Positions 1 to 48,160 of a stretch of 48,160 bases of DNA are shown piece after piece; positions within the stretch are counted from its first letter, which is position 1; the number at the start of each line of letters is the position of its first letter. The stretch is from positions 1-48,160 of the forward strand of contig JADCEN010000052.1 in NCBI GenBank assembly GCA_020250175.1. The letters are read 5' to 3'. The notes beneath the pieces are model-generated. The model did not search any database. It was not told where the DNA came from and saw nothing but the letters and a program-made list of their open reading frames with translations. The stretch comes from Rhodobacter sp. Its GTDB lineage: Bacteria; Pseudomonadota; Alphaproteobacteria; Rhodobacterales; Rhodobacteraceae. A program made the translations under genes and the position numbers.

Positions 1-54
1 CTCGACAAAGGCGATGACCCGGCTGCGAAGTTCCATAGGATGTGCCTTGCCCAT
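1..54 (-). CDS. IS630-family transposase, N-terminal 18 codons (partial)
   Basis: Reading leftward from the ATG at 54 gives MGKAHPMELRSRVIAFVE, the characteristic opening of the IS630-type helix-turn-helix OrfA (family members start MGKAHPxELRxRVxAFVE). In the family this domain binds the element ends, followed by a DDE catalytic domain that would lie outside the window. The gene is cut by the window edge, so intactness cannot be judged. It is too short to be found by length alone; the call rests on the recognised N-terminus. Confidence 0.75.
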   Translation of the reverse strand, partial: MGKAHPMELRSRVIAFVE

Positions 55-140
55 TCCAACCCCCTATATCTGGCCAGATCAGGGAATCACAAAATCCTCA
101 ACCTGGGAATCCTGAATCAGAAGGCATGCGACCCGCTCTA
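1..140 (-). mobile_element. IS630-family element, one end only
   Basis: The minus strand carries the start of an IS630-type transposase preceded by a leader of roughly 85 bp. The leader contains repeated AGGATTCCC and GATTTTGTGATTCCC-like words. IS630 elements insert at TA, often within CTAG. A CTAG with TA at 139-140 sits exactly where the neighbouring restriction-modification protein stops resembling its family, so I place the junction there. The exact end is inferred; the rest of the element lies beyond the left edge of the window. Confidence 0.6.
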
Positions 141-2436
141 GATCGCGGTTCAGGTCATTTTGGGCCCATGCGACCGTCCAGTCTCGAACATCATTTCCAA
201 GTCTGTACTTTTGGCGCGCCGGTTCCGTCTCCATCGCGGCAAAATTCTGCACACGCTGCCAAAGACGATCCCGGCTTTCGTCGATTGTAAGGTCATCGCG
301 TGCCGTTACAATACCCACGGAATTTACGGGCATCAGTGCGGTGACAGAGATGCCTTTTTCGTAAACCGATTGTATCGAATAACTCCGTCGTACCAGCGGA
401 TGCTGTGGTGCAGGGCTTTCAATCGCCGAAAAGGTCACTGGTGTGAGCTCAGCCGCATACAGTCCTTCATATTTCGCCGCGCGTTCGCCCCACAGGTCGC
501 CATGCAGAACCTGCGCCAGCCCCGCGCCGCCGCCCTTCTTCCTCACCCCAATGATAATCGCCACACCCTGCTGAATATCAAAGACATTCTTATCCGGCTT
601 GCCCTCTGGCGTGACTTCTTTCTTCTTCGCATTCCCATGCAAATCCAGCACCCAAATCTTGTCAAACGTCTTCAGCAGGTGCCAGCGCATCCCCCGGAAG
701 GTCGGGTTGTCCAGATAGCCGTGGTTGGTGATGAACCCCAGCACCCCTTCGCCGTTCTTTTCAATCAGGTGCGACGACAGGCGGATGAACTTCACATACA
801 GGTCGTTCAGCCATTTCGGGTTGCGTTCCTGCAACCGCTCAATGCCCCCCGGCTCTTTCTTGTAATCCTCCATCAGCTTGCCCAGCCAGCCTTCGGATTT
901 GCCGCCTTCGCCAAGATAGGGCGGGTTGCCGATCACGCACATGATCGGCATATCGCGCTTGATCGTGTTCGCCTGCTTCACCTCATTCGACAGCCATTGC
1001 GCAAAGGGCAGTGACTGGTTCGCAGGCTCGCCTTCTTCCAGCGAATTGGTCAGATACACCGAAAGGCGCGGCGGGGTGCCGGTGGGCCTGTAGCCCATTT
1101 CGGTCAGGATCATGTCCAGCTTCATATGGCACATGGCATAGGACGCCATCAGCAATTCAAACCCATGCACGCGCGGGATCAGGTCGCGTTCGACATACTG
1201 GCTCCACATGCCGGGGGCCACGCCCTTCACCTTGGGCGCGATCTGTTTGATCACCTCGGCCAGAAAGGTGCCGGTCCCTGTGGCCGGGTCCAGGATTTGA
1301 ACGCGGTGCACCTCTTTCTTGATCTTGACCGGCTTGCCCTTGCTGTCGGTTTGCCCGGTGTCCCAGTCAACCGTCACCTTTGATGTGTCGGCCAGCCCAT
1401 CGGCCAGACCGAATTCGGTTTGCAGCACCTGGTCCACCGCGCGCACGATGAAACTGACCACGGGTTCCGGCGTGTACCACACGCCGCGCGCCTTGCGCTT
1501 GGCCGGGTTATAGGCGGCAAGGAAGGTTTCATAGAAATGCAGGAACGGGTCGTTCTGCCCGGTCAGCCTGCCGAACCCTTCCATGATCTTGGCCACATTC
1601 GCGGCCTGAAACACCTTGGCCAGATAATCAATGATCCATCTGATCCGGTCATCCAGATTCGGCCCGGCGATATAGCTGAACAGGTTGCGCAGGAAGGGGT
1701 TTGATTTGGGCAGCAGGTCCAGCGCCTCTTGCCGCGTGAAGGTATCAAGCGTCGGGTCATGCAGCCGCGCCGCGAACATGCCATAGGCGATGGTTTCCGC
1801 GTAGATGTCCGCGAAGTCTTCGGGCGTGATGTCGTGGATCAGGTGTTCGCGGAACGCCTTGAACTGGTCGCCCAACTCCGATTGCAGGTCTGCATCCGCC
1901 TTCAGCGCATTGCGCAGCACGTCTTTGATCAGGCCCGCCTTGCCCGCCATGATTTCCGCCAGCACCTTTGGCGAGGTGATCGTTTGTGGCCGCTGGGCGA
2001 TGAAGTCGCGCAGCAGGTTTTCCAGTATGGCGTACTGATCCGGCTTTGGCTGAATGCCCGTCAGGTAATCGGCAACCGTGACCGATGCCACCAACTGCCC
2101 GTTGCGGTAGAAATCCCAGTCCAGGCAGTTGGTATAGATCAGGTTCGGCAGGGCGGCGAGGTAGCGCTTCTGCTGGTCCCGGTTCGCGTCCTTCATCTGG
2201 CGCAGGTCAAGCCCAACGTCCTTTGCCTCGACAAAACCTATCGCAATCTCACCGGTTTGCAGGATGAAATCCGGTGCGCCGCAGGCGATGCGTTTGGGTT
2301 CATTTGTCGCCGTGATCTCGCCCGGTTTCAGGCCATCGAACAGCGTCTTCAGCGCGGGGCGATAGGAATGTTCCGTTGCCTTCCGCGTCTTCCAGGTTTC
2401 CCCGACCTGCCGGATAAAGTCCGCCACAAGCGACAT
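79..2436 (-). CDS. Type IIG/ISP-like restriction-modification enzyme, 3' end truncated by IS630
   Basis: This is a single-chain restriction and N6-adenine methyltransferase protein, 785 aa as read. An N-terminal PD-(D/E)xK nuclease is visible (PD at residues 55-56, ExK at 70-72). A helical linker follows, then SAM-binding motif I (DPATGTGTFL, about 383-392) and catalytic motif IV (NPPY, 504-507). Family members continue well past this length into a target-recognition domain, which is missing. The last 20 or so codons do not look native and appear to come from the IS630 leader; the likely junction is the TA at 139-140. The protein is therefore probably inactive or of altered specificity. No separate specificity or methylase gene is visible beside it. 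The start at 2436 gives a natural MSLVADFIRQ N-terminus. Confidence 0.8.
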   Translation of the reverse strand: MSLVADFIRQVGETWKTRKATEHSYRPALKTLFDGLKPGEITATNEPKRIACGAPDFILQTGEIAIGFVEAKDVGLDLRQMKDANRDQQKRYLAALPNLIYTNCLDWDFYRNGQLVASVTVADYLTGIQPKPDQYAILENLLRDFIAQRPQTITSPKVLAEIMAGKAGLIKDVLRNALKADADLQSELGDQFKAFREHLIHDITPEDFADIYAETIAYGMFAARLHDPTLDTFTRQEALDLLPKSNPFLRNLFSYIAGPNLDDRIRWIIDYLAKVFQAANVAKIMEGFGRLTGQNDPFLHFYETFLAAYNPAKRKARGVWYTPEPVVSFIVRAVDQVLQTEFGLADGLADTSKVTVDWDTGQTDSKGKPVKIKKEVHRVQILDPATGTGTFLAEVIKQIAPKVKGVAPGMWSQYVERDLIPRVHGFELLMASYAMCHMKLDMILTEMGYRPTGTPPRLSVYLTNSLEEGEPANQSLPFAQWLSNEVKQANTIKRDMPIMCVIGNPPYLGEGGKSEGWLGKLMEDYKKEPGGIERLQERNPKWLNDLYVKFIRLSSHLIEKNGEGVLGFITNHGYLDNPTFRGMRWHLLKTFDKIWVLDLHGNAKKKEVTPEGKPDKNVFDIQQGVAIIIGVRKKGGGAGLAQVLHGDLWGERAAKYEGLYAAELTPVTFSAIESPAPQHPLVRRSYSIQSVYEKGISVTALMPVNSVGIVTARDDLTIDESRDRLWQRVQNFAAMETEPARQKYRLGNDVRDWTVAWAQNDLNRDLERVACLLIQDSQVEDFVIP

Positions 2437-2550
2437 CTCTGGCCCCGCCCCGTATCACCGGTTTGCTTCACCCCATCCTTGTGGACCGCTTGCGGGGGCC
2501 AGGCAACAGGGGCTTTTGCCCTTCGCCCCCTGCCCCGCTTTGCCCGTGCC

Positions 2551-3477
2551 TCAAAAGAACCACGGGTTCGACCAGGCCCGCCTGCCTGCCTGATCGATCA
2601 CCGTCACCCGGACCCAGGCCGAGTCGCGGAACCGGTCCAGCGGGACCTGCGCCGTGGTCATCGACTGGCCATGCACCGCCTTGGCCGCCGATCCGGCCCC
2701 CTGCACGATCACCGAGCGGACGGCGGAACACGCCACCTCCACCGCATCGCCCGTGATCCGCACATCGCGCAGTTCCGGCCCTTGCGAGGAATAGAACTGC
2801 CCCGCCTTCAGCGCGTCCAGCAGCGCCTCGGGTTCATTCGCTGCGGCCTTGACCATCACCCAGCCGCCGAAATGATCCGGCTCTGAAAAATGCGCGTCAT
2901 CCGTGGCAATCAGGCTCAGCCGCCGCCCCTCGGTCAGCAGCAGATCGGCAATGCCGAAGCCGTCCGCCCGGTCGCACCCCTCGGCGCAGCCGTGGTTGTA
3001 GATCTCCACCGCATGGGCCGCCGTGATGCCCCGCGCATCGGCCAGGGTCAGGCCGGACCATTGCGGATGGGCCACGGCCACGAAAGCCCCGGCGGCCACG
3101 GCGCGCGCCGCCAGCGCCGCCCCGCTTTCCTGCCCCTCGACGGGCCGGAAATCCGGGCTGTGGGACGGGGCGAAATCCGGCGGCAGGCCGACGGCCAGGA
3201 TGTGCCACAGCTCGCCATTGGCCATCGCCCCCGCATGCAGCTCGGCCCCCAGAATCGTGGTAAAGCTGTTGGTGCGGAACGGCAGGGTATCGACGATGGG
3301 ATAGCCGTAGTGGCCCACGAAATGATCGGTCAGCGCCAGAAAGTCATAGCCTTCGGCCTGGTAGCGGCGGCACACCTCTTGCGGCTCCAGCACGCCGTCG
3401 GACCGGGTGGAATGGGTGTGCAGGTTGCCCCGCCAGAAGCGGCCGGGGGCGGTGAAGGCGGGCAGGCTTTGGCTCAT
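2551..3477 (-). CDS. PHP-domain metal-dependent phosphoesterase
   Basis: A 308-aa protein of the polymerase and histidinol phosphatase (PHP) superfamily. The metal-binding motifs appear in order: NLHTHSTRSDG near residue 17, LTDH, GAELH, AHP and TDDAH. I chose the ATG at 3477, preceded by GAGGAC, rather than the long upstream reading, which is arginine- and glycine-rich junk overlapping phnM. It lies 38 bp downstream of phnM on the same strand, so they are probably co-transcribed. In another bacterium a PHP-family enzyme is known to hydrolyse the five-membered cyclic phosphate produced by C-P lyase, normally the job of PhnP. I infer a similar role here from the neighbourhood only; other phosphoester substrates are possible. 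Confidence 0.8.
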   Translation of the reverse strand: MSQSLPAFTAPGRFWRGNLHTHSTRSDGVLEPQEVCRRYQAEGYDFLALTDHFVGHYGYPIVDTLPFRTNSFTTILGAELHAGAMANGELWHILAVGLPPDFAPSHSPDFRPVEGQESGAALAARAVAAGAFVAVAHPQWSGLTLADARGITAAHAVEIYNHGCAEGCDRADGFGIADLLLTEGRRLSLIATDDAHFSEPDHFGGWVMVKAAANEPEALLDALKAGQFYSSQGPELRDVRITGDAVEVACSAVRSVIVQGAGSAAKAVHGQSMTTAQVPLDRFRDSAWVRVTVIDQAGRRAWSNPWFF

Positions 3478-3515
3478 GCTGTCCTCGTTGCTGTCTGCGT
3501 CGGTGTCGGGTGATC

Positions 3516-4658
3516 TCAGGCCACGCGGTGGCCCGCAACCCATGTTCCGCGCACGACAGCCGCCTGGCCAAGGCGCGCCACGCGGATCACATCGGCCCGC
3601 GCGCCGGGAACCAGCTGCCCCCGGTCCTGCAGCCCCGCCGCCTGTGCCGGTGCCCCTGTCACCGTGGCCACGCCGCGCGCAAGGCTGCCCCACAGATCGC
3701 CCAGCCGCAGCCCCGCCGTCAGCAGCGACGAGGGCACGTAATCGGACGAGACGACGTCCAGAAGCCCCGCCCCGGCCAGATCGGCAGCGGCGACATTGCC
3801 GGAATGCGACCCGCCCCGGATCAGGTTCGGCGCGCCCATCATCACCTTGATACCATGCGCCTGACAGGCGCGCGCCGCCTCGACCGTGGTCGGAAACTCG
3901 GCGAAATGCGCGCCTTGCCCGGCAGACCGGGCGACCTGGTCTTCGGTCGTGTCGTCATGGCTGGCCAGCACCGCGCCATAGCGCTGCGCCGCCGCCACCG
4001 CCGCAGCCTCATGCAGGTCGCGCATCCGGTCGCCCAGCGCCTTTTGCGCGGCGATATGGCGGTGAAATTCGTCCAGCGAATAGCCGTGCTTGCCCATGAC
4101 GTAGTCTTTCAGCTTTGTCTCATCGCGGAACTGGCGCTGGCCGGGGGTGTGGTCCATCAGGCTGACGATGCCGATGGCATCGGCCGGCCCGAACTTTTCC
4201 AGCTCTTCCACTAGGGTTTCCGAACAGACCTCGGCCCGCAGATGCAGGAAATGGCTGATCCGCAGCACCCCCTGCCCGCGCAGATCAAGAATCTCGTCGG
4301 CCAGTGCGCGGGCATATTCGCCGTAATTGCCCTTGGCCTTCGAGACGACCGACCCCACCCGCAGCGCATCGAAAACCGTGGTGATGCCGACACTGGCCAG
4401 TTCGGCATCATGGGCGATGATGGCGCTGGCATGGGGCCAGTCGACCTTGGGGCGCGGCTCGATATGGCGTTCAAGATTGTCGGTGTGCAATTCGACCAGA
4501 CCGGGCATCACCAGATCACCGCCGCAGTCGATCGCACCCGCCGGCACCGCCGTGCCGGGCTCGATCCCCCGGATCACACCGCCGGAAAGATGAAGACTGC
4601 CGCGAAGGGTTTCGTGGGGCAGAACAAGAAGGGCATTGGCAATGATGGTATCAGACAT
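3516..4658 (-). CDS. phnM: Alpha-D-ribose 1-methylphosphonate 5-triphosphate diphosphatase
   Basis: A 380-aa amidohydrolase-fold protein matching PhnM in length and layout. It has the opening ANALLVLPHETLRGSLHL, the metal-site segment MPGLVELHTDNLERHIEPRP, and the family-typical GITTVFDALRVGS and LASHDDTTEDQV segments. PhnM removes pyrophosphate from ribose 1-methylphosphonate 5-triphosphate in the C-P lyase pathway, after PhnGHI and before PhnJ. The ATG at 4658 has AAGGA upstream at good spacing. The core lyase genes phnG-L are not in the window, so this is a split or remnant locus. The PHP gene follows on the same strand, and a DUF1045 phosphonate gene diverges from it. Confidence 0.93.
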   Translation of the reverse strand: MSDTIIANALLVLPHETLRGSLHLSGGVIRGIEPGTAVPAGAIDCGGDLVMPGLVELHTDNLERHIEPRPKVDWPHASAIIAHDAELASVGITTVFDALRVGSVVSKAKGNYGEYARALADEILDLRGQGVLRISHFLHLRAEVCSETLVEELEKFGPADAIGIVSLMDHTPGQRQFRDETKLKDYVMGKHGYSLDEFHRHIAAQKALGDRMRDLHEAAAVAAAQRYGAVLASHDDTTEDQVARSAGQGAHFAEFPTTVEAARACQAHGIKVMMGAPNLIRGGSHSGNVAAADLAGAGLLDVVSSDYVPSSLLTAGLRLGDLWGSLARGVATVTGAPAQAAGLQDRGQLVPGARADVIRVARLGQAAVVRGTWVAGHRVA

Positions 4659-4699
4659 GAAGATTCCTTGACGCAGGCCGGAAGACGCTCAATGACACT

Positions 4700-4714
4700 G
4701 TCCTGTCACAGGAC
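4700..4714. promoter_or_regulatory. Perfect palindrome between phnM and DUF1045 gene
   Basis: GTCCTGTCACAGGAC is a perfect 7-bp inverted repeat around a central C. It lies in the 85-bp divergent gap between phnM and the DUF1045 gene, and related TGACACTG and CTGTGACG words flank it. Position and symmetry suit an operator controlling both directions, plausibly for a PhnF-like GntR regulator, but no regulator gene is nearby. Confidence 0.5.
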
Positions 4715-4743
4715 TGTGACGCTGCGTCCATAAAGCTGACAAG

Positions 4744-5433
4744 ATGACAGAGTTTCATCGCTATGCCATCTATTGGGCACCCGAGGCGGGCGCGTTTGCC
4801 GATGTGACAGCCGCCTGGCTGGGCTGGGATGCCGCAACCGGGCTGCGCGTGCCCCATCCGCAGCTTGTCGGCCTGCCGCGCACGGCCCTTGAGTTGACCG
4901 ATACGCCGCGCAAATACGGATTTCACGGCACGATCAAGCCGCCGTTCCGCCTGGCCCCCGGCCAGACGCCCGAAGGGCTGCACAAGGCGGCGGCCGATCT
5001 TTGCGCAAGGCTGGCCCCGGTGACACTTGTGGGCCTGTCGCTGCACCGGCTGGGCGGGTTCGTCGCCCTGACGCCGGACGGCGACCAGGGCGAGTTGGGC
5101 GGCCTTGCGGCCCGTGTTGTCGAAGCTCTGGATGCGTTCCGCGCCGCGCCGGATGCCGCAGAGATCGCCCGGCGCAGGCCAGAGCGGCTGACCGACCGGC
5201 AACGCGGCCATCTGGCCCGCTGGGGCTACCCCTATGTTATGGAGGATTTCCGCTTCCATCTGACGCTGACCGGGGATTTGCCCGAGGCAGAGGCAGCCTG
5301 GGTCGCCGCCGTGCTTGATCCGCTGCTGCGCCCGGTCCTGCCGCGCCCGTTTGCTGTGGACAGCCTGTGCCTGTTCGGCCAGGGGGAAGACGGGATGTTC
5401 CGGCTCTTGCACCGCTACGCGCTTTCCGGCTGA
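4744..5433 (+). CDS. DUF1045 phosphonate-metabolism protein, 2H phosphoesterase fold
   Basis: A 229-aa protein of the DUF1045 family, long noted as associated with phosphonate metabolism. It shows the two histidine motifs of 2H phosphoesterases: HGTIKPPF (about residues 61-68) and HLTLTG (about 175-180). Such enzymes act on cyclic phosphates, so a PhnP-like or RNA-type cyclic phosphodiesterase step is plausible, but I do not know a proven reaction. It diverges from phnM across an 85-bp gap holding a palindrome. The ATG at 4744 gives the family-typical start (MTEFHRYAIYWAPE); the ribosome-binding site is weak. Confidence 0.88.
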   Translation: MTEFHRYAIYWAPEAGAFADVTAAWLGWDAATGLRVPHPQLVGLPRTALELTDTPRKYGFHGTIKPPFRLAPGQTPEGLHKAAADLCARLAPVTLVGLSLHRLGGFVALTPDGDQGELGGLAARVVEALDAFRAAPDAAEIARRRPERLTDRQRGHLARWGYPYVMEDFRFHLTLTGDLPEAEAAWVAAVLDPLLRPVLPRPFAVDSLCLFGQGEDGMFRLLHRYALSG

Positions 5434-5464
5434 CCAGACTGCCGCTGTCTGAGGTTGTGCACCG

Positions 5465-6424
5465 TCACAGCCAGTTCTTCCATTTGAAGAACAGATAGGT
5501 GCCAACCGCCGAGGCGACCATCAGGCCCAGCGCCATCGGATAGCCCCAGCTTTGGTCCAGTTCCGGCATCAGGCGAAAGTTCATGCCATAGATCGAAGCG
5601 ATCAGGGTGGGCGGCAGGAACAGCACGGCGACGACCGACACAATGCGGACGGTGGAATTCTGCACCAGGTTGACCATCCCCAGCGTGGCATCCGACGCCA
5701 GCGCCACGCGAGACGAGACGAAATCCGCATGCACCTCCAGCGCCTGAATATCGCGCAGCAGGGCCTTGACCACCGGACGCAGGGCATCGGACGGGCTGCG
5801 GTCCGCCATCGACTGCCCCAGAAACCCGATGGCGCGTTCCAGCGTCAAGAGCGCCAGGCGCACGCGCCCCACCAGATCGCCCTCGCGCCCGACAGCCTGC
5901 AGCGCCTCTTTCAGAACCTCCGACCGTCCCGCCTCGTCCGGGTCGTAGACCGATCTGGTGACGGCATCCAGCGACTTGCCCGTTCCTTCCAGCAGATCGG
6001 CCAGCCGCCCGACAATCTCTTCCATCAGGCCCAGAAAGACGCGTTCGGTGGACGAGCATCCGGGGCCGACCTTGTCGGCGCGCCTGGGATAGGTCTCGAA
6101 CGGACGCGGCGCGTGATGCCGCACAGTCACCAGACGCTCTGGCATCAGGATGAAGGTGACGGGGCCGGAAAGCGGTGCCTTGGTTTCCGACAGGCCCGGC
6201 AGGACGACGGTCATGTAATCCACACCGCCTTCGCGGTACAATCGGTTGGAGATTTCGATCTCTTCCATGTCTTCCAGGGTGGGAACATCAACCCCCAAAG
6301 CCGCAACGGCCTGCACCTGTGCGGGCATCGGCCGGTACAGATCGATCCAGATCGCACCTGCAAGAGGGTCGGAAACCGCGAGCTGTTCCAGATGTCCGGC
6401 GGAGTCACGATAGGCGAAAAGCAT
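5465..6424 (-). CDS. corA: CorA-family divalent cation transporter
   Basis: A 319-aa inner-membrane transporter for Mg2+, and in some family members Co2+, Ni2+ or Zn2+. It has a long soluble N-terminal domain, a stalk helix and two C-terminal transmembrane helices. The signature YGMN motif occurs at the end of TM1 (SIYGMNFRLMPEL), followed by TM2 and the basic tail FFKWKNWL. I chose the ATG at 6424 (MLFAYRDSAG), with AGGGAC upstream; the open frame extends far upstream but that part is low-complexity. It converges with the DUF1045 gene across 31 bp. Direction of transport is not deducible; some alphaproteobacterial CorA-like proteins are exporters. Confidence 0.9.
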   Translation of the reverse strand: MLFAYRDSAGHLEQLAVSDPLAGAIWIDLYRPMPAQVQAVAALGVDVPTLEDMEEIEISNRLYREGGVDYMTVVLPGLSETKAPLSGPVTFILMPERLVTVRHHAPRPFETYPRRADKVGPGCSSTERVFLGLMEEIVGRLADLLEGTGKSLDAVTRSVYDPDEAGRSEVLKEALQAVGREGDLVGRVRLALLTLERAIGFLGQSMADRSPSDALRPVVKALLRDIQALEVHADFVSSRVALASDATLGMVNLVQNSTVRIVSVVAVLFLPPTLIASIYGMNFRLMPELDQSWGYPMALGLMVASAVGTYLFFKWKNWL

Positions 6425-6936
6425 CGGCCGGTCCCTGTGTGGCGGAAGTTCCCGCCCCTGACTAACGCGATGCCGCAGCCCGTCCAAGGCCCGATCCGCA
6501 GGCAGGGCAGGGTCTGCGCAAAGCGACGGGCCGGTTGGGGCGGTTACGTGCCGATCCCCGCACAGGGGCGCGCCAGGCGGCGGACGCTGGCCGCCCGACC
6601 TGGGGCTGGCGCGGCGCGGACGGCGGGGCATTCGCAGGACTCCTGAAGATCGGTTGCGCTGCCGTCCGGTCTGCCCGGCCTTGCGCCCTGTCATGATTCG
6701 GCTGCGTCCCGACCGCGTGGCAGAATTGGTCAGCCGGTTCAGCAACGGCGGATGCACCGACGGGGCCTGCCTGCACGGCGGCAGTCGGCAGGTTCGCCGT
6801 CGGGGTGCGGCTGTCCTGCACCGCGCTGGCGAAAGTTTCACACCGGGTGCAATGCGGGCTTGCCCTGACTGCTGTGCGCGATAGCTCACCGCGGGAAACT
6901 GGCTTGGATTGCCCTGCGGCCACCTGCGGAGACAGG
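6425..6936. other. 512-bp divergent gap, no gene seen
   Basis: This lies between the corA start (leftward) and the flavin reductase start (rightward). Open frames here on both strands are arginine- and proline-rich, match nothing I recognise and lack convincing ribosome-binding sites. The promoters of both genes must lie inside, but I cannot single out clear -35/-10 pairs. No tRNA-like cloverleaf was found. Confidence 0.5.
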
Positions 6937-7437
6937 ATGCCTGACACATACTGTACGGCTGATACGACCGATTCGCGGGCATTCCGCGATGCCCTTGGAC
7001 GCTTTGCCACGGGCATCACCGTTGTCACCATTCCCACGCGCGATGGTCCGATGGGCTTCACGGCGAACAGTTTTGCCAGCGTCTCGCTGGACCCGCCGCT
7101 GGTGCTGTGGTCACCCGCCCGGTCCGCCGCCCGCTTTCCCTTCTATGCCGCGGCCCGGCATTATGCGATTCATGTCCTTGGTGCCGAGCAAAGCGACCTG
7201 AGCGGGCGTTTCGTGCGCGGCGGGGCCGGATTTGACGGTTTGGCGCATGAGACGGACGCGAAAGGCGTGCCGGTTCTGCCGCAGGCGCTGGCACGGTTCG
7301 ACTGCCTTCAGGTGGCCACGCATGACGGCGGCGATCATCTGATCATCGTCGGGCGGGTGCTGCGCGTTTCGGCGCGTCCCGGCCAGCCCCTGCTGTTCAG
7401 CCAAGGGGAATACGGGCGCTTTGTGCCGGGGCTGTAG
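6937..7437 (+). CDS. Flavin reductase-like FMN-binding protein
   Basis: A 166-aa single-domain flavin reductase of the short-chain type that supplies reduced FMN or FAD to two-component monooxygenases. Family landmarks are FRDALGRFATGITVVT (about 15-30), GFTANSFASVSLDPP (about 43-57) and the HVLGAEQSDL and GRVLRV segments. The ATG at 6937 was preferred over an upstream one because GGAG lies just before it (6928-6931) and the protein then begins at the domain. No partner monooxygenase is adjacent, so the substrate system is unknown. Confidence 0.85.
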   Translation: MPDTYCTADTTDSRAFRDALGRFATGITVVTIPTRDGPMGFTANSFASVSLDPPLVLWSPARSAARFPFYAAARHYAIHVLGAEQSDLSGRFVRGGAGFDGLAHETDAKGVPVLPQALARFDCLQVATHDGGDHLIIVGRVLRVSARPGQPLLFSQGEYGRFVPGL

Positions 7438-7559
7438 CAGGCTTCGGCCCAACGGGGCCGCCCTGCGACCGACCGTCTGCCCTTGACCGGAATGCCTGAC
7501 AGGGTGCTGCAAAGCATCTCCGCCGCTTGCGCGACAGGCAGATCATCCTGATCCGCCGG

Positions 7560-8375
7560 AAAGGGGGTGCCGTTCCGGGCGGGTCGGGCACCGGGCGGGG
7601 GCTTTGGCCACCGGCTGGACATGGGACGGCGCAGCGATGCGGCAGGGGCGATGGCCCCTGCCAGAGAGACCGGGCACCCCGGAGAACGCTCCTCCGGGCG
7701 GGAGCAGGAAACGCACCGCGTTTCCCCGCCCGCGTGGGACGGTGCCCTGTAGACCGGCAGGTCCAGGAACAGCAGAGGCCAGCGCCCGACCCGGCGGGCG
7801 AGAAGCGCCCGCCGGGGGCGGGTCGGGCAACAAGCGGGGGCTTTTGCCCCCGGCTGGCAGGACGCGACGTTGCGGCGTGGCAAAGGCGATGGCCTTTGCC
7901 ATTGAAGCGGCGAAAATGCTTCCGCCAATCCGGGCGGGAACAGGAAACGCAGCGCGTTTCCCCCGCCCGCGCGCGACGGTACCTTGTAGATCGGCAGGTC
8001 CAAGCGCCACGAAAGGCCAGCGCCCGACCCGGCGGGCGTGAAACGCCCGCCGGGGGCGGGGCGGGCGCTGGCCGGGGGCTTTGGCCCCCGGCTGGTCAAG
8101 GGGCAGCGTGGCGCTGTGGCAGGGGCGATGGCCCCTGCCATGGCAGCGGTGAAGCTGCTTTTGCCCCCCAGGGTGAGATCAGGAAACGCACCGCGTTTCC
8201 CCCGCCCGTGCGCGACGGTACCTTGCAGACCGGCAGGTCCGGGAACATGGCAGGCCAGCGCCCGGCCCAGCGGGCGAGAAGCGTCCGCCATGGGCGGTTC
8301 GGGCACCGGGCGGGGGCTTTGCCCCCTCCGGCGGGCGTGTGGCACGCGCAGCGCGTGATCGGGGCAATGGCCCCG
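7560..8375. repeat. Array A: about 238-bp hairpin-rich tandem repeats
   Basis: Four successive units, the first and last degraded, with GGGGGC cores starting at 7597, 7836, 8074 and 8312 (spacings 239, 238, 238). Each unit carries four palindromes in fixed order. E1: GGCGGGCG/CGCCCGCC arms (7793-7813, 8031-8051). E2: GGGGGCTTTTGCCCCC (7836-7851, 8074-8089, 8312-8326). E3: 9-bp arms around GATG (7641-7662, 7879-7900, 8118-8139). E4: GGAAACGCACCGCGTTTCC (7707-7725, 7943-7961, 8182-8200). E3 has arms GGCAGGGGC/GCCCCTGCC in units 1 and 3 but GGCAAAGGC/GCCTTTGCC in unit 2, so both sides changed together. Long open frames across it are by-products of the repeats. Confidence 0.85.
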
Positions 8376-8941
8376 GCCGGACCACAGCAGGCCCGTGGAA
8401 GAGGTTCCTGCCATCCAGCCAGAAGTCCATGCGGGTGCCACTTTTCAGCAGCCGGTGACATCATCCCGGCCAGGGCGCAGTCCGCCCGTTTTCATGGCCG
8501 GATACAGTCCCACAGTTGCCGCAAGGCGCGGCTGACCGCCGACAGGATGGGCCATATGGGCAGTGAGGGCGGCAAAGCGGCCGCAGACAGTGAAAAAGCG
8601 GATGCCGCGGTCTTTGCCGGACGTCCCCCTTGCGGCAAGACATCCGACGGACAGGGACGTGCCGTCCAAGGCTGCCTCTGCCTTTGTGAAGACGCTGTCA
8701 GATGACGGCAGACTGACGATCCCGCTTCTGCTTTTGGATGGGCAACGTCCGGTCAGCGTGCTGGAACAGCGTCCGGGTGCGCGGCAGGCCGCCTTCCGCC
8801 AGCACCTCGCCCGTCTGGGGTCGGACGGCCGGGTGGCCAGCGCCCCTGCGGCAAGAAAATCCGCTGCCGGATCAACGCCCCGCGCATCGGACAAAGGACT
8901 GGCTGACTGGGTCCATGTTCGGCACGCCGCAGCGAGCACCC
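8376..8941. other. 566-bp stretch without a recognisable gene
   Basis: It sits between array A and the SDR stop codon. An open frame at 8563-8979 on the plus strand and the minus-strand extension of the SDR frame both look unlike known families and overlap each other. The stretch could be remnant DNA. I see no strong terminator, repeat or RNA gene. Confidence 0.4.
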
Positions 8942-9676
8942 CTAGCCCCGACCAAGAAACGGCATGTCGCGGGCCATGATCGTCATGAAGGGCACGCTGA
9001 CATCCAGCGGCAGGCGCGCCATCTGCAACACGGCATCGGCAACCAGCCGCACATCCATGACCGGCTCTGCCTTCATCGAACCGTCGGCCTGCGACACCCC
9101 CTTTGGCATGGCTGCCACCATATCGGTGGCGGCATTGCCGATGTCGATCTGGCCGCAGGCAATGTTGAAGGCCCGCCCGTCCAGCCCCAGGCTGCGGGTC
9201 AGGCCGGTCACCGCATGTTTCGACATGGTATAGGGTGCCGTTCCGGGACGTGGCACTGCGGCCGAGATGGACCCGTTGTTGATGATCCGGCCACCTTGCG
9301 GGTTCTGGCGGCGCATCATGCCAAAGGCGGCGCGCGCCGTCAGGAACATGCCGGTGATGTTGACGCCGCACAGCGCCAGCCAGTCCGTCACCGCAATTTC
9401 GTCAATCGGCGCAGCCTTGAGCGACATGCCCGCATTGTTGAACAGCACATCCAGATGCCCCCACTCCGCCGCGATCTGCCCGAAAGCGGCATCGACCGCT
9501 GCCGGGTCCGTCACATCGCAGGGCAGGATCAGCGCCGGATTGCCGCCCGCCGTCTGAACCAGCGGCACCTCGCGCCGGCCGATCAGCGCAACGCGCCAGC
9601 CCGCCGCGATAAAGGCGTGCGCCGTGGCCCGCCCGATGCCGCTGCCGGCCCCGGTGATGACGATCCCCTGTGGCAT
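8942..9676 (-). CDS. Short-chain dehydrogenase/reductase (SDR)
   Basis: A 244-aa classical SDR, an NAD(P)-dependent oxidoreductase. Visible motifs are the nucleotide-binding ITGAGSGIG (about 6-14), NNAG in the middle, the catalytic Ser in NGSISAA, and YTMSK giving the Tyr-x3-Lys pair. The ATG at 9676 is preceded by a GGGGGGCGGG stretch and starts exactly at the Rossmann fold; the open frame upstream is not family-like. It lies 202 bp downstream of a xylonate-dehydratase-like gene on the same strand, so a sugar or sugar-acid substrate is possible, but the substrate cannot be read from the sequence. Confidence 0.88.
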   Translation of the reverse strand: MPQGIVITGAGSGIGRATAHAFIAAGWRVALIGRREVPLVQTAGGNPALILPCDVTDPAAVDAAFGQIAAEWGHLDVLFNNAGMSLKAAPIDEIAVTDWLALCGVNITGMFLTARAAFGMMRRQNPQGGRIINNGSISAAVPRPGTAPYTMSKHAVTGLTRSLGLDGRAFNIACGQIDIGNAATDMVAAMPKGVSQADGSMKAEPVMDVRLVADAVLQMARLPLDVSVPFMTIMARDMPFLGRG

Positions 9677-9878
9677 GTCCCGCCCCCCTGCTCTTGCCCC
9701 GCAGTCTGCGATGCAGGTCCGGGGCGATGCAAGGGGGAAGGGCCGTCTGATGCGGCGGCGGCTGTCCGGATTGCCGGCCTGACCCGCCAGAAGCGCTGCC
9801 TTGTCAGACGGCGGCGTCAGACGGGGGCATGGCACAGATGCCCGCCCTGTCCGGCGGCCACCCGGGCCCTGCGCGGGA

Positions 9879-11660
9879 TCAGTGATTGTCGCGGGGCACC
9901 CCCTTGGTGGCCGCGATGCGCCGGTAGTTCAGCGCTGGTTTCAGGACCATGCCTTCGGACAATTGGCCGACCATCCCGCGCTGAATCTCCTGCCAGGGTG
10001 TCTGGTGATCCGGATAGGGAAAGCCACCCTGCGCCACCAGTGCGGCGCGGCGCGCGTCAAGCTCGGCCTGCGGCACCAGCAGATCGGCCCGACCCTGCCG
10101 CAGGTCAATCCGGATGCGGTCCCCGGTATGGACCAGCGCAAGCCCGCCCATGGCCGCCGCCTCGGGCGAGGCATTGAGGATGGACGGAGAACCCGAGGTG
10201 CCCGACTGCCGGCCGTCGCCGATGCAGGGCAGCGTGGTGATGCCCTGCCGGATCAGCGCGGCGGGGGGCTGCATGTTCACCACCTCGGCACTGCCGGGAT
10301 AGCCGATGGGGCCGGTGCCGCGGATCACAAGGATGCAATGCGCGTCGATCTGCAGCGCGGGATCGTCGATGCGGGCGTGATAGTCTTCCGGCCCTTCGAA
10401 CACGATGGCGCGGCCTTCGAAGGCGTCCGGGTCATCGGGGTTCGACAGGTAGCGGTCGCGGAATTCGGCAGCGATGACCGAGGTTTTCATGATGGCCGAG
10501 TCAAAGAGATTGCCCTTGAGGTTCACGAACCCCGCGGCAGGCTTCAGCGGCCGCGCAAAGGGGCGGATCACCTCGGGGTCGTCCACCTGCGCGCCGGCAT
10601 AGGCATCGGCCATGGTCAGGCCGCTGACGGTCCTGGCCTGCGGGTTGGGCAGGGCGCCTGCCGCCATGAGTTCGGCAATCACACCGGGCACGCCGCCCGC
10701 GCGGTGGAAATCCTCGCCCAGAAAGCGCCCGGCAGGCTGCAGATCGACCAGAAGCGGAATGTGCAGGCCAATGCGCTGCCAGTCGTCATTGGTCAGTTCC
10801 AGCCCCAGATGGCGGGCGATGGCGTTGAGGTGAATGGGCGCATTGGTAGAGCCGCCGATGGCGGAATTGACCACGATGGCATTCTCGAAGGACGCCCGCG
10901 TCATGATGTCGGACGGCTTCAGATCCTCGCGGACCATATCCACGATGCGCCGCCCCGTAAGATAGGCGATCTGGCCGCGTTCGCGGTAGGGCGCGGGAAT
11001 GGCGGCAGAGCCGGGCAACTGCATGCCCAGCGCCTCGGCCAGGGAATTCATCGTCGTGGCCGTGCCCATCGTGTTGCAATACCCCACCGAAGGGGCCGAG
11101 GCTGCGGCCATATCCATGAAGCCTTCATAGTCGATCTCGCCCGCCGCAAGCTGCTGGCGCCCCGCCCAGACGATGGTGCCCGACCCGGCGCGCCGCCCCT
11201 TGTGCCAGCCGTTCAGCATCGGGCCGACCGACAGGGCTATGGCGGGAATGTCCACCGTGGCTGCCGCCATCAGCAGGGCGGGCGTGGTCTTGTCGCAGCC
11301 GATGGTCAGCACGACCCCGTCCAGCGGATAGCCGTACAGCGTTTCTACCAGCCCCAGATAGGCCAGGTTGCGGTCCAGCGCCGCCGTGGGGCGCTTGCCG
11401 GTTTCCTGGATGGGGTGGACGGGAAACTCAAGGCAGATGCCGCCCGAGGCCACGATACCGTCGCGCACACGCTTGGCCAGGTCCACATGGTGACGGTTGC
11501 AGGGCGACAGGTCGGACCCGGTCTGGGCGATGCCGATGATCGGCTTGCCGGACTGCAATTCGGCGCGCGTGATGCCGTAGTTCAGGTAGCGCTCGATATA
11601 AAGCGCGGTCATGCCGGGGTTGTCGGGGTTGTCGAACCAGGATTGCGAACGGAGTTTCAT
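9879..11660 (-). CDS. IlvD/Edd-family sugar-acid dehydratase, xylonate dehydratase-like
   Basis: A 593-aa iron-sulfur dehydratase that should convert an aldonic acid to the 2-keto-3-deoxy acid. The three cysteines expected for the cluster are present in [15 protein letters not shown] and GYCNTMGT. The layout resembles the D-xylonate dehydratase (XylD/YagF) branch more than IlvD itself: [20 protein letters not shown] at the start, [28 protein letters not shown] and the ending PRDNH. The ATG at 11660 has AGGGA upstream. An SDR gene follows on the same strand, but xylose dehydrogenase, lactonase and aldolase genes are not evident, so the true substrate (xylonate, arabonate, gluconate or similar) stays open. 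Confidence 0.82.
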
Positions 11661-11998
11661 GATATCCCTGAAAGTTGCACAGAGGCCCGCAGAGTTGCGG
11701 CGCACCCCGTGACCCTGCCCTGCGCCTTGGGCGCGGTCAACGTTGCCCGCTGTCCCGGCCAGGGGAATCGCATTTGGATGGGACAGGTTGCCCCCGGCCT
11801 CTCCCGGAGGCAATCCTCGTGACGATATCGCCCGGAGCCTGTGTTCATCTTCACAAGATGCTCCTGTGACCGCCGAAAAGAAATCCAAATGCGACAGCCC
11901 TGCTGTCCCGGCGGCAGCCACTTGCGTGGTCACCGGACGGCGTGCTTATTGTCCGCGTCTGCGCCCGGTCGGGGCGGCGAAGGGCGGGGAATGCCGGC
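11661..11998. promoter_or_regulatory. Divergent gap with 12-bp inverted repeat
   Basis: This 338-bp stretch separates the leftward dehydratase gene from the rightward haloperoxidase gene. It holds TCGCATTTGGAT at 11768-11779 and its exact reverse complement at 11883-11894, centres about 115 bp apart. The AT-rich core stands out from the GC-rich surroundings. I infer two sites for one regulator, perhaps acting by looping; no regulator gene is adjacent. No gene is seen in the gap. Confidence 0.45.
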
Positions 11999-13309
11999 AT
12001 GAACATCATCCTTCGGGCGGCATCGGTCTGTGCCGTGATGCTGTGGGGCTGGGCCGGGGCGGCGCAGGCGGCACTGCCGCCGGAACAGGTTCTGCAGAAC
12101 TGGTACAGGCTGATGCTGGAACTGGTGCGCCACACGCCCACCTATTCGCCCCCGGTCGCAAGCCGTGCCTTCGCCTATGTCGGCATCACCGGGTTCGAGG
12201 CCGTCGCAGGCGGCAGCGATGACCTTCAGACGCTTGCCGGGCAGATCAACGGGCTGACGGCCCTTCCCGCCCGCGACGCTGCCCTTGCCTATGATGACGG
12301 GGTGGTCCTTCAGGCGGCGCTGTCGACGGCGGTCAAGACCTTTTTTTCCAACACCGGACCGACCGGCCAGCGGGCCATGGCCGCGATGGAGCGCGTGCTG
12401 ACGGAAAAGACTGCGGCCGGCCTTCCCGGGGATGTCACAGCGCGCAGCAGGGCGCTGGGGGTGGCGGTTGCGCAGCATGTGGTCAGCTGGTCCCTGACCG
12501 ATGGCGGTGCCGTGGTGGAAAACATGGGCTTCCCTTATGACTACGCGCTCGGGACAGCGCCGGGGGCCTGGGTGCCGACCAGCAGGATCGTGCAGCAGCA
12601 AAAGCCGCTTCTGCCGAAGTGGGGCAACAACCGCACCTTTGCCATGCCGAATGGTGCCACCTGCGGCCTGCCCCCGCCGCCCGCCTACAGTGTGGAACCG
12701 GGATCGGCCTTCTACGCAGAGGCCAAAGAGGTTTACGACACCGTCAAGTCCCTGACCGCGGAACAGCGCGAGATCGCGCGGTTCTGGTCGGATGACCCGA
12801 TGCTGTCGCCAACCCCGCCGGGCCACTGGATTTCCATCGCCCTGCAGGTCCAGAACTCCACCGATGCCCCGCTGGCCGAGCAGGTCGATCTGCAGGCCCG
12901 GCTTGGCATCGCGCTGGCCGATGCCTTTATCGGCTGCTGGCATGCGAAGTTCGAATATGATCTGCTGCGCCCGGTCACCTATATCCGCGCCACCATGGAC
13001 CCCAAATGGGAACCGCTGCTGAACACCCCGCCCTTTCCGGAATATCCCAGCGGCCACAGCACCCAGTCGGGGGCCGCCGCCGAAGTGCTGACCGACTTTT
13101 TCGGCGAAGATTTCGCCTTCGAGGATGCAACCCATCTGGACGACGGGCTGGCGCCGCGCCGGTTCCCCAGCTTCTGGGCGGCGGCGCAGGAGGCGGGAAT
13201 GTCCCGCCTGTATGGCGGCATCCATTTCCGGTCTGCGATTGACCGGGGGCTGGAACAGGGCCGCTGCATCGGGCGCTATGTGACCGCCCTGCAAACGAGG
13301 ATCAGATGA
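11999..13309 (+). CDS. Vanadium-dependent haloperoxidase/PAP2-type secreted protein
   Basis: A 436-aa protein with a signal peptide (about residues 1-24, ending AQA) and the vanadate/phosphate pocket of the vanadium haloperoxidase and PAP2 acid phosphatase superfamily. The three motif regions are in order: LLRPVTYIR, YPSGHSTQSG, and SRLYGGIHFRSAIDRG. Haloperoxidases use H2O2 to oxidise halides; related proteins are phosphatases, and the sequence alone does not settle which. I took the ATG at 11999 because it begins the signal peptide. Its stop overlaps the start of the next gene by 4 bp, indicating translational coupling to an FG-GAP protein that is also exported. Confidence 0.85.
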   Translation: MNIILRAASVCAVMLWGWAGAAQAALPPEQVLQNWYRLMLELVRHTPTYSPPVASRAFAYVGITGFEAVAGGSDDLQTLAGQINGLTALPARDAALAYDDGVVLQAALSTAVKTFFSNTGPTGQRAMAAMERVLTEKTAAGLPGDVTARSRALGVAVAQHVVSWSLTDGGAVVENMGFPYDYALGTAPGAWVPTSRIVQQQKPLLPKWGNNRTFAMPNGATCGLPPPPAYSVEPGSAFYAEAKEVYDTVKSLTAEQREIARFWSDDPMLSPTPPGHWISIALQVQNSTDAPLAEQVDLQARLGIALADAFIGCWHAKFEYDLLRPVTYIRATMDPKWEPLLNTPPFPEYPSGHSTQSGAAAEVLTDFFGEDFAFEDATHLDDGLAPRRFPSFWAAAQEAGMSRLYGGIHFRSAIDRGLEQGRCIGRYVTALQTRIR

Positions 13310-14907
13310 TGGCCTCTGGCATCTTGCCCGTCGCCGCCCTTTCGCTTGTGACCGGCGGTCTTGGCATGGCATGGGCCGAAGAGACGCCGGTCATCCCCCG
13401 TTTCGTGGAAGAGGGCGGCATCACCAGCATCTATGAGGGCGAGTGGGAGTATATGGTGGGCGGCGGGGCCGCGACTTTCGATTGCAACGGTGACGGCTTT
13501 CCCGAGATGTTGCTGGCCGGCGGCACGGCCCCGGCCACCTTGTATCGCAATGTCAGCACCCGGGGCGGCCCCCTGCGCTTTGCCGCCGAACCAGGCGGGC
13601 TGGAGATTGACAGGGTTGCGGGGGCCTATCCGCTGGACATCGACAGCGACGGGGTCACCGACATCATTCTGTTGCGCGTCGGCGAAAACCTGGTGATGCG
13701 GGGGCTGGGCAACTGCCGGTTCGAGCGCGCGAACAAGGCCTGGGGATTTGACGGGGGCGATGCCTGGTCTACCGCCTTCGCCGCCACCTGGGAACGCGGC
13801 GCGGCCTGGCCGACGCTGGCCATCGGCAATTACGTCGACCGGAAAGAGGAAGCCTTTCCCTGGGGGTCGTGCACCGACAACTGGCTGCACCGCCCCAACA
13901 GGGCAGGCACCGGCTTTGCCCCGCCCCTGCCGCTGACGCCCAGCTACTGCGCCCTGTCGATGCTGTTCACCGACTGGAACCGCTCCGGCACGCCCGGCCT
14001 GCGGGTGTCCAACGACCGCGAGTATTACAAGGGCGGCACCGAGCAGATGTGGCGCATTGAGCCGGGGGCAAAGCCGGTGCTTTACGGCGAGGCGGATGGC
14101 TGGAAAACGCTGAAGATCTGGGGCATGGGCATTGCCAGCCATGATCTGAACTTTGACGGCTATCCGGAATACTTCCTGACCAGCATGGCGGACAACAAGC
14201 TGCAGACACTGGCCGTGGTGCCTGAAACGGGCGCGCCGAAGCCAGCTTACGCGGATGTCGCCTTTGCCAGGGGGGCGATTGCCCAGCGGCCCTATATGGG
14301 TGATGACCTGCGGCCCAGCACCGCCTGGCATGCGCAGTTCGAGGATGTGAACAACGACGGCCTGGCGGATCTGTTCGTGGCCAAGGGCAATGTCGCCAAG
14401 ATGCCCGACTTTGCCGAAAAAGACCCCAACAACCTGCTGCTGCAAAGGCCCGACGGAACCTTTCTTGAGTCGGGCGGCCTGTCCGGTGTCGGCAGCACCC
14501 GCATTGCGCGCGGCGCGGCCCTGGTGGATTTCAACCTGGATGGGCTGCTTGATCTGGTAGTGGTGAACCGCTGGGAACCGGCAGAGCTGTGGCGCAATAC
14601 CACTGCGGATGCAGGCAACTGGCTGCAGCTGCGCCTGCGCCAACCCGGCCCGAACCCGGATGCGATCGGGTCCTGGATCGAGGTTCGCCTTGGCGATGTG
14701 GTGCAGCGCCGCGAAGTGACCTCGGGCGGCGGTCATGCCGGGGGCAGCCTTGGCTGGTGGCATATGGGCCTTGGGGCAGAAAAGGCCCCCGAGATACGGG
14801 TGATCTGGCCGGATGGCAGCGCAGGGGCGTGGCAGCGGGTTGAGGCCAACGCCTTTTACGATGTCGGGCGTGACAGCACCGCCAGGCCCTGGCTGCCACC
14901 GCGCTGA
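13306..14907 (+). CDS. Secreted FG-GAP/VCBS repeat protein with ASPIC/UnbV domain (CRTAC1-like)
   Basis: A 533-aa protein with a signal peptide (about 1-24). It carries several FG-GAP repeats with calcium-loop-like DxNxDGxxD motifs: DCNGDGFPE, DIDSDGVTD, DLNFDGYPE, DVNNDGLAD and DFNLDGLLD. The C-terminus (about 440-525) is an ASPIC/UnbV-type domain. This makes a beta-propeller typical of CRTAC1 proteins, with no known enzymatic reaction. The start overlaps the haloperoxidase stop by 4 bp, so the two are very likely produced together, perhaps as a pair in the periplasm or outside the cell. I infer a partner or scaffold role; binding has not been shown. Confidence 0.88.
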   Translation: MMASGILPVAALSLVTGGLGMAWAEETPVIPRFVEEGGITSIYEGEWEYMVGGGAATFDCNGDGFPEMLLAGGTAPATLYRNVSTRGGPLRFAAEPGGLEIDRVAGAYPLDIDSDGVTDIILLRVGENLVMRGLGNCRFERANKAWGFDGGDAWSTAFAATWERGAAWPTLAIGNYVDRKEEAFPWGSCTDNWLHRPNRAGTGFAPPLPLTPSYCALSMLFTDWNRSGTPGLRVSNDREYYKGGTEQMWRIEPGAKPVLYGEADGWKTLKIWGMGIASHDLNFDGYPEYFLTSMADNKLQTLAVVPETGAPKPAYADVAFARGAIAQRPYMGDDLRPSTAWHAQFEDVNNDGLADLFVAKGNVAKMPDFAEKDPNNLLLQRPDGTFLESGGLSGVGSTRIARGAALVDFNLDGLLDLVVVNRWEPAELWRNTTADAGNWLQLRLRQPGPNPDAIGSWIEVRLGDVVQRREVTSGGGHAGGSLGWWHMGLGAEKAPEIRVIWPDGSAGAWQRVEANAFYDVGRDSTARPWLPPR

Positions 14908-14969
14908 AACCGCGCCGCACCGCATCCGGCAGGGTGCGCCCGGTCAGGTCTGCACTTAGCCGTCCCGGC

Positions 14970-16592
14970 CTAGCGGCTGGCCAGCGTTTCGAACAGCCGC
15001 GCCACGCCTTCGGCACCGGGGTCCTTGTGGCCTGCCAGCTTGTCCTGTGACAGATAGCTGGCGCGCCCGGCCTTGGCGCGGGTCATCTGCGCCGTCGCAT
15101 CTGCCCCGCTGCGGGCCGCCCGGGATGCCGCCGCCAGCCCGCCGGGAAGGGCCTGCAGCGCGGGGGCCAGCGCATCGATCATCGTGCGGTCGCCCGGCTT
15201 GGCGCCGCCCACCTGCATGACCCGCTCCAGCCCGGCCTGCATGGCCCCGATCAGGTCGCGGCCCCCGGCCGAGGCATCGCCGGCGGCGGCAAAGAAGATG
15301 GCCAGCAGCACGCCCGAGGACCCGCCCATCGTCTGGCTGAGTTCGGTGCCGATGGCGCGGTAAAGCTGTGTCGGATCCGCCAGCGGCAGGCGGTTCAGCG
15401 CCGCAATCAATGCCCGCGCGGCCCCGGCCAGCGTGCTGCCGGTGTCGCCGTCGCCGGATTTGGCATCAAGCGCGTTCAGGTCGGCCTCGGCGGCGATCAG
15501 GGCGCGGCAGCAGTCTTCGATCAGCGCCCGGCGGGCCGGATGGGCCGAAGGCAGCGGCTGGATCGGCGTCAGCCCGTCGGGCAAGGGACGCATGGTCACC
15601 TCGCCCAGCGCGGCAAGGCCGGGCCAGGCATGGGGGCCGACCGGGTCGGCAAGGGCCGCCACCTGATCGGCCTCCACCGGCAGGACCGAGATCGAGAAGC
15701 CATGCATGTCAAGCGAGGTCATCATCGCCGCAGGCCCGACCAGCCATTTCACCCGGTCGCGCAGCGCCGAGCGCGCCAGTTCCTCGGCCAGCACGCTCAT
15801 CTCCAGCGGCGTCGTGCCGCCAAGGTTGTTGAGCAGCGCCACATGGTCACCCGGCGCGACATGGGGGGACAGCCGATCAACCACCATCGCCATCGCGGCG
15901 CGGGCCGTTGCGAAATCCACCTGTTCCACCCCGGCCTCGCCATGGATGCCCAGGCCCAGTTCCGCCTTGCCCGGATCGATGCGCAGTTCCTTGGGCGATC
16001 CGGGCACGGTGCAGGTATCCAGCGACATGCCGATTGATGCTGCCCCGGCGATCACCTTGCGCGCGGCGGCGCTGACCGTCTCAAGGTCCGCGCCCGCTTC
16101 GGCCAGGGCACCGGCAATCTTGTGGACGAACAGCGTGCCCGCCACGCCGCGCGCCTGCGGCAGGTCGGGCAGGGCCACGTCATCGTCGACGATGACCATC
16201 GACACCTTGTGCCCGAAGGCGCGGGCACGCTCGGCGGCCAGGCCGAAGTTCAGCCGGTCGCCCGTGTAGTTCTTCACGATCAGCAGGCAGCCCGCCTTGC
16301 CGGTGACGGCCAGGATGCCCGCAAGCACCGCATCGACGGAAGGAGAGGCGAAGACATCGCCGCAGACGGCGGCGGTCAGCAGCCCCTGGCCGACGAAACC
16401 GGCATGGCTGGGCTCGTGCCCCGATCCGCCGCCCGAAACCAGCGCCACCTTGCTGCGGTCCCAGTCGGTGCGGACCACAACGCGGACATGCGGATAGCCG
16501 TCAAGCCGCGCCAGCAGGCCGCCCGAGGTGCGGACCAGCCCGTCGATCGCCTCGGTGACGAGGGTTTCCTTGCTGTTGATGAACTGCATCAC
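14970..16592 (-). CDS. ATP-dependent dihydroxyacetone kinase, fused DhaK-DhaL
   Basis: A 540-aa single-chain kinase. The DhaK half (about 1-330) shows GGGSGHEPSH (54-63), KNYTGD (107-112) and GIHGE with the substrate-binding His at 217. The DhaL half (about 350-540) has ALDAKSGDGDTGST, whose aspartates hold Mg-ADP. The fused form uses ATP rather than the phosphotransferase system. It phosphorylates dihydroxyacetone; relatives act on glyceraldehyde or erythrulose. It is the last gene of the leftward transporter operon, 12 bp after an ABC ATPase, so its substrate is probably what the transporter brings in or a one-step oxidation product. No glycerol dehydrogenase, glpK or glpD is present. Either of the first two Met codons could be the start. 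Confidence 0.9.
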   Translation of the reverse strand: MMQFINSKETLVTEAIDGLVRTSGGLLARLDGYPHVRVVVRTDWDRSKVALVSGGGSGHEPSHAGFVGQGLLTAAVCGDVFASPSVDAVLAGILAVTGKAGCLLIVKNYTGDRLNFGLAAERARAFGHKVSMVIVDDDVALPDLPQARGVAGTLFVHKIAGALAEAGADLETVSAAARKVIAGAASIGMSLDTCTVPGSPKELRIDPGKAELGLGIHGEAGVEQVDFATARAAMAMVVDRLSPHVAPGDHVALLNNLGGTTPLEMSVLAEELARSALRDRVKWLVGPAAMMTSLDMHGFSISVLPVEADQVAALADPVGPHAWPGLAALGEVTMRPLPDGLTPIQPLPSAHPARRALIEDCCRALIAAEADLNALDAKSGDGDTGSTLAGAARALIAALNRLPLADPTQLYRAIGTELSQTMGGSSGVLLAIFFAAAGDASAGGRDLIGAMQAGLERVMQVGGAKPGDRTMIDALAPALQALPGGLAAASRAARSGADATAQMTRAKAGRASYLSQDKLAGHKDPGAEGVARLFETLASR

Positions 16593-16604
16593 TGGAAATC
16601 TCCC

Positions 16605-17600
16605 TTAGTTTACACGGGCGCCGCTGGCGTCGAACCAAAGCGGCTTGTCCGGCTGGATGGCAAGGGTGTCGCCGGGGCTGTGCGGGCTGTGCGGATCGGT
16701 GAGCGTGATCAGCTCGTGGCCGGCCAGCGTCAGATGCAGCCGGGTCTGGTCCCCCAGATGTTCAACCCGGCGCACGGTGGCAGCCTGCCCTGCCCCCTGC
16801 CGAATATGTTCGGGGCGCAGGCCGATCTGCGTGGCCCCGGGGGGCGCACCGGCAAACAGACTGGCGGGCAGAAGATTGATGCGGGGCTGCCCCAGGCGGG
16901 TGGCAACATCGGCGCTGACCGGATTCTCGTAAATCTCGCGCGGCGCGCCGAATTGCACAAGCCGGCCGCAATCAAGCACGCCGACATGGCTGGCCATGGT
17001 CATCGCCTCGATCTGGTCATGGGTCACATAGAGGAAGGTGGCCCCCAGATCGGTGTGAATGCGCTTCAGCTCGACCCGCATTTCCGCGCGCAGCTTGGCA
17101 TCCAGCGACGACAGCGGTTCATCCATCAAAAAGATGCGCGGGCTGCGCACCAGGGCGCGGCCGATCGAGACGCGCTGCATCTCGCCGCCGGACAGCCGTG
17201 TGGCCTTGTTGTCCAGCTTGTGGGCAATGCGCAGCACTTCGGCCACCTCCTGCACCCGGGCGGCGATCTGCGGCGCGGGCCAGTTCAGGATCGGCGAGCG
17301 CAAAGGGAAGGCCAGATTGTCGCGGACCGTCAGATGCGGGTACAGCGAATATTGCTGGAACACCATCGCCACATCGCGCTGCGCGGGCGTATCGGCCAGA
17401 ACGCTGGCCCCGCCGATGCGCACATCGCCCGCATCGGGGGCATCCAGCCCCGAGATCAGCCGCAGCGTGGTGGTCTTGCCCGCCCCGGTTGGCCCCAGCA
17501 GCACCACAAAGGCCCCGTCGGGAATCGTCATGCTGACGCCCTGCAGCGCCTGTGTCTTGCCATAGGCCTTTGACAGGCCGTCCAGAACCACCTCAGCCAT
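16605..17600 (-). CDS. Sugar/polyol ABC transporter ATP-binding protein (second)
   Basis: A 331-aa ATPase of the UgpC/MalK type with a C-terminal regulatory OB-like region. Walker A is GPTGAGKTT, the signature is LSGGEMQRVSIGRA, Walker B is RIFLMDEPLSSLDA and the switch His is in YVTHDQ. The ATG at 17600 overlaps the end of the preceding ATPase gene by 8 bp, so the two are translationally coupled and probably form a heterodimer. The long upstream part of the open frame is the antisense-like shadow of that ATPase and was excluded. The dihydroxyacetone-kinase gene follows after 12 bp. Confidence 0.9.
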   Translation of the reverse strand: MAEVVLDGLSKAYGKTQALQGVSMTIPDGAFVVLLGPTGAGKTTTLRLISGLDAPDAGDVRIGGASVLADTPAQRDVAMVFQQYSLYPHLTVRDNLAFPLRSPILNWPAPQIAARVQEVAEVLRIAHKLDNKATRLSGGEMQRVSIGRALVRSPRIFLMDEPLSSLDAKLRAEMRVELKRIHTDLGATFLYVTHDQIEAMTMASHVGVLDCGRLVQFGAPREIYENPVSADVATRLGQPRINLLPASLFAGAPPGATQIGLRPEHIRQGAGQAATVRRVEHLGDQTRLHLTLAGHELITLTDPHSPHSPGDTLAIQPDKPLWFDASGARVN

Positions 17601-18690
17601 GGAACACCCCTGCATTGGCCGACGTGCGGAAGGCCCGGCCGGACCCTGCGTCAAAAAGCGCCAGAGTGGCGGCCGCAAACCCCAGGCCGACGGTTTCGCC
17701 AACCCGCGCGGCACGGTCGGACGGGGTGCGCGCCTTGAGCGTGCCATGCGCGGTTGACAGGGTGACAATCTGCGTCGTGCCCAGATATTCCACAGCCTCG
17801 ATCCGGCCGCGATAGGTGCCGTCGTCGGAAATAGCGACATGTTCGGGACGCACCCCCAGCGCCAGCTTGCGGCCCGCCGCCTCTTGCCGCAGTTCCGGCG
17901 TGGCAATGGCGGTGCCCCCCAGGCTGACCGACCGGTCGCCCGGACGGAAGCCGCCCTCGAAACGCAGAAAGTTCATCGGCGGCGAGCCGATGAAATCGGC
18001 AACGAACATGGTGGCGGGATGATCGTAAATCTCCTGCGGGGTGCCGAACTGTTCGACGACGCCATGGTTCATCACCACGATCTTGTCGCCCATCTGCATC
18101 GCCTCAAGCTGATCATGGGTCACATAGACGGTGGTCGCCCCCATCCGGTCGTGCAGGGCGCGCAGTTCCTCGGACATATGTTCACGGAATTCGGCGTCCA
18201 GCGCGCCGAGCGGTTCGTCCATCATGAAGGCCTTGGGGCTGCGCACGATGGCGCGGCCAAGGGCCACCCTTTGACGGTCGCCCCCCGACAGCCCGCCCAC
18301 GGGTTTGTCGAGGATGCCTTCGATGCCCAGGATGCGCGCCACTTCGGCCACCTTGGCCTGGACCTGGGCGCGCGGCAGCCCCTGCGACACCAGCGGATAG
18401 CTGATGTTGCGCCGCACATTCAGATGAGGATAGAGCGCGAACATCTGGAACACAAAGGCAATGTCGCGCTGGCTGGCAGGCTTTTGCGACACATCTTCGC
18501 CGTCGATCAGAATCTGGCCGCCGGTGGGCAGTTCCAGCCCGGCAATCATGCGCAGCGTGGTGGTCTTGCCGCAGCCCGAAGGACCCAGCAGCATGAAGAA
18601 TTCGCCGTCGCCCACGGTAAAGGACGACTCCTTGACGGCAACGAAATCGCCGAATTCCTTGCGCAGGTTGCGGATCACGATCTCGGCCAC
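17593..18690 (-). CDS. Sugar/polyol ABC transporter ATP-binding protein (first)
   Basis: A 365-aa MalK/UgpC-type ATPase. Walker A is GPSGCGKTT (about 34-42), the signature is LSGGDRQRVALGRA, Walker B is KAFMMDEPLGALDA and the switch His is in YVTHDQ. The C-terminal third holds the regulatory domain (LGVRPEHV). Two non-identical ATPases in one operon are also seen in alphaproteobacterial glycerol-type systems. It begins 3 bp after the small membrane protein gene and overlaps the next ATPase gene by 8 bp. Confidence 0.9.
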   Translation of the reverse strand: MAEIVIRNLRKEFGDFVAVKESSFTVGDGEFFMLLGPSGCGKTTTLRMIAGLELPTGGQILIDGEDVSQKPASQRDIAFVFQMFALYPHLNVRRNISYPLVSQGLPRAQVQAKVAEVARILGIEGILDKPVGGLSGGDRQRVALGRAIVRSPKAFMMDEPLGALDAEFREHMSEELRALHDRMGATTVYVTHDQLEAMQMGDKIVVMNHGVVEQFGTPQEIYDHPATMFVADFIGSPPMNFLRFEGGFRPGDRSVSLGGTAIATPELRQEAAGRKLALGVRPEHVAISDDGTYRGRIEAVEYLGTTQIVTLSTAHGTLKARTPSDRAARVGETVGLGFAAATLALFDAGSGRAFRTSANAGVFHG

Positions 18691-18693
18691 GGG

Positions 18694-18882
18694 CTACTCC
18701 GGGAAGTGGCTGGTGATGATGAACATCACCGTGCCGGTCAGGGTGACAAGAAAGCTCCAGGTAAAGGCCCAAAGCACGAAGGGCTGCATCAGCATGAACA
18801 CGCCCAGCCCGATCAGGCCGCTGGCCAGCAGTTCCCAGGGGCCGCGGCGCAGGCGCAGAAGGCCAGAGAGGAAACCTTTCAT
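18694..18882 (-). CDS. Small membrane protein inside the ABC operon
   Basis: A 62-aa protein starting at 18882, with a G-rich stretch upstream. A basic N-terminus (LLRLRRGPWE) is followed by two hydrophobic helices (about 17-35 and 38-57). It sits between the second permease and the first ATPase, only 3 bp from the latter, so it is surely co-expressed. Position recalls the small accessory protein of glycerol ABC operons, but the sequence does not look like that family (DUF2160) to me. It might stabilise or adjust the permease; function unknown. Confidence 0.75.
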   Translation of the reverse strand: MKGFLSGLLRLRRGPWELLASGLIGLGVFMLMQPFVLWAFTWSFLVTLTGTVMFIITSHFPE

Positions 18883-18897
18883 GCGCGCCCCCCGTTA

Positions 18898-18961
18898 TGC
18901 GATTTTTCTGCGAAAAATCCCGATACGGTCGGAGCGCCCGATTCTTCGCAGAAAAATCGCA
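18898..18961. repeat. 17-bp perfect inverted repeat inside the operon, two-state hairpin
   Basis: TGCGATTTTTCTGCGAA at 18898-18914 pairs with its exact reverse complement at 18945-18961 across 30 bp. The left arm can instead fold on its own, since GATTTTTCTGCGAAAAATC (18901-18919) is a perfect 8-bp stem with a 3-base loop. The right arm can also fold locally with one mismatch. The RNA therefore has two mutually exclusive folds. It lies in the 103-bp gap between the second permease and the small membrane protein gene. An attenuator, mRNA-stability element or dispersed palindrome are all possible. Confidence 0.75.
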
Positions 18962-18985
18962 GATCGAACCATGCGTCTGCCAGGA

Positions 18986-19927
18986 TCATTTGCGCACCGC
19001 CCCGAAGGTGATCCCGCGCAGCAGGTGTTTGCGCAGCAGGATGGTAAAGATCATCACCGGCAGCAGGAACAGCGTGGCCCCGGCCGCCACGGCGGGCCAG
19101 TCCTTGCCGCCGACCCCGAAGATCGTGGGAATGAACGGCGGTGCTGTCTGCGCCGTGCCCGATGTCAGCAGGAAGGCAAAGGCATATTCGTTCCAGGCAA
19201 AGATCAGGCAGAAGATCGCCGTGCTGGCAATGCCGGTCGCCGCCTGCGGCAGCACGACCTTGCGGAAGGCCTGGAACCGCGTGTAGCCGTCGATCAGGGC
19301 TGCTTCTTCATATTCGCGGGGAATCTCGTCGATGAAGCCTTTGAGCAGCCAGACGGCCAGGCTGATGTTGACACCGGTGTAAAGCAGGATCATGCCCAGA
19401 TGCGTGTCCGACAGGCCAAGCTGGCGGAACATCAGGAAGATCGGGATCGCAACGGCGATGGGCGGCATCATGCGGGTCGACAGGATGAAGAACAGAAGGT
19501 CATCCTTGAGCGGCACCCGGAACCGCGAGAAGGCATAGGCCGCAAGCGTGCCAAGGAAGATCGACAGGAAGGTCGAGCCAAAGCCGATGATGACGGAATT
19601 CATGAACCGCGCGCCGAACTTTGACGGCTGCGTGATCACCTCGCCCCGGCGCTGGACGATCTCGTCAACGAAGTTTTCAGGCGGCGGCATGGCCGCAAGC
19701 TGTTCCGGCGTGGCCCGGGTGCGGTCGGTGAACAAATTGACATAGCCTTCCAGCGACGGCTGGAAGATCACCTTTGGTGGATAGCTGATCGAATCGGGCC
19801 CGGTCTTGAAGCCGGTGGCGATGATCCAGACCAGCGGCACCAGGGTGATGACGGTGTAGAGGATGACCAGAACCGCCGCGATGCCCTTGGACCGGGCAGA
19901 GGGTTCGGTGACGGACCAGGCGCTCAT
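18986..19927 (-). CDS. Carbohydrate ABC transporter permease (second, MalG-type)
   Basis: A 313-aa inner-membrane permease with about six transmembrane helices. The EAA loop that contacts the ATPase reads EYEEAALIDGYTRFQAFRKVVLP. Between TM1 and TM2 lies a long periplasmic segment of about 70 residues. The ATG at 19927 overlaps the stop of the first permease by 4 bp and has AAGGAAAG before it, so I rejected the longer upstream frame. It forms the channel with the preceding permease. Confidence 0.92.
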   Translation of the reverse strand: MSAWSVTEPSARSKGIAAVLVILYTVITLVPLVWIIATGFKTGPDSISYPPKVIFQPSLEGYVNLFTDRTRATPEQLAAMPPPENFVDEIVQRRGEVITQPSKFGARFMNSVIIGFGSTFLSIFLGTLAAYAFSRFRVPLKDDLLFFILSTRMMPPIAVAIPIFLMFRQLGLSDTHLGMILLYTGVNISLAVWLLKGFIDEIPREYEEAALIDGYTRFQAFRKVVLPQAATGIASTAIFCLIFAWNEYAFAFLLTSGTAQTAPPFIPTIFGVGGKDWPAVAAGATLFLLPVMIFTILLRKHLLRGITFGAVRK

Positions 19928-20871
19928 CTTTCCTTCACCTTGTTCAGGGCTTTGACATAGATCGAGGCCAGGCCGAAGACGGTGACGAACAGGATGATCG
20001 CATAGGCCGAGGAATAGCCGGTGCGCCATTTCTCGAAGGCTTCACGCTTCAGCTCGATCGAGGTCAGCAGGGTTGTGCTGCCCGGACCACCGCCGGTCAG
20101 CTGCACCACAAGGTCGAACATCTTGAAATTCTCGATGCCCCGGAACAGCACCGCCAGCATCAGAAAGGGCAGGACCATCGGCACGGTCATGGTCCAGAAC
20201 TGCCGCCACTTCGACGCGCGGTCCACTTCGGCGGCCTCATAGATGTAATCGGGGATCGACCGCAGGCCGGCCAGGCAGATCAGCATCACGAAGGGCGTCC
20301 ACATCCAGGTATCGACGATCACGATGGCCCAGGGGGCCAGCGCCACCGACCCCAGCATCGAAAAGGACGAGGCCGGAATGCCGGCAAAGAACTCGACCGC
20401 GTAGTTGAACAGGCCGATCTGCGGTTCGTAAAGAAAGGTCCAGAAGTTGCCGACCACCGCCGGAGACAGCATCATCGGTATCACGATCAGCGTTGTCATC
20501 AGGTCGTTTCCGCGGAATTTGCGGTTGATCAGCCAGGCCAGGGCAAAGCCGAGCACAACCTGCAAGAGCAGGGTCCAGAACAGGAAATGCGCCGTGGCCT
20601 GCATCGTCTGCCAGATGTCGGGGTCCGTCAGGATGCGCTGATAGTTGCGCAGGCCGACCCACTTCACCTCGGCATTCGGCTTGTTGGCGGCAAAGTTGGT
20701 GAAGCTGAGCCGGACCGTCCAGATCAGCGGAAAGATGTTGATCGCGAGCAGCAGAAGGATCGTGGGGGTGACAAAGACCCAGGCGATGGCGCGGTCCGAC
20801 AGGCCGCGTGCCCGGCGCGCCAGCGATGACGGGGTGGCCCGCGCCAGTCGGTCTATCGGAGTATCGGGCAT
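19924..20871 (-). CDS. Carbohydrate ABC transporter permease (first, MalF-type)
   Basis: A 315-aa permease of the sugar type with six predicted helices. The EAA loop is IYEAAEVDRASKWRQFWTMT, and the conserved LTGGGPGSTT lies near the C-terminus. I chose the ATG at 20871 (MPDTPIDRLA), with AGGA upstream, instead of a TTG 36 bases earlier. It is separated from the binding-protein gene by 84 bp containing a strong hairpin, and overlaps the second permease by 4 bp. Confidence 0.92.
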   Translation of the reverse strand: MPDTPIDRLARATPSSLARRARGLSDRAIAWVFVTPTILLLLAINIFPLIWTVRLSFTNFAANKPNAEVKWVGLRNYQRILTDPDIWQTMQATAHFLFWTLLLQVVLGFALAWLINRKFRGNDLMTTLIVIPMMLSPAVVGNFWTFLYEPQIGLFNYAVEFFAGIPASSFSMLGSVALAPWAIVIVDTWMWTPFVMLICLAGLRSIPDYIYEAAEVDRASKWRQFWTMTVPMVLPFLMLAVLFRGIENFKMFDLVVQLTGGGPGSTTLLTSIELKREAFEKWRTGYSSAYAIILFVTVFGLASIYVKALNKVKER

Positions 20872-20912
20872 GGCCGGGGGTCCTGCGGGGCTGGAAGCTG
20901 GCAGCAAGGAGG

Positions 20913-20941
20913 GGGGCGCGCCGGCTGGCCCGGCGCGCCCC
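20913..20941 (-). promoter_or_regulatory. 12-bp perfect hairpin between binding-protein and permease genes
   Basis: GGGGCGCGCCGG (20913-20924) and CCGGCGCGCCCC (20930-20941) form a perfect 12-bp GC stem with a 5-base loop. There is no T-run on the transcript side, so a full terminator is unlikely. In this position such hairpins usually protect the upstream mRNA from 3' decay, giving more binding protein than permease, as known for malE-malF. Confidence 0.7.
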
Positions 20942-20955
20942 GGCTGGGTTTCCGG

Positions 20956-22278
20956 TCAGAGCTTGCCTTCGTCCTGGAAAACCTCGGTCCAGTCCTGGAC
21001 CAGACCGTCAAGCGCCTCTTTCGCGGTGCCTTGGCCCGCAACCACATAGTCGTGGAAGCGCTTCTGGCTGGCCTGCAGCAGCGAGGCATAGGCCGGTTCT
21101 GCCCAGAAGTCCTTCACGATGGCCATCGAATCAAGGTAGGTCTGGGCATAGGGCTGGCTTGCCGCAAAGGCCGGATCCTCGACCACCGAGCGCAGCGCCG
21201 AGAAGCCGCCCATCGACCACCATTTCTGTTGCACTTCGGGCTGTGCGAACCACTTGATGTATTCCAGCGCTGCATCCTGCTTTTCAGAATAGGAGACAAC
21301 CGAAATGCCCTGGCCGCCCAGCTGCGCGAACCTTTCGCCCGTCGGGCCGGCCGGGTTCACCAGATAGCCGGTCTTGCCGCCGCCGACGTTGGGATCAACC
21401 TCGAACCCGGGCCAGGTGAAGGCAAAGTTCATCTGCAGCGCCACCTGACCGGATTTGTAGGCATCGATGCCTTCGCCCATGTAAGAGTTGGACGCGCCCG
21501 GCGGGGTGCAGCAATCGTAAAGCGCCTTGTAGAACTCCAGCCCTTCGACGGCACCGGGAGAGTTGACGAAACCTTCCATGTCATAGGGCTTGTCAGGGTT
21601 GTCGTATTTGAAGCCGAAGCTGTAAAGCACATCCATGACACCCATGGTAATGCCTTCCGACCCGCGTTCGGTGTAGATTGAGGCTCCGTAAACCGTCTTT
21701 CCGTCAATCTCGCGGCCCTGGAAGAACTCGGCCACTTCCTTCAGCTCGGCAAAGGTCGCAGGCGGGGTAAGGTCGCGGCCGGTCTTTTCCTTGAATGCGG
21801 CCTGAATCTCGGGCCGTTCGAACCAGTCCTTGCGATAGGTCCAGCCCACCACATCCCCAAAGGCCGGCAGCGCCCAGTAGTTCGGCGTGCCCTTGGGCCA
21901 TTCGGAATAGCCGGTCACGGTGGCCGGCACGAAATCCGACATCGAGATGCCGTTGGCATCGAAGAAGTCGTTCAGCTTGATGTAATGGCCGCTTTCGGCA
22001 CCTGCCCCGATCCACTGGCTGTCGCCGATCATCAGGTCGCACAGCTTGCCGCCCGAGTTCAGCTCGTTCAGCATCCGGTCGGCGAAGTTGGTCCATGGCA
22101 CGAATTCGAAGGTCATCTTGTGCCCGGACTGCGCCTCGAACTCTTTCGACAGCTCGACAAGGGCGTTGGCCGGGTCCCAGGCGGCCCAGCACAGCGTCAG
22201 GTCTTCTGCCTGCGCCCCATGGCTGATGGACAATGTCAGACACGCGGCAGCCGTTGCCGCTAGGTAGTGCGATTTCAT
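20956..22278 (-). CDS. ABC transporter substrate-binding protein, family 1 (sugar/polyol)
   Basis: A 440-aa periplasmic binding protein with a signal peptide (about 1-24, SHGAQAED). The mature start is DLTLCWAAWDPANALVELSK, followed by the usual two-lobed fold with EFVPWTNFADRM and the aromatic-rich YWALPAFGDVVGWTYRKDWF. It has no lipobox. The length is that of sugar binders (about 410-440), shorter than the roughly 570-aa glycerol binders of rhizobial systems, which argues for a different ligand. GAGAGGAAC precedes the ATG at 22278. It is the first structural gene after the LacI-type regulator, on the same strand. Confidence 0.9.
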   Translation of the reverse strand: MKSHYLAATAAACLTLSISHGAQAEDLTLCWAAWDPANALVELSKEFEAQSGHKMTFEFVPWTNFADRMLNELNSGGKLCDLMIGDSQWIGAGAESGHYIKLNDFFDANGISMSDFVPATVTGYSEWPKGTPNYWALPAFGDVVGWTYRKDWFERPEIQAAFKEKTGRDLTPPATFAELKEVAEFFQGREIDGKTVYGASIYTERGSEGITMGVMDVLYSFGFKYDNPDKPYDMEGFVNSPGAVEGLEFYKALYDCCTPPGASNSYMGEGIDAYKSGQVALQMNFAFTWPGFEVDPNVGGGKTGYLVNPAGPTGERFAQLGGQGISVVSYSEKQDAALEYIKWFAQPEVQQKWWSMGGFSALRSVVEDPAFAASQPYAQTYLDSMAIVKDFWAEPAYASLLQASQKRFHDYVVAGQGTAKEALDGLVQDWTEVFQDEGKL

Positions 22279-22395
22279 TGCAGTTCCTCTCTTTGGTTGA
22301 TCGGGACCCTGTGCGACTCTCGCCGGCCCTCTTGGTTGACGTCACGATAGACAACGGGTGTCCCTGCTGTCCAGAAGAAATTTGAGGTACGCCCC

Positions 22396-23475
22396 TCAAT
22401 TCTCACCGAAGGCCACCGGAAGCCCGGTGCCCGGGCCCGGCGGCAGGCTGACGGGCAGGTTTTCACGGATGACGATCTCGATCCGGATCTGCTCTTGCGA
22501 CAGGTCGATGGGGCCGCGGTCAGCCTTGGCGCGCAGCACCCGCAAGGCGGATCGCACGACGTGGCCCACATTCTGGGTGATGACCGCATCCATCGCGCCC
22601 GACTCAAGCGCAGTGCGGGCATGGGGTGTCAGCTCATGGCCGATCACCACAAGCTGTCCGGCCCGCCCCAGACTGTCCAGGCAGGTGGTCAGGGCGCGCT
22701 GACCGCTGCCCAGGCTGTAGATGCCGCTGATGTCCGGATAGCGTGCCAAGGTCCGGGCCACGAAGTCATGCAAAAGCGCCCCCTGCCCGTGCGTTTCCAG
22801 CGAGGGCAGCACCCCGATTCCCGGAAAGCGGGCCTGCATCACCTCGTCAAAGCCAAGGCGGCGCTCGATGCTTTCGCGCAGCAGCATGGAATCGGACAGG
22901 ACCATCACGCGGGCGGGACCGGCGCACAGGAAGCGTCCGGTCAGCACGGCGGCCGTGCGCCCGGCGGCGCGGTTATCGATGCCGACGAAATGGTCGCGTT
23001 CGGTGTTGGGCAGGTCAGACACCAGTGCCACCACGGCCAGCCCCTTTTGCCGCAGGCTGCGGATGGCATCGCGGACGACGGGTGTCTCGGGGGCCATCAG
23101 GGCCACGCCGACCACGCCCGCCGCCGGCAGGGCGGCCAGAATGCCGGCCAGCGCATGGGCGTCTTCGGCGGGAAAGCGGCGCAGGACCACATCGGTGCGC
23201 AACGCGGCAGACAGATGACCCGCGTCTGTCAGCGCATCCAGCAGGGTGCGGATGAACTGACTGTCGGTATCGGGCAGCACAAAGGCCAGGCGATAGTCGC
23301 GCTGGCGGGCAAGGTTGGCCGCCGCGACATCGCGCACATAGCCGATGCGCCGAATCGCTGCCTGCACCGCCTCGACCGTCTTGGCGCGCACGCCGGGGCG
23401 GTCATTCAGCACACGGTCCACTGTGGCCAGACTGACCCCGGCTTCCCTGGCGATATCGTTGACGGTGGGGCGCAA
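22396..23475 (-). CDS. LacI-family transcriptional regulator
   Basis: A 359-aa regulator. The N-terminal helix-turn-helix is TVNDIAREAGVSLATVDRVL, with the hinge helix near AAANLARQ, followed by a periplasmic-binding-protein-like effector domain resembling the ribose type. I prefer the TTG at 23475 because AAGGGAGGA lies just upstream and the protein then begins directly at the DNA-binding domain; a GTG at 23493 is the alternative. It lies upstream of the ABC operon on the same strand and most likely represses it until its sugar or polyol is present. A TGACGTCA palindrome at 22337-22344, in the gap before the binding-protein gene, is a weak operator candidate. Confidence 0.88.
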   Translation of the reverse strand: MRPTVNDIAREAGVSLATVDRVLNDRPGVRAKTVEAVQAAIRRIGYVRDVAAANLARQRDYRLAFVLPDTDSQFIRTLLDALTDAGHLSAALRTDVVLRRFPAEDAHALAGILAALPAAGVVGVALMAPETPVVRDAIRSLRQKGLAVVALVSDLPNTERDHFVGIDNRAAGRTAAVLTGRFLCAGPARVMVLSDSMLLRESIERRLGFDEVMQARFPGIGVLPSLETHGQGALLHDFVARTLARYPDISGIYSLGSGQRALTTCLDSLGRAGQLVVIGHELTPHARTALESGAMDAVITQNVGHVVRSALRVLRAKADRGPIDLSQEQIRIEIVIRENLPVSLPPGPGTGLPVAFGEN

Positions 23476-23936
23476 ATCTTCCTCCCTTCGCACCTGTATC
23501 TCCGGACGGCTGAGTTACGTCAATCAAAGACCCGCGCCGCCCCGCCCCTGACGCTGCGGGCCGGGCGGGCGCAGTTGCGGCGCACTGCGGCGCGGCAGGG
23601 GCGGGCGGCGCGCGGCAGCGCCGGTGGAACGCAGACCGGCAGGTCCCGTGCGCCGCGCCTTGGGTGCCCCTTTGCCCGGCGGCGCGGGCAATTCCTGTCC
23701 GGTCAGCCCGAATGACTGGGCCGGATGATCGCCCGCCCCGTCTTGTTCCGGATCATGCGGCGGACAGATAAAGCAGCGCGGGCGCGGATCAGTCCGGTCA
23801 CATTGACAATGCGCCGACAATGCATAGCTTAGCGACGGGGCGATCTTGCAGATGCAGAAGGTCCGGGCGGACGGAGCATCGGCAAGGTGATGCCGGATGG
23901 AGGTCGCAATTGGAAACAGGCGAACAGGGTGGCGGG
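23476..23936. other. 461-bp gap, no confident gene
   Basis: This lies between the regulator and the prepilin-like gene. The stretch is very GC-rich with many GCGC-type runs (23540-23700), then less so. A minus-strand frame across it has no sensible start. It must contain the promoter of the LacI gene; I could not assign it. Confidence 0.4.
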
Positions 23937-24302
23937 ATGAAGGCGCGCAGCAACAGGGGCGTCGGGGCTGGTCGCGGCGCGATGCGCCATCGCGGCCTGA
24001 GCACGCTGGAAGTGGCGGGCTGCGCCACGGCGGCGCTGGCCATTGCCATATTGGCGGGGCAGTACCTTGTGGCACCCGACCAGGTTCAGCCGCAATCGTC
24101 TCCGGTCAGTGATGCCATGGTGTTCATCGCCGGATCGGGCACGATGTATCAGCGGGCCCAGGCGGACGCGAAGACCTATCTCGACATGCTCAACAGCGCC
24201 GGGGCCATGGCACAGGCGATGGACGGTGTCGGCGGGCTGCCGGACCCGGTGGCGGCAGACAGCGTCAGGCAGCTTTTCAATCTGCCGGCGGACCAGCCCT
24301 GA
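23937..24302 (+). CDS. Hypothetical membrane-anchored protein with a type IV prepilin-like motif
   Basis: A 121-aa protein not matching a family I know. The stretch RHRGLSTLEVAGCATAALAI fits the prepilin rule: Gly at the cut site, a hydrophobic residue at +1, Glu at +5, then about 20 hydrophobic residues. After it come about 70 soluble residues, rich in Ala and Gln. The start at 23937 follows GGGTGGCGGG; a start at 23982 would place the motif four residues from the N-terminus. No pilus or secretion genes are adjacent. The motif may also be coincidence in a simple one-helix anchor. Confidence 0.5.
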   Translation: MKARSNRGVGAGRGAMRHRGLSTLEVAGCATAALAIAILAGQYLVAPDQVQPQSSPVSDAMVFIAGSGTMYQRAQADAKTYLDMLNSAGAMAQAMDGVGGLPDPVAADSVRQLFNLPADQP

Positions 24303-24750
24303 GGCACGCTGCCAGGTCAGCCTCGGATCAATGCAGGGTTTTCTGCCCGCCGCCATGGCGCTGATTTTTTTGACCTGGTGCAGAGCAGCCAGTCAGTCCG
24401 GCCATCGGCACGGCCCGGATGCGTGCGATCCTTCGGCTCTGTCGATGGCGTGGATGCCCTCTCGTTCCGTGATGGCGTCAACGCTCATGACATTGGCACG
24501 TTGAAATGCCGCCGTCGGAAGGGGCATCCACGCCATCAACAGTGCCGCCGAAAGGGACCACTGCCCCCCGTTTCCTGCATCGCGGTCCGGGTCATGCCCC
24601 GTGCAGAACCGGGCTGCCGGGCCATGATGCCACGGCTCCTGCCGTTCTGATCGCCTGCTTGTCCGCAGGCCGCGCCCGGCCCGGTTGCGCGCCGCTTTAC
24701 GGCCTGCCCGTGCTCGTCTAATCAGGTCCGGACACAGCAAAGGCGGGCGG
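24303..24750. other. 448-bp gap containing an inverted repeat
   Basis: No gene is recognised here. GATGGCGTGGATGCCC at 24444-24459 is repeated inverted and exactly at 24522-24537, enclosing 62 bp. The word GATGGCGT occurs a third time inside the loop. It resembles a small palindromic or MITE-like element; target-site duplications are not evident. The surE promoter must lie in the right half. Confidence 0.5.
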
Positions 24751-25536
24751 ATGCGCATTCTGATCACCAATGACGACGGCATCAACGCCCCCGGGCTTGA
24801 GGTTCTGACCGAAATCGCCTCCAGCCTTGCCGGGCCAAGCGGAGAGGTCTGGACAGTGGCCCCCGCCTTTGAACAGTCCGGCGTCGGGCATTGCATCAGC
24901 TACACCCATCCGATGATGATCGCCCGGCTGGCCCCGCGCCGCTTTGCCGCCGAGGGCAGCCCTGCGGACTGCGTTCTGGCGGCCCTGTACGATGTGCTGC
25001 AGGGCGCAAAGCCTGACCTGATCCTGTCCGGCGTGAACCGGGGCAACAATGCGGCCGAAAATGTGCTGTATTCCGGCACCGTCGGCGGGGCGATGGAAGG
25101 GGCGCTGCAGGGCCTGCCGGCGATTGCGCTGTCGCAGTTTCTGGGGCCGCTGACCGAAGACCTGGTCGATCCCTTCCAGACGGCCCGCACCCATGGGGCG
25201 GCGGTTGTCCGGGCGCTGCTGGACCACGGCTTTGGCGACAGGGCGGACTACCGGCTGTTCTACAACGTGAATTTTCCGCCCGTTCCGGCGGCGTCCGTCA
25301 AGGGCATCAAGGTTGCCGCCCAGGGCTTTCGCCGCGACACCTCCTTTGGGGTGGAGCCGCATATCTCGCCCTCGGGGCGCCGGTTCCTGTGGATCAAGGG
25401 CGGGCCGCAGCAGACCCCGACGGAACCGGGCACAGATGCCGCCGTCAATCTGGAAGGCTGGATCTCGGTCACGCCGATGCGCGCCGATCTGACCGCGCAT
25501 GACCGGTTGGCAGAGTTGCGGGCGGCGCTGGAATGA
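24751..25536 (+). CDS. surE: 5'/3'-nucleotidase SurE
   Basis: A 261-aa survival protein, a metal-dependent nucleoside monophosphate phosphatase. The N-terminal [15 protein letters not shown] holds the paired metal-binding aspartates (8 and 9). The SGVNRGNN and [11 protein letters not shown] segments complete the active site. I chose the ATG at 24751, which starts exactly at the fold and follows GGCGGGCGG. It overlaps pcm by 4 bp, the same gene order as surE-pcm-nlpD in enterobacteria. Confidence 0.96.
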
Positions 25537-26174
25537 CCGATACCGCCGAGCGGAAGATGCGCTTTCTTTTTGCGCTCCGCTCCCGGGGGGTTACGGACAT
25601 CCGTGTGCTGACAGCGATGGAACGCATCGACCGGGGGGCCTTCGTCAAGGGGCTGTTCGCCGACCGCGCCTATGAGGACATGCCTTTGCCCATTTCCTGC
25701 GGCCAGACCATCAGCCAGCCTTCGGTCGTGGCCCTGATGACCCAGGCCCTGGCGGTAACCCCCCGCGACAAGGTGCTGGAGATTGGCACAGGGTCCGGCT
25801 ATCAGGCGGCGATCCTCAGCCAGCTGGCGCGCCGGGTCTATACGGTGGACCGGCACAAGCGGCTGGTGCGCGAAGCGCAGGACCTGTTCATCGCACTGGA
25901 TCTGGCCAATATCACCGCCATTGCCGCCGATGGCAGCTTCGGACTGCCCGATCAGGCCCCGTTTGACCGCATCATCGTCACGGCGGCCGCAGAAGACCCG
26001 CCGGGGCCGCTCTTGGCGCAGTTGAAGATCGGCGGTATCATGGTGCTTCCGGTCGGCCAGTCCGATACAGTGCAAAGCCTGATCAAGGTGACCCGGCACG
26101 AGACGGGCTTTGACTATGAAGAACTTCGGCCGGTGCGCTTCGTGCCGCTGGTCGAGGGGCTTGGCCCCGAATGA
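25533..26174 (+). CDS. pcm: Protein-L-isoaspartate O-methyltransferase
   Basis: A 213-aa SAM-dependent repair methyltransferase that methylates isoaspartyl residues so that they can return to aspartate. Family landmarks are [19 protein letters not shown] (about 51-69), the SAM-binding [15 protein letters not shown] (about 84-98), FDRIIVTAA and [12 protein letters not shown]. Its ATG overlaps the surE stop (ATGA), so it is translationally coupled. Confidence 0.96.
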
Positions 26175-26222
26175 ACGGCAGCCGCGCCCCGGGACCAACC
26201 CGGGCGAGAACATGAGGCAAGC

Positions 26223-27410
26223 ATGAACCGATCCCGCATGGCATTCCGTCTTCTGTCCCTGGGCGCAGCTTTCAGTGCAATCAGCGCCTGTTCGGACAAC
26301 ACCGCCCTGATCGACTGGGATCTGCGGCCCGATGGCGCAGGCGCCTTTTCGACGGCGGAGGCGGCGCGCAGGGCCACCGCCACCCGGCCCGAGCCCGACG
26401 CCAATGGCGTGATTTCCTATCCGGGCTATCAGGTGGCCGTGGCGCGGCAGGGCGATACCGTGTCCAGCGTGGCGGCACGCACCGGGATGGACCCTGTGGA
26501 ACTGGCCACCTACAATGCCATGTCCCCGGAGGCGCCGCTGAACGCGGGCGAGATCGTGGCCCTGCCCCGGCGCGTTGGCACATCGTCATCGCAGGCCGCC
26601 GGGGCCACCGTCGGCGCGCCGATCCAAAGCGGCACGATCGAAGTGACCACGCTGGCCGCAGGCGCGATTGACCGCGCGCAACCGGGCGGCACTGCCGCCG
26701 ACCCTGTACCGCCCCCCCCTGCACCGGGCGGGGTCGAGCCGGTCCGCCACCGGGTGGAACGGGGTGAAACCGCCTTTTCCATCGCCCGGCTTTACAATGT
26801 CTCGGCCAGGTCGATTGCCGAATGGAACGGGCTTGGCCCCGATCTGGCCGTGCGCGAAGGCCAGTATCTGCTGATCCCGGTGCCGCTGGACAGCGGCACC
26901 CAAGCCGAGGTTGTGACCCAGCCCGGCCAGGGTTCGCCCACGCCGCCCCCGCCCTCGGCGGCCAAGCCCTTGCCTGAGGAACAGATCACACCCGCCGCCG
27001 AACCGGCACCGGAAACGCCGCCCTCGCCCAAGCTGGAGGAAGAGCGGTCTTCCGCCTCTGCCGCACGGTTTGCCATGCCGGCCGACGGCAGCATCATTCG
27101 AGGCTTTGTGCCCGGAAGTTATCCCGGCATCGATATCGGTGCCGTCCCCGGAAGCCCGGTCAGGGCCGCCGCCGATGGCACGGTCGCGGTCATCACCAAG
27201 GACACCGACCAGGTGCCGATCCTGATCCTGCGCCACGCCGACAACATTTTGACAGTCTATGCCAATATCGACGGGATCAAGGTGGCCAAGGGCGACAGGG
27301 TCAAGCGCGGCCAGACCATTGCGGCCGTACGCGCCGCATCGCCCGCCTTCCTGCGTTTCGAGGTGCGCAACGGCATCGATGCCGTCGATCCGATGCCCTT
27401 CCTGCAGTGA
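26223..27410 (+). CDS. nlpD: NlpD-type lipoprotein, two LysM and a degenerate M23 domain
   Basis: A 395-aa protein with a lipoprotein-like signal (FSAISAC, Cys about residue 23), two LysM domains (about 69-113 and 176-219) that bind peptidoglycan, a proline-rich linker and a C-terminal M23/LytM domain (about 285-395). The zinc ligands are lost: the HxGxD site reads YPGID, YAH reads YAN, and the final HxH reads RFE. As in NlpD and EnvC, it should not cut cell wall itself but activate an amidase during division. It is 48 bp downstream of pcm. Its stop abuts that of the NUDIX gene on the other strand. Confidence 0.9.
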   Translation: MNRSRMAFRLLSLGAAFSAISACSDNTALIDWDLRPDGAGAFSTAEAARRATATRPEPDANGVISYPGYQVAVARQGDTVSSVAARTGMDPVELATYNAMSPEAPLNAGEIVALPRRVGTSSSQAAGATVGAPIQSGTIEVTTLAAGAIDRAQPGGTAADPVPPPPAPGGVEPVRHRVERGETAFSIARLYNVSARSIAEWNGLGPDLAVREGQYLLIPVPLDSGTQAEVVTQPGQGSPTPPPPSAAKPLPEEQITPAAEPAPETPPSPKLEEERSSASAARFAMPADGSIIRGFVPGSYPGIDIGAVPGSPVRAAADGTVAVITKDTDQVPILILRHADNILTVYANIDGIKVAKGDRVKRGQTIAAVRAASPAFLRFEVRNGIDAVDPMPFLQ

Positions 27411-28514
27411 TCAGCGCCGCAGCCGCCCGCGTTCGCGTTCCAGCCAAAGTGCTGTCAGGATCAGGGGTGCGTTTGCCGCCTGGCCACTGCGGACCAGTGC
27501 CATCAGCCGGTCAAAGCTGATCAGGTGGCCCCGGATATCTTCGGCCTCGGAAGCAAGGCCGAAGGTGCCTGCCGTTCCGTCCGGCAGATCGGCCAGCGCG
27601 ACGTAGGAATAGAGGTATTCCGCCTTTGCCCCCGGCGAGGGGTAGTAGCGTGCCACCTCCAGCACGTCGCCCAGCGCCAGCCCAGCCTCTTCCGCCGCCT
27701 CGCGCCGGGCGGCCTCTGGCGGGGTTTCGCCGGGATCGACCCGGCCCGCGATGACTTCCAGCAGCCAGGGCTGGTCATCGCCGCGCGCATGGACGGCGGC
27801 GCGGAACTGTTCGATCAGCAGCACCCTATCACGGACCGGATCATAGGGCAGCACCGTCACGGCATCGCCCGAAACGAAGACCGCCCGGCTCACGACCGGG
27901 CTCATCGCCCCGTCAAAGCGGCGGAAGCGCAGATCGTATTCTTCCACCGCAAAGAAGGCGGCATAGGGCTGACGCCGGGCAATCACCTCGACATCCTGCG
28001 CCTGCGCGCGCCGGCGCAGCGCGGGTGCGCCACCGGCGGCCCGGACCCGTGACGCTCCGCGCACCAGCATGGGGACAAAGCGCCCACGCAGATCGGCCGC
28101 CGGCCGCTGGCCGTACAGCGCCATGACATCGCCCGCCGTCGCGGTCAGCGCCCCGGCCCAGCGCGCCTGAAAGGCCACCTCATCCCAGGGCAGGCCCGCC
28201 AGCGGGGCATCCGCCGACCACAGGCGGCAGCGGACCGGCGCATCCCCGACGGTAACCATGGCAATCTGCGCGGTCAGCCCGAGCACCTTGTGAAAGAACG
28301 CCAGCCGGGCCTGTTCTGCCCTGGAAAGGCCGGTCGCCACGCCCCCTGCCGCAAACCCGCCCGGCGCGGCCACCAGACATCCTGCGGGGTATTCCTCGGT
28401 CCGGATCAGGGAGTAATCCGACAGGGTTGCGGCACGAAGCGCGGGCAAACGACCGATCACTGCGGTCAGCAGCGGCGCATGGCACAGCGCGCCGGACAGA
28501 AAAAGGTCAGTCAC
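27411..28514 (-). CDS. NUDIX hydrolase with N-terminal GGCT-like domain (TrgB-like)
   Basis: A 367-aa two-domain protein. The N-terminal part (about 1-150) resembles a gamma-glutamylcyclotransferase/AIG2-type fold, beginning LFLSGALCHAPLL. The C-terminal NUDIX domain has the full box G-x5-E-x7-REAAEEAG within GRVDPGETPPEAARREAAEE, and FAVEEYDLRFRRFDG and SPGAKAEYLYSY suggest ADP-ribose or ADP-sugar pyrophosphatase activity. The same fusion is known in Rhodobacter as the tellurite-resistance protein TrgB. The start is a GTG at 28514, because an in-frame stop lies one codon further upstream; AGGTGGA precedes it. It is the last gene of a leftward stress-type cluster. Confidence 0.85.
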   Translation of the reverse strand: MTDLFLSGALCHAPLLTAVIGRLPALRAATLSDYSLIRTEEYPAGCLVAAPGGFAAGGVATGLSRAEQARLAFFHKVLGLTAQIAMVTVGDAPVRCRLWSADAPLAGLPWDEVAFQARWAGALTATAGDVMALYGQRPAADLRGRFVPMLVRGASRVRAAGGAPALRRRAQAQDVEVIARRQPYAAFFAVEEYDLRFRRFDGAMSPVVSRAVFVSGDAVTVLPYDPVRDRVLLIEQFRAAVHARGDDQPWLLEVIAGRVDPGETPPEAARREAAEEAGLALGDVLEVARYYPSPGAKAEYLYSYVALADLPDGTAGTFGLASEAEDIRGHLISFDRLMALVRSGQAANAPLILTALWLERERGRLRR

Positions 28515-28517
28515 CGG

Positions 28518-28781
28518 TCATGTCCACCTGCTGTTGGCCCGCTCTGCAGCGGCGCGGCCCGGACCGGCGCTTGCGGCAAGACCCGTGGACGCCTGCCAGC
28601 CCCGGCCCCCCGGACCGCCCACAATCACCGCGCCGCATGGCAAACCGATGCCCGTGCGGATCGGATCACGCCGCCCCGGACGGGCCGCGCGCTGCAGCAT
28701 CCATTGCCTGCGGACTTCGGCAGGCGACCTGCCCGGGGCCGCGAGGGCAAGGGCGGCAGCAGGCCTGACGGCTGCAGACAT
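28518..28781 (-). CDS. Possible small protein between CFA-like and NUDIX genes
   Basis: An 87-aa frame that starts 7 bp after the CFA-like gene and ends 3 bp before the NUDIX gene, with GGTGAAAG before its ATG. That tight fit in a leftward cluster is the only real support. Composition is Ala, Arg, Gly and Pro-rich, as random high-GC frames are, and no domain is recognised. It could equally be untranslated spacer. Confidence 0.3.
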   Translation of the reverse strand: MSAAVRPAAALALAAPGRSPAEVRRQWMLQRAARPGRRDPIRTGIGLPCGAVIVGGPGGRGWQASTGLAASAGPGRAAAERANSRWT

Positions 28782-28788
28782 GGCGCTT

Positions 28789-30000
28789 TCACCGGGGTCT
28801 GGTGACGGTGATCTGCGTCACATCGCAGTAGCCACACCTGAACAATCCGGCGCAGGAGGTGAGGTAGAAGTTCCACATGCGCCGGAACCGGTCATCAAAA
28901 CCCATGGCCGCAATCTCGTCCCAGCGGGCATTGAAGGTTTCGTGCCAGCGCCGCAGCGTGTCGCTGTAGCTTTGCCCGAATTCGATCGATCCGCGGATGC
29001 GCAGCCCGGCCCGCTCCACCTCGGCCTTCAGAACCGACGGCGACGGCAGCATCCCGCCGGGAAAGATGTATTTCTGGATGAAATCGACCCCGCGCTTGTA
29101 GACCTTCCAGCGCCTGTCCTGCACCGTGATGATCTGCAGCGTGGCGTGACGCCCCGGTTTCAGCCGGTCGCGCAGGGTCTGGAAGTAGACCGGCCAGTAC
29201 TTTTCGCCCACGGCCTCGAACATTTCGATACTGGCGATCCCGTCATAGATGCCGCGCTCGTCACGGTAGTCCTGCAGCTTGATTTCCACCCTGTCGCTCA
29301 GGCCGGCGGCGGCGATGCGCTGCACCGCATAATCGTGCTGGGCCTGGCTGATGGTCAGCCCCGTCACCTTCAGGCCCCGCTCCCTGGCCGCATATTCGGC
29401 AAAGCCGCCCCAGCCGCAGCCGATTTCCAGCACATGATCGCCGGGCTGCGCCCCCATCTGATCGACCATGGTTTCGTATTTGCGGATCTGGGCCTTTTCC
29501 AGGCTTTCCTGGCCGGATTCGAATATGGCCGAGGAATAGGTCATCGTATCGTCAAGCCACAGGCGGTAGAACTCATTGCCCAGATCGTAGTGATAGCTGA
29601 TGTTCTTTCTGGCCTGCGCCCTGGAATTTGACTGGAGCCAGAACCGCAAATGCTCATAGGCCCGCACAAACCCCATGCCGGGATAACCGTCATAGACGCT
29701 TTCATTGTCTTCATGGATCAGGTCCATGAAGGCCTGCAGATCGGGCGTGGACCACCAGCCTTCCAGATAGGCGTCACAAAAGCCAAGGTCCCCCTCGCGG
29801 ATCAGCCGCGCAAAGGTATCGGGATTGTCGATATGCAGTTCTGCCACCAGGCCGGGGCGTCTGCCTTCGGCCCGGAAGCGGCGCCCATCGGGCAGCACGA
29901 AATCCATGCGCCCGTGGTTCAGGCGGCGCGCCACCTCGAATGCGGTGGAAAAATAGCGTGGCAGCCCGGTCTGGCCCCGTGTGGTCGTCAGTGCGGTCAT
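28789..30000 (-). CDS. Cyclopropane-fatty-acyl-phospholipid synthase family methyltransferase
   Basis: A 403-aa SAM-dependent enzyme of the CFA synthase/mycolic acid cyclopropanase family, acting on unsaturated acyl chains of membrane lipids. Motifs are ISYHYDLGNEFYRLWLDD, the SAM site VLEIGCGWGGFAEYAA (about 196-211), GLTISQAQHDYA and SIEMFEAVGEKYWP. The ATG at 30000 has GGAGGGGAT just upstream. It lies 58 bp after the photolyase gene on the same strand. In Rhodobacter sphaeroides a photolyase-CFA pair is part of the singlet-oxygen response; I did not find a clear matching RpoE promoter here. Confidence 0.9.
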   Translation of the reverse strand: MTALTTTRGQTGLPRYFSTAFEVARRLNHGRMDFVLPDGRRFRAEGRRPGLVAELHIDNPDTFARLIREGDLGFCDAYLEGWWSTPDLQAFMDLIHEDNESVYDGYPGMGFVRAYEHLRFWLQSNSRAQARKNISYHYDLGNEFYRLWLDDTMTYSSAIFESGQESLEKAQIRKYETMVDQMGAQPGDHVLEIGCGWGGFAEYAARERGLKVTGLTISQAQHDYAVQRIAAAGLSDRVEIKLQDYRDERGIYDGIASIEMFEAVGEKYWPVYFQTLRDRLKPGRHATLQIITVQDRRWKVYKRGVDFIQKYIFPGGMLPSPSVLKAEVERAGLRIRGSIEFGQSYSDTLRRWHETFNARWDEIAAMGFDDRFRRMWNFYLTSCAGLFRCGYCDVTQITVTRPR

Positions 30001-30058
30001 ATCCCCTCCAAGCAGGCCGCTTTTTCCTGAGTTATCGTGACGGATAGCCCCGCCGCGC

Positions 30059-31474
30059 TCAAGTCTTTCTTGCGCTATAGGCCGCAAGCGCCCGGTCGCG
30101 CCCTGCCGCCAGCGAAACGACCGGCTCGGGGTAGTGCCCCGAAGCCCTCAGGCCCCAGGATCGTGGAACCGCGTCAAAATAGGCCAGCGCCTCCGGCCCC
30201 GGCTGCTGACACAGTTCGGCCACGAAGCGGTGGATGTAAACCTGTTCGGGGTCAAACTTTTCCGCCTGTGTCGCCGGGTTGAAGATGCGGAAATAGGGTG
30301 CCGCATCGGGGCCAGAGCCCGCCACCCATTGCCAGCCCATCGCATTCGATGCCGGGTCCCAGTCGGTCAGGCATTCGGCGAACCAGTCCAGCCCCACCTT
30401 CCAATGGGTCATCAGATGCTTGGTGAGGTAAGAGGCCGCGATCATCCGGGCGCGGTTGTGCATGGTGCCGGTCACATACATCTCGCGCATGGCAGCATCA
30501 ACAAAAGGCTCTCCGGTCAGGCCCCGGCGCCAGCGTTCGGCATCGGGGTTGTCGCCGCGCCAGGGAAAACTGTCCCAGTCTTCGCGCCAGTTGGCATGGG
30601 TGATCTGCGGTGTGTGATGGATCAGGTGCCAGGCGAATTCGCGCCAGACCAGTTCCTTCAGGAAATGCTCTGCCCCGGCGCGGCCCTGGTCCATCGCCTG
30701 CCAGCCCGCGTGCCAGATGCGGCGGGGGCCAATTTCGCCATAGGTCAGGTTTTCGGACAGGCGCGAGGTATGCTCTCCGCCCGGAAAGTCGCGTGCCGTG
30801 CGGTAAAGATCAATCGGGCCGGCCAGAAACCGGTCCAGCCGGGCGCGGGCGGCAGCCTCGCCCACCGCCTGATGGGGTGCCACCACAGCCGCCCCCCGGT
30901 TCATCGCCGCGTCCAGACGCCAGTCTTCCAGCCGGTCAGACACTGGCCAGGCGGCGGGTGCTGCCAGATGCGGCGGCGCTTCGGCGGGCAAGGCAACGGC
31001 GCGGTCCCTGACCGCGCGCCAGAAGGGGGTATAGACGCGGAAATGGCCGCCTTCGCCGGTTTCGACCGTCCAGGGTTCGTGCAGCAGGGGGCCGGGGTGG
31101 CTTTCGGCCTGCACCCCGCGCGCCCTGAGCGCCGCCTTGACCGCCGTATCCCGCGCCCGCGACGGCGGGTCACAGGCGCGCGTCCAGTGGACGGCCCCTG
31201 CCCCGGTTTCGGCGATCAGCGCGTTCAGCACATCCGGCGCCGGGCCATGCCGCAGGATCAGCCTGCTGCCGATCCGTTCCAGCGTTCCGGCAAAGGACGC
31301 AACCGCAAGGCCAAGCCGCCACAGCGCCGCAGCGCCCTGCCCTTTCGTTTCGGGGTCAAGGATGAACACCGGGATCAGGGGTCTGCCCGATGCCGCCGCT
31401 GCGGCCAGCATCGGATGATCATCCAGCCGCAGATCACGGCGGAACCACAGGATCAAGGGGGCGGGATCAGTCAC
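30059..31474 (-). CDS. phr: Deoxyribodipyrimidine photolyase
   Basis: A 471-aa class I photolyase that repairs cyclobutane pyrimidine dimers with blue light. The antenna-binding N-terminal domain begins LILWFRRDLRLDDHP. The FAD domain contains ELVWREFAWHLIHHTPQITH, TGEPFVDAAMREMYVTGTMH and HWKVGLDWFAECLTDWDPAS, with the conserved tryptophans for electron transfer. Both possible starts are GTG (31474 and 31489); I prefer 31474, with AGAGG in front and the family-like VTDPAPLILWF. It heads the cluster with the CFA-like gene, so light and oxidative damage repair may be co-expressed. Confidence 0.93.
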   Translation of the reverse strand: MTDPAPLILWFRRDLRLDDHPMLAAAAASGRPLIPVFILDPETKGQGAAALWRLGLAVASFAGTLERIGSRLILRHGPAPDVLNALIAETGAGAVHWTRACDPPSRARDTAVKAALRARGVQAESHPGPLLHEPWTVETGEGGHFRVYTPFWRAVRDRAVALPAEAPPHLAAPAAWPVSDRLEDWRLDAAMNRGAAVVAPHQAVGEAAARARLDRFLAGPIDLYRTARDFPGGEHTSRLSENLTYGEIGPRRIWHAGWQAMDQGRAGAEHFLKELVWREFAWHLIHHTPQITHANWREDWDSFPWRGDNPDAERWRRGLTGEPFVDAAMREMYVTGTMHNRARMIAASYLTKHLMTHWKVGLDWFAECLTDWDPASNAMGWQWVAGSGPDAAPYFRIFNPATQAEKFDPEQVYIHRFVAELCQQPGPEALAYFDAVPRSWGLRASGHYPEPVVSLAAGRDRALAAYSARKT

Positions 31475-31569
31475 GGGGCCTCTTTGCACATTCTACTCTC
31501 AAGGTAACCCGCGCCCGGCGGCGGACAAGACCGGAACGACCGGCCGGCCAAAGGACACCCCCGCAGCGG

Positions 31570-32805
31570 TCAAAGAACGCGGTCCAGCGCCGCGATCAGG
31601 CGCGCCACATCCCGGTCGCTGGTGTAGTGAACAAGGCTCAGCCGCAGCACGCCTTTTCCGATGTCCACACCCATCGCTTCCAGCGGACGCCTGGCATAGA
31701 AATCGCCCCCCCAGCAATTGATGCCATGGGCGGCCAGGGCAACGGCCACCGGTTCGGCCGCGCCCGGCAGAGCGACGGCGACAGTCGGGGCACGGTCTGC
31801 CGCCTGTCGCGGACCGATCAGCCGGACATCATTGCGCGCCGCCAGATAGTCCAGCAGCGGCGCAACCACCGTCACCTCCTGATCCCGCATCAGGTCATGA
31901 ACTGCGCGTCCCCGCGCCAGGGGATCCGGATCGGGGGCAAAGTGGCGGGCATGCAGGGCATCGATGTAATCGACCATGCCGGCACAGGCGGCGATCTGCG
32001 CATGGTCCGGACCGGCGGGGGTGAAGCGCTTGTAAAGCGGGGCGGCATTGAACCAGTGGCCCTGCGCGGGCAGCACTTCCCCGAAGGCGCGTCGGATCAC
32101 CATGATGCCCTGGTGCGGCCCATAGGTCTTGTAGGCCGAGAACAAGTAGACATCGGCCCCCAGGGCCGCAACATCGGGAAAGCCGTGCGGCGCATAGCTG
32201 ACACCATCCACCACGGTCCGGGCACCCGCCGCCCGCGCCAGGGCGGCAATGGCCGCGACCGGATTGATTTCGGCCACCACATTGGAACAATGGGGAAAGC
32301 ACACCAGCCTGACCCGCCCGTCGTCCATGAGCCGCGCCAGATCGTCCGGGTCCAGATGCCCGGTTTCGGGATCGATCTTCCATTCGCGCAGCTCGATCCC
32401 GTCATCGGCCAGTCGCCGCCAGACGCCCGAGTTCGCCTCGTGGTCCTGGTTGGTCACCACGATCACCCCGCCTTCACGGCGCAGCCATGTCCGCACCGCC
32501 TGGGCCAGGACATAGGTATTGGCGCTGGTCGAGGGACCAAAGGAAAGCTCGTCCGCCGCAACGCCCAGCATGGCCGACAGGCGCCTGCGCGCCTCGTCCA
32601 TCTCCGCCCCCCCGGCCTGGGCGGCGGCATAGGGCGCATAGGGCTGCACCTTGCGTTCCAGGTAAAAGCGGTGCAGCCGGTCGATCACCGGCTGGCAGGG
32701 GTAGGATCCCCCGGCATTCTCGAAAAACGCCTGCCCCTGGCTGGGGCCGCTTTGAAAGGCCGGGAACTTGCTGCGCACGAAATCCATGTCAAGCGGCATC
32801 GTCAT
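31570..32805 (-). CDS. Class V aminotransferase (cysteine desulfurase-like)
   Basis: A 411-aa PLP enzyme. The cofactor lysine is in YLFSAYKTYGPHQGIM. N-terminal landmarks are FFENAGGSYPCQPVIDRL and FGPSTSANTYVLAQA, and the PLP-contacting VTNQDHEANSGVWR and VVDGVSYAPHG follow. It belongs with CsdA-like proteins rather than housekeeping IscS, and I see no scaffold or SufE partner beside it, so the physiological reaction is unclear. The ATG at 32805 has GGAGATG upstream. It is 95 bp downstream in orientation from no other gene; its promoter is in the gap to the right. Confidence 0.85.
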   Translation of the reverse strand: MTMPLDMDFVRSKFPAFQSGPSQGQAFFENAGGSYPCQPVIDRLHRFYLERKVQPYAPYAAAQAGGAEMDEARRRLSAMLGVAADELSFGPSTSANTYVLAQAVRTWLRREGGVIVVTNQDHEANSGVWRRLADDGIELREWKIDPETGHLDPDDLARLMDDGRVRLVCFPHCSNVVAEINPVAAIAALARAAGARTVVDGVSYAPHGFPDVAALGADVYLFSAYKTYGPHQGIMVIRRAFGEVLPAQGHWFNAAPLYKRFTPAGPDHAQIAACAGMVDYIDALHARHFAPDPDPLARGRAVHDLMRDQEVTVVAPLLDYLAARNDVRLIGPRQAADRAPTVAVALPGAAEPVAVALAAHGINCWGGDFYARRPLEAMGVDIGKGVLRLSLVHYTSDRDVARLIAALDRVL

Positions 32806-33060
32806 GTCATCTCCGTTGCTGGCGGCGCATGGGCGGCACGCGGCCAAACACCCACCGAAAGCCATATCACCGCCGGGCCGGCACCTCCACCCTTGGTGCT
32901 TCGATCAGCCTTGCCTGCCCTGGCCCCGATCAGCACAGCCCGGCGGATCGAAATCTGCTGAAAAACCGGGCAGAAATCCGGACTGTGATCCAAAACCACG
33001 CTGCGACGACGTGCCGTCACCAAGCTTTGAGAATGATTGATCAGAGGGCTTATTGGATTC

Positions 33061-33105
33061 CCGCGCCAAACCACTATCGAATCCCGTGCAAAACCGCTAT
33101 CGAAA
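33061..33105 (+). promoter_or_regulatory. Two 22-bp direct repeats upstream of the binding-protein gene
   Basis: CCGCGCCAAACCACTATCGA and CCGTGCAAAACCGCTATCGA begin 23 bp apart (33061 and 33084). They lie 40-85 bp before the ATG at 33146, in a 340-bp gap that is notably AT-richer than the rest. About two helical turns of spacing suits two copies of a regulator side by side. The rest of the gap (32806-33060) shows no gene. Confidence 0.5.
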
Positions 33106-33145
33106 ATTGCTTATCTTTTCCCAACCCCGCATCAGGTGAGGTCTC

Positions 33146-34198
33146 ATGAAACGTTCAACCGCCCTTCTTGTCTCGGCAGCCGTCGCGCTGACTCTGGCCG
33201 CGCCGGTGCGCGCCGCCGACCCAGAACTGATTGTTTTTGACTGGGCCAGTTTCATGAACGACGACCTGGTCAAGGACTATGTCGCCAAGTATGGCCAGGG
33301 TCCCACCTTTGCGCTGTTCGGCGATGACGACGAGGCGTTTCAGAAGGTGTCATCGGGCTTTAGGGTGGATGTGACGCATCCCTGTTCGCAGATGGTGGCG
33401 AAATACCGCGATTCCGGTCTGATAGAGCCTTGGGATGTCAGCCGCATTCCCGAATTCGCGAACATATCGCCGATGTTCCTGAACTCGGGCGTCGTCAAGG
33501 ACGACACCGGCGTGTGGTACATCCCTACCGACTATGCGTTCACTGCCATTGCCTACAATGCCGATCAGGTGACGGCAGAGGATGTTGCCTCGCTTAACGT
33601 CTTTATTGACCCGAAGTTTGCAGGCCGTGTTTCGCTGCCGGACAATACCGATGACGTCTGGTCACTGGCGCTGCTTGCCACCGGTGTGACCGACTGGACC
33701 ACGACAACCGACGAACAGTTTCAGGCAGCAGCAGCCTGGCTGCGCCAGGCCCATGCCAATGTGCGTGCCTATTGGACCGACCCGTCCGAACTGGCCCAGC
33801 TCATGGCCTCGGGCGAGGTGCTGGTGGCCTGGTCGTGGAACGACGTGATCCCGATTCTGCGGGCTGACGGGTTCAACGTGGGTTTTCAGCGTCAGGCCAA
33901 GGAAGGAGCGTCTTCGTTCTTTTGCGGTTTCGTCAACATGAAGGACGCGCCCGGTTCGGAAGACAAGGCCTATGACTTCGTCAATGCCTGGCTGGCGCAT
34001 GGCACTGCCAAGGTGTTGCTGGAAACCGTGGGCTATGCCCATGCGAACGACGCGGCCATGGCCGGGATCACAATCGAAGAGCTGAAGGCAGGCGAGGTTG
34101 ACCCGATCAGCACGACCGTTCTTGCCCAGACGCCGATTGACGGCGCGCTTCGCGCGCGGATGCTGGAGGAGTTTGAACTGATCAAGTCGGGGTTCTGA
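33146..34198 (+). CDS. Spermidine/putrescine-type ABC substrate-binding protein (orphan)
   Basis: A 350-aa periplasmic protein with a signal peptide (about 1-23, APVRAA). The mature start is PELIVFDWASFMNDDLVKDY and the fold resembles PotD/PotF: ALFGDDDEAFQKV, WYIPTDYAFTAIAYN and VLVAWSWNDVIP. It is expressed alone. A rho-independent terminator follows, and no permease or ATPase gene is near. It may serve a transporter encoded elsewhere; the ligand (polyamine or another small cation) is inferred from the fold only. AGGTGAGG precedes the ATG. Its codons look less GC-extreme than those of neighbours. Confidence 0.88.
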   Translation: MKRSTALLVSAAVALTLAAPVRAADPELIVFDWASFMNDDLVKDYVAKYGQGPTFALFGDDDEAFQKVSSGFRVDVTHPCSQMVAKYRDSGLIEPWDVSRIPEFANISPMFLNSGVVKDDTGVWYIPTDYAFTAIAYNADQVTAEDVASLNVFIDPKFAGRVSLPDNTDDVWSLALLATGVTDWTTTTDEQFQAAAAWLRQAHANVRAYWTDPSELAQLMASGEVLVAWSWNDVIPILRADGFNVGFQRQAKEGASSFFCGFVNMKDAPGSEDKAYDFVNAWLAHGTAKVLLETVGYAHANDAAMAGITIEELKAGEVDPISTTVLAQTPIDGALRARMLEEFELIKSGF

Positions 34199-34220
34199 CA
34201 GCCCTTTGTGCCGCAGGAAC

Positions 34221-34250
34221 CGCCCGGGTCCGCCCCGGGCGTTTTCTTTT
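34221..34250 (+). terminator. Rho-independent terminator after binding-protein gene
   Basis: CGCCCGGG (34221-34228) pairs with CCCGGGCG (34234-34241) over a 5-base loop, directly followed by TTTTCTTTT. It ends the transcript of the orphan binding protein and separates it from the tmRNA promoter. Confidence 0.85.
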
Positions 34251-34301
34251 CCAGGCCGGTCTGCCTGAATTCATGCGGAAAAACCGTGGCAAGGGCGCGT
34301 C

Positions 34302-34330
34302 TTGCGCCGGGGGCACCCCGCCCCTATATT
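34302..34330 (+). promoter_or_regulatory. Sigma70-type promoter of ssrA
   Basis: TTGCGC (34302-34307) and TATATT (34325-34330) are separated by 17 bp, the ideal spacing. They lie just before the inferred 5' end of the tmRNA precursor near 34336. Confidence 0.7.
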
Positions 34331-34335
34331 GCGAC

Positions 34336-34660
34336 TGTCCGGGGTAACCCGGACTATGGCGATAAACGCACCCGTAATACGCGGATCGGACCCGGGGGCG
34401 GTACCCGGCGGCTCCACCAGACCAACCCGGCATTGCGGGCGGATGGGGCCGAAACAGGATCGACGAACGTCCAAAGGGGCCAGCTTTCGCTCGGCGGGGT
34501 ACCACCGTTATCGGTCCAAAAGTACAGTTGCCAATGACAACCGTGCTCCGGTGGCGCTGGCTGCGTAAGCGGCTCGCAATACCAAACATAAGCCCTTGCG
34601 CTTAGCCGCGTAAGGCGGGGTTCGCAGGTACCTGGCAACAGAAACCTGCACTTCCCCGCT
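34336..34660 (+). ncRNA. ssrA: Permuted two-piece tmRNA
   Basis: tmRNA frees stalled ribosomes and adds a degradation tag. The gene is in the permuted order of Alphaproteobacteria. First comes the acceptor piece, ending with an encoded CCA at 34417-34419. Next is a 25-base spacer that is cut out. Then the coding piece begins GGGGCCGAAACAGG at 34445. GGGGCCG pairs with CGGCTCC near the CCA to form the 7-bp acceptor stem. The tag frame at 34530-34568 reads ANDNRAPVALAA and ends in TAA. Pseudoknot-like pairing follows (GCAGGT with ACCTGC, GCGGGG with CCCCGC). The outer 5' and 3' ends are estimates. Confidence 0.93.
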
Positions 34661-34693
34661 TGCTTCTGCGCGCAGCCGTGCCACCTTTGGGGC

Positions 34694-35158
34694 ATGGTCT
34701 TTTGTCTGATCCCGCTGTCGCTGGCCGGCTGCGCCCGCACGGCGGCGCTGCCGCCGGTGATCTGTCTGTCCGGCCGGATCGCTGCGCACGAAGATGCAGA
34801 CAAGCGCTGGCAGGGTCAGGTCGCGCCCGCTGCCGCGCCATGGTCCGGCACCGGGGCACAGGTGCGCAACCGGCGGGACCTGGCCCGCTTTGCCGCCGAT
34901 GCCCGCGCCCGGTCGCGCGCCTTTGCCGCGCGCGATACCGCCAGGGGTCAGGCGATCCGCCTTTCGGCGGCCCGATCCGCCGCCTTGCCCGGTTGCCGCC
35001 GGGTGATCAACGTTGCGGGCGATGGCACCGGACATGCGGGCTGCCCCGCGCTCTGGCACCGCAGGGACGATCTTGCGTTGACCGTGCGCGGCCCGCGTGA
35101 CTGTCCGCGCAGCATCCGCACAGGGCACCTGCGCGCCCCGTCCGGGCAGGAACCTTAG
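34694..35158 (+). pseudogene. Decayed DUF1194-like (von Willebrand A-type) gene
   Basis: A 154-aa frame with a lipobox-like start (LSLAGC). The middle part (PWSGTG, RDLARFAADARA, PGCRRVINVAGDGTGHAG) resembles the DUF1194 family, and the tail LALTVRGPRDCPRSIR resembles that family's C-terminus. The N-terminal metal-site region and about 50-60 residues between GDGT and the tail appear to be missing, so this looks like an in-frame deletion relic. It is based on remembered family features and might instead be an unrelated small lipoprotein. It ends 3 bp before chrA. Confidence 0.4.
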
Positions 35159-35161
35159 GGC

Positions 35162-36451
35162 ATGGCTCCGCCCGCAGCCGCTGCGGCCCTGCCCGCGGGC
35201 CAGCCGTCCTTCGGCGAATTGTTCGCCGTGTTCCTGCGAATCGGCCCTCTGTCTTTCGGCGGCCCCGCCGGCCAGATTGCCCTGATGCACCGCGAACTGG
35301 TCGAGCAGCGCCGCTGGCTGAGCGAAGACGAATACCTGCGCGCCCTGTCGTTCTGCATGCTGCTGCCGGGGCCAGAGGCGATGCAGCTTGCCACCTATGC
35401 CGGGTGGAAGCTGCACGGCACCAAAGGCGGCCTTGTTGCAGGGCTTTTGTTCGTCGGACCGGGCGCGCTGCTGATCCTCGCCCTGTCGGTGATCTATGCG
35501 CTCTATGGGCAGGCCCCCCTTGCGCAGGCGCTGCTGCTGGGGGTCAAGGCGGCAGTTGCGGCGATTGTCCTTCATGCCCTGTTGCGCGTGGCCAAGCGGG
35601 CCCTGAAGGGGGCGGATGATTACCTGATCGCGGGGCTGGCCTTTGTCAGCCTGTTCCTTCTGAACCTGCCCTTCCCGCTGATCATCGGCGGCGCCGCCCT
35701 GTGGGGCTGGATCAGGGCGCGTGGGGCGGTGGCAACCGGTCTGCCCGCAACGGCACCGCCGCTGGATGAGACACTTCGCACCGCAGGGATCTGGGGCGCG
35801 ATCTGGCTGGTGCCGCTGGCCGGGCTGATGCTGTTCGAACAGGGGATTCTGGCCCGGATCGGCAGTTTTTTTGCCATGCTGGCCGTGGTGACCTTTGGCG
35901 GGGCCTATGCGGTTCTGGGCTGGATGGCGCAGACGGTGGTGAACGATTTCGGATGGATCACCCAAGGTCAGATGATCGACGCGCTTGGCCTGGCCGAAAC
36001 CACGCCCGGCCCGCTGATTCTGGTAACGCAATTCGTCGGTTTTCTTGCGGCCTACAAGGCGGGCGGTCTGCCGCTGGGGCTTGCCGGTGCGGCAGTAACA
36101 CTCTGGATGACCTTCGTGCCCTGCTTTCTGTGGATCTTCGCCGGGGCGCCCTGGCTGGACAATCTGACCCGCCGCCCCGCGCTGAAGGGCGCGCTTGCGG
36201 CCATAACCGCCGCTGTGGTCGGCGTTATTGCCAGCATCTCGGTCTGGTTTACCCTGCACGTCATCTTCATCTCTGTGGGTCAGGCTGCGGTCGGCCCTTT
36301 CAATGTGCCTTTGCCCGATTGGGCCGGCTTTCAGCCCATTCCCGCACTGCTTGCCGCAGGTGCCGGGGTTCTGATCATATGGCGCAATTGGCCGCTTCCG
36401 CTGGTTCTGGCGCTGTCAGCCGCCGCCTCGTGGCTGCTTTCCGTGGCGTGA
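35162..36451 (+). CDS. chrA: Chromate transporter ChrA (CHR family, long form)
   Basis: A 429-aa membrane protein with two homologous halves, each carrying the CHR signature. Half one has GPLSFGGPAGQIALMHREL and MLLPGPEAMQLATYAGW; half two has AVVTFGGAYAVLGWMAQ and AETTPGPLILVTQFVGF. About 10-12 transmembrane helices are visible. The family exports chromate and some members may handle other oxyanions. The regulator ChrB is not adjacent. The start at 35162 follows the decayed gene closely with a weak ribosome-binding site. Confidence 0.93.
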   Translation: MAPPAAAAALPAGQPSFGELFAVFLRIGPLSFGGPAGQIALMHRELVEQRRWLSEDEYLRALSFCMLLPGPEAMQLATYAGWKLHGTKGGLVAGLLFVGPGALLILALSVIYALYGQAPLAQALLLGVKAAVAAIVLHALLRVAKRALKGADDYLIAGLAFVSLFLLNLPFPLIIGGAALWGWIRARGAVATGLPATAPPLDETLRTAGIWGAIWLVPLAGLMLFEQGILARIGSFFAMLAVVTFGGAYAVLGWMAQTVVNDFGWITQGQMIDALGLAETTPGPLILVTQFVGFLAAYKAGGLPLGLAGAAVTLWMTFVPCFLWIFAGAPWLDNLTRRPALKGALAAITAAVVGVIASISVWFTLHVIFISVGQAAVGPFNVPLPDWAGFQPIPALLAAGAGVLIIWRNWPLPLVLALSAAASWLLSVA

Positions 36452-36532
36452 TGCGCCGGGCGGCGGCATCATCCTCTTTCAATCGCGGTCGAATCCCTTA
36501 TGGTGGCGCCACGGTATGTTGGGGATGACAGC

Positions 36533-36985
36533 ATGGCGCGGGCCATAGATTACGGCAATCTGATGCACCGCGCGATGCGGGGCCTGATCCAGACGGTGCT
36601 GGAGGATGTCGCGGAGAACGGCCTTCCCGGCGCGCATCATTTCTTCATCACCTTCGACACGACCCACCCCGATGTTGCCATCGCCGACTGGCTGCGGGCG
36701 CGCTACCCGGCAGAGATGACGGTTGTGATCCAGCACTGGTACGAAAATCTGGTTGTGACCGACGAAGGCTTTTCCATCACCCTGAATTTCGGCAATCAGC
36801 CGGAAACCTTGGTGATTCCCTTTGACGCGGTGCGCACCTTTGTCGATCCCTCGGTCGAATTCGGTCTTCGCTTTGAAACGCATTCCGATGACGACGATGA
36901 CGACGATGACGGGATCGAGGGCACGGGCGATGATCCGACCCAGCGCGCGGCCGAAGTCGTCAGCCTTGACAAATTCCGCAAATAG
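36533..36985 (+). CDS. sspB: SspB, ClpXP adaptor for ssrA-tagged proteins
   Basis: A 150-aa alphaproteobacterial SspB. The folded domain (about 1-110) begins IDYGNLMHRAMRGLIQTVL and contains HHFFITFDTTHPDVAI and VVIQHWYENLVV. An acidic linker of consecutive aspartates follows, then the tail AAEVVSLDKFRK, which matches the ClpX-binding tail of SspB. It tethers tmRNA-tagged proteins to the ClpX unfoldase. I chose the ATG at 36533, with GGGGATG upstream. The tmRNA gene that makes its substrates lies only about 1.9 kb upstream. Confidence 0.94.
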   Translation: MARAIDYGNLMHRAMRGLIQTVLEDVAENGLPGAHHFFITFDTTHPDVAIADWLRARYPAEMTVVIQHWYENLVVTDEGFSITLNFGNQPETLVIPFDAVRTFVDPSVEFGLRFETHSDDDDDDDDGIEGTGDDPTQRAAEVVSLDKFRK

Positions 36986-36986
36986 C

Positions 36987-37025
36987 GGCCCGGACCGGGG
37001 CGGGCAGGGCCGAGCCGGGCCTTTT
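36987..37025 (+). terminator. Terminator after sspB
   Basis: GGCCCGG (36987-36993) pairs with CCGGGCC (37015-37021), directly followed by TTTT. The loop is long (21 bases) and may hold extra pairing, so strength is uncertain. It follows the sspB stop by one base. Confidence 0.6.
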
Positions 37026-37327
37026 GTGAAAAAGCCGCCATTGCCTGCGCGCCCTGGATGATCACGGTCGTCACACGCCCCCTGCGGTGCCGCAGCGGGG
37101 CCGGGCACGGTGCAGGGACGGTCGAGATGACGCGGGCACCACCTGGCCTTTCCCCGGATCAGCCCTCCCCTTTCGAAGCGCCCCCAGCCTTGCGCCGCAT
37201 CCGCGCGCCCGCTGCTCGCGCGCGCGCGACAGGCACAGGACCGCGCAGCAGGTTCAATCTGCCGCCCGCACAGGCCTGTCCCTGCCGCTGCGGGTGCTGC
37301 CCGGCGCAGTATGCGACGGTATGCTAA
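37026..37327. other. Gap between sspB and the fumC promoter, no gene seen
   Basis: GC-rich sequence with a GCGCGCGCGCG-type run near 37215-37230. The open frames over it are arginine- and proline-rich shadows. Nothing recognisable is seen. Confidence 0.4.
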
Positions 37328-37356
37328 TTGCTTTCGCCGCCCCTCCGTCCTATGAC
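37328..37356 (+). promoter_or_regulatory. Candidate fumC promoter
   Basis: TTGCTT (37328-37333) and TATGAC (37351-37356) are spaced by 17 bp and lie 30 bp before the fumC start. AGGAG at 37373-37377 is the ribosome-binding site. Confidence 0.5.
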
Positions 37357-37385
37357 AGGGCACCCGCAACGCAGGAGCGCGCGCG

Positions 37386-38780
37386 ATGACCGCAACCCGC
37401 ACCGAGACCGACAGCTTCGGCCCGCTGGAGGTTCCCGCAGACAAGTACTGGGGTGCGCAGACCCAGCGGTCGATCCTCAACTTTGCCATCGGCTGGGAAA
37501 AGCAGCCCGTCGCCATTGTCCGTGCACTGGCGATCATCAAGCGCGCCTGCGCCGAGGTGAACGTGGCGCAGGGGGATCTGGACCCCGCGCTGGGGGCCGC
37601 CATTCAGGCCGCCGCGCAAGAGGTGATCGATGGGCGCTTTGACGACAACTTCCCCCTTGCCGTCTGGCAGACCGGTTCCGGCACGCAATCCAACATGAAT
37701 GCGAACGAGGTGATCTCGAACCGTGCCATTGAGATGCTGGGCGGCGTGAAGGGGTCGAAAAAACCGGTCCATCCCAATGATCACGTCAACATGGGGCAAA
37801 GTTCCAACGACACATTCCCGACCGCCATGCATGTGGCCATCGGCATGATGGCGCGCGACGTCTTGCTGCCCGGTCTGGCAAAGCTGCATGCGGCCCTTGT
37901 CGACAAGACTGTGGAATTCAGCGACATCATCAAGATCGGGCGCACCCATACGCAGGATGCCACCCCCCTGACGCTGGGCCAGGAATTCAGCGGTTATGCC
38001 CATCAGGTCAGCCAGGGGATGCTGCGCATCCACAAGGTCCTGCCGGAAATTTACGAACTGGCGCAGGGCGGTACGGCGGTGGGCACGGGGCTGAACACTC
38101 GCGTCGGCTGGGACCGGCGGGTTGCGGCGAAGATTGCGGAAATCTCCGGCCTGCCCTTTGTGCCCGCCCCCAACAAGTTCGAAGCCCTGGCGGCGCATGA
38201 TGCGATGGTGATGTTTTCCGGCGCGCTGAAAACCGTGGCCGTGTCGCTGTTCAAGATCGCCAATGACATGCGCCTGCTGGGGTCCGGCCCGCGGTCCGGC
38301 CTGGGCGAATTGATCCTGCCGGAAAACGAACCGGGGTCCTCGATCATGCCCGGCAAGGTCAATCCGACCCAGGCCGAAGCGCTGACCATGGTCTGCGCGC
38401 AGGTCATGGGCAATGATGCGGCTGTCGGCTTTGCCGGATCACAGGGGCATTTCGAGCTGAACGTCTATAACCCGGTGATGAGCTACAACGTGCTGCAATC
38501 AATGCAGCTTCTGGGCGATGCCGCCCGCAGCTTCACCGACAACATGGTGGTCGGCACGCGCGCCAATGTGGCCCGCATCGACAGGCTGATGAAGGAAAGC
38601 CTGATGCTGGTCACGGCGCTGGCACCGATGATCGGCTATGACAACGCAACCAAGGTGGCAAAGACGGCGCACAGGAATGGCACGACCCTGCGGGAAGAGG
38701 CGATTGCGCTGGGTCTGGTGGATGGCGAAACCTTCGACCGGGTGGTACGCCCCGAAGACATGATCGGCCCCAGGGAGTGA
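37386..38780 (+). CDS. fumC: Fumarate hydratase class II
   Basis: A 464-aa iron-independent fumarase converting fumarate and L-malate in the citric acid cycle. The N-terminus [20 protein letters not shown], the [13 protein letters not shown] and [13 protein letters not shown] segments, and the superfamily signature [13 protein letters not shown] (about 318-330) are all intact. Length is standard for FumC. It is followed by DUF4169 and ribbon-helix-helix genes on the same strand. Confidence 0.97.
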
Positions 38781-38871
38781 TCAAGGGCACAAAGGCTGCG
38801 CCCCTGACGGATCGCAGCCCGTGGGTATATGGCGAGAGTGACGCAGAAACAGGAATCGGGACGCCAGAAAG

Positions 38872-39051
38872 ATGACTGAAACAATCAACCTGCGCTTGGT
38901 TTCGAAGCAGAAGAAACGTCAGACCGAGGCCAGGAAGGCCGCTGAAAACGCCGCAAAACACGGCCGCAGCAAGGCCGAAAAGACGGCAGAGCGTATTGCG
39001 GCTGAAACTGCGGTGCGGCGGCTGGATGCCCATAAACGGTCACAGACATGA
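38872..39051 (+). CDS. DUF4169 family small protein
   Basis: A 59-aa highly charged, Lys/Arg/Ala-rich, probably all-helical protein: MTETINLRLVSKQKKRQTEA, then KHGRSKAEKTAERIAAE and RRLDAHKRSQT. This matches DUF4169, found in Alphaproteobacteria, function unknown. It lies 91 bp after fumC and its stop overlaps the start of the ribbon-helix-helix gene by 4 bp (ATGA), so the two are coupled and may act together. Confidence 0.85.
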   Translation: MTETINLRLVSKQKKRQTEARKAAENAAKHGRSKAEKTAERIAAETAVRRLDAHKRSQT

Positions 39052-39293
39052 ACGACCGTCCGGCAAAGCATTCGGTGACCCTGAACGGCCACCGCACCAG
39101 CGTGTCCCTTGAACCCGAGTTCTGGGAGGCATTCAAAGCCATTGCGGCAGGCTCCGGCCAGGCAATCAACAGTCTTGCCGCCGCAATCGACTCAGGTCGG
39201 GGTGATCTGGGCCTTGCCTCGGCGATCCGGCTGTTTATCCTGCGCCACTATCGACGCTGCGAAACCCTCAAAAGCAGGTCAGACGACGCCTGA
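39048..39293 (+). CDS. Ribbon-helix-helix domain protein
   Basis: An 81-aa protein beginning with the beta-strand and helix pattern HSVTLNGHRTSVSLEPEFWE, followed by FKAIAAGSGQAINSLAAAID, as in small RHH_4-type DNA-binding proteins. Its ATG overlaps the DUF4169 stop. The order fumC-DUF4169-RHH is common in Rhodobacteraceae. Its DNA target is unknown; it could regulate the local operon. Confidence 0.85.
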   Translation: MNDRPAKHSVTLNGHRTSVSLEPEFWEAFKAIAAGSGQAINSLAAAIDSGRGDLGLASAIRLFILRHYRRCETLKSRSDDA

Positions 39294-39332
39294 TAACCGC
39301 CGTCCCGCCCTGTGCCGCGCATCAGGACTGCC

Positions 39333-40085
39333 CTATCCCAGCATGGCCAGACCCGGAAAGGTTTCCAGAAGCCAATAGGAAAAGCTGGAAAATCCGCCGG
39401 TCAGCATCATCAGCCCGATCGTCCACAACAGCAGGCCCATGATCTTTTCGATCCGTTCCATGTGGCGGCGCATCCATGCCATGACACCGGTCAGCTGCGG
39501 CAGGAAGGCCGCCACCAGCAGGAAGGGAATGCCAAGTCCAAGGGCATAGACCGCCAGCAGGATCGTGCCGCGCGTCATGCTGGCCTCGCCCGCCGCCAGC
39601 GACAGGATGGCCCCCAGCTGCGGCCCGATGCAGGGCGTCCAGCCAAAGGCAAAGGCAAGGCCCAGCAGATAGGCCCCCATCGCCGAGCCACCGCGATCAC
39701 CGGCATCCATCCGCAGATCACGGTCCATGATGCCGATGCGGAACACGCCGATGAAATGCGCGCCAAAGACCATCACGATCAGCCCGGCTGCGGTATTGAA
39801 CCAGTCGGCATTCTGCAGGAAAAACGCCCCGAAGGCCGAGGCGGCGAAGCCAAGCAACAGAAAGACCGTGGACAGACCCAGCACAAAGAACAGCGCAGGC
39901 AGCATCACGCGCCGCTGCGGCCCGCGCCCCGCCTGCATTTCCGCCATGCTGATCCCGCCCATATAGGCAAGATAGGGCGGCACAATCGGCAGCACGCAGG
40001 GGCTGAGGAACGACAGCACGCCCGCCACCAGCGCCACCAGCAGGCCCGGCAGCAGCCCGGCATCGATCACGTCAATTCCGAACAT
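39333..40085 (-). CDS. ccdA: Cytochrome c biogenesis protein CcdA
   Basis: A 250-aa inner-membrane thiol transporter of the DsbD-beta/CcdA type with six helices. The two redox cysteines are in SFLSPCVLPIVPPYLAYMGG (TM1) and FGWTPCIGPQLGAIL (TM4). It carries electrons from thioredoxin to the periplasm for apocytochrome c reduction. The ATG at 40085 has AAGGGGG upstream; a GTG two codons earlier is less likely. It converges with the ribbon-helix-helix gene and diverges from the TusA-like gene. Confidence 0.93.
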   Translation of the reverse strand: MFGIDVIDAGLLPGLLVALVAGVLSFLSPCVLPIVPPYLAYMGGISMAEMQAGRGPQRRVMLPALFFVLGLSTVFLLLGFAASAFGAFFLQNADWFNTAAGLIVMVFGAHFIGVFRIGIMDRDLRMDAGDRGGSAMGAYLLGLAFAFGWTPCIGPQLGAILSLAAGEASMTRGTILLAVYALGLGIPFLLVAAFLPQLTGVMAWMRRHMERIEKIMGLLLWTIGLMMLTGGFSSFSYWLLETFPGLAMLG

Positions 40086-40189
40086 GCGCACCCCCTTGCC
40101 AGCGACATAGCCGAACCGGGGGGTGCCGTCACCCGCCCGCCCGTCACATTGCCGTGGACAGACGCGGGCGGCACCGTTATCGCGCTGTC

Positions 40190-40423
40190 ATGATCGTGAC
40201 CTGGGATGAGGATCTGGATTGTCAGGGGCTGCTGTGCCCCCTTCCCGTCTTGCGTGCGCGCAAAAGGTTGACCGGCATGGCCCCGGGCATGGTGCTGCGT
40301 ATCACCGCAACCGACCCGATGGCGCAGATCGATATGCCGCATTTCTGCGCCGGGGCCGGGCATGACCTGCTGGACAGCCGCACCTGCGGACCGGTCACGA
40401 CCTTTCTGATCCGCCGGGCCTGA
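40190..40423 (+). CDS. TusA/SirA-like sulfur carrier protein
   Basis: A 77-aa protein of the TusA family with the CPxP motif in CQGLLCPLPVLRARKRL, where the first Cys of CPLP would carry persulfide. TusA-like proteins hand sulfur to tRNA thiolation, molybdenum cofactor or sulfur-oxidation systems; which one cannot be said. It diverges from ccdA across 104 bp, so a shared link to thiol chemistry is possible. The ATG at 40190 gives the normal family length. Confidence 0.88.
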   Translation: MIVTWDEDLDCQGLLCPLPVLRARKRLTGMAPGMVLRITATDPMAQIDMPHFCAGAGHDLLDSRTCGPVTTFLIRRA

Positions 40424-40483
40424 CCGGCAGGAAACGGGCGTGCCGGTTGCCCGCCGCGCCGGCCTGGCATCTTTGCCCCGCTG

Positions 40484-43252
40484 TCAGCGGCCCAGCGACC
40501 ACCAGCCACGCTTTTTCGGCTTGCCCTCGTCTTCTGCCGGGGCGTTTTCCACCACAGGCTCCGGTGCGGCCACCCATGTTTGCGGCGCGCCCGGTGCAGG
40601 CACGGCAACCATCGCCTCGGGTGCTGCGACCAGGGCGGCAGGCGGTTCCGCCCCAGCGGGCGCGTCGGCGTCTGCCACGGCAGCGGCAGCGGTCTTCGCG
40701 CGCGCGCGCGACCGTTTCACCGGGGTTTCGGCCACAGCCAGGGAAACAGCTTCGGCTAGGGCGACAGGTTCGGCCAGGGCGGCAGGCGTCTCTGCCGGTT
40801 CGGTGTCTTTCGCCTTCCGGCGGGACCGGGCCGGTTTCTTTGCCGCTGCCCCGGCCCCGGCATCGGGCCGGGCTTCTGCGTCTTGCGGCCCGGCGACAGG
40901 CCCGGTCACCGCATCAGGTACCGGGTCCGCCGCCACCCCGGCCTCCGGGCTTTCGGCGGGGGCTGTCTTGCGGGTGCGGGTGCGGGTGCGGCCCGGTTTT
41001 TTCGCGGGCGCTTCGGGCGCGGCCTCTGCCACACCTTCAAGCCCGTTTTCGTCCGCTTCCCCGCCCTGGTCCTGCGCAGTGTCGCCCGACGACCCTTCGC
41101 CATTGGCGCTTCCGGCGCGGCGGCGGCGGCGGCGGCGGCGCTTTTTCTTGCCGGGCGCTCCGTCGCCCGAGGCTGCCTCGGCGCGGGACCCGCCGCGCGG
41201 CTCGGCCGCAGACTCTTCGGCCACCTCTTCCGCCGCATCGTCTTCGGCGGCATCTTCGCCATCCTCGCCCGGGAAAAGCTCTTCTTCCTCCAGATCGGGC
41301 ATGATGGTGGATTCGGCCGAAATCACCGATGCCATGGCCGGGGAAATCACGCGGGTTGCAGTCTTGAATTTCTCGATCGAATAGTCGGGGCTGATCAGCG
41401 ACGGGTCCGCCTCGATCCGCACCGCCATGTCATAGCGGGCCTCGATCAGCGCGATATGCTCGCGCTTCTGGTTCATCAGGTAGTTGACCACGGCAACCGG
41501 CGCCCGGAGCAGCACCTCCCGTGACCGCCTGCGCGTGCCCTCTTCCTCCAATTGGCGCAACACCTGCAGCGCCATGCTGTCGTCTGACCGGATCAGCCCG
41601 GTGCCGTGGCAATGCGCGCAGGGCTGGGTCGTGCTTTCCAGCATTCCGGGGCGCAGGCGCTGGCGGCTCATCTCCAGCAGGCCAAAGCCCGAAATCCGGC
41701 CCACCTGGATGCGCGCGCGGTCGGTCTTGAGCTTGTCCTTCAGCCTTTTTTCGACGGCGGCGTTGTTCTTGCGCTCTTCCATGTCGATGAAGTCGATCAC
41801 GATCAGCCCGGCCAGATCGCGCAGGCGCAACTGGCGGGCAATCTCTTCGGCGGCCTCAAGGTTGGTGTTCAGCGCGGTCTGCTCGATCGAGCCTTCCCTG
41901 GTGGCCCGCCCCGAATTCACGTCGATCGCCACCAGCGCTTCGGTCACGCCGATCACGATATAGCCGCCGGACTTCAACTGCACGGTCGGGTTGAACATGC
42001 CGCCAAGGTAGCTTTCCACCTGATAGCGCGCGAACAACGGCATCGCTTCGGCATAGGGCTGCACCACCTTGGCATGGGACGGCATGATCATCTTCATGAA
42101 GTCCTTGGCCACGCGGTAGCCTTCGACACCTTCGACCAGCACTTCCTCGATCTCGCGGTTGTAAAGATCGCGGATCGACCGCTTGATCAGGTTGCCTTCC
42201 TCATAGATCGGGGCGGGGGCGATGCTTTTCAGCGTCAGTTCGCGGACCTGTTCCCAAAGGCGCATCAGATATTCATAGTCGCGGCGAATCTCGGGCTTGG
42301 TGCGCTTGGCCCCGGCGGTGCGGATGATCAGACCGGCACCTTCCGGCACCTCGATCTCCTGCGCGATTTCCTTCAGTTTCTTGCGGTCGGCCGCCTGGGT
42401 GATCTTGCGCGAGATTCCGCCCCCCCGCGCCGTGTTCGGCATCAGCACGCAATAGCGCCCGGCCAGCGACAGATAGGTGGTCAGTGCGGCACCCTTGTTG
42501 CCGCGCTCTTCCTTGACCACCTGGACCAGCATGATCTGGCGGACCTTGACGACTTCCTGAATCTTGTATTTGCGGGGCCGTGGCTTGCGCGGCTGGCGGA
42601 TTTCTTCGGCCACATCCTCTTCGGCGACAGATTCGATCTCGTCGTCCAGTTCTGTGGCATGATCCATCGACCGGTAGGTCTTTGTCCCGCCGTCCTCGTC
42701 TTCGTCCCCGTCTTCGCGCGACCGTGACCGACCGCCCCTGGCGGGGCGGAACGTCAGATCATCTTCTGCAGGTCCGCTCCGCTCACCCGGCGCAGCGGCA
42801 TAGAGCGCGTCTGCCCCGGTTTCCTCGCCCAGGTCCACCACATCCATCGTGCCGATTTCTGCCGACTGCACCGCATCGGCGCTGTCGGCGGCCTCGGCCC
42901 GGACTGCGTTGCGCGGGCCACGGCGGCGGTTGCGGCCGGCCTCTTCCTCTTCCTCGGCGCGGGCAAAGGCGCGTTCTTCTTCCAGCAGGGCTTTGCGGTC
43001 GGCAACCGGGATCTGATAGTAATCGGGGTGAATCTCGGCGAATGCCAGAAAGCCGTGGCGGTTTCCGCCGTAGTCCACGAAAGCCGCCTGCAGCGACGGC
43101 TCGACCCGGGTTACCTTGGCGAGATAGATGTTTCCCGCAATCTGGCGTTTGTTGACGGTTTCAAAATCGAATTCCTCAACCTTGTTTCCGTCCACCACGA
43201 CCACCCGGGTTTCTTCGGCGTGGGTGGCATCGATAAGCATCTTCTTGACCAT
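40484..43252 (-). CDS. rne: Ribonuclease E
   Basis: A 922-aa endoribonuclease, the core of the RNA degradosome. The S1 RNA-binding domain (about 36-265) is split by an acidic, glutamate- and arginine-rich insertion (about 85-225) typical of Alphaproteobacteria. The catalytic DNase I-like region holds the two metal aspartates in LVAIDVNSGRAT and LIVIDFIDME. The zinc-link is PCAHCHGTG. The C-terminal third (about 610-922) is disordered, with acidic runs, a KKKRRRRRRRR basic patch for RNA binding, and an ending GWWSLGR. The ATG at 43252 has GGAATATC upstream. Confidence 0.95.
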   Translation of the reverse strand: MVKKMLIDATHAEETRVVVVDGNKVEEFDFETVNKRQIAGNIYLAKVTRVEPSLQAAFVDYGGNRHGFLAFAEIHPDYYQIPVADRKALLEEERAFARAEEEEEAGRNRRRGPRNAVRAEAADSADAVQSAEIGTMDVVDLGEETGADALYAAAPGERSGPAEDDLTFRPARGGRSRSREDGDEDEDGGTKTYRSMDHATELDDEIESVAEEDVAEEIRQPRKPRPRKYKIQEVVKVRQIMLVQVVKEERGNKGAALTTYLSLAGRYCVLMPNTARGGGISRKITQAADRKKLKEIAQEIEVPEGAGLIIRTAGAKRTKPEIRRDYEYLMRLWEQVRELTLKSIAPAPIYEEGNLIKRSIRDLYNREIEEVLVEGVEGYRVAKDFMKMIMPSHAKVVQPYAEAMPLFARYQVESYLGGMFNPTVQLKSGGYIVIGVTEALVAIDVNSGRATREGSIEQTALNTNLEAAEEIARQLRLRDLAGLIVIDFIDMEERKNNAAVEKRLKDKLKTDRARIQVGRISGFGLLEMSRQRLRPGMLESTTQPCAHCHGTGLIRSDDSMALQVLRQLEEEGTRRRSREVLLRAPVAVVNYLMNQKREHIALIEARYDMAVRIEADPSLISPDYSIEKFKTATRVISPAMASVISAESTIMPDLEEEELFPGEDGEDAAEDDAAEEVAEESAAEPRGGSRAEAASGDGAPGKKKRRRRRRRRAGSANGEGSSGDTAQDQGGEADENGLEGVAEAAPEAPAKKPGRTRTRTRKTAPAESPEAGVAADPVPDAVTGPVAGPQDAEARPDAGAGAAAKKPARSRRKAKDTEPAETPAALAEPVALAEAVSLAVAETPVKRSRARAKTAAAAVADADAPAGAEPPAALVAAPEAMVAVPAPGAPQTWVAAPEPVVENAPAEDEGKPKKRGWWSLGR

Positions 43253-43282
43253 GATATTCCAATAAACCGGCCAGACGACCCG

Positions 43283-43302
43283 GCCTGAAGCAGGCTTCAG
43301 GC
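43283..43302 (-). promoter_or_regulatory. Stem-loop in the rne 5' leader
   Basis: GCCTGAAG (43283-43290) and CTTCAGGC (43295-43302) form a perfect 8-bp stem with a CAGG loop, 31 bases before the rne start. In enterobacteria hairpins of the rne leader are bound by RNase E for autoregulation; a similar use here is inferred. Confidence 0.5.
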
Positions 43303-43780
43303 AGTCGGATACGCCAAGGCGGGCTGTTTGTTCGGGCAAGATGCGGCGCAGGGCGCTGCGGATCGGTGCCTGAACGGCACCCTTCCCGGCAATTCCCTGT
43401 CATGGCACGCATCATTGCGGTTCTGTCCCGGATGACAGAGCTGCCATCCATTCAATCGCACGTCAGCCCAGAAGGACGACGGGCAAGCCTGTGGCCTTGC
43501 GGCCGGTCGGTCCGCGAAAGTGCGCTGTGGCCCTGCGGCCCAAGCCACGCCTCCGGCGGCGAAACTCATTTGCGGGCAAACAACCCGGCAGGGGCGACCA
43601 TAGCGGTGACGGCCCGGTAAACACAATGTGTTTTTTCCCCGCCGGCCGGTCCTGGCGGATCCTGGCCGGTTTTGGTGGCATGCGGGCGTGCCCCTTTCAG
43701 GGTGCTGAACGTGCCTGGCGCAGGGGATGCTGAAGGGAACGCAAGGCACGCGTCCGCCTGCGCGCGGCCCGCGCTGGCGG
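43303..43780. other. 478-bp stretch without a recognisable gene
   Basis: This lies between the rne leader and array B. Minus-strand frames through it are open only as part of the repeat region and have no family-like content. AACACAATGTGTTTTTT near 43619-43635 resembles a very small hairpin plus T-run, but the loop is too short for a normal terminator. The rne promoter should be on the left side. Confidence 0.4.
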
Positions 43781-44700
43781 GCCGGGGTCAACGCCCCGGC
43801 CCTGCGCCGCACCTGCCGCATGACCGCCGGGGGGCAAAGCCCCCGCCAGCACCCGCCGGGTCGGGTGCCCGCCGGTCGTGGTACGGGGTGCGGGGTGCGA
43901 TGGTCTTTGCCAAACCGTCGCGCAGGGGCGGGGGAAACGCGGTGCGTTTCCCTGTCCGCCCGGAGTAAAGGCGGGACTGCGTCACTGCCATGGCAGGGGC
44001 CATCGCCCCTGCCACAGCGCCTCGCTGGGATCAGGTCCAGCCGGGGGCCAAAGCCCCCGGCCAGCGCCCGACCCGCCCCCGGCGGGCGCTTCTCGCCCGC
44101 CGGGTCGGGCGCTGGCCTGCGTTGTTCCTGGACCTGACGATCTACAGGGCACCGTCCCGCGCGGGCGGGGAAACGCGGTGCGTTTCCTGTTCCCGCCCGG
44201 AGGGACGAAAGCAGTATCACCGCTTCAATGGCAGGGGCCATCGCCCCTGCCACAGCGCTGCGCTGTCTCTCGGCCAGCCGGGGGCCAAAGCCCCCGGCCA
44301 GCGCCCGCCCCGCCCATGGCGGGCGCTTCTCGCCCGCCGGGTCGGGCGCTGGCCTGCGTTACGCTGGGTGAGAGGGTCTTTGCCGTACCGTTCCGCAGAG
44401 GCGGGGGAAACGCAGTGCGTTTCCTTATCCCGCCCGGAGAGGGTGCAAACATTAGCCTCGAGCCTTCCCCGCGCGTCTATGGCAAAGGCCATCGCTTTGC
44501 CAAGCCGCAACGCCGCCTCCCACCATCCGGGGGCCAAAGCCCCCGGCCAGCGCCCGCCCCGTCCCGGCGGGCGCTTCTCGCCCGCCCGCCGGGACGGGCG
44601 CTGGCCTGCGTTGCGCTTGGTCGAACAGTCCTGCTGGAAGGCGGTCGCACATCGGGCGGGGAACAGCGCCGCATTTCCCTGTCCGCCCGGATGGGCAACC
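43781..44700. repeat. Array B: inverted-orientation copy of the array A repeat family
   Basis: The same hairpins as array A appear in reverse order and orientation. E2 cores start at 43830, 44043, 44280 and 44529 (spacings 213, 237, 249). E3 copies are at 43992-44013, 44230-44251 and 44481-44501. E4 copies are at 43933-43951, 44169-44187 and 44406-44424. E1 is most complete at 44061-44115, where CCAGCGCCCGACCC pairs with its 14-base complement around the inner GGCGGGCG/CGCCCGCC stem. In the third copy ACCC/GGGT is replaced by TCCC/GGGA, again with pairing kept. The last unit is degraded. Open frames on both strands are repeat by-products. Confidence 0.85.
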
Positions 44701-44789
44701 CTTGGTCCGGACTTGGGCTGGATGCGCTCGCCCGGGCGGTGGTCGGAGCCTTCTTCAGCAGCCACGCGCGCCCCCCGGGCCCCGCCGGT

Positions 44790-46118
44790 TCAGACATAAT
44801 CCGACCGGCTCAGCCCATACTTCGCCATCTTCTCGTTCAGCGTCCGGCGCGGCAGGCACAGCTCATCCATCACGGCCACGATCGATCCCTTGTGGCGGCG
44901 CATGGTATTGTCGATCAGCATGCGCTCGAACGTCTCGACATATTCCTTCAGCGGTTTGCCTTCGGTCGTCATCGCCGGCCCTGCCGCCTCATTGTCGGCC
45001 ATCAGCAGCGACGCGATGGATCCGGACCCGCGCCGGTTCTGCAGCACGGCGCGCTCGACGATGTTGACCAACTGGCGCACATTGCCGGGCCAGGGCGCCT
45101 GCAGCAGCTGTGCGGCCTCCTGCGCGGTGACCTGCGGTGCCTCGCAGCCGTATTCCCCGGCAAATTCCTCGGCCAGGCGGGTGAACATCGCCAGAATATC
45201 CTCGCCGCGCGACCGCAGCGGCGGCAGGGTGATTTTCATCGCACCGATCCGGTAGTACAGGTCGGGGCGCAGCACATCTTCAACGGTCTTGTCCGGGGCA
45301 TGTTCATTGCAGATCGCAATGATCCGGGTTTCGGGCGGAATGCCCTGTTCGTTGATCACGGTCAGCAGACGCGCCTGCAGGGCACCGCTCAGCGCTTCGA
45401 TATCCTCCAGGCACAGGGTTCCGCCGCGGGCTTCCTCTACCAGCGGGATCGTTCCATCCCCGGTCGGTCCGAAAAGCCGTGCGGTCAGCTGGTCTTCGGA
45501 CCAGGCCGCGCAGGAAATCGTGACGAACTTCCTGCCCGCGCGCGGCCCCACGGCGTGAAGCGCATGGGCCACCAGCGTCTTGCCGGTGCCCGTTTCCCCG
45601 TCGATCAGCACAAGTCCGTCGGCCTGTCCCAGATCAAGGATATCCTCGCGCAGACGTTCCATCACGGCAGACTGGCCGATCAGCTTCTTCATCAGCATCG
45701 AGCCGTCGGACAGTTCCCGGCGCAGCGCCCGATTGTCCAGGGTCTGCCGCCGCGCCTGCGTGGCTTTCTTTGCAAGGTCTGTCATCCTGTCGGGGTTAAA
45801 GGGCTTCTCCAGGAAATCAAAGGCCCCCACCCGCATCGCCTCCACCGCCATCGGCACATCCCCATGCCCGGTGATCAGGATAACCGGCAGTCCGCTGTCC
45901 TGTCCCATCAGCTTCTTGAGAAAGGCCATCCCGTCCATGCCCGGCATGCGGATGTCGCTGACAACCACCCCCGGAAAATCCGGCCCGATGCCCTTCAGCG
46001 CGTCCTCAGCGCTGCCATAGGTTTCGGTATCGAACCCCGACAATGCCAGCCACTGGCTGATCGATTGCCGCATGTCTGCCTCGTCATCGACGATTGCGAC
46101 CTTCATCGTACGTGCCAT
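44790..46118 (-). CDS. DctD-like response regulator lacking the GAFTGA loop
   Basis: A 442-aa NtrC-class protein. The receiver domain (1-120) has VDDE, phospho-acceptor Asp55 and Lys105. The AAA+ domain has Walker A GETGTGKT (174-181). The stretch between LFG (215-217) and GGTL (232-235) has no GAFTGA, the loop that contacts sigma54, and Walker B reads CLEDI instead of the usual FLDEI. The C-terminal Fis-type helix-turn-helix is present (KGSIVAVMDELCLPRRTLNE). It follows the sensor gene by 6 bp with GAGGTGAC before the ATG. Inferred: it cannot activate sigma54 and may act with sigma70 or as a repressor. C4-dicarboxylate sensing is suggested by the partner only. Confidence 0.88.
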   Translation of the reverse strand: MARTMKVAIVDDEADMRQSISQWLALSGFDTETYGSAEDALKGIGPDFPGVVVSDIRMPGMDGMAFLKKLMGQDSGLPVILITGHGDVPMAVEAMRVGAFDFLEKPFNPDRMTDLAKKATQARRQTLDNRALRRELSDGSMLMKKLIGQSAVMERLREDILDLGQADGLVLIDGETGTGKTLVAHALHAVGPRAGRKFVTISCAAWSEDQLTARLFGPTGDGTIPLVEEARGGTLCLEDIEALSGALQARLLTVINEQGIPPETRIIAICNEHAPDKTVEDVLRPDLYYRIGAMKITLPPLRSRGEDILAMFTRLAEEFAGEYGCEAPQVTAQEAAQLLQAPWPGNVRQLVNIVERAVLQNRRGSGSIASLLMADNEAAGPAMTTEGKPLKEYVETFERMLIDNTMRRHKGSIVAVMDELCLPRRTLNEKMAKYGLSRSDYV

Positions 46119-46124
46119 GTCACC

Positions 46125-47966
46125 TCACTCGGCTGCCTGCGTCGTGGCGTCGGGCGGGGACGCCACAGGATCAGGGACATTCGGTTCCCGGATCAGCGGG
46201 CGTTGCGCGCCCATCACGGGAAGCTGTACCTCAAAGACCGCCCCGCCGGATTCACCGTTGCGTGCGGTCAGCCGCCCGCCCAGATCATTGACGATCCCCG
46301 AGGAAATCGCCAGGCCAAGGCCCACCCCTTCGCCCGGCTTCTTGGTGGTGTAGAAGGGTTCGAACAGGGTATCGAGATCGGCAATGCCATGCCCGTTGTC
46401 GCGCACGGCCAGCGTCGCGGTTTCGCCCGCAGTCAGCAGGATCTCGATTTCCGGGTCGGCCAGACCGCGCGTCGCATCGATTGCATTGCGCAGAAGGTTG
46501 ATGATCACCTGCTCCAGCCGCACACGGTCGGCCAGCACCATCACCGGATTGCGCGGCAGGGTCCGCGTGATGCGGATGACCCGCGATTTCAACTGCGGCT
46601 CCATCATCGACAGCGCCGAGGAGATCGCCTGTTTCACATCGACCGGCTCAAAAGCCTCGCCCCCCTTGCGGGCATAGGATTTGAGTTGCCGCGTGATTGC
46701 CCCCATCCGGTCGATCAGATCATCAATCCGCTGGAACGACGACAGGGCCTCTTCGCTGCGCCGCCGCTGCAGCAGCAGCCGCGCCCCGGCAAGATAGGTC
46801 TTCATCGCGGCCAGCGGCTGGTTCAGCTCATGGCTGACGGCCGCAGACATCTCTCCCAGCGCTGCAAGCTTCGATGATTGGGCCAGCGTCTGTTCCGCCA
46901 CGGCCAGCGTCTTTTGCACCCGCTCACGCTCGGCGATCTCGCGCTGCAAGCGGGCATTGAGCAGGCGCAGTTCCGCAGATTCGCGCTGAAAGAACTCTGA
47001 CCGCGACAGGGCACGACGCGACAGCAGGTAGAAGGTCAGCGCAAGAAGGATCGCAAATCCCATGATCTCCAGCGCCAGAACGCCGTTGACCCGTTCCCGC
47101 ACGGAATCATAGGCGGTAAAGGTGACAAGCCGCCATCCCTGGAACGGAATGCGGGCGGCCGTCTGCATCACCGCCTCGCCCTTGACATAGGTATCCGCCG
47201 TCTCGCCGGGGGAACTGGCCCAGTCCGCCGTCGCCTTGAAGGCCCGCTCCAGCGGATTGGGCGCATCGATCAGCGAAATCGCATCTTCCAGCGGCAATCC
47301 GCGCCAGCGCGGTTCGGTGGCCAGCATGACAATGCCCTGACTGTCCGTCACCGCCACGGCATCCTGCAGCCCGGCCCAGGCCCGTTCGTACTTGGCCAGA
47401 TCAACCTCGACCACGATCACCCCGATTGTCCGGTTCTCGGACACCAGCGCGCGCGAATAGCTGAAGCCAAAGCCGCCTTCGGCCCGTTGCGCGGCAGAAA
47501 ACACCGTTTCCCCGGCCCGTTGCGCCTCGACGAAGAACGCGGCACCGCTGTAATTGGTTCCGATGCGCTGCCTTGTGGTCGCGGCCACCACCCGTCCGCC
47601 GCTGTCGAGCAGCAGGATCGAGGCCGCGCCGATTTCGGACTGAAACGATATCAGCCGCTGCGAGGTCAGGGCAAAGTTGCCCGAGGTCAGCGCGCCAATC
47701 AGTTCGGGGTCGCGCGCCAGCAACAGCGGCACCACCGAATTGCGCTGCAATTCTGTCAGGATGTTTCCCGAATACAGCGCCAGCCGCAACTCGGCGCGGC
47801 TGCGGGTCGTCTCGGTAAAGCGCTGGGTCAGCCACTGGTTGGTGAACAGAGTCACCCCGATGGCAAACAGAATCAGCCCGGCAACGACCAGCCGTACGCG
47901 CCAGGTCATTCCGGCCCTGTCCGGGCCTTCCGTCTCATCTTCGGGGCTGTCTGCCGGTTCGGTCAT
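46125..47966 (-). CDS. DctB-like sensor histidine kinase
   Basis: A 613-aa membrane sensor. TM1 (about 24-44) and TM2 (about 300-320) flank a periplasmic double-PAS-type domain of about 250 residues, as in DctB. A coiled coil (about 330-370) follows. The H-box SHELNQPLAAM, N-box INLLRNAIDA and G-boxes DNGHGI and GVGLGLAI are all intact. It likely senses C4-dicarboxylates and phosphorylates the regulator 6 bp downstream. The expected dctPQM transporter genes are not in the window; an ISAs1 element begins about 90 bp upstream of the start, so a former neighbour may have been separated. Confidence 0.88.
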   Translation of the reverse strand: MTEPADSPEDETEGPDRAGMTWRVRLVVAGLILFAIGVTLFTNQWLTQRFTETTRSRAELRLALYSGNILTELQRNSVVPLLLARDPELIGALTSGNFALTSQRLISFQSEIGAASILLLDSGGRVVAATTRQRIGTNYSGAAFFVEAQRAGETVFSAAQRAEGGFGFSYSRALVSENRTIGVIVVEVDLAKYERAWAGLQDAVAVTDSQGIVMLATEPRWRGLPLEDAISLIDAPNPLERAFKATADWASSPGETADTYVKGEAVMQTAARIPFQGWRLVTFTAYDSVRERVNGVLALEIMGFAILLALTFYLLSRRALSRSEFFQRESAELRLLNARLQREIAERERVQKTLAVAEQTLAQSSKLAALGEMSAAVSHELNQPLAAMKTYLAGARLLLQRRRSEEALSSFQRIDDLIDRMGAITRQLKSYARKGGEAFEPVDVKQAISSALSMMEPQLKSRVIRITRTLPRNPVMVLADRVRLEQVIINLLRNAIDATRGLADPEIEILLTAGETATLAVRDNGHGIADLDTLFEPFYTTKKPGEGVGLGLAISSGIVNDLGGRLTARNGESGGAVFEVQLPVMGAQRPLIREPNVPDPVASPPDATTQAAE

Positions 47967-48055
47967 CGCGCGACTGTAGGCGTTCGGCAGGCGCGGCTCA
48001 AGCGTTCGGGGTCAGACCGCAGGGCAATCGCCTGAACGAGCGGAGGATTCCCAGA

Positions 48056-48160
48056 CAGCGCTAAGGGTGATTCACTGGTGACCTCACAGTTGGAGGCCTT
48101 GCCATGTCCCGCTCATCGCTTCTTGATCACTTTTCGGCACTTGATGACCCTCGTCAGCGC
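48056..48160 (+). mobile_element. ISAs1-family element, left end
   Basis: Just before the transposase start the sequence changes style, and CAGCGCTAAGGGTGATTCAC near 48056 is a plausible terminal repeat. The right part of the element is outside the window, so the second terminal repeat and target duplication cannot be checked; the left boundary is approximate. Confidence 0.6.
48104..48160 (+). CDS. ISAs1-family transposase, N-terminal 19 codons (partial)
   Basis: From the ATG at 48104 the frame reads MSRSSLLDHFSALDDPRQR, the characteristic opening of ISAs1 (H-repeat-associated) transposases, which continue into a DDE domain. GGAGG lies just upstream at 48092-48096. The window ends here, so intactness is unknown. 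Confidence 0.8.
   Translation, partial: MSRSSLLDHFSALDDPRQR

What the first reader, a model, noticed from the sequence alone, without database searches (positions are those of the whole stretch)
7560..8375. Array A: tandem 238-bp non-coding units with four conserved hairpins each
Seen: four units with almost constant period (239, 238, 238). Each has palindromes E1-E4 in fixed order plus a conserved spacer around GGCAGGTCC. In E3 the stem is GGCAGGGGC/GCCCCTGCC in two units and GGCAAAGGC/GCCTTTGCC in another, so paired bases changed together. In E1 one copy gains an extra T-A pair. Such covariation suggests selection or copying for structure at DNA or RNA level. I know no named element with this layout. 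Possible uses include a structured RNA array, a nucleoid-protein or gyrase landing site, or a parasitic repeat.
Basis: seen in the sequence. Interest (0 to 1): 0.78.

Follow-up and report, generated by a model that had tools for sequence, protein, structure and literature searches.

The report
Jumping DNA carrying repeated hairpin units
The repeats are the stretchable middle of what looks like a small non-autonomous jumping element that has spread through the spaces between genes in a group of Rhodobacter-like bacteria; the layout resembles a few known elements, but its large multi-hairpin unit is unusual and also stands alone in another genus.

Summary
In detail: four 238-bp multi-hairpin units at 7571-8385, and a reverse-complement array at 43780-44695. 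Each array is the middle of a larger element: left TIR, leader, n units, trailer, right TIR (A = 7500-8455, B = 43698-44765). The TIR core CAGGSTGCTGAAAAAG matches an IS5-family insertion sequence, apparently complete in another genus (L298) and present as parts in four genomes of this genus. The genome holds at least 42 arrays, none inside a called gene; 4 of 7 genus genomes carry the unit motif. Site B is filled only in G000, site A in four of seven species; unit number differs at an orthologous site. Best reading: an IS5-type MITE with an internal, copy-variable tandem repeat, laid out like BrickBuilt of Porphyromonas gingivalis and pneumococcal BOX. The unit is older: two full units without detected TIRs lie in another genus, and units from four genera show compensatory stem changes. 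Target-site duplications are not supported for the array elements. No RNA-strand wobble preference; no RAYT; no Rfam match at threshold. A function beyond self-spread is not shown.

The parts
7500..8455 (+). Element A: left TIR, leader, 4 units (first truncated), trailer, right TIR
   Evidence: Leader and trailer HMMs plus TIR refinement, length 956; site filled in G001, G004, G005 and without unit in G002, G003, G006
7500..7513 (+). Left terminal inverted repeat of A (CAGGGTGCTGCAAA)
8442..8455 (-). Right terminal inverted repeat of A
7499..7582 (+). Leader of A
   Evidence: nhmmer E 4e-15
7571..7676 (+). Unit 1 of A, truncated (model 125-230)
7689..7920 (+). Unit 2 of A
7924..8162 (+). Unit 3 of A; P5 7931-7969, P6 8015-8073, P1 8072-8091, P3 8118-8139
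   Evidence: hairpin positions read with the consensus folds
8166..8385 (+). Unit 4 of A
8367..8453 (+). Trailer of A
   Evidence: nhmmer E 2.8e-13
43698..44765 (-). Element B, same family, opposite strand, between a response regulator gene and the RNase E gene; no unit at this site in the six other genomes of the genus
43699..43793 (-). Trailer of B
43780..43969 (-). Unit 4 of B, partly decayed
43980..44205 (-). Unit 3 of B
44208..44442 (-). Unit 2 of B
44472..44695 (-). Unit 1 of B
44683..44763 (-). Leader of B, weak
   Evidence: nhmmer E 3.8e-5

Best explanation
The array is the expandable core of a non-autonomous, MITE-like transposable element of the IS5 family. Shown: most arrays start and end in one register, most are flanked by a conserved leader and trailer, the outer ends are inverted copies that match the ends of an IS5-family insertion sequence, the elements are dispersed in intergenic DNA, their presence differs between related species at both sites examined, and unit number differs at an orthologous site. 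Inferred: an IS5-type transposase acting in trans moved the elements; the 238-bp unit multiplied by slippage or unequal recombination; middle units were exchanged or homogenised between arrays. The unit itself looks like an older set of intergenic palindromes, present without detected TIRs in at least one other genus, that was captured between the TIRs (inferred). The hairpins are most likely kept at DNA level or inherited from the captured module (inferred); a cellular role is not shown.
For: At least 42 arrays in the genome, none inside a gene called by my own codon-usage script. In this genome and three relatives together, arrays begin at model 1-14 in 87 of 116 cases and end at 210 or later in 83 of 113, contig edges left out. 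Leader at 65 of 99 array starts (own genome 20 of 34), trailer at 87 of 109 ends (own 26 of 34). 31 paired elements by number of unit hits: none 250-251 bp (2), one 336-557 (12), two 548-700 (3), three 625-850 (8), four 885-1067 (6). L298 has the TIR at both ends of about 1.35 kb, with CTAA on both sides; its ORF is IS5 family (NCBIfam NF033581, 243 bits, cutoff 140; PF05598 and PF01609). tblastn with it in the 94 loci L231-L324 hits 9; in 7 a TIR with at most 3 of 16 mismatches lies just upstream: L298, L295 and, in this genus, L311 (G006, cut by the contig end), L315 (G004), L322 and L323 (G005), L251 (G000). Site B: 1068 bp in G000 against 46, 93 and 101 bp between the same flanks in G004, G001 and G005. 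Orthologous elements of 819 bp (3 units) and 626 bp (2 units) share flanks to within 2 bp. The elements hold no Pfam domain in 9 ORFs examined in the window.
Against: Target-site duplications are not supported: 1 of 37 paired elements has an exact 4-bp match, shuffle mean 0.56. No intact partner IS was found in G000: 0 matches of PF05598, and its 5 PF01609 loci carry no TIR pair; in the whole genus 30 of 42 PF01609 and 14 of 14 PF05598 matches were looked at. 34 of 99 array starts have no recognised leader and 22 of 109 ends no trailer. The leader and trailer models were seeded by eye and iterated on the same flanks. Two of the 9 transposase-like loci (L314 in G002, L324 in G005) have no such TIR upstream. 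Site B's empty version is not a clean junction: 41-70 flank bases do not align in the three nearest relatives, 182 in G006. Two full units in G208 lack a TIR at up to 2 mismatches, so the unit can exist outside the element.
Confidence: 0.8

Rival explanations
1. The unit is a functional structured RNA (or RNA 3'-end element) that has multiplied; the TIRs are incidental.
For: Cross-genus covariation: 21 cells with changes on both sides against 8.8 +/- 2.2 in shuffles, 0 of 500; low folding energy (z -5.9 for L325; -4.55 for unit A2); enrichment between convergent genes, 12 of 27 arrays against 6 of 59 array-free spacers over 150 bp, Fisher p 0.001; 8 of 8 edge arrays lie in the sense of their upstream gene.
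Against: No G.U preference on this strand: G.T 204, A.C 245. Orientation beside tandem genes 5 same, 4 opposite. No Rfam match at gathering score; in five loci searched by E-value only sub-threshold matches, one of them over an array (L063, 25.8 bits against 77.3). No sigma-70-type promoter-like site and 2 terminator-like sites against 1.4 in shuffles in 7400-8950. Presence at a given site is not conserved.
Confidence: 0.12
2. BIME/REP-type mosaic palindromes spread by a RAYT (Y1) transposase.
For: Mosaic of palindromes; P6 alone or with P1 occurs in other genera.
Against: PF01797 in 0 of 7 genus genomes while the control rang in 5 of 14; the unit is far larger than a REP; most arrays are TIR-bounded.
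Confidence: 0.04
3. DNA landing sites (gyrase, nucleoid protein, replication or segregation mark) selected for the host.
For: Dispersed, palindromic, intergenic; middle units more alike (0.858) than first (0.742) or last (0.754) units in 12 arrays of three or more units.
Against: The unit motif is absent from 3 of 7 species of the genus (G002 has one P6-like fragment); site B is filled in one species of seven.
Confidence: 0.04

Closest known systems
BrickBuilt and MITEPgRS of Porphyromonas gingivalis (PMC4596501)
   Same: Leader, n tandem repeats, tail; intergenic; TIRs like IS5-family elements; repeat number differs between strains; inconsistent TSDs; no Rfam match (abstract, section 5, section 7 part 1 of 2 and section 8 read)
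   Different: Repeat of 23 nt (1 to 22.8 copies) or 41 nt instead of a 238-bp multi-hairpin unit; 19 copies in the strain described instead of at least 42 arrays; unrelated host; full BrickBuilt matched only P. gingivalis, with homologues in P. gulae
BOX element of Streptococcus pneumoniae (PMC3049150)
   Same: Modular boxA-(boxB)n-boxC with a variable number of tandem modules, stem-loops predicted, size varies between strains, 36 of 58 overlapping CDSs take their stop codon from BOX (passages read)
   Different: boxB is a short module (about 45 bp, recalled, not from a call); Gram-positive host; no sequence relation claimed
BIME/REP and RIME-type mosaic palindromes (recalled)
   Same: Intergenic mosaics of palindromes
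   Different: No RAYT found in the genus; arrays bounded by IS5-type TIRs
IS5-family insertion sequence in L298 (G076)
   Same: Identical 15-base TIR core CAGGGTGCTGAAAAA at both ends, CTAA on both sides
   Different: Encodes a transposase; has no 238-bp unit

Membership tests
MITE of an IS5-family element | Terminal inverted repeats | tested here: met
   not found at every array (65 of 99 starts, 87 of 109 ends)
MITE of an IS5-family element | TIRs match an IS that encodes a transposase | tested here: met
   L298 apparently complete in another genus; parts beside a TIR with 2-3 of 16 mismatches in G000, G004, G005, G006
MITE of an IS5-family element | No transposase gene inside | tested here: met
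   No gene called across 42 arrays, low-scoring ORFs wholly inside an array set aside; 9 ORFs of the two window elements without Pfam match
MITE of an IS5-family element | Target-site duplication | tested here: inconclusive
   Array elements: 1 of 37 exact, shuffle mean 0.56, so not supported; but CTAA/CTAA at the IS L298 and TTAG/TTAG at a 160-bp element with the same TIR, L238
MITE of an IS5-family element | Insertion polymorphism between relatives | tested here: met
   sites A and B; the junction at B is not clean
MITE of an IS5-family element | Short length (a few hundred bp) | tested here: inconclusive
   250-557 bp with up to one unit hit; 885-1067 with four
REP/BIME with RAYT | Y1 (RAYT) transposase in the genome | tested here: not met
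   0 of 7 genomes
Rfam structured RNA | Match at gathering score | tested here: not met
   window: none over the arrays; five further loci by E-value: only sub-threshold matches
Structured RNA | Covariation of stems | tested here: met
   Cross-genus set of 13 (8 from one genus): 21 cells against 8.8, 0 of 500; weaker by pairs (8 against 5.5, 23 of 500) and pair types (24 against 21.5, 46 of 500); such shuffles ignore relatedness. Says nothing on RNA as against DNA
Structured RNA | Transcription | not testable with these tools
   no RNA data

The most novel reading that the evidence does not exclude
The 238-bp unit is an old, selected structural module of Rhodobacteraceae (a multi-hairpin DNA or RNA element that stands alone in another genus) which an IS5-type MITE captured and turned into a copy-variable, mobile array, spreading it to dozens of gene ends.
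Probability: 0.3. Interest if true: 0.65.

Novelty: new variant of a known kind. Interest (0 to 1): 0.45.

Why it matters
It adds an alphaproteobacterial case to the few mobile elements known to carry an expandable tandem repeat, with a unit about ten times longer than in the Porphyromonas element. Because unit number differs between orthologous copies and full units without TIRs survive elsewhere, it lets one ask how a structured intergenic module becomes mobile and amplifies. 15 of the 42 arrays reach a contig edge, so such elements may also help to explain fragmented assemblies in this clade.

Tried and rejected
Plasmid or phage origin: no blastn match in either collection. RAYT-driven REP: no PF01797. 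Intrinsic terminators: 2 terminator-like sites against 1.4 expected in 7400-8950. Special targeting of stop codons: element ends fall exactly on a flanking stop codon at 15 of 87 left and 27 of 99 right ends, but 29 of 86 YTRR sites in 22 element-free convergent spacers are stop codons anyway, so nothing special is needed. Local homogenisation within an array: identity 0.784 within against 0.778 between arrays, p 0.26; middle units 0.841 within and 0.851 between. Single pattern matches outside Rhodobacter records: no unit by HMM in 7 of 7 (Burkholderiales, Brevirhabdus, Pseudoxanthomonas, Kutzneria, two Lysobacter, one unnamed bacterium), nor in a Novosphingobium and a further Burkholderiales record. 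The P5-inner row (48 of 220 rows empty because of gaps) is an artefact and is not used. My notebook says 12 own arrays share a flank gene with relatives; recounted it is 10 of 42.

Full report
What is there. The window is one contig (C48) of a 3.89-Mb, 86-contig genome. TRF reports a 238-bp array at 7577-8326 and a 237-bp array at 43893-44621; the second is the reverse complement of the first. One unit used as blastn query gives 108 matches in the genome. In the window and 37 fetched stretches an HMM gives 109 hits at E 1e-5, grouped into 42 arrays, none inside a called gene (genes called by my own codon-usage script, with low-scoring ORFs wholly inside an array set aside). Of the 27 arrays with a gene on both sides, 12 lie between convergent, 9 between tandem and 6 between divergent genes; 15 reach a contig edge. 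Against 59 array-free spacers over 150 bp (6 convergent) the convergent excess has Fisher p 0.001. Nine ORFs across the two window elements have no Pfam match; the next gene after A (8942-9676, minus) is a short-chain dehydrogenase, the gene before it a flavin reductase. Element B lies between an NtrC-type response regulator gene and an RNase E gene.

Natural unit. Rotated to P5-spacer-P6-P1-P2-P3-P4, array starts fall at model 1-14 in 87 of 116 cases and ends at 210 or later in 83 of 113, own genome and three relatives together, so most arrays are whole units in one register. P6 is a 59-nt inverted repeat, P1 and P3 are short hairpins, and the spacer around GGCAGGTCC is conserved.

The arrays sit inside a larger element. 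Printing flanks showed a shared leader and trailer. HMMs seeded by eye and iterated on those flanks find the leader at 65 of 99 starts and the trailer at 87 of 109 ends (own genome 20 of 34 and 26 of 34). The outer ends are inverted copies of CAGGSTGCTGAAAA. A first pass paired 31 elements, a second, with more loci, 37; length grows with unit number, with overlap between classes. The TIR pattern has 42 hits in the genome. Of the 30 hits fetched, 24 have a leader, trailer or unit by HMM, some of them arrays already counted or two ends of one element, and 6 have none.

Source of the TIRs. CAGGSTGCTGAAAAAG occurs exactly in 9 of 198 family genomes, the own one included. L298 (G076) has it at both ends of about 1.35 kb with CTAA on each side; the ORF is an IS5-family transposase (NCBIfam NF033581, 243 bits, cutoff 140; PF05598 and PF01609). 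tblastn with it over loci L231-L324 hits nine loci; seven have a TIR with at most 3 of 16 mismatches just upstream, among them G006 (L311, cut by the contig end), G005 (L322, L323), G004 (L315) and G000 (L251, 41 residues, 61% identity); L314 (G002) and L324 (G005) have none. No intact partner was found in G000: it has no PF05598 match, and its five PF01609 loci carry no TIR pair.

Mobility. Array A's site holds units in G001, G004 and G005 in the same orientation and none in G002, G003 and G006. Array B's site holds no unit in any of the six relatives; between the same flanks G000 has 1068 bp of element and G004, G001 and G005 have 46, 93 and 101 bp, although 41-70 flank bases do not align. 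Ten of 42 own arrays share a flanking gene with an array fetched from relatives; 14 of 15 such pairs agree in side and orientation. One orthologous pair is 819 and 626 bp long, three and two units, with flanks matching to within 2 bp; a third copy beside an orthologous upstream gene is 549 bp. That the named records JADCDI, JADCEL and JADCEF are G001, G004 and G005 is inferred from equal contig lengths. Target-site duplications are not seen: 1 of 37 exact, shuffle mean 0.56.

Exchange between arrays. Own units are as alike between arrays (0.778) as within one (0.784, p 0.26); in 12 arrays of three or more units the middle units are the most alike (0.858) and first (0.742) and last (0.754) units the least. 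This fits homogenisation or recent amplification of middle units, not decay from one founder per site (inference).

Age and structure of the unit. blastn over 198 family genomes gives matches in 15 including the own (only 3 candidates per genome were scored, so counts are lower bounds). HMM confirms nine of the 14 others: G208 has two full units (L325, L342) with no TIR at up to 2 mismatches, G018 has two units (L034, L299) each with a TIR on one side, and G225, G173, G123, G142, G090, G021 and G010 have P6 with or without neighbours; G117, G115, G182, G085 and G218 are not confirmed. In 13 aligned units from four genera (8 from this genus) 92.9% of cells pair and 21 cells carry changes on both sides, against 8.8 +/- 2.2 in shuffles (0 of 500) and at most 9 in slid controls; pairs with such a change (8 against 5.5, 23 of 500) and pair types (24 against 21.5, 46 of 500) are weaker, and the structure came from the own-genus consensus. 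Eleven double changes lie in the four G208 and G018 units, 7 of them in P3. Within the genus P3 clearly exceeds shuffles; in 91 full units P6 has 5 such cells against a mean of 1.1, maximum 4, and P5 3 against 0.8, maximum 4, not borne out for P5-outer and P6 in the larger set. Over all stems G.T is 204 and A.C 245 (p 0.06), so there is no sign that this strand is kept as RNA. Orientation: 5 same and 4 opposite beside tandem genes, but 8 of 8 edge arrays lie in the sense of the known upstream gene (p 0.03).

Comparison with print. The closest architecture is BrickBuilt of Porphyromonas gingivalis (PMC4596501; abstract, section 5, section 7 part 1 and section 8 read). The pneumococcal BOX element is similar in layout (PMC3049150, passages). 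A MITE review (PMC10969869, passages) has no hit for 'tandem' or 'stop codon', and PMC3281130 on Paracoccus elements (passages) has none for TGCTGAAAA. Five searches of the paper library listed no description of this element in Rhodobacteraceae; apart from the passages named only listings were seen.

Verdict. An IS5-type MITE with an internal, copy-variable tandem array: a known kind, a new variant. The open part is the unit, which seems to predate the element and keeps its stems across genera.

Noticed in passing
L190 3196-3342 (JADCCX010000102.1, Methylocystis MAG): A piece of this Rhodobacter-type unit at the end of a contig binned as Methylocystis, from a record with a similar isolate-name pattern; possibly a binning error.
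   Followed up: partly
L035, L041, L045, L036, L327, L328, L331, L337: P6 palindrome, in some cases with P1, as a lone intergenic element in other Rhodobacteraceae genera.
   Followed up: partly
L238 1501-1661: A 160-bp element with the same TIR, TTAG on both sides and no leader, trailer or unit by HMM.
   Followed up: partly
L297, L301, L303, L305, L307, L309 (G067): Six TIR copies in another genus, some followed by a similar stretch, suggesting a further MITE family that uses this TIR.
   Followed up: no
L322 1885-2166 (G005): An element of this family (leader, part of a unit, trailer) lies directly next to a part of the IS5-type transposase and its TIR.
   Followed up: no
L034 P6: The P6 internal loop in one G018 unit holds an extra insert of about 28 bases that looks palindromic.
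   Followed up: no
34298-34652: Alphaproteobacterial (permuted) tmRNA gene, tag ANDNRAPVALAA.
   Followed up: no
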